The notes beneath the pieces are model-generated. The model saw nothing but the letters and a program-made list of their open reading frames with translations. It was not told the DNA's origin and made no database searches. Source: a virus. From it: a stretch of DNA of 28,000 nucleotides. Location: positions 1-28,000 of the IMG/VR virus record IMGVR_UViG_3300025623_000022; one strand, 5' to 3'. Below are positions 1 to 28,000 of the stretch, in pieces (position 1 is the stretch's first letter; each line of letters starts with the position of its first letter). The position numbers and the translations under genes were made by a program.

Positions 1-147
1 TCCACTTTGCTTGCTGATGTTCAGCCAAGTCATATCTCGCAGTACGTTCACAAGAAGGGGTATGTCGGCAACCGGCACCGCTCGGTGCTGTCCAACGCTT
101 ACCAGTTGGCGAACCTCAAGGGTTGGTGCGAGATAAACCCGACTGCC
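1..147. repeat. Terminal direct repeat, left copy
   Basis: Matches 27854-28000 over all 147 bases except positions 15 (t here, a at the right end) and 21 (t here, g at the right end). Both differences fall in third codon positions of the integrase and are silent (Ala and Val codons). The simplest reading is a circular or circularly permuted genome assembled from a slightly mixed population; a tandem prophage is the alternative. Confidence 0.93.
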
Positions 148-684
148 CCATATCAGAAGATCGTCCACAAGGCCAAAGAACCCAAGCGCGTTGTCGAGGT
201 ATTTCTTGAGGACGTTTTTAAGATACGCGAAGTAGCGATTCCAGAGGTGCAGCGGTTGATGGATATTGCATGGCGCACCGGCTTACGCAAGAGCGATCTA
301 CTCTACCGCTTGCTTTGGGATAACTTGAGCGACACGCATCTGCGCGTTGAAATTGGCAAGACCCGCCGCCCTCTATTGTTCGTGTTAGATGACGCACTGC
401 GCGAGGTTATCGAAAGTTGCCCCAGGCGATCTGAGTTTATTGTGACGCACAGCGGAGGCGAACCGTGGAGCGTGTCGGGATTTGATTCGACTTGGCGGCG
501 CACCCGCGCACGCAGCGGTGTGGAGAATTTTGAGTTTAACGATCTACGCCGCTTTGCGGCCCAGGAAACTGTGCGGATCACCCGCGATGAGGCGCAGGCG
601 CAGAAACTATTGGATCACACGCACAAAAGCACTACGCGGATATATCTGGCAGGGATGGCGATGGAGGTGCAGCCGCTACGCTAA
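1..684 (+). CDS. int: Tyrosine integrase, C-terminal part (continues from 28000)
   Basis: Carries the core-binding and catalytic domains of a phage tyrosine recombinase that joins attP to the host tRNA gene. There is no real start here: the frame is open from base 1 and matches 27854-28000, so the 5' part is at the other end of the window. In joined numbering (320 residues) the catalytic set is R189 (TGLRKSDLL), K213 (IGKT), R276 (NDLRR), H299 (LLDH) and nucleophile Y308 (TTRIYL). The histidine usually found three residues before the second arginine (HxLR) is asparagine 273. The stop overlaps the convergent DUF4224 gene by 9 bases. Family assignment is firm; activity with the Asn is not shown by sequence. 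Confidence 0.93.
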   Translation, partial: STLLADVQPSHISQYVHKKGYVGNRHRSVLSNAYQLANLKGWCEINPTAPYQKIVHKAKEPKRVVEVFLEDVFKIREVAIPEVQRLMDIAWRTGLRKSDLLYRLLWDNLSDTHLRVEIGKTRRPLLFVLDDALREVIESCPRRSEFIVTHSGGEPWSVSGFDSTWRRTRARSGVENFEFNDLRRFAAQETVRITRDEAQAQKLLDHTHKSTTRIYLAGMAMEVQPLR

Positions 685-870
685 ATCCAAGCGCGGCATG
701 GTCTTTACTTGATTGGGCATAAGGCGTGCCGCTACCGCGTGCTGATGCACCACCGGCCTGCCGTTGGTCGATGTGAGATAGGGGATGCCGTTACGCGATA
801 ACCAACGCTTTTGCGCCCCGGCCTGCTTGAGCCCGGTGATGTCCTCAATATCTTGTCTGGACAGAATCAC
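676..870 (-). CDS. DUF4224 family protein, possible excisionase or integrase partner
   Basis: A 64-residue protein with the DUF4224 pattern: N-terminal LSRQDIEDITG, then AQKRWLSRNGIPY and GRPVV. Genes of this family are often found beside phage integrases and have the size of small DNA-binding proteins, so a recombination directionality or regulatory role is plausible, though that is inference. It starts with GTG and has only a weak ribosome site. It is the last gene of the leftward early operon, two bases beyond the stop of the gene before it, and its 3' end overlaps the convergent integrase end by 9 bases with no terminator visible between them. Confidence 0.8.
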   Translation of the reverse strand: MILSRQDIEDITGLKQAGAQKRWLSRNGIPYLTSTNGRPVVHQHAVAARLMPNQVKTMPRLDLA

Positions 871-872
871 AA

Positions 873-1097
873 CTAAATTGTTCCCCGCACGATTGCGGGA
901 TTGATAAATGCTTGAGTCTGAGCGGCGACCCGGCCATTATTCTGGTAACGAAATCGGGTAGTGCTCATTCCAACGACAAGCGTGCCGCGCTCGTCCGTTA
1001 CGCCCACGTTAATAATTTGATAGGTGTCCAGACCACCGGGGTTATCTCCGTTTGCCGGGGTAACAAGGTCAAAGTATTTGTCTATCAACTCGTCCAT
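873..1097 (-). CDS. Hypothetical early protein, 74 residues
   Basis: I do not recognise this family. The protein is acidic at its N-terminus (MDELIDKYFDL), with a middle that looks like beta strands (IINVGVTDERGTLVVGM). The start is supported by GGAGAG seven bases before the ATG. It is separated from its upstream neighbour by an unusual 108-base spacer with two strong hairpins, one of which has an anti-Shine-Dalgarno loop, so its translation may be controlled by RNA structure. It sits next to the DUF4224 gene near the integrase. Confidence 0.7.
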   Translation of the reverse strand: MDELIDKYFDLVTPANGDNPGGLDTYQIINVGVTDERGTLVVGMSTTRFRYQNNGRVAAQTQAFINPAIVRGTI

Positions 1098-1121
1098 TTT
1101 TCTCTCCGTTGGTAGGTTCGC

Positions 1122-1157
1122 CCCACAACCGGCGAGGAGGAAAACGCCGGTTGTGGG
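1122..1157 (-). promoter_or_regulatory. 13-bp hairpin with anti-Shine-Dalgarno loop
   Basis: A perfect 13-base-pair stem (1122-1134 with 1145-1157) encloses a 10-base loop. In the leftward transcript the loop reads UUUUCCUCCU, which contains the CCUCC core complementary to Shine-Dalgarno sequences. It lies 25 bases upstream of the ATG at 1097, whose ribosome site is GGAGAGAAAA. No T-run follows in either direction, so it is not a typical intrinsic terminator. A loop-to-ribosome-site contact is inferred. Confidence 0.6.
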
Positions 1158-1173
1158 ACTGACCTAACGCGAA

Positions 1174-1193
1174 CGTGGGCGGGATGGCCCACG
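1174..1193 (-). promoter_or_regulatory. 7-bp GC-rich hairpin after the stop of the 95-residue gene
   Basis: CGTGGGC (1174-1180) pairs perfectly with GCCCACG (1187-1193) around a 6-base loop. In the leftward transcript it follows the stop at 1206 and precedes the 13-bp hairpin. There is no T-run, so it may protect or pause the mRNA rather than terminate it. Its GTGGG could also compete with the CCCAC arm of the next hairpin. Confidence 0.45.
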
Positions 1194-1205
1194 CACTACC
1201 ATGCG

Positions 1206-1490
1206 CTAGGCTTTATTGAATTGGTTTGCGAAGTCATTAAGGATCGGCGCAATCGTGTCTTCAAAGGTTGGCGTTTTGTGGACTTTCATTACCGGCCAAT
1301 CAATCCGCTCAATACAGACCCTCAAGTGGTGCGTATTGGTGTCAATCGCGCCTGTTGATCTAAGCGTAACCTCGGCGATGTCATCTGCGTCCAGGCTATC
1401 AAGTGCGGTGTTTATGTCATCAAGCCGGTGCAGGCACTCGTCGCGTAATTGCGTCAGCCAATACCTCGCCTCCTTTTCGTCATCAGTCAT
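1206..1490 (-). CDS. Hypothetical early protein, 94 residues
   Basis: Unrecognised acidic, helical protein. I place the start at the ATG at 1490 (MTDDEKEARYWLTQL) because GGGAG lies seven bases upstream; the open frame extends to 1526 but that start has no ribosome site. Residues 1-35 look alpha-helical and rich in charge, and the middle (LDADDIAEVTLRSTGAID) is strongly acidic. Its start overlaps the end of the small membrane-protein gene by 8 bases, so the two are probably translated together. No function can be assigned. Confidence 0.68.
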   Translation of the reverse strand: MTDDEKEARYWLTQLRDECLHRLDDINTALDSLDADDIAEVTLRSTGAIDTNTHHLRVCIERIDWPVMKVHKTPTFEDTIAPILNDFANQFNKA

Positions 1491-1587
1491 GGTTCTGCTC
1501 CCATTTGTCTGCAAAAAACCCGCCAAGCATCAACAGCGTGCCCCAACCGGCAAAGATCAAAAGGTAGATGATTGCTTGCTCAGTCAT
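1483..1587 (-). CDS. Small single-pass membrane protein, 34 residues
   Basis: A gene too short for most ORF finders. It encodes a short polar N-terminus (MTEQ), one hydrophobic segment of about 21 residues (AIIYLLIFAGWGTLLMLGGF) and a charged tail (ADKWEQNHD). Its ATG overlaps the stop of the winged-helix gene (ATGA) and its end overlaps the start of the next gene, the tight packing expected of a translated gene in this operon. The hydrophobic pattern is not a by-product of a longer gene on the other strand. Function unknown; a membrane-acting early peptide is possible. Confidence 0.6.
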   Translation of the reverse strand: MTEQAIIYLLIFAGWGTLLMLGGFFADKWEQNHD

Positions 1588-1859
1588 AGCGGCCACCATG
1601 TCATGCTTGCGCGCTTTTTAACGTGGCAGTTGCGTTTGATTCCCTGCGCCGCCAATCCCTCGCGCCGCAATTCGGGCAAACGTCTGCCGGGTATGTATCT
1701 GTCGCAGCCCATCCATCGCGCCAGTTCCGCACTCGTTCTGCCGGGGTGAGCGCGCAGTGCGTCATAAACCCGCTGACACTGCGCGCTGCGTATCCCGCTG
1801 CGAGTGATCCAATCAGCCGTTTCGTGGCTCGTAATCGGGTCGCTTGTTCGGGCGTACAT
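1584..1859 (-). CDS. Winged-helix DNA-binding protein, 91 residues
   Basis: Begins with a SDPITSHETADWI motif often seen at the start of small phage DNA-binding proteins, followed by a helix-turn-helix or winged-helix core (residues about 27-70: RVYDALRAHPGRTSAELARW, then a recognition segment and RRLPELRREGLA). Such proteins occur in phage early operons, but their targets are mostly unknown. It starts 2 bases after the SSB-like gene ends and its stop overlaps the next ATG. The C-terminus (RNCHVKKRASMTWWP) is basic and probably belongs to the wing. The fold is a good guess; the role is not known. Confidence 0.7.
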   Translation of the reverse strand: MYARTSDPITSHETADWITRSGIRSAQCQRVYDALRAHPGRTSAELARWMGCDRYIPGRRLPELRREGLAAQGIKRNCHVKKRASMTWWPL

Positions 1860-1861
1860 GG

Positions 1862-2131
1862 CTAGAAAGGAATGTTGTCATCAAAGTCGCCCGACTCCGC
1901 TTGCGCGGCCTGGGGGCGCGGCTGATACGGTTCGGGGTCAAACAGGTTGGCAAACACCCGCGTGTCGCCCTCTTTGCGCTCGAGCCCGGCGAGGTTGATG
2001 TGCGCATCGAGGGTGATGTAAGCCTTGCCCTCATGCTCGTGCAACGCGCCGATGTTCACCCACCGGGTTTTTTCGCTGCCGTCCTTGGTAGTGTATTTGC
2101 CGTTTGCTACCACCAGTTTTTTCTTGATCAT
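1862..2131 (-). CDS. SSB-like single-stranded DNA-binding protein
   Basis: 89 residues: a beta-rich body (KKKLVVANGKYTTKDG, then KTRWVNIGALHEHEGKAYIT) and a disordered tail ending in DFDDNIPF. This acidic tail with terminal Pro-Phe is the hallmark used by bacterial SSB to recruit partners. The body is shorter than a classical OB fold, so it belongs to a small phage SSB-like group rather than standard SSB. The ribosome site ACAGGAGA precedes the ATG, which overlaps the RecT-like stop (TAATG). Next to an annealing protein and exonuclease, it should coat single strands for recombination and replication. Confidence 0.8.
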   Translation of the reverse strand: MIKKKLVVANGKYTTKDGSEKTRWVNIGALHEHEGKAYITLDAHINLAGLERKEGDTRVFANLFDPEPYQPRPQAAQAESGDFDDNIPF

Positions 2132-2847
2132 TAGTTGTTCTCCTGTACAAGTTCGCCATCAACAACATCATTAAGTTCGTCGCGTTTCATTCGGTAAGCA
2201 TCCCGCACCATCTCTTTTGCCTTGTCAGGCAGGGTTTTCGCATCGTGAATAATCGCTTTTAGATCGGCCTCGCTTTGGGCCTCGTCAATGCGCACCATCA
2301 GGTCATCGGCTGAAACCTTGGCGATGCGGTCCTTGAGGTCAGGCTTTTTGACTACCTCGGCCTTGACCGGCGCGGCATCGAAATCACCAACTTCCTCTGG
2401 TGTGTAAATGCCAACCGCAACACCGGGATAAACTGTGCGGATGCCCTCGCTGATGACCCTTGATCGAAGCATTGCGCGTGGGTACTGTTTCCAGGTTTGC
2501 TTGCCGGTCAGCCCTGCTGCTTTGGCACGATCCATCGTCCACTCAATCTCCAACTCACCCCCTTGTGGGTGGCTGAACAATCCGGCCACCTTCTTGTCGG
2601 TGTATGAAGTCCATTTAACAACGCCGCCTGCCGCTTGAAAGCGTGCAAGCATGGCATCGGCCTTGAGTGCGGGTCGGCCCTGGATAACGTGGTAGTCGCG
2701 TGCCGCTTGCGCCGGGTGCGCGCCCTCAGCCTGCGCAACCAACATAAGGGCAACCGCTTGCTCGACGGTCTTGATGCCAAACAATCCGCTTGCAGCAATG
2801 CGCTCTCCCATTTTCTCAATGTCTTGATAAGGTACTAATGTGCTCAT
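2131..2847 (-). CDS. RecT-like single-strand annealing recombinase
   Basis: 238 residues. The N-terminal 150 residues have the features of a phage annealing protein: AVALMLVAQAEGAHPAQAAR, HVIQGRPALKADAMLARFQAAGG, and a basic segment around KQYPRAMLRSRVISEGIRTVYPG. It is followed by a charged helical tail. It would anneal complementary strands exposed by the YqaJ exonuclease, giving recombination-dependent replication and circularisation. The ATG overlaps the stop of the exonuclease gene (ATGA) and is preceded by AGGAGAG, so exonuclease and annealase are coupled. Context makes the role secure; the exact subfamily is less certain. Confidence 0.83.
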   Translation of the reverse strand: MSTLVPYQDIEKMGERIAASGLFGIKTVEQAVALMLVAQAEGAHPAQAARDYHVIQGRPALKADAMLARFQAAGGVVKWTSYTDKKVAGLFSHPQGGELEIEWTMDRAKAAGLTGKQTWKQYPRAMLRSRVISEGIRTVYPGVAVGIYTPEEVGDFDAAPVKAEVVKKPDLKDRIAKVSADDLMVRIDEAQSEADLKAIIHDAKTLPDKAKEMVRDAYRMKRDELNDVVDGELVQENN

Positions 2848-3749
2848 GGTTTCTCTCCTTTAAGTACGAATCGGCGTGAGCCGTTGGTAGTGGTTACAAA
2901 TTCCTTGTAGACCTCTGGCATAGCGGCTTTGAAAGCCTTGTTGTCGAACCGCTTACTTGGTTTCGTGTTCTTCCAAGTCGCAAGCACCCGCCCCTCGATG
3001 TCGGTCAACACAGCGTGTTCGCCCATCTCGCCCTGGATCGCAGTTTCTAAAACTGCCTTTTGATCACTCAAGGTTGCAATGGTGGCTTTGACTTGGCGCA
3101 GTTTCTTTGCCGCCTTCACTAAGGTTGGATCGGCAACGATCTTTGCGCCGTCATCTTTCGGGAATAGCCGTTTGACATCAGCCTGCGATACCGCCGGGGG
3201 TGGGTCGCCTTCTTGCACCCGCAGCCACAACCGTGCCATGCACTCTAAGATCATTTGCTGCAAGTCCTCGTCGGCCTCAACCTCAAAAATCTTTAGGTCG
3301 CGGCCCCGCATCAGCACCGGCACAAAAGCCAGTTGCAACCCGGCGCAAGCCAGTTGCTCTTGCACTTGAATGGTGATGTGGTCAGGTAACTCGTCGTAAT
3401 ACAGAGAAGTGGTCTTAGCCTCAACAATCGCCGCTGTCGTTGTCGCACGGCCTGTGCTGATGTTGGTGGTCTGCCAGTCTACTGATCGTGCGTCTATGGT
3501 TGCGCCAATGAAGTCGAATTCCGGGTGGCGAAAATGCTTTTGGAAGTCCGTGAGTTCGATCCCGGTTTCACGCGTGAACTCGTCAAGCACAAGGCTTTCG
3601 TTATGGTTGCCAAAGCGAATCGGAAACGTGTCAATCTCTGTCGGCTCACCGCGCTTTGCGAGGTAAACGTCCAGGGGGCTAGCAAAGGGGCTGACACCGC
3701 AAGAAGGCGCGGCATCTGAACTGCCCATGTATTTAGTGCGGTCTAACAT
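2844..3749 (-). CDS. YqaJ-type viral exonuclease (lambda exonuclease-like)
   Basis: 301 residues with the YqaJ nuclease domain in residues 1 to about 165. Visible elements are the GSSDAAPSCGVSPFASPLDV opening, E51 (NHNESLVLDEF), D86 (GATIDA), E110-x-K112 (IVEAKTTS) and the glutamine helix QVQEQLACAG, the usual PD-(D/E)XK metal-binding set. It digests one strand of DNA ends for the annealing protein encoded next. The C-terminal third (KKLRQVKATIATLSDQKAVL) is coiled-coil-like and probably helps oligomerisation. The start overlaps the previous gene by 7 bases. Confidence 0.92.
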   Translation of the reverse strand: MLDRTKYMGSSDAAPSCGVSPFASPLDVYLAKRGEPTEIDTFPIRFGNHNESLVLDEFTRETGIELTDFQKHFRHPEFDFIGATIDARSVDWQTTNISTGRATTTAAIVEAKTTSLYYDELPDHITIQVQEQLACAGLQLAFVPVLMRGRDLKIFEVEADEDLQQMILECMARLWLRVQEGDPPPAVSQADVKRLFPKDDGAKIVADPTLVKAAKKLRQVKATIATLSDQKAVLETAIQGEMGEHAVLTDIEGRVLATWKNTKPSKRFDNKAFKAAMPEVYKEFVTTTNGSRRFVLKGEKP

Positions 3750-3997
3750 TCCGCACGCTCAAACGCCTTAGCAGCGGCTAGCAGAACGTTTAGCCGGTAG
3801 CCTATGCTTTCAAGATCGCAAACACCGTCCTCGATGTTCTGCTCACTGAAAAGTTTTCCCGCGCGGCTGAAATACGATGCCAGTTGAGTGCAGTCATTCT
3901 CAAAATCGCCGCACTGTTGCTCAACCCATGCTTGATGTTCGTGGTCTGCCATCTGGTCGGCAGCGGGATCGTCCTCGATTAAAAACAAGTGGCTCAT
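3743..3997 (-). CDS. Hypothetical protein, first gene of the leftward early operon
   Basis: 84 residues, acidic and helical (EDDPAADQMADHEHQAWVEQ), unrecognised. The start is well supported by ACAGGAGAGAT just before the ATG. It is the first gene transcribed from the presumed early leftward promoter near 4045 and is followed by the exonuclease with a 7-base overlap. In lambda this position holds antitermination or host-takeover genes, but nothing in the sequence ties this protein to such a role. Confidence 0.68.
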   Translation of the reverse strand: MSHLFLIEDDPAADQMADHEHQAWVEQQCGDFENDCTQLASYFSRAGKLFSEQNIEDGVCDLESIGYRLNVLLAAAKAFERAEC

Positions 3998-4040
3998 TTA
4001 TCTCTCCTGTAATAACGTGGGGTAGTCCACAACATAATGC

Positions 4041-4056
4041 TACCACAAGAGTGATA
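4041..4056. promoter_or_regulatory. Repressor operator, left (TACCAC-N4-GTGATA)
   Basis: A 16-bp imperfect palindrome, TACCACAAGAGTGATA, that shares the half-site TACCAC with sites at 4864-4879 (opposite orientation) and 4816-4831. It lies upstream of the leftward early operon and covers the possible -10 hexamer of that promoter, where repressor binding would block transcription. Three copies flanking one repressor gene make an operator reading likely; binding is not shown. Confidence 0.6.
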
Positions 4057-4080
4057 CCGCAGCCACAATAGTTTTAACAA
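4051..4080 (-). promoter_or_regulatory. Possible leftward early promoter
   Basis: On the minus strand TTGTTA (4080-4075) and TATCAC (4056-4051) are 18 bases apart and would start transcription near 4044, about 45 bases before the ATG at 3997. The hexamers are mediocre. The main support is position, directly ahead of the nine-gene operon and overlapping the operator. Confidence 0.35.
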
Positions 4081-4095
4081 TAAATAACTATTGTG
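4064..4095. repeat. 10-bp perfect inverted repeat
   Basis: CACAATAGTT (4064-4073) and AACTATTGTG (4086-4095) are exact reverse complements separated by 12 AT-rich bases. It lies between the repressor gene end and the leftward promoter. It is too AT-rich for a strong terminator and is unlike the TACCAC operators, so it may bind a different protein, for example an antiterminator, Cro or a host factor. Confidence 0.5.
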
Positions 4096-4108
4096 TTATC
4101 AAAGGGTT

Positions 4109-4130
4109 AGCCTCCCCATTGCGGGGGGCT
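4109..4130 (-). terminator. Possible terminator hairpin after the repressor gene
   Basis: AGCCTCCC (4109-4116) pairs with GGGGGGCT (4123-4130), eight pairs including one G-T, around CATTGC. It begins 4 bases past the repressor stop on the minus strand. No clean T-run follows, so termination may be partial or Rho-aided; it would at least insulate the repressor message from the early operon. Confidence 0.4.
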
Positions 4131-4134
4131 TAAA

Positions 4135-4755
4135 TTAAAACAGCGTTTGCTTTGCCTTTACCACACCAATCAGGTCGGCATCACCGTTAATCTTTTGAAG
4201 TTGCGGGGTCCAGATTGGGTTTAGTGCTTTCAAAAACTTCTGATCACCTTCCAACACCAGTTGCTTAAAGGTCGCCGCGTTTTCATCCTTCAATCTAACC
4301 ACAACATAATCGCCATTCTCAGGTTGGCGTGCGGGGTCGATAAGGATGGTGTCACCGTCTTTAAAGTCAGGCTCCATGCTGACCCCGGATACTTTGAGTG
4401 CAAACATTCTTTTTTCCTTGTCTTTAACCTTGACGGCCCAAGGTATCCGCTCATCAACAGCAACAAACTCCGCGATCTCAGTCCATGCGCCTGCTTGCAC
4501 CCAACTAATAACAGGCACGCTGATGATTGCGTGGTCGACTTTCTCTGTGCTTTTGGGTTCACCTTCACCAGTGGCAAGCCACCGGATATTGACCCCTAAG
4601 CAGTCAGCCAAGGTTTGTGTGTGTTGTGATGATTGGCTACCTCGCATCTCAAGGTTTGAAATTGCGCTTTGACTGATGTCAGCGCACTTAGCGAGTTCGG
4701 TCTGGCCCATCCCCGCCAATCTCCTCGCCTCTTTTAGCCTCTCTCCAAGACTCAT
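4135..4755 (-). CDS. CI-like repressor, HTH plus S24 self-cleavage domain
   Basis: 206 residues from the ATG at 4755, which has GGGGAT eight bases upstream; the frame is open to 4869 but the extension is hydrophobic and crosses the promoter region. Residues 1-60 form an XRE-type helix-turn-helix (MGQTELAKCADISQSAISNL). Residues 80-206 are an S24/LexA-like peptidase: cleavage bond A88-G89 (WVQAGAW), nucleophile S126 (GVSMEPDF) and K164 (AATFKQLV). It should hold the lysogenic state by binding TACCAC operators and be destroyed after DNA damage through RecA-stimulated autocleavage. It is divergent from the Cro-like gene. Confidence 0.93.
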   Translation of the reverse strand: MSLGERLKEARRLAGMGQTELAKCADISQSAISNLEMRGSQSSQHTQTLADCLGVNIRWLATGEGEPKSTEKVDHAIISVPVISWVQAGAWTEIAEFVAVDERIPWAVKVKDKEKRMFALKVSGVSMEPDFKDGDTILIDPARQPENGDYVVVRLKDENAATFKQLVLEGDQKFLKALNPIWTPQLQKINGDADLIGVVKAKQTLF

Positions 4756-4815
4756 GCTTATATCCCCACAGTTTTTTTTTACAGGTACTTTAAGTAGAAC
4801 GACCAAACTGCACAT

Positions 4816-4831
4816 TACCACAAATGGGGTC
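4816..4831. promoter_or_regulatory. Repressor operator, right distal (TACCAC-N4-GGGGTC)
   Basis: TACCAC followed by a four-base spacer and GGGGTC. The inner 14 bases are close to a palindrome (ACCACAAATGGGGT). It lies between the divergent repressor and Cro-like genes, 48 bases from the stronger site at 4864, the arrangement expected of a pair of right operators. The right half matches the ideal GTGGTA in 4 of 6 bases. Confidence 0.5.
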
Positions 4832-4854
4832 GATAATAGACTAATAAGTTGGGT

Positions 4855-4883
4855 TTGCAGAGCAATCACAAAAGTGGTATTCT
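4855..4883 (+). promoter_or_regulatory. Rightward early promoter of the Cro-like gene
   Basis: TTGCAG (4855-4860) and TATTCT (4878-4883) are exactly 17 bases apart. The predicted start of RNA falls 7-8 bases after the -10 element, on or next to the A of the ATG at 4891, so the message should be leaderless. The operator at 4864-4879 fills the spacer and touches the -10 element. Confidence 0.65.
4864..4879. promoter_or_regulatory. Repressor operator, right proximal
   Basis: Read on the minus strand it is TACCACTTTTGTGATT, matching the left operator TACCACAAGAGTGATA at both half-sites with a different four-base spacer. It lies inside the rightward early promoter, so binding excludes RNA polymerase. 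It is the best match to the left operator in the window. Confidence 0.62.
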
Positions 4884-4890
4884 CGCGCCC

Positions 4891-5103
4891 ATGAAATGCG
4901 TTGCAGAAATTGTAGAAAAGGTTGGTGGGCAGTCAGCATTAGCCAAAATGTGCGGCGTGCGCCAATCGCACGTATGGAATTGGCTTAATCGCCGAGGCAG
5001 TAAAGGTATACCGCCGCAACACGTAATTACGGTTGAGCGCGCTACTGGCATCCCCAGGCATGAGATCAGGCCCGATATTTTCCCCGACGAGGGCGGGATA
5101 TGA
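4891..5103 (+). CDS. Cro/YdaS-like helix-turn-helix protein
   Basis: 70 residues from the ATG at 4891. The pattern is that of the YdaS/Cro-like family: EIVEKVGGQSALAKMCGV, QSHVWNWLNRR, then IERATGIPRHEIRPDIFP in close variant, a conserved family ending. It is the first gene of the rightward early operon, divergent from the repressor, and should be the antirepressor side of the switch. There is no Shine-Dalgarno before the ATG, and the promoter position predicts a leaderless mRNA. The gene ends in an ATGA overlap with the O-like gene. Confidence 0.86.
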   Translation: MKCVAEIVEKVGGQSALAKMCGVRQSHVWNWLNRRGSKGIPPQHVITVERATGIPRHEIRPDIFPDEGGI

Positions 5104-5570
5104 GCCTTTTCGCCATCGTGCCCAACGAGGTTATCGCCGACCATAACCTAACGCTTATCGAAACCCGCGTCCTGATTGCCCTTTATTCTTACCGCGATCC
5201 CAAAAGCACCCGCCCGGTGTGGCCTGGAAGGTCTGCGCTGTCTGAGCGGTGCGGATACCACCCAAACGTCATCAGCAACGCCACGACAAGCCTCGCCAGA
5301 AAGGGGTGGATTGCAAAACGTCAACGAGGCAAAAAGCGAACCGCTGTATACGAGATTCTCGGCAAGGATTCGCTAACCGATCCGGTTAGTTCTAAAGATA
5401 GTGCCCTAACCGAACCCGTTAGGGGTGCTGTAACCGAACCGGTTAGGGCCATAGGAACAGACCACTTAACAGACCATAACAACAGGAGAGCGAATGGAAA
5501 TCTTGCAAAGTCAGCAGCGGGGCGAGCCTTGCTTGCAGAGCAAAGAATTGCCGCCAAAGGTGATCGCTAG
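5100..5570 (+). CDS. O-like replication initiator with internal origin repeats
   Basis: 156 residues. Residues 1-90 form a winged-helix replication-initiator domain: FAIVPNEVIADHNLTLIETR, then a helix-turn-helix (RSALSERCGYHPNVISNATT) and basic wing. Residues 90-125 are a repetitive linker (LTDPV, LTEPV, VTEPV) because the DNA there consists of three palindromic repeats that look like origin iterons, as in lambda O. The C-terminal part should contact the P-like loader encoded next, whose frame it overlaps by 77 bases. Binding of its own iterons is inference from this arrangement. Confidence 0.78.
   Translation: MSLFAIVPNEVIADHNLTLIETRVLIALYSYRDPKSTRPVWPGRSALSERCGYHPNVISNATTSLARKGWIAKRQRGKKRTAVYEILGKDSLTDPVSSKDSALTEPVRGAVTEPVRAIGTDHLTDHNNRRANGNLAKSAAGRALLAEQRIAAKGDR
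5373..5446. repeat. Three 17-bp palindromic iterons, probable replication origin
   Basis: Three copies of CTAACCG-N3-CGGTTAG: 5373-5389 (perfect palindromic arms), 5406-5422 (one mismatch) and 5430-5446 (first base differs). Copies start 33 and 24 bases apart. Their location inside the initiator gene matches the lambda-type origin, where the initiator binds iterons in its own coding sequence. The AT-richer stretch after them (5460-5500) could be the unwinding region. Confidence 0.68.
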
Positions 5571-5967
5571 GTTTTGGACGCGCATGGCCGAGATTTACGG
5601 ACACAAGTGGGCCAGCCAGTTTGGTGATTGCGCTGACCCTGATGGTGGCCTGACGAGCGCGGCACAGACATGGGCGCAGGGTTTGGCAAGCATTCCTTTG
5701 GAGAGCATCAGCGTGGGCTTTTCGGCACTGGTGAAGAAGGGCAGCGAATGGCCTCCATCGCTACCGGAGTTCCTGGCAACGTGTCAACCGGCCAAACGCC
5801 TCGCCCCATATCACAAGATGGCGATAGCACTGCCGTCACCACCAGTCGACCCGATATTAGTGCGCGATTCCTTGGCCCAACTGCGGAAGATATTAAACAA
5901 CTCCGCTTATGCGCAGGGCGGGAAATCTGGCGCAAGCGAAAAAGTCAAACCCCAACAGGTCGCATAA
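5494..5967 (+). CDS. P-like replication protein, helicase loader
   Basis: 157 residues. The diagnostic segment is GSEWPPSLPEFLATCQP (residues about 84-100), typical of lambda P-like proteins, preceded by WAQGLASIPLESISVGFSAL. These proteins bring host DnaB helicase to the initiator at the origin. The start has the strong site AACAGGAGAG five bases upstream and overlaps the end of the O-like gene in another frame, the usual O-P order. The protein is shorter than lambda P (233 residues) and ends with a low-complexity tail. Confidence 0.84.
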   Translation: MEILQSQQRGEPCLQSKELPPKVIARFWTRMAEIYGHKWASQFGDCADPDGGLTSAAQTWAQGLASIPLESISVGFSALVKKGSEWPPSLPEFLATCQPAKRLAPYHKMAIALPSPPVDPILVRDSLAQLRKILNNSAYAQGGKSGASEKVKPQQVA

Positions 5968-6053
5968 CCTGGGGGGAATGGTTTAGGCAGAAGTTTGGGA
6001 TAACCCTTGAGCAACTTACCCAGGAAACTAAACAGGAGAGAGAGAATGGTTAG
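5748..6053 (+). CDS. Possible overlapping ORF after the P-like gene
   Basis: An open frame of 101 codons overlaps the P-like gene in a different frame up to 5967 and continues alone to 6053. The unshared tail (ITWGEWFRQKFGITLEQLTQ) looks like ordinary protein, and otherwise 5968-6045 would be empty. Its ATG has no strong ribosome site. It could be a genuine overlapped gene, an extension reached by frameshift, or chance. I cannot name a family. Confidence 0.3.
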   Translation: MASIATGVPGNVSTGQTPRPISQDGDSTAVTTSRPDISARFLGPTAEDIKQLRLCAGREIWRKRKSQTPTGRITWGEWFRQKFGITLEQLTQETKQERENG

Positions 6054-6207
6054 ACGCTTTTTTACTTGGGAAGGTCTGATTTTGGCGTATCTGTTGGTGG
6101 TCGTCCTTGCCCTCACTGGTTGCTCGTCTACCTACGTCAGCACCAAGGTTGGCGAAACTGAATATGTCTGGCAAATGTCGCTAGAAAAAAATGAGGTTTT
6201 AGATTGA
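6046..6207 (+). CDS. Small predicted lipoprotein 1
   Basis: 53 residues. A basic start (MVRRFFTWEG) leads into a hydrophobic stretch (LILAYLLVVVLALTGCSS) ending in a clear lipobox, LTGC; the mature part is about 28 residues. The start at 6046 is fixed by AACAGGAGAGAGAG directly upstream. It sits in the early replication region rather than with lysis genes, and its stop overlaps the start of a second lipoprotein. Early phage lipoproteins often block re-infection at the cell envelope; that role is inferred here. Confidence 0.68.
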   Translation: MVRRFFTWEGLILAYLLVVVLALTGCSSTYVSTKVGETEYVWQMSLEKNEVLD

Positions 6208-6407
6208 TGAATGAAGAATCGGATTTGAAGAGATGGGGCGGGATCGCATTAGCGGTGATCGTTTTGATTTTCGCGCTTGGCGCAATCGCCGGTTGTGTAG
6301 AGGTTGGACAGACCACGGGCGGCGTTGAAGTTTGCACCGGCGATACTACTGAATGCGGTGATGCTCACGATGAATCGGACAGCAGCACAAGCACAACGAC
6401 TAATTGA
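6207..6407 (+). CDS. Small predicted lipoprotein 2
   Basis: 66 residues from ATG 6207, which shares a base with the stop of lipoprotein 1. After a charged start (MNEESDLKRWGG) comes a hydrophobic segment (IALAVIVLIFALGAIAGC) with lipobox AIAGC, then a short mature domain with two more cysteines (EVCTGDTTECGD) that could form a disulfide, and a Ser/Thr-rich tail. No family recognised. Translational coupling and the shared lipobox layout suggest a functional pair with lipoprotein 1. Confidence 0.65.
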   Translation: MNEESDLKRWGGIALAVIVLIFALGAIAGCVEVGQTTGGVEVCTGDTTECGDAHDESDSSTSTTTN

Positions 6408-6497
6408 CAAAGATAGCCCCGCTACCTTGCTTTTACATCGTCCTTTCGGTTTAACAGTGGGTCTGGTCGCCCGTGGGTAGTGGGGCTTAATTTTTTG

Positions 6498-6866
6498 GTG
6501 AACTCTCGCACTAAAGGCAGGGCAGGCGAGCAGGAAATCGCACGCACGCTGCGCGATGAGTTGGGGTTGGAAATCACCCGCAACTGGCAGCAACAGGCGG
6601 CGCAGGGTGGGGTGGATATTGTGGGGGTGCCCGGTTGGGCCATCGAGGTCAAACGCGCAAAGCAATGGAGCAATGATTGGTGGACGCAGGCCACAGCGCA
6701 AGCGGTGCGTACAGGTGAAAACCCGGTGCTTCTTTATCGCTTGGATCGGAAACCTTGGCGTGCACGGTGCTGCGCTTGTGCTGTTGGTCTGCACCTTCAC
6801 TTTCAGATGGAAATGGATTTATTGGATTGGGTGAGCGTGGTGCGCGAGCAATTATGCACAGCGTGA
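6498..6866 (+). CDS. PD-(D/E)XK nuclease, Holliday-junction-resolvase-like
   Basis: 122 residues from GTG 6498, chosen because homologues begin with an NSRxKGxxGE pattern; GTG 6480 would add six residues, and neither has a strong ribosome site. Catalytic residues are visible as E in KGRAGEQEIARTL, D in GGVDIVG and E-x-K in AIEVKRAKQW, the PD-(D/E)XK core of small phage nucleases and resolvases. A final DWVSVVREQ helix is typical. It may process branched DNA before packaging. It lies between replication genes and the terminase. Confidence 0.78.
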   Translation: MNSRTKGRAGEQEIARTLRDELGLEITRNWQQQAAQGGVDIVGVPGWAIEVKRAKQWSNDWWTQATAQAVRTGENPVLLYRLDRKPWRARCCACAVGLHLHFQMEMDLLDWVSVVREQLCTA

Positions 6867-7327
6867 GTGTCACCTTATGCCCGAAAGAAATGATGGTTGC
6901 AGGGTTAAATGGGCAGATGCGCCAAGTAGAGAACGTTCGCAAGAAGTACCGACCCCCGACAATGGGGTGCGGTCATTTCAAAGATTGGCAGTTGCACGTT
7001 GAGGGCGCGCTTGCAGAGTGGGCGGTTGCTAAACACTTGGGCGTGTACCCATCTGGTTTTGAGTTTGGCAGTGGCGACCTGGGCCGTTATGAGGTCAGGT
7101 CATCGCCCAACCCTAAAACGCTGATGTATATGAAACCTACTGATAAGGACGATCACATATTCATCCGCGTCACCGGGGTGAATGGTGATTACCAGATACA
7201 CGGTTGGATCACCGGGAAGGATGGCAAGCAGTTCCCAAAAGAGGACAAGTACAACAATGACAGACCGGCAATATGGGTTCCGTATGCAGCACTCAAGCCG
7301 ATGAGTGAACTACCGCGCAATGCCTAA
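6854..7327 (+). CDS. Conserved phage protein, possible nuclease fold
   Basis: 157 residues from the ATG at 6854, which overlaps the nuclease gene by 13 bases. The pattern (VEGALAEWAVAKHLGVY, then DLGRYEVRSS, then a glycine-rich stretch ending VPYAALKPMSEL) resembles a conserved phage family of unknown function. The spacing of E, D and E-V-R recalls a restriction-endonuclease-like fold, but the final lysine of ExK is arginine, so this is only a suggestion. It is encoded directly after a real PD-(D/E)XK nuclease. Confidence 0.65.
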   Translation: MHSVSVTLCPKEMMVAGLNGQMRQVENVRKKYRPPTMGCGHFKDWQLHVEGALAEWAVAKHLGVYPSGFEFGSGDLGRYEVRSSPNPKTLMYMKPTDKDDHIFIRVTGVNGDYQIHGWITGKDGKQFPKEDKYNNDRPAIWVPYAALKPMSELPRNA

Positions 7328-7490
7328 ATTCCGGTTTAGATACGATGTCAACGACCCGCCTTGCGATACCTGTTTGTGGGCATCCAAGTGTGAGCATGAG
7401 TGCGCTGCGTTCCGTGCTTACAGCAAATGGGGGCATAACGTGGAACCACCACGCAAAGCAGATGAAAACAAAAACAGTCGCCGCCGATAG
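7320..7490 (+). CDS. Small cysteine-rich protein, probable zinc binder
   Basis: 56 residues from the ATG at 7320 (MPKFRFRYDVNDP), overlapping the previous stop by 8 bases. Four cysteines are spaced C-x2-C-x5-C-x3-C (PCDTCLWASKCEHECAAF), suitable for one zinc ion or a small cluster. The tail is basic (NKNSRRR) and could touch nucleic acid. Its last 29 bases overlap the remnant ParB-like reading frame. Function not known. Confidence 0.6.
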   Translation: MPKFRFRYDVNDPPCDTCLWASKCEHECAAFRAYSKWGHNVEPPRKADENKNSRRR

Positions 7491-7566
7491 CCTGATCCCC
7501 TATGTCCGCAACCCGCGCAAGAACAGCGCGGCAGTGGATATAGAACAATCCTTAATGACCACATGA
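7462..7566 (+). pseudogene. N-terminal remnant of a ParB/methyltransferase gene
   Basis: The first 26 codons read MKTKTVAADSLIPYVRNPRK and then NSAAVD, the standard opening of phage ParB-like-domain DNA methyltransferases. The homology then stops and eight unrelated codons lead to a TGA. The rest of the ParB domain and the front of the methyltransferase are missing. The TGA overlaps the ATG of the downstream fragment (ATGA), so the two pieces may still be translated together. The deletion is out of frame. Confidence 0.65.
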
Positions 7567-8123
7567 AGGAAGATGAGTGGGCCACGTTTGTCTCCGACGT
7601 TTGTGGGTGTCTCAACGTGGCATCGAAACCCGGTGCAATCGTCTATCTGGTTATGAGCGCACAGGAATGGCCGCAGATAGACAAAGGTCTGAGAGATGCG
7701 GACTTCCATTGGTCGTCCACAATCATCTGGGCGAAAGACAGGTTGGTCTTATCCCGCAAGGATTATCACACTCAGTACGAACCGATTTGGTATGGATGGA
7801 AGAACGGCAGTGCGCGTTTAGTTGTGGTCGCAGACCGGAAGCAATCTGATCTGTGGGAAATCGAAAGACCAAGGGTTTCGGAACTTCACCCGACAACCAA
7901 ACCAATCGAGTTAGTAGAGCGTGCTATCAACAACAGCAGCAAAGGCGGCGACCTCGTGCTTGACCTCTTTGGCGGGAGCGGTAGCACGCTGATCGCTTGC
8001 CAGAAGAACGGACGCAAGGCGCGGTTGATGGAGTTAGACCCGAAATACTGCGACGTTATTGTGAAGCGGTGGGAGCAGTACACAAGCGAACAGGCAACGT
8101 TACGACAGCGGGAGGCCGCTTAA
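7563..8123 (+). CDS. Truncated DNA N-methyltransferase, C-terminal half
   Basis: 186 residues from the ATG at 7563; homologous sequence in the same frame (YRTILNDH) already precedes that ATG. Present are IIWAKDRLVLSRKDYH, HPTTKP (109-114), the SAM-binding motif DLFGGSGST (134-142) and ELDPKYCDVIVKRWEQ. Missing is the catalytic DPPY/NPPY motif, which in this beta-type family lies upstream in the lost part. The fragment could fold partly and bind SAM but should not methylate DNA by itself. Intact relatives protect phage DNA or alter its regulation. The reading frame is otherwise clean, so the deletion is recent or the remnant is kept. Confidence 0.75.
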   Translation: MKEDEWATFVSDVCGCLNVASKPGAIVYLVMSAQEWPQIDKGLRDADFHWSSTIIWAKDRLVLSRKDYHTQYEPIWYGWKNGSARLVVVADRKQSDLWEIERPRVSELHPTTKPIELVERAINNSSKGGDLVLDLFGGSGSTLIACQKNGRKARLMELDPKYCDVIVKRWEQYTSEQATLRQREAA

Positions 8124-8132
8124 TATTGCGCT

Positions 8133-8576
8133 ATGAATGAACCTAAAAAGAAGGTCGGCAGACCGCAGGCCGAGATTGATCTGGAACAGGTCGAGAGGCT
8201 TGCCGCTATCGACTGCACGGAGCCGGAGATTGCCGCTGTGCTTGGTATTGATTATGCAACCTGGAAGCGACACAAGAAACGCAACCCGGACATAGTGGAA
8301 ACCGTAGAGCGCGGCAAAGAGAACGGCAAAGCATCGTTGCGCCGGTTGCAGTGGAAAACAGCAAGTGAGGGCAACCCAACGATGCAGATATGGTTGGGCA
8401 AGCAACGCCTTGGTCAACAGGACAAGAAGCACATCGAGCAACAACAACTGGAGCCACTGGTAATTGTCACGGATCGAACTGACGAGAGCGCAGACGAGGG
8501 TATTCGAAAGCAAGCAGAGGTTTCGGGTGCTGGTAGCGGGGAGGAGGTTCGGAAAGACCTACCTCGCACTCACTGA
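8133..8576 (+). CDS. terS: Terminase small subunit
   Basis: 147 residues. N-terminal KKKVGRPQAEID, a helix-turn-helix (CTEPEIAAVLGIDYATWKRH) and a helical oligomerisation region (GKASLRRLQWKTASEGNPTM, then QIWLGKQRLGQQD) fit small terminases of this gene order. It should recognise phage DNA and feed it to the large subunit. The last 113 bases overlap the large-subunit gene in another frame, so its tail (RTDESADEGIRK) is probably dictated by that overlap. No ribosome site is obvious. Confidence 0.82.
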   Translation: MNEPKKKVGRPQAEIDLEQVERLAAIDCTEPEIAAVLGIDYATWKRHKKRNPDIVETVERGKENGKASLRRLQWKTASEGNPTMQIWLGKQRLGQQDKKHIEQQQLEPLVIVTDRTDESADEGIRKQAEVSGAGSGEEVRKDLPRTH

Positions 8577-9681
8577 ACTGCTCCATGCCTCAATCGCTAA
8601 ACCCGGCTCAATCAATTGGTACGTTGCGCCGACTTACCGGCAGGCCAAGCAGATCGCCTGGAAAAGCCTTAAACAAATGATACCGCCGTCACAGATTGCC
8701 GCGACTAACGAAACGGACTTGAGCGTGGAGTTGCACAATGGAACCACCGCAGCACTTAGGGGTGCTGACAATTACGATGCTCTGCGTGGTGTCGGCCTTG
8801 ACTTTGTGGTTATGGACGAGTTTGCCGATATGCACGCCGGTGCGTGGTTTGAAGTCCTACGACCAATGCTTGCAGACAAACAAGGTCGCGCACTCTGGAT
8901 TGGTACACCGAAGGGGTACAACCACTTCCATGACCTATATCGCTATGCCCAGGACACACCCGAATGGGGCGCGTGGCAGTTCACGACAGCGGACGGAGCG
9001 CGGGTTGCGGATGATGAGATAGCCGCAGCGCAGCGCGACATGGGGGAGCGGGAGTTTCGCCAGGAGTTTATGGCAACGTTTGAAGCCCTGGCAGGCCGGG
9101 TTTACAGCAACTTTGACCGCGACGAGAACGTGCAAGGGGTGATGGACAATGGCGGCACACTGTATATCGGCATGGACTTCAACGTTGACCCGATGACTGC
9201 TGTGATTGCCGTCAAAGCCGCAGACCAATTGCACATCCTTGACGAGATCGAGTTGGGCGATAGCAATACTGAACTGATGGCAGGCGAACTGAAACGCCGC
9301 TTTAAGAGCCGCAGCGTGGTGGTCTACCCCGACCCATCAGGCCGCGCACGCAAGACGAGTGCACCTGTTGGACGCACTGACTTTGCGATATTATCCAACG
9401 CCGGGTTTGATGTGCGCGCACCACGGCACGCCGCCCCGGTTGTGGACCGCATCAACACGGTACAAGCCGCACTAAAAACCGCAGACGGTAAACGTAGACT
9501 TTATCTAGACCCGCGCTGCAAGAAACTAATACGCGCCCTTGATGGGCTTACCTATGTCAACAACCAACCGGATAAGTCCGGGGGGCTTGACCATATCACT
9601 GACGCACTTGGATACCTAATCATGGGCGAATTGCCTTTGCGCAGACACATTGAACCACGACAACCTATACGGTGGAGTTAA
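8464..9681 (+). CDS. terL: Terminase large subunit, ATPase and nuclease
   Basis: 405 residues. The TTG start is the only choice because a TAA directly precedes it; GGAG lies ten bases upstream. ATPase motifs: Walker A AGRRFGKT (25-32), Walker B VVMDE (115-119) and coupling motif WIGTPKG (145-151). Nuclease: D238 (YIGMDFNVDP) and D376/D380 (LDHITDALGYL). It pumps DNA into the prohead and cuts the concatemer. The start lies deep inside the small-subunit gene, which suggests translational coupling. The protein is slightly short but has every motif. Confidence 0.94.
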   Translation: MSRIELTRAQTRVFESKQRFRVLVAGRRFGKTYLALTELLHASIAKPGSINWYVAPTYRQAKQIAWKSLKQMIPPSQIAATNETDLSVELHNGTTAALRGADNYDALRGVGLDFVVMDEFADMHAGAWFEVLRPMLADKQGRALWIGTPKGYNHFHDLYRYAQDTPEWGAWQFTTADGARVADDEIAAAQRDMGEREFRQEFMATFEALAGRVYSNFDRDENVQGVMDNGGTLYIGMDFNVDPMTAVIAVKAADQLHILDEIELGDSNTELMAGELKRRFKSRSVVVYPDPSGRARKTSAPVGRTDFAILSNAGFDVRAPRHAAPVVDRINTVQAALKTADGKRRLYLDPRCKKLIRALDGLTYVNNQPDKSGGLDHITDALGYLIMGELPLRRHIEPRQPIRWS

Positions 9682-11046
9682 ATGGCTAACGAGAATATAA
9701 CTCAGACCGGTGCAACTTATGACGCTTACGCAACACGATGGGAGTTCCTGTTGCGTTCTTACCTGGGCGGCGATGATTGGCGGAACGGTCAATACTTGAC
9801 CAAGTACAAATTGGAAAGCGAACAGGACTTTAAGGAGCGACTGAACCAAACCCCACTGGATAACCAGTGCAAGAACGTGGTTCATATCTACTCATCATTT
9901 ATCTGGCGTGATCGCCCGACCCGCGAGTTTGGTGGGATCAAAAACGACCCGGCGTTGGAACCGTTCTTGAATGATGCCGATCACGATGGCAGATCGTTCA
10001 ACACGGTCATGCGCGAGGCAACTATCTGGTCATCGGTTTATGGTCACTGCTGGTTGTTGCTCGACAAGCCAAGCATTGAGGCCGCAACCCGCGCCGAAGA
10101 ACTGGCCGCAGACATTCGACCCTACCTTACGCTGATCACACCCGAGAACGTCTTTGATTGGCGTTATGAGCGTGTGCCGTCCGGCGCATACCGTTTGAGT
10201 TATCTGAAGGTACGCGAGATGGGTGACAAACGCCGGTTCCGCATCTGGACTCCCGAGAGCATTGAACTATGGGAAGCCGAAAGCGAGAAAGACCCGCTAC
10301 TGGTTGAGCGTATGGATAACCCACTTGGGGCGATCCCTGCCGTGTGCGTATATGCGCAACGCTCATCTATTCGCGGCGTTGGGGTGTCGGACGTTGCTGA
10401 TGTGGCTGACATACAGCGTGCGGTTTACAACGAGTTGTCAGAGATCGAGCAGTTGATCCGCATCGCCAACCATCCCTCGCTTGCCAAGACCGACAGCACG
10501 GAAGCAAGCGCAGGCGCAGGCAGTGTGATCCAGATGCCTGATGACCTTGACCCCGGCCTGACACCGTTCTTATTGCAACCCAACAGCGGCAACCTCGACG
10601 GCATCCGCGCAAGCATCGAGGACAAGATCAAAGCAGTGGATCGGGTCACGCACCTGGGCGCGGTGAGGGCAACGGAGAAGCAAGCCAAAAGCGGCATCGC
10701 CTTGCAAACCGAGTTCCAGATGCTCAACAGCAAACTGAGCGAAAAGGCTGATCTATTGGAACTGGCCGAGGAACAACTGTGGACACTGTGGTGTGCTTGG
10801 CAGGGCAGGGAGTGGGATGGGGTTATTGACTACGCCGACTCGTTTGATCTACGCGATTATCAGTCCGACCTTGAGTTCTTGCAGATGGCAAGGGCAAGCG
10901 GCCTGCAAAGCGGCACGTTCCAACGAGCGATAGATCGTCAGATCGCCGCCCTGGTGGTGGATGATGATGAACTGGCCCAGGCTTACGATGAGATAGCACA
11001 GCAACGCATAGTCGGTCAGTTCACCACGGAGTTGCCGGTTGCCTAG
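9682..11046 (+). CDS. Portal protein
   Basis: 454 residues, in the portal position directly after the large terminase and before a head morphogenesis gene. It has the portal clip and stem signature of a DUF4055-like group: FLLRSYLGGDDWRNG at the start, IYSSFIWRDRPTREFGG, ITPENVFDWRYERVPSG, and the long helical region VADIQRAVYNELSEIEQLI and SEKADLLELAEEQLW. Twelve copies would form the DNA entry ring and joining point for the tail. The start follows the terminase stop with no gap and has GGAG upstream. Confidence 0.86.
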   Translation: MANENITQTGATYDAYATRWEFLLRSYLGGDDWRNGQYLTKYKLESEQDFKERLNQTPLDNQCKNVVHIYSSFIWRDRPTREFGGIKNDPALEPFLNDADHDGRSFNTVMREATIWSSVYGHCWLLLDKPSIEAATRAEELAADIRPYLTLITPENVFDWRYERVPSGAYRLSYLKVREMGDKRRFRIWTPESIELWEAESEKDPLLVERMDNPLGAIPAVCVYAQRSSIRGVGVSDVADVADIQRAVYNELSEIEQLIRIANHPSLAKTDSTEASAGAGSVIQMPDDLDPGLTPFLLQPNSGNLDGIRASIEDKIKAVDRVTHLGAVRATEKQAKSGIALQTEFQMLNSKLSEKADLLELAEEQLWTLWCAWQGREWDGVIDYADSFDLRDYQSDLEFLQMARASGLQSGTFQRAIDRQIAALVVDDDELAQAYDEIAQQRIVGQFTTELPVA

Positions 11047-11977
11047 CCCCGCAGAGATTCGCCGCCTGCAAAGGGCGCATGAGCGGCTAATCGAAAGGCT
11101 TGATGCTGAACATGGGCGCAGGCTTGAGGGGGTGTTGGAAACCCTTGAGCATGAGATAGAGAAACTGGTAACGGCGGGTAAGATTACCCCAGCCCAGGCA
11201 ATCGAAAAGCGGGTAACTATTGAGGCCGCAATCCGTGGAACGTTCCTTACCTGGGCGCACGATAGCGTTTCAGAGTACGACAACGTGGCAGGGGGGGTTG
11301 TTGCCATGATGCAGAAACTTGGCTCGATTGAGGGTTGGGTTGCTGCTGATGCCGCCACCGTCAATCAGTTAAAGCGCATCGCCTTTGCAGGCTACGAGGA
11401 CATTGCCGCAAGGTTTGTGGATACCCTGGCGACCGGTCTTTACCAGAACACGTTGGCAGGGCGACCCGCTACCGATACGGTGCGCGAGATGCGTCAAGCA
11501 ATCAATGGCGTGTTCGCCAAGAGCGACGATGCTGCTGCGATGGAACTGGTGGAGTTTGTCAAACAGTACCAAGATGACCCGAGCCGCGCCAACGAGGTGG
11601 CAGAGGCAGTGGAGCAGTTGCATACCATCCATGCGCGTGACCGGGTGGGCAATAACCTACGCCGCTATGCGTACCAACAGGTTCACGATGCGCTGATGCA
11701 GTTCAATGGCTCGTTCACCCAGGCCAAGGCGCAAGAGGCAGGGCTGACCCATTATGAGTATTACGGTTCTTTAGTGCGTGACTCGCGCCCCTGGTGCGTA
11801 TCCCACGCAGGCAGGGTTATGAGCCAAGATGAAATCAGAAAGGCATGGGCTAACAGCAGTTGGCAAGGTAAATCATCTGGCGATCCTTTTGTGGTTCGCG
11901 GTGGCTATAACTGCCGCCATCACTTTATGCCAGTCGATCCAGACTGGTACGGTGACGCGGCGCAACCCGGTGGCTAA
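11039..11977 (+). CDS. Minor head protein (Mu F / SPP1 gp7-like)
   Basis: 312 residues from TTG 11039, which overlaps the portal stop and has GGAG upstream. The N-terminal half is helical (EIRRLQRAHERLIERLDAEH). The C-terminal 80 residues carry the head-morphogenesis signature: YYGSLVRDSRPWCVSHAGR, then GGYNCRHHFMPVDPDW with conserved Cys and His. It is a minor capsid component that binds portal and scaffold during prohead assembly. A later ATG (11079) is possible but would cut conserved helical sequence. Confidence 0.84.
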   Translation: MPSPAEIRRLQRAHERLIERLDAEHGRRLEGVLETLEHEIEKLVTAGKITPAQAIEKRVTIEAAIRGTFLTWAHDSVSEYDNVAGGVVAMMQKLGSIEGWVAADAATVNQLKRIAFAGYEDIAARFVDTLATGLYQNTLAGRPATDTVREMRQAINGVFAKSDDAAAMELVEFVKQYQDDPSRANEVAEAVEQLHTIHARDRVGNNLRRYAYQQVHDALMQFNGSFTQAKAQEAGLTHYEYYGSLVRDSRPWCVSHAGRVMSQDEIRKAWANSSWQGKSSGDPFVVRGGYNCRHHFMPVDPDWYGDAAQPGG

Positions 11978-11979
11978 AT

Positions 11980-12663
11980 ATGGTAGACGAATCAACAGAC
12001 ACAAACGACACGCAGACCGAACCAAGTACAACCGAAAGCAAAAGCATCGAACCCGCTAAGGTATTTACCCAGGATGAGGTGGATGCAGTTGTCAAGAAGC
12101 GTCTGGAAAAGCGTAATCGAGAAGTTGAGCGCAAGTTTGATGGTGTAGACCCGGAGGAATATCGCGCAATGAAAGCCGCGCAAGATGCCGAAGAAATGGA
12201 ACGGCAAAAGGAGCGTGGCGACTTTGAGAATGTGATGAAACAGACTGTCGAGAAGTGGGAAGTCAAAACTAATGCCCTTCAGGACGAACTGCGCCGGGTT
12301 AAGGTAGATGGCGCGCTGTTATCTGCCGCAAACCGGGGCAAGGCGATCAACGCCGAACAGGTGGCGAACCTGTTGCGATCCAACGTGCGCATGACAGAGG
12401 ATGGGTCGGTTGAGGTTGTCGATAACGGTGGAACCGCCCGGTATGACGATCACGGCACACCACTGACCCCGGATGCCTTGGTAGACGAGTTTTTGTCAGG
12501 AAATCCGCACTTTGTTGCCGCAAACCCCGGTGGCACTGGTTCGCAATCGTCTGTCGGTGGCGGGTTGAGCAAGGAGAAGGATATTATGGAAATGAGCCAT
12601 GAGGAATTCGGGGAATATCGAAAGACGGCGTACAAAAAGCCAGGGTATATCAAGATGGCTTGA
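11980..12663 (+). CDS. Capsid scaffolding protein
   Basis: 227 residues, highly charged and helical. An acidic, Thr-rich N-terminus is followed by VFTQDEVDAVVKKRLEKRNR and a long coiled coil (EEMERQKERGDFENVMKQTV), then a disordered glycine-rich stretch and a short basic C-terminal segment (YRKTAYKKPGYIKM) of the type that grips coat protein. The position just before the major capsid gene is standard. It would template the prohead and leave before packaging. Its stop codon overlaps the -35 element of a promoter for the capsid gene. Confidence 0.87.
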   Translation: MVDESTDTNDTQTEPSTTESKSIEPAKVFTQDEVDAVVKKRLEKRNREVERKFDGVDPEEYRAMKAAQDAEEMERQKERGDFENVMKQTVEKWEVKTNALQDELRRVKVDGALLSAANRGKAINAEQVANLLRSNVRMTEDGSVEVVDNGGTARYDDHGTPLTPDALVDEFLSGNPHFVAANPGGTGSQSSVGGGLSKEKDIMEMSHEEFGEYRKTAYKKPGYIKMA

Positions 12664-12687
12664 CATGGCCCTGAGAGGGCGTACAAT
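12660..12687 (+). promoter_or_regulatory. Strong sigma-70-type promoter for the major capsid gene
   Basis: TTGACA (12660-12665, exact consensus) and TACAAT (12682-12687, one mismatch) are 16 bases apart. The -35 element overlaps the scaffold stop codon. The spacer holds a perfect inverted repeat, GCCCT-GAG-AGGGC (12668-12680), which could be an operator or a 3' hairpin of the scaffold message. RNA should start near 12694, giving a leader of about 150 bases. Confidence 0.7.
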
Positions 12688-12693
12688 CGCCAC

Positions 12694-12799
12694 TACTGGG
12701 TTTTTATACAGTACCCCTAGACCGGGCTAGGTAAACCTCTCGGGGTCGTCAGACCGCGCTGACGTTAATCAACCGGGGTGGTTGGCACCGTGGCCGACC
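12694..12799 (+). ncRNA. Structured leader with three ACCGNG-loop hairpins
   Basis: The capsid leader contains three hairpins with unrelated but complementary stems and the same hexaloop pattern: CCTAG-ACCGGG-CTAGG (12716-12731), CGTCAG-ACCGCG-CTGACG (12747-12764) and GGTTGGC-ACCGTG-GCCGACC (12780-12799, one G-T pair). A rival hairpin, TCAACC with GGTTGG (12769-12785), excludes the third. An additional stem, TACTG with CAGTA, lies at 12694-12713. Different stems presenting one loop suggest repeated binding of a protein or RNA. No T-run is present. I do not recognise a known RNA family. Confidence 0.6.
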
Positions 12800-12845
12800 T
12801 TTGCAAACACGGGTCTTTTAACCGTTATTGCATTGGAGGCCGTTA

Positions 12846-13682
12846 ATGGCAAGCACCACCACAACCACTCTCGACGATCTGTTTACCAGTATCGTTCGTG
12901 AAGCAATTTTCACCGCTCAAGAATCATCGCTTGTGCGTAATCTCGTCACCACCTACGACATTTCCGGTGATGACGGCAAAGCAATCCAAGTGCCCATCTA
13001 TCCCGAAGTGTCTGCCGCCGCGCTGACAGAGGGATCGGATATGTCCTCGACTGCCGTTTCAACGTCGAGCGTCACCATCACTGCCGCTGAGGTTGGTGTG
13101 CAGGCTGTTCTCGCTGATCTCGCCGCTAAATCTTCTGCTCGTAATATCGCCGCTGATCTTGGTAGGGTCTTGGGCGAGGCAGTTGCCAAAAAGATGGACG
13201 AAGATTTGATCGCCCTGTTCGATGGTTTCTCAACTTCCTTGGGCGCGACTACCACCGAACTGACTGCCGCACATTTCTTCAATGCCGCCGCGCAGTTGGA
13301 CAACGCGAACGCACCTGGCAAGAAATTCGCTGTTCTGCATCCGTATCAGGTTTACAACATGAAAGCGAGCCTGACCAATACCTTTGCGAACCCGAACGGT
13401 GGCGACCTACAGAACGAAGCCATGCGTAACGGCTACGTTGGAACCCTTGCAGGGATCGACATTTTTGAATCAGCCAACATTACTGTTGATGGTTCTGGCG
13501 ATTCCAAGGGCGCAGTGTTCGTGCCTCAAGCGATTGGCCTTGCCGTCAAGTGGGATGTCAATATTGAGCCGCAGAGGGATGCGTCGATTCGTGGTTGGGA
13601 ACTCAACGCCACTGCCTGTTATGGAGTGAGCGAGTTGAAGGACGCCTACGGAATCGAAATGTACTTCGACGCCGGTCTCTAA
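12846..13682 (+). CDS. Major capsid protein
   Basis: 278 residues from the ATG at 12846, which has GGAGG seven bases upstream. It follows the scaffold gene. The N-terminal region (LDDLFTSIVREAIFTAQESS) forms the arm; a long middle helix (AKSSARNIAADLGRVLGEAV) and AVLHPYQVYNMKASLTNTF, NGYVGTLAGIDIFES and WELNATACYGVSELKDAYG match HK97-fold coat proteins of this gene order. It builds the icosahedral shell. Its own strong promoter and structured leader imply separate, high-level and probably regulated expression. Confidence 0.9.
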   Translation: MASTTTTTLDDLFTSIVREAIFTAQESSLVRNLVTTYDISGDDGKAIQVPIYPEVSAAALTEGSDMSSTAVSTSSVTITAAEVGVQAVLADLAAKSSARNIAADLGRVLGEAVAKKMDEDLIALFDGFSTSLGATTTELTAAHFFNAAAQLDNANAPGKKFAVLHPYQVYNMKASLTNTFANPNGGDLQNEAMRNGYVGTLAGIDIFESANITVDGSGDSKGAVFVPQAIGLAVKWDVNIEPQRDASIRGWELNATACYGVSELKDAYGIEMYFDAGL

Positions 13683-13697
13683 TAATTCCTGACAAGG

Positions 13698-13721
13698 GGG
13701 GTGCGGGTAATACCGTGCCCC
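13698..13721 (+). promoter_or_regulatory. GC-rich hairpin after the major capsid gene
   Basis: GGGGTGCGG (13698-13706) pairs with CCGTGCCCC (13713-13721) over nine pairs, two of them G-T, around a six-base loop GTAATA. It lies 15 bases past the capsid stop. No T-run follows, so it may shield the capsid mRNA 3' end or partly reduce expression of the downstream connector genes rather than terminate fully. Confidence 0.5.
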
Positions 13722-13741
13722 TCACCCTTGGGGGTTAAAGC

Positions 13742-14164
13742 ATGGCGATGAGTGCTGACAGTGATCTGACGGCGTTACAGCCGGACATACTCACTTACGG
13801 TATTAGCGCGTTCACTACAGAACACGCAAAGGCTCAGGCTGACATTCAGCGTGAACTGCGTATCTACTGGTGGCCATTTAAGAACATCAGCGGCGAGATG
13901 AACACCACGCTGTTGACTGAATCTCAGTTTACCCGGTGCGCCGCTTACCGCGTCCTCGGTTGGTACGCACTGCCGCAACTCACCAAGTGGGAAGCGTCAG
14001 GCAATGAGGACAGGTATCAGCAGATGATGAAGTTCTACCGGGATGCGTACTCGGAAGAACTGGATCGCATCATCAAGGACGGCGTGGAGTATGACGCGGA
14101 CGAAGATGGAACCGTGTCGTATAGCGAAAAGACCTCCTTGCATTTTGGGCGACAGGTGAGATGA
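13742..14164 (+). CDS. Head-tail connector protein with EF-hand-like loop
   Basis: 140 residues between the capsid and tail-completion genes, the adaptor slot. The body is helical (TLLTESQFTRCAAYRVLGWY, YQQMMKFYRDAYSEELDRII). Near the C-terminus is DADEDGTVSYSEK, a D-x-D-x-D-G calcium-binding-type loop. It should plug or extend the portal after packaging. A second ATG two codons later is also possible. No clear ribosome site other than GGGGGT 10 bases upstream. Confidence 0.68.
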   Translation: MAMSADSDLTALQPDILTYGISAFTTEHAKAQADIQRELRIYWWPFKNISGEMNTTLLTESQFTRCAAYRVLGWYALPQLTKWEASGNEDRYQQMMKFYRDAYSEELDRIIKDGVEYDADEDGTVSYSEKTSLHFGRQVR

Positions 14165-14622
14165 AGGTAAACGTTACGCTCGACGATAAGAAAGTCCAGG
14201 CAATGCTTAAGGCTTTCCCGAAGCGTATCGAGAAGTCATCACGCAAAGCCTTAGCCAAGGCATCGGCGTTTGTGGAGTTCGTTGTTAAAAAACGAACGGC
14301 AAGAGGGCAGGGGTTTGATGGCGCGTTCCCTGGTTATGCTGCATCCACCAAGCGATCAAGGGGTAAGCGGGGGCGAAGCACTGGCAGGGTTGATCTGATG
14401 GATACCGGCCAGATGCTTTCATCAATGTTGTGGAAGGTTAAAAGCCCATCCCTCGGTTTAGTGTTCTTTTCAAACACTCTGGCCGCACGAAAAGCAATGT
14501 GGCACCACACCGGCGCAGGGCATCTGCCAGTACGCAAGTGGTTCGACGTAAACAGTCGTGAGGAGGTATTGGTTGGTAATCAGTTCCGCAACGAATTCAT
14601 CAAGCAGATGGCTAGGGCATGA
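14161..14622 (+). CDS. Head closure/tail completion protein (HK97 gp10-like)
   Basis: 153 residues, basic. KKVQAMLKAFPKRIEKSSRK, an Arg/Lys-rich loop (STKRSRGKRGRSTGR), LMDTGQMLSSMLWKV and the ending ARKAMWHHTGAGHLPVRKW are the pattern of the HK97 gp10/virion-morphogenesis family, which completes the head-tail joint. The ATGA overlap with the connector gene and AGGTGAG upstream support the start. The gene order connector, gp10-like, tail terminator is typical of siphoviruses. Confidence 0.8.
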   Translation: MKVNVTLDDKKVQAMLKAFPKRIEKSSRKALAKASAFVEFVVKKRTARGQGFDGAFPGYAASTKRSRGKRGRSTGRVDLMDTGQMLSSMLWKVKSPSLGLVFFSNTLAARKAMWHHTGAGHLPVRKWFDVNSREEVLVGNQFRNEFIKQMARA

Positions 14623-15044
14623 GCAAGCGTGAAAGCATCGCAAGCAACATTATCACTGTTCTGGATGCGATGTCATCGCCCGAACTTGCAAAGATTACAC
14701 GCGATCCGTTCCAGGTCGACGATTTGTCAGACCAACAGTACCCGGCGGCGTGGATCGCAAGCAGCGAGGAAGTGCGCGCCGATACAACAATGGGCAGCAC
14801 TACACGCGAAGGAACGATTGATTATGTCATCGTGGGTTACGTCAAAGGGTCAAGCATCGACACTTCTAGAAATGAACTTATCGAGGGAATCGAGGAAGCA
14901 TTGGACGCTGACAGGACACGCGGTGGCTACGCTCTCAACACTGAAACTGTACTTATCGAAAGTGACGAGGGCGTTCTTTTTCCAATCGGAGCCGTGCGGG
15001 TCACTGTGCGAGTGACTTACGACTTCACGCAAGGAGCAACGTAA
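14619..15044 (+). CDS. Tail terminator protein
   Basis: 141 residues. KRESIASNIITVLDAMSSPE, YPAAWIASSEEVRADT, REGTIDYVIVGYVKGSS and the strand ending AVRVTVRVTYDFTQG fit the minor tail/terminator fold (lambda gpU-like) that caps the tail tube at the head-proximal end. It has ATGA overlap with the previous gene. The final strand pattern and its position before the tube gene are the strongest evidence; the sequence family itself is divergent. Confidence 0.75.
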   Translation: MSKRESIASNIITVLDAMSSPELAKITRDPFQVDDLSDQQYPAAWIASSEEVRADTTMGSTTREGTIDYVIVGYVKGSSIDTSRNELIEGIEEALDADRTRGGYALNTETVLIESDEGVLFPIGAVRVTVRVTYDFTQGAT

Positions 15045-15208
15045 TGAAACCAATACAGATGGAGTGCAAGGGGTCAATCGTCACGATTGTGTACCCCGAA
15101 AGAGTCAAAGAGTTGGAGGCTCGCGGCTGGACTGTCGTGGGTGCCAAAAAAGTGGTAGAGGCAAAGCCGAAGCCAATCGTAAACAAGCCTAGCGACGAGG
15201 AAAAATAG
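15044..15208 (+). CDS. Small basic tail-region protein, 54 residues
   Basis: A short gene that is easily missed: AAGGAG lies eight bases before the ATG and the ATG overlaps the terminator stop (TAATG). The protein begins MKPIQMECKGSIVTIVYPER, followed by VKELEARGWTVV and a Lys/Pro-rich tail ending DEEK. Small proteins of this sort between terminator and tube genes are common but have no settled role. The next gene starts two bases after its stop. Confidence 0.72.
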   Translation: MKPIQMECKGSIVTIVYPERVKELEARGWTVVGAKKVVEAKPKPIVNKPSDEEK

Positions 15209-15210
15209 TT

Positions 15211-15600
15211 ATGGCGAATCATCACGGAAAGGACGGCACTGTCAAGATTGGAGCGAACACTGTTGCCGAGATTAAATCATTCAGCCTGGACCAGACCTCA
15301 GATACGGTTGAGGACACTGCGATGGGCGACAGCATGAAGTCCTACAAAGTCGGCCAAGGCGATGCCTCTGGATCAATCACTTGTCATTTTGACGAATCCG
15401 ACACAAGCGGACAGGGCGCAATGACGAATGGCGCGAGCGTGTCACTTGCCTTATATCCTGAGGGTGCGGATTCTGGCGACACCTATTACACGATGACTGC
15501 GCTTATCACGAGCGTGGGCATAAGTGTTGATATGGGTGGAATTGTGGAACGCTCGTTCGGGTTCCAAGTGACCGCAGGGGTGACCGAAACCACCGTCTAA
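15211..15600 (+). CDS. Major tail tube protein
   Basis: 129 residues: HHGKDGTVKIGANTVAEIKS, TSDTVEDTAMGDSMKSYKVG, GSITCHFDESDTSGQGAM, and terminal strands IVERSFGFQVTAGV. This is the beta-sandwich tube protein of siphoviral tails, which polymerises into the tail shaft around the tape measure. GAGGA lies upstream of the ATG. It is followed directly by the chaperone genes, as expected. Confidence 0.88.
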   Translation: MANHHGKDGTVKIGANTVAEIKSFSLDQTSDTVEDTAMGDSMKSYKVGQGDASGSITCHFDESDTSGQGAMTNGASVSLALYPEGADSGDTYYTMTALITSVGISVDMGGIVERSFGFQVTAGVTETTV

Positions 15601-15613
15601 CAGGGGATAACAA

Positions 15614-15988
15614 ATGTCAAATGGTGCTCAAGTTCTTGTCAACATCGAAAAGCATTGGCGATCTCAACTGGACAAGCAGATGGGGGAAGTGGTGGTGCCC
15701 GAATGGGATGTCACCATTTTCTTCAAGCCAATGAATCTGTCGCAACAAAACCGAATCTTCAAGTACGCGAATGAAGGATCGCTCGAATCACTGGTTGAAA
15801 CGCTACTGATTCGTGCGCTTGATGCTGACGGAAAAAAGTTGTTTTCCAATTCCAATAAAAAGTTCTTTATGGAGAAGGCAAGCCCCTCATTAATTGCTGA
15901 TGTGGTTTCCGCAATGAATGATGCTCCTGATACAACGATTGAGGATGCAAGAAAAAACTCCGAACCGGCGACCAAGAAATCCACCTGA
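15614..15988 (+). CDS. Tail assembly chaperone G (unshifted product)
   Basis: 124 residues, the short product of a lambda G/GT-type gene. WDVTIFFKPMNLSQQNRIFK, ESLVETLLIRALDADGKKLF and ASPSLIADVVSAMNDAP are the helical chaperone body. The tail after residue 113 differs from the frameshifted form. The ribosome site AGGGGA precedes the ATG. Together with the GT product it should keep the tape measure soluble and recruit tube subunits. Confidence 0.86.
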   Translation: MSNGAQVLVNIEKHWRSQLDKQMGEVVVPEWDVTIFFKPMNLSQQNRIFKYANEGSLESLVETLLIRALDADGKKLFSNSNKKFFMEKASPSLIADVVSAMNDAPDTTIEDARKNSEPATKKST

Positions 15989-16116
15989 TATTTCGGGTTG
16001 CCGAACACCTTGGAATGACTGTCGGTGAGGTGTTTGAAAAGATGACTACGACCGAACTGACCTACTGGGCGGCGTGGTTTGAATACTGCGTCCAACAGCA
16101 AGAGATGAAACGCTAA
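15614..16116 (+). CDS. Tail assembly chaperone GT, -1 frameshift fusion
   Basis: Ribosomes reading to base 15958 and slipping back one base continue from CTC at 15958 to the TAA at 16114-16116, giving 115 + 52 = 167 residues. The T part (EIHLIFRVAEHLGMTVGEVF, then EKMTTTELTYWAAWFEY) has the helical, Trp-rich look of gpT-like domains and has no start of its own. Its stop overlaps the tape measure ATG (TAATG). As in lambda, the rarer GT form probably links tape measure and tube. Confidence 0.87.
15952..15958 (+). promoter_or_regulatory. Programmed -1 frameshift slippery site A AAA AAC
   Basis: The heptamer is in the exact X XXY YYZ register of the G frame (AGA AAA AAC). The -1 frame is open from here to the tape measure start and encodes a convincing gpT-like segment. 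I do not see a clear stimulatory stem within the next 30 bases. Confidence 0.88.
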
Positions 16117-19100
16117 TGGCTACCGCTGACGCAACAATTAAAATTGTCGCAGAAGATAAAACCAAAAAAGCGTTTAAGTCGGTCAATGGGAATCTCAATA
16201 AAACGTCTGATGCTCTAAAGGGGCTCGCCAAAAGATTCATCTTTGCGGCGGGAGCGGCAGGGGTCGGTGGCTTCATTAAGTCCACCATTCACGCCGCTGA
16301 CAAACTTGACAAACTCTCCACTCGTCTTGGTGTTAGCACTAAGGCATTATCCGAATACAGGCACGTTGCAGAAATTGGTGGCGTTACATTTGAAACGCTA
16401 ACAATGGCTTGGCAACGCATGACTCGGCGCATTGCAGAGGCGGCTATAGGAATGGGCGAGGCCAAGGATGCGTTAAAGGAATTGGGTCTCAATGCCAAGG
16501 ATTTGAACGAACTGCCTCTTGATGAGAAGTTCGAAATCGTTGCTGAGGCTCTTGCCGGTCTTGGCAGTGAGTCGGATCGTGTTCGCCTGGCAATGAAATT
16601 GTTTGACTCGGAAGGTGTTTCGCTGATTCAAACAATGGAAGGTGGCGCAGAAGGTATCAGGAAGGTTAGACAGCAGGCGCGTGATCTTGGTTTAACACTG
16701 GATAAAACCACTACCAAAGCGGCCGCGAAACTTGTAGACGAAATGGTTGGGGTAAAAGCGGCGTTGCAGGGAATTGCGAATAGCGCATTACCCGCTATCT
16801 TACCCCTGTTGACCAACTTTGCTGTCGTATTACAAGGTGGCATTAATGCTCTGAAAGATTGGGGGAAGGAACTTAAATTCCTCGCACTGGTGTTTGTCGA
16901 GTTATTCGTAATCAAAAAGATTACTCCCCTAATTCTCGCAATGAGTGGGGCAATGAAGGTTGCCACATTCTCGGCGCGAGCATTAGGGGTTTCGATGTTA
17001 GCCGCGTTCGGTGGTATCCCCGGTCTGATTGCAATCGCTGTCACCGGAATAATGATGTACACGGACGAGGTTCAATGGGCGATCAATAAGTTGGGCCAAC
17101 TGACCGGCGTTAGCAACGATCTAATGCAAGATATGAAGAACCTTCCATTAACGCTTGCCGGGTTAATGGTTGCATTTATGTCCACTCTTGAAAAAGCGTG
17201 GAACCGAGTCACGTTCGGCTTTGATATTGCTGTCCTAAAAATGAAAAAGATATGGACAGGGTTCCAGATGTGGATTGTCAGGCAAGCCCACAAAATGATG
17301 ATGGACATTGCTATCACACTAGCGGATGCAGGGTTAGATGAAGCGGCGGCGAAAGTGATGGATGCGGTTGGCAAATTAACCGGAACGTTCAATGGACTAA
17401 AAGATGGTCAAGCGCACACAAGACGAGAAATACAAAAGACAACAAGCACGTTAGAAAAAGCCAACGCCAGAGTTGATGCCCTGGCACTTGAAACAATCAA
17501 ACTGATTGAGGCAGACAAAGACCTTACAAAAGCATCCAAAGATGTTGAGAAAATAATCGTAGAAGAAACCGGGGCAGTAAAAAAGTTGACAAAAGCGATT
17601 GGCGAATGCACGAAGGAATACAAATTCCTTTGGAACGGTGTTTTCGATCTCGACAAACTATTACAAAAGCCAACCGTTCACGAAGGCGAAAAAGAGTGGG
17701 AAGGGATGGCGATAACTCTTTCAAAAGCCGAGCAAGCGATGAAGGACTTTAAGGATGAGGTTGCGGACACTCAATTTGAGAGCGACATTCTCATCGACAA
17801 GATGGAAGTGCTTGACCAGTTATTCCAGGATGGGGCCATTGATGGCGACACTTACAAAGACACATTAGATGACCTGAGTGCGGCAATGGGTGATGCCGGT
17901 GAAGAAACGGTAATGCTGACGCAAGAAGTGACAGAGTTGCAGACCGCTTGGGAGAAGATGGTCGATGGCATCGACAGTGCTTGGACAGATATGTGGGTCG
18001 GCCTGTTCAAAGGTGACGGCATTGATTCGGTTAAAGACTTCCTCGGCAAGGTCAAAGACTTATTCCTACAGACGCTCGGCGAAATAGCGGCAGAGTGGAC
18101 GAAGAAAAAACTGATCGAAATTATCACTGGTGGATCAGGGGGCGGGAGTCTGATTGGTTCAATCCTTGGGAACGCCGCCGGTGGAACGGCAACCGGAGCG
18201 GGAACAAGCGCGGGTGGTGGAATCATATCCAAGATTCTTGGTTCAATCTTTAAGGGGTCAACCTCAAGCGGGGTTTTGGCTACGTTTCCCGGTGCGGGTA
18301 TAGCGGCCCCTGCCGGTGGAATGACAGGGGCTATGTATGGTGGCACTCTGCCTGCCGCCGGTGGCACTGCCGCAGGCACTACCGCAGGCACTGCGGGATT
18401 TTCTTGGGGTAGTCTGGCCGGTATCGGTGTGCCGCTTGCGATCGCCGCCTTTGGATTCGCCAAGAGCGCGAAGTTCAAGAAAAAGTTACGAGGCCAATTC
18501 GCCCAAGTTATCAGCGATCCAACAATCGTTGCGAACCTTGCAACCGGCCCTCTCGCCGGTGGCTTCAAAGTTCTTGGACAAGTTGGCGATCAAACATTTG
18601 CGCAAATAGGTGGGTCTGCTGCAAAGATGTTCAATAACTTTTCAGAAACATCAGGCGGCGTATTCAAAGACGTAGGCGGTTCTCTCGGAATGCTTCAGTT
18701 CGGACTCAAGGAAATGAAAGACGAGTTCGGCAATGTCATTGTGACCGCAACCGATTTTGCAGGGTTGATGGAACACATGGAGCAGATGGAGCCGTTCGTC
18801 AAGCAAGCCGAAGAAATCATGGCGAGTAATACCGCGCTTGAGATTCACAAAGAAAATATCGATCTGGTGAACAGCACCTTGTTCCGCGCCAAGGTTGCGT
18901 TCGAAAAGATGGGTGAATCTGGTAGAACCGCTCTGGAAAATGTCGATCAAAAATCGCAGACCTTTATAAACATAATGCAACGCGGATTCGTCAACGCCGT
19001 GGATTATGCCGCGCTCGGACTCGAGAACATGGGCGCAATGTCCTCAGAAATGTTTGAAGGGATGATCAACTTTGCCAACGATGCAACCGGGGAAATGAAC

Positions 19101-19427
19101 GCGTTGGGTCGTGCGGCACAGAACGCAATCAACATTACGAACCAAGCAGGCGCGTTGGCTCATGGCGGCGGGATGCAACACGGCGGCTCGTTCATTGTAG
19201 GCGGCGGCGGCGGCACTGACTCTCAGCCTGTGTCATTTATGGCGACTCCTGGCGAACGTGTGACAGTGGATACCCCGAACCAAGCAAGGGCAAGCGGTAG
19301 CGATGGTGGGGGAATAGTCAAGGAACTGCGCGCCCTACGCCACGACCTTGCCGCTGTTGTTGCCAAGCCTATCGTCGGCGCAGTGACTAGAGGACAACTG
19401 GCGATGGCCGGTGGAGCGAGGCATTGA
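16116..19427 (+). CDS. Tape measure protein
   Basis: 1103 residues, the longest gene. The N-terminal third is helical and charged (KIVAEDKTKKAFKSVNGNLN; AADKLDKLSTRLGVSTKALS). Hydrophobic helices around residues 255-320 (VFVELFVIKKITPLILAMSG, GIPGLIAIAVTGIMMY) are those that form the channel during DNA ejection. A Gly/Ala-rich stretch lies near 680-780 and the C-terminus is typical (GGSFIVGGGGG, PGERVTV). Its length implies a tail of roughly 165 nm by the usual 0.15 nm per residue. No peptidase or lysozyme motif was seen in it. Confidence 0.93.
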   Translation: MATADATIKIVAEDKTKKAFKSVNGNLNKTSDALKGLAKRFIFAAGAAGVGGFIKSTIHAADKLDKLSTRLGVSTKALSEYRHVAEIGGVTFETLTMAWQRMTRRIAEAAIGMGEAKDALKELGLNAKDLNELPLDEKFEIVAEALAGLGSESDRVRLAMKLFDSEGVSLIQTMEGGAEGIRKVRQQARDLGLTLDKTTTKAAAKLVDEMVGVKAALQGIANSALPAILPLLTNFAVVLQGGINALKDWGKELKFLALVFVELFVIKKITPLILAMSGAMKVATFSARALGVSMLAAFGGIPGLIAIAVTGIMMYTDEVQWAINKLGQLTGVSNDLMQDMKNLPLTLAGLMVAFMSTLEKAWNRVTFGFDIAVLKMKKIWTGFQMWIVRQAHKMMMDIAITLADAGLDEAAAKVMDAVGKLTGTFNGLKDGQAHTRREIQKTTSTLEKANARVDALALETIKLIEADKDLTKASKDVEKIIVEETGAVKKLTKAIGECTKEYKFLWNGVFDLDKLLQKPTVHEGEKEWEGMAITLSKAEQAMKDFKDEVADTQFESDILIDKMEVLDQLFQDGAIDGDTYKDTLDDLSAAMGDAGEETVMLTQEVTELQTAWEKMVDGIDSAWTDMWVGLFKGDGIDSVKDFLGKVKDLFLQTLGEIAAEWTKKKLIEIITGGSGGGSLIGSILGNAAGGTATGAGTSAGGGIISKILGSIFKGSTSSGVLATFPGAGIAAPAGGMTGAMYGGTLPAAGGTAAGTTAGTAGFSWGSLAGIGVPLAIAAFGFAKSAKFKKKLRGQFAQVISDPTIVANLATGPLAGGFKVLGQVGDQTFAQIGGSAAKMFNNFSETSGGVFKDVGGSLGMLQFGLKEMKDEFGNVIVTATDFAGLMEHMEQMEPFVKQAEEIMASNTALEIHKENIDLVNSTLFRAKVAFEKMGESGRTALENVDQKSQTFINIMQRGFVNAVDYAALGLENMGAMSSEMFEGMINFANDATGEMNALGRAAQNAINITNQAGALAHGGGMQHGGSFIVGGGGGTDSQPVSFMATPGERVTVDTPNQARASGSDGGGIVKELRALRHDLAAVVAKPIVGAVTRGQLAMAGGARH

Positions 19428-20899
19428 GTGTTTCAGACGCCCAATATCAAGCATGGCTCGCAGACCCACAAGAGGAGCGAGTCGTGCTAGCCGAGGTTAA
19501 AGCATACAGCGGCGGCAGTGAATCAACGTATTACCTCGGTTCGAAATACTTTCACACCGGCGCATCTGATACCCCGGCGAATACGACATACGAGGGCATC
19601 TTGAAAGGTTCGCCATTCTTCTCCACGACTATAAGTGAAGCCTTTGGTGGGCGCAGTTATGTATCTGTCGGCGAACTGTCGGTGGACAACAGTGATGGCG
19701 ACAAGGACGCGTGGGTCACGAAAGCGTGGGATGGGCGTGACGCCACTATTAAGATCGGCGACCCGACTTGGGATATTGCAGATTTTAGAACAATCCTGTC
19801 CGGTGTTGTGGATCGCTTATCCATTGGCGACGATTACACGCTGACGCTAATGCTACGCGACAAGCAGAGAACGCTCGACGTTCCGATCCAGACCACGCTT
19901 ATCACAAGCGGTGAGGAAACCGATCAGGTCGTGCCGCTGTGCTATGGAGAAGTGTTTAATGTCAGCCCGGTGTTGATTGATGATACGACACACGAATACC
20001 AAGTCCACGAAGGGCAGATCGAGGACATCGTTGCGGTGTATGTTGATGGATTGGCAACCACGCTGACGATCACCAAAGACCTGACGAATGGAAAGTTCAC
20101 ACTGTCCGGTGACCCGGCGGGAACCGTTACCGCAGACGTTAAAGGCCACAAGCCGAGCGGATCGTATAAGACCAAACCGGGCGAGATCATCCGCGCCATT
20201 GTGGACCGCGTTCTGGCTGACCCCGGCGATCTGGATACCAGTGCGTTCACTCAGTTCGATACCGATTTCAATTACACCATCGGCATCTATATCAACAGCC
20301 GCGAGAACCTTTTGGACGTATTGGACTCGGTACTTCCCGCGGGTTGGTATTACGGTTTTGACAGGGATGGAAAGTTCACCCTGGCCGAACTGCAAGACCC
20401 CTCGGGCCTCACCTCGACTCTCACTATCGACAACCTGGAGTCGCATGGCGACCTCGGCATCCAGAAGGCAGACGTTCCAGAGTGGCGGGTTCGGGTGGGC
20501 TACAAGCGCAACTGGACAACGCTGAATTTCGGTGCTGATTCCACGGTTGCCGAATCGGCTCGGCCTTGGTTTTCGGCTGAATGGAACAAGGTTGCTAAGG
20601 CTGAAGATGCCACCGTCAAAACCACTCATCTGCTCGCGCAAGACCCTGACGTATTACCAAGCAGTATCACCGGCTCGGCTAATGCCACAACCGAAGCGAC
20701 CCGCTTGCTTACACTGTTTAAAAATCAGAGATACACCTACCGTGTGGGCGCGTATGTCGCGCCTCTACAGGTGACAGTCGGTTCGTGCGTAACCCTACAG
20801 GATGACCGATTCAGCCTGTCAGCGGGGAGTAAGTGCGTTGTGACGGGCATAACTGAGTACCTGTTGGATAACAAGATCGAAGTGGAACTCTGGCAATAA
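19424..20899 (+). CDS. Distal tail / baseplate hub protein
   Basis: 491 residues from TTG 19424, which overlaps the tape measure stop and has GGAG upstream. Features: WLADPQEERVVLAEVKAYSG, a strand-rich middle (GRDATIKIGDPTWDIADFRT), IINSRENLLDVL-like helix (NSRENLLDVLDSVLPAGWYY) and WRVRVGYKRNWTTLNFG. It occupies the position of distal tail and hub proteins after the tape measure. Proteins with this opening recur in siphoviruses without lambda-like M-L-K-I-J genes. Exact homology to Dit or Tal is not certain. Confidence 0.7.
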   Translation: MSVSDAQYQAWLADPQEERVVLAEVKAYSGGSESTYYLGSKYFHTGASDTPANTTYEGILKGSPFFSTTISEAFGGRSYVSVGELSVDNSDGDKDAWVTKAWDGRDATIKIGDPTWDIADFRTILSGVVDRLSIGDDYTLTLMLRDKQRTLDVPIQTTLITSGEETDQVVPLCYGEVFNVSPVLIDDTTHEYQVHEGQIEDIVAVYVDGLATTLTITKDLTNGKFTLSGDPAGTVTADVKGHKPSGSYKTKPGEIIRAIVDRVLADPGDLDTSAFTQFDTDFNYTIGIYINSRENLLDVLDSVLPAGWYYGFDRDGKFTLAELQDPSGLTSTLTIDNLESHGDLGIQKADVPEWRVRVGYKRNWTTLNFGADSTVAESARPWFSAEWNKVAKAEDATVKTTHLLAQDPDVLPSSITGSANATTEATRLLTLFKNQRYTYRVGAYVAPLQVTVGSCVTLQDDRFSLSAGSKCVVTGITEYLLDNKIEVELWQ

Positions 20900-21732
20900 T
20901 GGCTGACTCAAGAATCCTCGGCGCAAGCCACCTCGACGGCGTAACGCTAACCGCAACAAGCGAAGCGGGAACGTATACCGCAAGCAACCTTGTCAACGTG
21001 CAACCCGGTAAGATTTGGCGAAGCACCTCGGCAGTGGCGCAAACCATTACCGGCGACTTTGGCGAGGACAAACGGTGTACCTCGTTTTGCCTTTACGCCC
21101 ACAACCTTTCCAATGATGGCACTGGAACTGTGCGGGTCACATTAAGCAACGACAGCGGCCATACCGATATCGTCTATGACACGACTGTTGAGGCGACCGA
21201 CCCGCTCTATGGATGGGGCGAAGGCCCATACGGAATGGAAGGCTACGGCGGCTATTCGTCAGAAGGATGGGCGCAACCGTTTACCGTGATCTGGTTTGGC
21301 TCAACGTATGTCGCCAGATACTTCAGAGTCGTTATTACCGACACTGCGAACAGTGCGGGATATATCCAGGCGGGTCGCATCAAGGTCGGCCAACACATCG
21401 ACGTTCCAGTGGTTTCTGGATATGGAATGGGGTGGACGGAACAGACCGAACTGACAAGAACAAGAGGTGGCGCACTGCGTTCTGACTCACGCGATCCGTT
21501 CCGTTACGCCAACGCCACGAGCGCGGTACTGGACAAGATTGAGGAGGGCGACTTGCTTGAAATCTTCCGCAGTGTCGGTAAGCGCGGCGATGTTCTCTGG
21601 TCAGCGTTCCCTGATGACGCAACAGCGCAGACACGGCGCAACACAATTCTTGGACGGCTGATGGATTACGGAACAGCCGACATTTCAAAGGTCGGATCGA
21701 CCATCACATTTTCAATAGAGGAAGGTCTGTAA
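20899..21732 (+). CDS. Tail tip protein with discoidin-like domain
   Basis: 277 residues. The first 150 residues look like a jelly-roll/discoidin module: SRILGASHLDGVTLTATSEA, TASNLVNVQPGKIWRS, WFGSTYVARYFRVVITD, IQAGRIKVGQHIDVP. The second half (WTEQTELTRTRGGALRSDSR, LEIFRSVGKRGDVLWSAFPD) is a structural tail segment. Its start overlaps the previous stop (TAATG). It probably lies between hub and fibre and may bind sugars; that is inference from the fold-like pattern. Confidence 0.66.
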   Translation: MADSRILGASHLDGVTLTATSEAGTYTASNLVNVQPGKIWRSTSAVAQTITGDFGEDKRCTSFCLYAHNLSNDGTGTVRVTLSNDSGHTDIVYDTTVEATDPLYGWGEGPYGMEGYGGYSSEGWAQPFTVIWFGSTYVARYFRVVITDTANSAGYIQAGRIKVGQHIDVPVVSGYGMGWTEQTELTRTRGGALRSDSRDPFRYANATSAVLDKIEEGDLLEIFRSVGKRGDVLWSAFPDDATAQTRRNTILGRLMDYGTADISKVGSTITFSIEEGL

Positions 21733-23576
21733 TGGCTGAATCACCTACATACACATTGGCGCAAATCATAGCGTTAGCCAAGGGTACTACCAACTGGTAC
21801 AACTATGCCAAGTCAACCGCTCAGCATGGCAAGAACGCACAGGACGATATATCAACCTTGCAGTCAGCCGCTTTCAGTGGCGCAACGCCGGGTTGGAATG
21901 CGGCAATAGACACACGCTGGTATGTCGTCGATAGCAGTTCTTCAACAACAACCTACACCGGCACAACCAGTCCAACGGCGACGGGTTCGGATTCTTTGTT
22001 TACTGGTTACTTCATCGTGTTTAAGGCGGCAACGACTAATACTGGCACAAGCACGCTAAACGTCGGTTCTGCGGATGGCGCAGTCAATATAAAGAAGATG
22101 TCAAGCGGTGCAAAAGCGGCACTGACGGCAGGTGATCTGGACAGTGATAATTTTGCAGAACTGATTTTTGATGGCACTGATTGGATTTTACTCAACCCGC
22201 CTGCCGCCGCACCCGACACCACAAGTCTAGAAGATGACATCGCCATCTTAGGTTTCAAGGTAGCCGCTAACGGATCACTCGCTAAATACAATCTAGTCGA
22301 TCAAACCATTGATGACTTTCAGGATACCTCTGGTGTTAATGCTGGTGGATCGACTAATGAAAGTAGAAACGCTAGTAATTATTATTCGGGCGCGGTTGCT
22401 GGAACTGTCACTGGTGGAACGATTACTACTCATGGTGTTTATACAGTCCACACATTTACTGCTAATGGAAATTTCATTACTGATGTAGCAGGAACTGCCG
22501 ATGTATTGCTGGTCGGTGGAGGTGGCTCAGGTGGGGGTGGTCACGCTAATAATGGGTCAGGTGGTGGCGGCGGCGCTGGGGGTGCAAGAGAGTTAGCATC
22601 TCAATCTGTTTCTGCGGCTACCCATGCCATAGTTATTGGTGCTGGCGCTACTGGAGCGCAATATGGTGCAAACGGTAATGTTTCTTCAATAGTTTTAGGT
22701 TCAACTTTAAGCGCCTCTGGAGGAGGTGGTGGGGGATACGGAACAGACGACACCTCAGACACAAGAGATGGCATAGCAGGAGCAAGCGGTGGTGGCGGCG
22801 GCATTGGAGTGACTGCCAAGGTCGGAGGGTCAGGAAACTCTGGAGGATACACCCCCGTAGAAGGTTATGCTGGTGGTAATGCGTCAGGCGCTTACAATGG
22901 CGGCGCAGGGGGTGGCGGAGGTGCAGGAGCCGTTGGAGGAGCGGCATCAGCCAGTGCCGGGGGTAATGGCGGTAATGGGATTCAGAATGCTTATCGCACA
23001 GGTTCTAATGTCTACTACGGCGGTGGTGGAGGTGGCTCAGGATACACGACACAAACTTCTGGTTCTGGAGGACAAGGTGGCGGAGGTGGCGCTGGTACGG
23101 CTGGAAGTAATACAGGAAACGCTGGAACGGTCAACACTGGCGGTGGGGGCGGTGGAGCGCATGGTGGTAATTCATCACATTGGTCTGGTGGTAGTGGTGG
23201 CTCCGGTATCGCAGTTGTTAGATATAACACAAGTACGGGATTTGTTACATATAGCGATATGACCCTAGTATCCACAACGACAACCGCGCAAGCAGCCCCA
23301 ACCAAGGGCGACATCGTATTCACTTATACGAACGGCGCTGGAACAACCACGCTAGGAACTGATGTAACGGCAGAGTACAGCGCAGACGGTGGATCGACAT
23401 GGACATCCATGACGCTTGGATCAGAAGGAACAACAGGCGGTCATAACATTGCAACAGCACATGACGTAGCACTTACGTCAACGTCAGGAACATCTATGGC
23501 CTACAGAATTAAAACGCTAAACCAATCGGCAAGCAAAACAACTAGGATACAAGCAGTATCTTTGGGGTGGTCATAA
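21732..23576 (+). CDS. Receptor-binding tail fibre with glycine-rich domain
   Basis: 614 residues. Residues 1-200 attach to the tail (TLAQIIALAKGTTNWYNYAK) and include a strand-rich module ending ELIFDGTDWILLNPP. From about 255 to 498 the protein is dominated by GGGG, GGSGGG and GGAGGGGGAG runs after VADVLLV-type strand ADVLLVGGGGSGG, the layout of polyglycine-II sandwich adhesins such as those on T-even-like fibre tips. The last 110 residues form a further beta domain (VFTYTNGAGTTTLGTDVTAE). It should decide host range. The repetitive DNA may allow rapid change. Confidence 0.82.
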   Translation: MAESPTYTLAQIIALAKGTTNWYNYAKSTAQHGKNAQDDISTLQSAAFSGATPGWNAAIDTRWYVVDSSSSTTTYTGTTSPTATGSDSLFTGYFIVFKAATTNTGTSTLNVGSADGAVNIKKMSSGAKAALTAGDLDSDNFAELIFDGTDWILLNPPAAAPDTTSLEDDIAILGFKVAANGSLAKYNLVDQTIDDFQDTSGVNAGGSTNESRNASNYYSGAVAGTVTGGTITTHGVYTVHTFTANGNFITDVAGTADVLLVGGGGSGGGGHANNGSGGGGGAGGARELASQSVSAATHAIVIGAGATGAQYGANGNVSSIVLGSTLSASGGGGGGYGTDDTSDTRDGIAGASGGGGGIGVTAKVGGSGNSGGYTPVEGYAGGNASGAYNGGAGGGGGAGAVGGAASASAGGNGGNGIQNAYRTGSNVYYGGGGGGSGYTTQTSGSGGQGGGGGAGTAGSNTGNAGTVNTGGGGGGAHGGNSSHWSGGSGGSGIAVVRYNTSTGFVTYSDMTLVSTTTTAQAAPTKGDIVFTYTNGAGTTTLGTDVTAEYSADGGSTWTSMTLGSEGTTGGHNIATAHDVALTSTSGTSMAYRIKTLNQSASKTTRIQAVSLGWS

Positions 23577-23677
23577 TGAGTTATGTAGGAAATCAACCGC
23601 CCGATGAGGAACGCATGGCATCAGTAACAAGGCTTGAAGGATTGCGCCAGGCTGTAAAGACTAAGTACCCGAAATGA
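23576..23677 (+). CDS. Small protein, 33 residues, coupled to fibre gene
   Basis: Starts in a TAATG overlap with the fibre stop and ends in an ATGA overlap with the next gene, so it is tightly coupled on both sides. The product begins MSYVGNQPPDEERMASVTRL and ends in a short basic helix (RQAVKTKYPK). No family recognised. The double coupling and absence of any alternative gene in this stretch are the reasons to list it. Confidence 0.6.
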   Translation: MSYVGNQPPDEERMASVTRLEGLRQAVKTKYPK

Positions 23678-24042
23678 AAGCACTAGCCCTCACCCTGGCA
23701 CTGATCGCCGCGCCTGTGTTTGCGGCAGACCCAAGCGAGCCGCCCGAAGGGATGTATCAGCAACCCGTGCGGTTACTCCTAAATTGTTTTGATTCGTTTG
23801 CTAAAGTCGTTGAGGTGCTTGCAGAACATTGGCAAGAAGTTCCAGTCCTGATGTCGCATATGTCAAAGACCAGCACCATCATCCTCTTCACCAACCGCGA
23901 GCGCACTACTTCCACCGTCGTGGTTTCCAAAGCATACAAAGACACCGAAGAGGCTTGCATATTGTGGTCGGGCGAATCTCACGACAATCCCGGTATGTCA
24001 TTTTCCTTGAATCCGAATCCCGTGTTCCCGGTTGAAACCTAA
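23674..24042 (+). CDS. Exported protein with signal peptide
   Basis: 122 residues. The first 18 (MKALALTLALIAAPVFAA) are a textbook signal peptide, cut after AFA-like VFA. The mature part has two cysteines and an alpha/beta pattern (LLLNCFDSFAKVVEVLAEHW, STVVVSKAYKDTEEACILWS). It is the first gene after the fibre, where lysis genes are often found, but it has no lysozyme, amidase or peptidase motif. A periplasmic envelope or lysis helper is possible. Confidence 0.72.
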   Translation: MKALALTLALIAAPVFAADPSEPPEGMYQQPVRLLLNCFDSFAKVVEVLAEHWQEVPVLMSHMSKTSTIILFTNRERTTSTVVVSKAYKDTEEACILWSGESHDNPGMSFSLNPNPVFPVET

Positions 24043-24043
24043 T

Positions 24044-24274
24044 ATGGAAACCAGCGTACTGCTCGACTTTGCTTTTGGAGCGATCACGCTAACCGTTGCG
24101 TTTATTGTTAAACGTATCTTTGTTTTGATGGATCGACTGCAAACCGAAGATAAGGCTCTGCACGAAAGAATAACAAAAGTGCAAACCGGTTATGTGTCGA
24201 AGGCAGATTTCGAACTCGCCGTGGATCGCATCATTTCTTGCATAAACAGGCTTGAATCCAAGATGGACAAATGA
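24044..24274 (+). CDS. Membrane protein with N-terminal helix and coiled coil, holin-like
   Basis: 76 residues from the ATG at 24044; a TTG at 24032 would add four residues and overlap the previous gene. A single hydrophobic helix (LLDFAFGAITLTVAFIV) near the N-terminus is followed by a charged coiled coil (RLQTEDKALHERITKVQTGY; RIISCINRLESKMDK). Small proteins with this shape in lysis regions are often holin or spanin parts. With one membrane segment it would be a class III-type holin or inner-membrane spanin at best; unproven. Confidence 0.62.
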   Translation: METSVLLDFAFGAITLTVAFIVKRIFVLMDRLQTEDKALHERITKVQTGYVSKADFELAVDRIISCINRLESKMDK

Positions 24275-24306
24275 ATGAGAGCATCAGAACCCACAACAGC
24301 CTTTAA
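24271..24306 (+). other. Possible 11-codon linking ORF
   Basis: Between two membrane-protein genes an 11-residue frame (MNESIRTHNSL) begins in an ATGA overlap with the preceding stop and ends in TAATG overlapping an ATG of the next frame. It could couple translation across the gap. It is too short to judge by composition and may be chance. Confidence 0.25.
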
Positions 24307-24326
24307 TGAGTCGTGAAGGTAACGCA

Positions 24327-24536
24327 ATGAAAGTATTTGACCCACATCACATCGACAAAGGCTGGAAGGCATACGCCGACCATTGGCTGAAAGCGATGCG
24401 CTTGGCTGTGATCCTTGCCGGTACTGCGTTCATCGCAATGGTTCATGCTTTCGTGCCGGTATTTCTGGTGGACACTGTCAGCCTAGTTGTGAACAGAATC
24501 TACCGTGAGTTATGGCCCGACTCTGGTTCGTCTTAA
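24327..24536 (+). CDS. DUF6356-like small membrane protein
   Basis: 69 residues from the ATG at 24327, chosen for GAAGG seven bases upstream; an ATG at 24306 would add seven residues. The pattern HHIDKGWKAYADHWLKAMRL, a hydrophobic helix (AVILAGTAFIAMVHAFVPVF) and a final amphipathic helix (VNRIYRELWP) resembles the DUF6356 family of short membrane proteins. Such proteins occur in phages and bacteria without known function. In this cassette it is a candidate holin. It overlaps the next gene by 25 bases. Confidence 0.65.
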   Translation: MKVFDPHHIDKGWKAYADHWLKAMRLAVILAGTAFIAMVHAFVPVFLVDTVSLVVNRIYRELWPDSGSS

Positions 24537-24847
24537 TCCCTCTACCTCTGCTGAGTGGATGCGCGGCTTTAAAAACGTCTGCCGTTTCTGGAATCGGTGC
24601 GGGAGTTGGAGCGGTTGTTGGTGGGCCGCTAGGTGCGGCGGGAGGCGCAGCACTTGGCGCAGGCGCAACGTCCTTGATGACCACCGGCGTAAGCGGTGGT
24701 CAGTGTGATACGCCTGTAACTGGATTCTGGCCGCTCATGGGCCAGGTTCTCGAAACCGGAGGTCTGCTGTTGGGAGCGGTGATCTTGGTGCCGCTCATCA
24801 TGGGTTATCTAATACCAAACGGATTTGAAAGAAAACGGAAAGCATAA
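24512..24847 (+). CDS. Lipoprotein with glycine zipper and C-terminal membrane helix
   Basis: 111 residues. The signal MARLWFVLIPLPLLSGC ends in lipobox LSGC. Next comes a glycine zipper (IGAGVGAVVGGPLGAAGGAA) and near the end a second hydrophobic helix (GGLLLGAVILVPLIMGYL) with a basic tail (ERKRKA). An acylated N-terminus combined with a transmembrane helix resembles unimolecular spanins, which bridge inner and outer membranes, but the periplasmic linker here is short and glycine-rich. It is the last gene before the strong terminator. Confidence 0.68.
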   Translation: MARLWFVLIPLPLLSGCAALKTSAVSGIGAGVGAVVGGPLGAAGGAALGAGATSLMTTGVSGGQCDTPVTGFWPLMGQVLETGGLLLGAVILVPLIMGYLIPNGFERKRKA

Positions 24848-24924
24848 AAGCCTCGGCGCGTTCTATCCCATCTCTCCTGTTCGCGGCCTAGCACCACCGC
24901 GTTGGCGCGCCGGGGCTTCTTTTT
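24848..24924 (+). terminator. Strong intrinsic terminator with long structured loop
   Basis: AAGCCTCGGCGCG (24848-24860) pairs with CGCGCCGGGGCTT (24906-24918) over 13 pairs with one G-T, followed by CTTTTT. The 45-base loop contains a second stem, CGCGG (24882-24886) with CCGCG (24897-24901), and an unpaired CU-rich segment ATCTCTCCTGTT. That segment is complementary to the extended ribosome sites AACAGGAGAGA used by this phage. It ends the late operon. Confidence 0.75.
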
Positions 24925-24925
24925 A

Positions 24926-25153
24926 ATGACAACCCTCTCAATTATCAAATGGCGTGACACGATCCAAGACCCATCCTGGTCGGGGCATGAGGAGTTGGAG
25001 TGCCCGGTGATTGAAACAGTGGGTTGGGAAGTGTTTAGAGATGAGGACACTGTGAAGTTGGGGGGTACGCGGGATTCTGAAGGGAATGTTAGCGGGATAA
25101 TTGCGATACCAATGGGGTGCGTTCTTTCATGCCAAACGATACAGGGCTTTTAG
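24926..25153 (+). CDS. Hypothetical protein directly after the terminator
   Basis: 75 residues from the ATG at 24926 (MTTLSIIKWRDTIQDPSW), with a beta-rich body (ECPVIETVGWEVFRDEDTVK) and ending near GIIAIPMGCVLSC. The pattern is shared by small conserved phage proteins of unknown function, by my recollection. Its ATG begins two bases after the terminator T-run, leaving no standard ribosome site outside the hairpin. Expression therefore needs readthrough, and translation might use GGGG within the stem. It overlaps the next gene by 25 bases. Confidence 0.62.
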   Translation: MTTLSIIKWRDTIQDPSWSGHEELECPVIETVGWEVFRDEDTVKLGGTRDSEGNVSGIIAIPMGCVLSCQTIQGF

Positions 25154-26313
25154 ACTACTGCGAAACGGATACGCAACGCCGCGCAATTGAGGCGTTGATT
25201 GCAAGCGGCGGCAATAGGGTTGATGCGGCTGCTGTACTTGGAACAACCGAACGGAGTATGTATCAGATTCTTGCGCGCATACGCAAACGTGCGGCGCGCC
25301 AGGGATATTCACCAGACCACGGCATGACTCACACCGCTGCGCCAGGGTTCGCCGTCAAGGGTGTGTCAACGCTCTACAACGCGGATGGGGAACAGACAGC
25401 ACAGTGGGTCAAAACAAGCGCAGATCAGCAACGCCAGGAGGATTTGCGCGAGGCGATTGTAGATGCCTTTGCTGATTGGAAAGGCAAGGGCAGGGTGGCT
25501 GCTGCGCCCAAGCACGCAGACGAGGATTTGATGACGGTGTACCCGATGGGCGACCCGCACCTGGGGGCTTACTCATGGGCAGAGGAAACCGGCGACGACT
25601 TTGATTTGAAGATTGGCGAGGCAAACTTGTGCGAAGCGGTCAAGCGTCTGGTGGCCTGTTCGCCTAAAAGCAAAACCGGCCTAATCCTAAACCTGGGCGA
25701 CTTTTTCCACAGCGACACAAGCGACAACAAGACTTTACGCAGCGGTCATGCGCTTGATGTGGATACCCGGTGGGCCAAGGTCTTGCGGGTTGGGGTGAGG
25801 GCAATGATGCAGTGCATCGAGTCAGCGTGCCGCAAGCATGAAACGGTAATCGTAAAGAATCTGATCGGCAACCACGATGACCACACCTCGCAGATGCTTT
25901 CGATAGCCCTGGCATTATTTTATGAGGGCAATGACCGCGTGATTGTGGACGAGTCACCGTGCAAGTTCTGGTTTCACCGCTTTGGGAACGTGCTGCTTGG
26001 CGCGACACATGGCGATACTTGCAAGCCCCAGACGTTGCCGGGGATCATGGCGCACGATAGGGCAGAGGATTGGGGCGCAACACATCATAGGTATTGGTAC
26101 ACCGGGCACATTCACAATCAAAACGTGATGGAGTTCCCCGGCGTGGTTTGGGAATCATTTAGAACATTAGCAGGCAAAGACGCATGGACAGCAAGCAAAG
26201 GTTACAGGTCGGGGCGGGATATGTATGCAATCGTTCATGCAAAAGACTTTGGAGAAATAGAGAGGCATCGTGTGGATATAGCGATGTTGAAAAATGGAAA
26301 TCCATCATCCTGA
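25129..26313 (+). CDS. HTH-metallophosphoesterase fusion protein
   Basis: 394 residues from the ATG at 25129. Residues 1-60 contain a helix-turn-helix (GNRVDAAAVLGTTERSMYQI) and a basic helix. From about 135 it is a calcineurin-like metallophosphoesterase with the complete metal-ligand set: GDPHLG (141-146), GDFFHSD (about 190), GNHD (247-250), HGD (about 294) and GHIH (326-329). The family cuts phosphodiester or phosphomonoester bonds, and the N-terminal DNA-binding part suggests a nucleic-acid substrate. This type is seen in other phages. It lies outside the lysis and replication blocks; role unknown. Confidence 0.84.
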   Translation: MPNDTGLLDYCETDTQRRAIEALIASGGNRVDAAAVLGTTERSMYQILARIRKRAARQGYSPDHGMTHTAAPGFAVKGVSTLYNADGEQTAQWVKTSADQQRQEDLREAIVDAFADWKGKGRVAAAPKHADEDLMTVYPMGDPHLGAYSWAEETGDDFDLKIGEANLCEAVKRLVACSPKSKTGLILNLGDFFHSDTSDNKTLRSGHALDVDTRWAKVLRVGVRAMMQCIESACRKHETVIVKNLIGNHDDHTSQMLSIALALFYEGNDRVIVDESPCKFWFHRFGNVLLGATHGDTCKPQTLPGIMAHDRAEDWGATHHRYWYTGHIHNQNVMEFPGVVWESFRTLAGKDAWTASKGYRSGRDMYAIVHAKDFGEIERHRVDIAMLKNGNPSS

Positions 26314-26539
26314 TCACCTTGAACCCAACCCACTAAAACGCGAGAAGTTCTGCCCGGTGAAGATTGTGGTTCAGACTAAAATAGTGCGCGCACCCGAAGT
26401 GCGCCAAGAGATCATCAAATCCAAGACCAAGACCGAAGCCCTTGCCGCGCTGTTACGTTGGGCCGCACAACACGGCATCAATTCGGATACGCAACCAGGC
26501 GACGAGTGGTGGACGAAGCGCGATAAGTTGGGGGTCTAG
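26294..26539 (+). CDS. Hypothetical protein, 81 residues
   Basis: Overlaps the end of the metallophosphoesterase gene by 20 bases, and its stop falls in a CTAG shared with the stop of the convergent HTH gene. The N-terminus is His/Pro-rich (MEIHHPDHLEPNPL); the middle is basic (KIVVQTKIVRAPEVRQEIIK) and the end acidic and Trp-containing (QPGDEWWTKRDKLG). No family recognised. Coupling to the phosphoesterase suggests a partner. Confidence 0.6.
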   Translation: MEIHHPDHLEPNPLKREKFCPVKIVVQTKIVRAPEVRQEIIKSKTKTEALAALLRWAAQHGINSDTQPGDEWWTKRDKLGV

Positions 26540-26727
26540 TCGCGCTCTAATTTAATCTCTAGCAGTTCAAGCATCGCCTTGGGCATTGTGTTCTGTGAAA
26601 CATTGCCATCGGCTTGCCGCCATTTCTCAACGGTAGATCGGCTCGTATGCAAAAGGTCGGCGATCTGCTGAGAAGTTAAATCGTGCCGCTTGATCAGCGC
26701 GAGTAGTTCTTTATTTGTTTTTGGCAT
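26536..26727 (-). CDS. Small helix-turn-helix regulator, 63 residues
   Basis: A compact XRE-like domain: LLALIKRHDLTSQQIADLLH then TSRSTVEKWRQ, covering a helix-turn-helix in residues 14-38, followed by a helical end (MPKAMLELLEIKLERD). It is the last gene of the short leftward operon that starts near 27245. It may regulate its own promoter, where an 18-bp palindrome lies between the -10 and -35 elements. Its start overlaps the previous gene by 17 bases. Confidence 0.76.
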   Translation of the reverse strand: MPKTNKELLALIKRHDLTSQQIADLLHTSRSTVEKWRQADGNVSQNTMPKAMLELLEIKLERD

Positions 26728-26923
26728 TGATGCGCTCTTGATCTTCTCGTAGCAGTTTTGATATTTGCTTTTGAAAACTGTCGATGGCGTTGTGACAAAC
26801 TCTTACACTTGCGTGATCGTTTTCAAGTTCGCGGTTTTCAATATGAAGAATAGAACCTTCATCCATCATGGTAAAAATCTCCGTCGCTTGACGGAGTGTG
26901 AATTCCAGTTTTACTTTTGCCAT
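26711..26923 (-). CDS. Hypothetical helical protein, 70 residues
   Basis: MAKVKLEFTLRQATEIFTMM, then a charged helical body ending SKLLREDQERINAKNK. The start has AACAGGAGA six bases upstream, with a GC-rich UUCG-loop hairpin just before that. No family recognised. It lies between an unknown gene and the small HTH regulator in a leftward operon. Confidence 0.66.
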   Translation of the reverse strand: MAKVKLEFTLRQATEIFTMMDEGSILHIENRELENDHASVRVCHNAIDSFQKQISKLLREDQERINAKNK

Positions 26924-26938
26924 TTCTTTCTCCTGTTG

Positions 26939-26958
26939 GCCGCCCCCGAAGGGGCGGC
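26939..26958 (-). promoter_or_regulatory. 8-bp GC hairpin with UUCG tetraloop
   Basis: On the minus strand GCCGCCCC-TTCG-GGGGCGGC forms a perfect stem closed by the very stable UUCG tetraloop. It lies between the stop at 26967 and the ribosome site of the gene starting at 26923. There is no T-run, so it is more likely an mRNA stabiliser or processing barrier than a terminator. Confidence 0.55.
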
Positions 26959-26966
26959 GGTTTCGA

Positions 26967-27203
26967 CTATTGTTTATTTGGTTTCACAAAGAAAAGGTCA
27001 GCGGCCTTGAGGCGCGCCTTGTAGCGTTCTTTGGTTTTCCATAACCCTGCCATCGCTCCTTCTAGTTCGATGATCTCTTCAATCAGTTCCTTCTTACTCG
27101 CGCTCTTTAGATCATCCATTTCAAGCCTCCCCCACATTTGTGGATTCTGTCTTTCGTACATATTGATGTGATCGACTAATGCCTTATGGTCTTTGCTGTT
27201 CAT
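26967..27203 (-). CDS. Hypothetical helical protein, first gene of short leftward operon
   Basis: 78 residues, mostly helical and charged (SASKKELIEEIIELEGAMAG, KTKERYKARLKAADLFFVKP), unrecognised. ACAGGAGAG precedes the ATG at good distance. The operon is next to attP, so in a lysogen it would sit at the prophage end opposite the integrase. Genes at this position are often expressed from the prophage, but that is only inferred. Confidence 0.66.
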   Translation of the reverse strand: MNSKDHKALVDHINMYERQNPQMWGRLEMDDLKSASKKELIEEIIELEGAMAGLWKTKERYKARLKAADLFFVKPNKQ

Positions 27204-27236
27204 TTTCTACTCTCCTGTGTGTTGTTGTTTTCCGTT

Positions 27237-27277
27237 CCATTGGTGGTAACTTTACTAGCATATAGTGCTATATGCAA
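27237..27277 (-). promoter_or_regulatory. Leftward promoter with 18-bp palindromic operator
   Basis: On the minus strand TTGCAT (27277-27272) and TAAAGT (27254-27249) are 17 bases apart. Between them lies a perfect palindrome, GCATATAG-TG-CTATATGC (27258-27275). At the expected RNA start is TTACCACCAATGG (minus strand), close to the distal repressor operator at 4816. The palindrome is a good candidate site for the small HTH regulator of this operon. Confidence 0.5.
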
Positions 27278-27311
27278 CCCCTAAAAAAGAGGGCAGAAAA
27301 GCCCCTAAAAA
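27278..27311. repeat. Direct repeat CCCCTAAAAA, two copies
   Basis: Copies at 27278-27287 and 27302-27311 start 24 bases apart, on the integrase-distal side of attP. They could be sites for an excisionase or second integrase contact. Short and A-rich, so chance remains possible. Confidence 0.4.
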
Positions 27312-27322
27312 CGGCAAAAGTT

Positions 27323-27349
27323 GGCTAAACTTTAGGAAAGTTTTAGCGA
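27323..27349. repeat. Left arm-type integrase sites (degenerate)
   Basis: GGCTAAACT (27323-27331) and, inverted, TTTTAGCGA (27341-27349) resemble the TGCTAAAGT repeats on the other side of the core. Arm-type sites on both sides of a tRNA-derived core are expected of an attP used by a tyrosine integrase. Confidence 0.45.
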
Positions 27350-27353
27350 GGGA

Positions 27354-27383
27354 TTGCCAGTTGTTCGGATTCGTTTTTACAAT
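27354..27383 (+). promoter_or_regulatory. Probable integrase promoter, upstream of the attP core
   Basis: TTGCCA (27354-27359) and TACAAT (27378-27383) are 18 bases apart. Transcription would begin near 27390, run through the tRNA-like core and reach the integrase ATG at 27575. Integration at the core would separate this promoter from the gene. Confidence 0.5.
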
Positions 27384-27405
27384 CAAACACTTGCGCGCCC
27401 CCAAA

Positions 27406-27457
27406 CATCTGACTTTTAATCAGGTGGTCGCAGGTTCGAACCCTGCACGGCCCACCA
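27406..27457 (+). other. attP core: 3' fragment of tRNA-Lys(UUU)
   Basis: The last 52 bases of a tRNA-Lys gene are present: anticodon stem TCTGA/TCAGG around loop CTTTTAA (anticodon TTT), variable loop, T arm GCAGGTTCGAACCCTGC, acceptor 3' strand and encoded CCA. The 5' half (acceptor 5' strand and D arm) is absent, so it is not a working tRNA. This is the typical att core of tRNA-integrating phages; crossing over would rebuild the host tRNA. It lies 117 bases before the integrase ATG. Confidence 0.88.
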
Positions 27458-27476
27458 ATAAAGCCAATAAAAACAG

Positions 27477-27493
27477 GCACTTATAAAAAGTGC
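27477..27493 (+). promoter_or_regulatory. Small hairpin between attP and the integrase gene
   Basis: GCACTT (27477-27482) pairs with AAGTGC (27488-27493) around ATAAA. A run of six T begins 10 bases later (27504), too far for a standard terminator. It could weaken transcription entering from the tRNA side. Confidence 0.3.
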
Positions 27494-27512
27494 TAGGGCA
27501 TCGTTTTTTCCC

Positions 27513-27554
27513 ACTTTAGCGGTTTGCTAAAGTTTTGCTAAAGAATGCTAAAGT
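27513..27554. repeat. Right arm-type integrase sites, four TGCTAAAGT-like copies
   Basis: Inverted copy ACTTTAGCG at 27513-27521, then direct copies TGCTAAAGT (27525-27533), TGCTAAAGA (27536-27544) and TGCTAAAGT (27546-27554). The direct copies start 11 and 10 bases apart, one helical turn, so bound proteins would line up on one DNA face. They end 10 bases before the integrase ribosome site, so binding could also repress integrase. Confidence 0.65.
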
Positions 27555-27574
27555 GTGCCTCTACAGGAGGGAGC

Positions 27575-28000
27575 ATGGCAAAACGCGACTTACCGCCGCG
27601 CCTACACAAGCGTGGCGCGAACTACATATATACGCCTTACGTTGACGGCAAACTGAAGTGGCACAACCTGGGGCCAGATAAGACCACTGCGTTGTCCAAG
27701 TGGGCCGAGTTGGAGGGCGGCGAAACTGGCAACAAGACTGTCGGCGATGCCCTGCACGCTTACCTTGAATCAGATGAGTTTGCGGAACTGGCAGAGCGCA
27801 CCAAAGACGATTACTCGCGCTATATCCAATATCATTTGCTAAAAGTATTCGGTTCCACTTTGCTTGCAGATGTGCAGCCAAGTCATATCTCGCAGTACGT
27901 TCACAAGAAGGGGTATGTCGGCAACCGGCACCGCTCGGTGCTGTCCAACGCTTACCAGTTGGCGAACCTCAAGGGTTGGTGCGAGATAAACCCGACTGCC
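27575..28000 (+). CDS. int: Tyrosine integrase, N-terminal part (continues at base 148)
   Basis: Starts at ATG 27575 with ACAGGAGG five bases upstream and is open to the window end. The first 60 residues form the arm-binding domain (PPRLHKRGANYIYTPYVDGK, then WHNLGPDKTTALSKWAEL); residues about 65-150 are the core-binding domain (VGDALHAYLESDEFAELAER). The 142 codons here end exactly in frame with base 148, giving a 320-residue integrase, a normal size. The arm domain would bind the TGCTAAAGT repeats just upstream. Confidence 0.93.
   Translation, partial: MAKRDLPPRLHKRGANYIYTPYVDGKLKWHNLGPDKTTALSKWAELEGGETGNKTVGDALHAYLESDEFAELAERTKDDYSRYIQYHLLKVFGSTLLADVQPSHISQYVHKKGYVGNRHRSVLSNAYQLANLKGWCEINPTA
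27854..28000. repeat. Terminal direct repeat, right copy
   Basis: Second copy of bases 1-147 (two silent differences, described for the left copy). Joining the copies gives one uninterrupted integrase and a circle of about 27,853 bp. Confidence 0.93.

Follow-up and report, generated by a model that had tools for sequence, protein, structure and literature searches.

In a group of uncultured phages that includes the one analysed here, the major capsid gene is preceded by what is most safely described as a conserved structured 5′ leader of its mRNA, with a dedicated promoter and a design based on tandem pseudoknots. Comparison of related sequences reveals a promoter-like site, conservation of the leader, compensatory changes in its predicted pairings and mutual exclusion between the second stem of its last predicted pseudoknot and a further hairpin. 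The leader is probably composed of three tandem pseudoknots followed by this hairpin, which competes with the last of them. Such an arrangement suggests that coat-protein output is controlled at the level of RNA, and the leader most likely sets capsid expression post-transcriptionally.

The window (the whole stretch of 28,000 nucleotides that was analysed) comes from a tailed dsDNA phage with terminase, portal and scaffold genes. Integrase and CI-like repressor genes are also present (7-684, plus strand, and 4135-4869, minus strand), from which the phage looks temperate. An association between the leader and the integrase was considered and rejected: the leader-bearing long contigs G000-G002 carry an integrase, and so do some leaderless contigs. 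All features of the window described below are on the plus strand. The gene of a 227-aa head scaffolding protein (11980-12663; phrog_206 and phrog_2303) is followed by that of the 278-aa major capsid protein (12846-13682; Phage_capsid_4, phrog_267/544 major head protein), whose Shine-Dalgarno sequence GGAGG (12835-12839) is separated by 6 nt from the ATG at 12846. The original prediction had assigned to the capsid gene its own near-consensus promoter, and this holds. The predicted sigma-70-type promoter (12660-12687) is composed of TTGACA (12660-12665), a 16-nt spacer and TACAAT (12682-12687), with 11/12 matches, and is the sole sigma-70-like site reaching this value in the 28-kb window. Its −35 box overlaps the end of the scaffold gene (ORF 11980-12663), the TGA within TTGACA being the scaffold stop codon.

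Three hairpins with stems of 5, 6 and 7 bp and the loops ACCGGG, ACCGCG and ACCGTG had been described downstream of this promoter, and all three are present. They correspond to hairpin 1, CCTAG-A[CCGGG]CTAGG (5 bp, 12716-12731), hairpin 2, CGTCAG-A[CCGCG]CTGACG (6 bp, 12747-12764, from the hairpin scan and the pairing model), and hairpin 3, GGTTGGC-A[CCGTG]GCCGACC (7 bp including one G·U pair, 12780-12799). Upstream of them, a 5′-terminal hairpin TACTG...CAGTA (12694-12713) lies where the transcript is predicted to begin, or close to it. No other ACCGNG hairpin with a stem of at least 5 bp exists on either strand of the window, and ACCG-type units show no excess elsewhere in it; shuffled 28-kb windows contain 0.22 such hairpins per strand, and 1 of 100 shuffled windows contained three like-looped hairpins of any kind within 100 nt. 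The leader folded alone is not unusually stable (z = −1.19, single-sequence folding not significant), and the minimum-energy fold of the single leader sequence lacks the three hairpins as originally drawn. The case for structure is thus comparative, not energetic.

A search with the capsid protein returned 80 loci, to which additional scans added more. The leader was recovered as 18 distinct sequences from 28 contigs, each directly upstream of a capsid gene, and the three hairpins are conserved in these relatives. The capsid genes behind the leader encode proteins with at least 84% identity to that of the window, where measurable. No leader of this kind was found in capsid relatives at 60-77% identity, in which the scaffold-capsid gap is 14-63 nt in nearly all cases; in the cultured Pelagibacter phages HTVC202P, HTVC111P and HTVC026P, the two genes are 15-18 nt apart. 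The leader is therefore not essential to the capsid family, since these more distant relatives manage without it.

The promoter is found at the same position, with 10-12 of 12 matches, in every ACCG leader for which upstream sequence is present. About 6-7 nt 3′ of the −10 box, the leader starts either with the 5′-terminal hairpin, in one subclade, or with the first pseudoknot (PK1, see below), in the other; the hairpin is missing from the L007/L012/L013 subclade. Even in L009, in which a reverse-strand ORF of 142 aa (2169-2597, minus strand) separates the scaffold stop from the leader, promoter and leader still adjoin the capsid gene. The position, kept across relatives, provides good, though indirect, evidence for promoter and leader functioning together with the capsid gene as one unit. 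A terminator-like sequence, AAAGGC...GCCTTTTTTT, is located 3′ of the scaffold gene of L009. The leader of L010 contains about 90 nt extra, with hairpins, between the 5′ hairpin and PK1 (2760-2870), and its 5′ hairpin is followed by CTTTTTT. The tree of the leader and that of the capsid gene are discordant (18 aligned loci, alignment A2), which suggests that recombination has occurred between leader and capsid gene.

The hairpins, although real and conserved, are an incomplete description of the leader. Each A-CCGNN loop is complementary to a strand located 3′ of its own stem, so that each of the three units could fold as an H-type pseudoknot whose first loop is a single base (PK1 to PK3), and a fourth hairpin (H4) competes with the last of them. 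The pairing model was based on alignment A2 of the 18 distinct leaders, in which 98.2% of the cells are paired under the full model; sliding the partners by 1-3 columns reduces pairing to 24-49%. Seven pairs exhibit double changes; the cells with a double change number 36, compared with 9.1 ± 2.3 in shuffles that ignore relatedness. Double changes were also recounted on a tree built from the leader after removal of the variable paired columns. Each varying pair had between one and four such events, the pairs concerned lying in stem 1 of PK1 and PK2, stem 2 of PK1, stem 1 of PK3 (three events) and H4 (one event); for the outermost pair of PK2, some of the events end in a U-U mismatch. The covariation that had been read from a single molecule is supported by compensatory changes between species, both in the alignment and on the leader tree. 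Moreover, RNAalifold, run without input structure, chose stem 2 of PK1, hairpins 2 and 3, and H4.

Support is strong for PK1. Its stem 1 (hairpin 1) is paired in 100% of the cells, with double changes from U-A to C-G and from C-G to U-A. Among the pseudoknot helices, its stem 2 (12722-12743), predicted from covariation and RNAalifold between the loop CCGGG (12722-12726) and CTCGG (12739-12743), has the best support: at one pair, C-G, G-C and G-U each occur in six sequences, and another pair is G-C, G-U or A-U. Support is weak for the second stem of PK2 (12754-12776), between the loop CCG (12754-12756) and CGG (12774-12776), which is 88% paired, with mismatches, and would have 3 bp in the window and 4 bp in most relatives. 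In PK3, one pair of stem 1 (hairpin 3) is C-G, G-C or U-A among relatives, and stem 2 (12788-12812) would join the loop CCGTG (12788-12792) to CACGG (12808-12812) by five invariant Watson-Crick pairs. Since this helix never varies it displays no covariation, and its support comes from the pattern seen in PK1 and PK2. The predicted complementarity is well above that of shuffles for PK1 and PK3, and weak for PK2. A CCG and CGGG core is invariant across all three units, whereas the stem 1 sequences and the length of the PK1 spacer vary. The PK2 pattern had eight other viral matches, all in unrelated sequence and none in a capsid leader, which is about the chance expectation, and the PK3 pattern had no match in bacterial genomes.

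Hairpin H4 (12802-12832), present in the RNAalifold consensus, would pair TGCAA (12802-12806) with TTGCA (12828-12832) and ACGG (12809-12812) with CCGT (12822-12825), and has a single double change, which turns C-G into U-A in L013, L015 and L017. The CACGG strand has two conserved partners, the PK3 loop and H4, and because both need this strand, stem 2 of PK3 and H4 are predicted to be mutually exclusive. Both are conserved, yet stem 2 of PK3 and the inner part of H4 are invariant. Another alternative fold, TCAACC/GGTTGG, had been proposed to compete with the third hairpin. This pairing exists in the window and finds no backing in relatives, where it is 91% paired and is broken in some of them, with no compensatory change and no excess over shuffles.

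H4 ends 2-3 nt 5′ of the Shine-Dalgarno sequence. In many of the minimum-energy folds, the partner of GGAGG is the 3′ arm of hairpin 3, and sequestration of the Shine-Dalgarno sequence by this arm was considered. It was rejected, as the pairing did not exceed that of upstream-shuffled controls (0 of 8 leaders); shuffled upstream sequence pairs the Shine-Dalgarno sequence about equally or more, which leaves this reading unsupported. The Shine-Dalgarno sequence is less paired than in the upstream-shuffled versions in L007 (0.17 vs 0.70) and L004 (0.46 vs 0.75), and the predicted structure seems to leave it open in some leaders.

Unrelated leader sequences occupy the same place in two related lineages of the same capsid family, L021/L022/L023 and L034/L035. 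In L021 (2850-3000), downstream of a weaker promoter (score 9.5), a candidate pseudoknot GTCGG-TTCT-CCGTC-CCGGC-ATAAGTT-GACGG overlaps the hairpin AAGTTGA/TCAACTT; the candidate pseudoknot of this lineage was equalled in 2 of 60 shuffles. In L034 (2848-2990), a 12/12 consensus promoter overlaps the scaffold stop, and a hairpin CGGGTAAT...ATTGCCCG (−19.7 kcal/mol) followed by TTTTTT is located just 5′ of the capsid Shine-Dalgarno sequence. This hairpin and its U tract look like a terminator or a transcription attenuator; a simple terminator scan, covering ungapped short-loop stems only, did not list the hairpin. As elements comparable to the ACCG leader, the leaders of L021 and L034 are suggestive only.

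We tentatively propose the following mechanism. The dedicated promoter would start a capsid mRNA with a structured leader of about 150 nt, which would fold up to three tandem H-type pseudoknots with the common core A-CCG / CGGG. A choice would follow between closure of PK3 (CCGUG with CACGG) and formation of H4 (ACGG/CCGU, UGCAA/UUGCA) beside the ribosome-binding site. The repeated invariant core may serve for recognition, most likely by a protein, and either its occupancy or the order of folding could tilt the balance between PK3 and H4 and so set the amount of capsid protein made per mRNA, through translation and/or mRNA lifetime. We rate somewhat below even the chance that capsid output per mRNA is set in this way, with a core-recognising factor or the order of folding shifting the choice between PK3 and H4. 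That the CCG/CGGG core is invariant while the first stems drift speaks for a factor that recognises it.

A passive role of the leader is nearly as likely: the structured 5′ end would slow mRNA decay and insulate the Shine-Dalgarno sequence from what lies upstream, giving a constant high output with neither factor nor switch. The demand for capsid protein is high. A structure that starts only a few nucleotides (about 6-7) 3′ of the −10 box, whether with the hairpin or with PK1 according to the subclade, and a Shine-Dalgarno sequence that is less paired in several leaders than in their upstream-shuffled versions would both be consistent with such a role. However, a passive leader requires neither an invariant CCG/CGGG core in three units whose stem 1 drifts, nor a second conserved partner for the CACGG strand. 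In a more elaborate scheme, which we consider unlikely, the array of three pseudoknots, with its common A-CCG/CGGG core, would be a cooperative sensor coupling capsid synthesis, via PK3 and H4, to a phage or host signal, e.g., the assembly state; the leaders of L021 and L034 may then serve the same purpose.

Binding of free capsid or scaffolding protein to the repeats, with repression of capsid translation, was suggested in the original prediction and appears improbable. The location of the repeated sites between the scaffold and capsid genes, with no excess elsewhere in the window, would suit such an autogenous operator, and the pseudoknot operator of T4 gene 32 offers a precedent (PMC3014915). 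However, relatives with 60-77% capsid identity have homologous capsid and scaffold proteins but no leader, and the putative RNA binding would therefore have to be subclade-specific. The other function suggested at first, an RNA packaging signal, is unlikely because the source is a tailed dsDNA phage and the same relatives are leaderless. We give still less credit than to the autogenous operator to a riboswitch, in which the pseudoknots would bind a small molecule and the choice between PK3 and H4 would be the expression platform. The predicted mutually exclusive folds beside the Shine-Dalgarno sequence and the terminator-like hairpin and U tract at the equivalent position in the related lineage L034 are what such a device might display, but the leader matches no Rfam riboswitch, even at permissive thresholds, and its conserved core bases are mostly in predicted helices, with no conserved unpaired pocket. 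Least probable of all is a DNA-level element (a repeated operator or a recombination site) with hairpin-like palindromes, which would suit a region that may recombine, as the discordant leader and capsid trees suggest, but is disfavoured by the compensatory changes, with G·U intermediates, in the loop-to-downstream pairing of PK1 stem 2 and by the position between promoter and start codon.

The original prediction knew of no described family matching this leader, and Rfam 15 indeed gave no match to it at gathering or permissive thresholds. The closest design is that of the STAXI RNA, a motif of unknown function made up for the most part of two or, more often, three tandem copies of a pseudoknot; it is listed for Enterobacteriales near DNA-handling genes (SSB, topoisomerase, antirestriction, integrase), with frequent UUCG tetraloops (PMC2864571). 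The STAXI model RF01728 had no match at E up to 5 in the leader of the window or at E up to 10 in nine loci. Unlike STAXI, the capsid leader has ACCGN(N) loops that would form stem 2 and a promoter in front, and it always adjoins the capsid gene. The E. coli rpsO operator has an alternative hairpin form. This translational operator of S15 contains a pseudoknot (PMC3014915), but differs from the capsid leader in belonging to a ribosomal protein gene and in having a single pseudoknot; the Rfam S15 leader model did not match the capsid leader. The glutamine riboswitches carried by aquatic phages, which belong to known glnA-type classes (PMC9004378), are likewise structured cis-regulatory RNAs in phages, and these classes had no match in the capsid leader (Rfam).

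The open-access literature yielded no paper describing tandem pseudoknots ahead of a phage capsid gene, and phage structural genes under structured leaders have rarely been described. The capsid leader would add a new family to RNA annotation, and a conserved tandem-pseudoknot leader with its promoter and a competing hairpin would provide a compact, testable model of how a phage sets its coat-protein output. According to a review of T4, the gene 32 pseudoknot is perhaps the only viral pseudoknot involved in autoregulation of translation; in T4, T2 and RB69, this operator consists of one pseudoknot 67 nt upstream, followed by A+U-rich repeats bound by gp32 (PMC3014915). An H-type pseudoknot in a phage mRNA leader is thus common to both systems, being predicted in the case of the capsid leader, which differs in having three tandem units and a competing hairpin. 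We place it among the structured leaders of phage mRNAs, as a form of its own that belongs neither to the STAXI type nor to the T4 gene 32 type.
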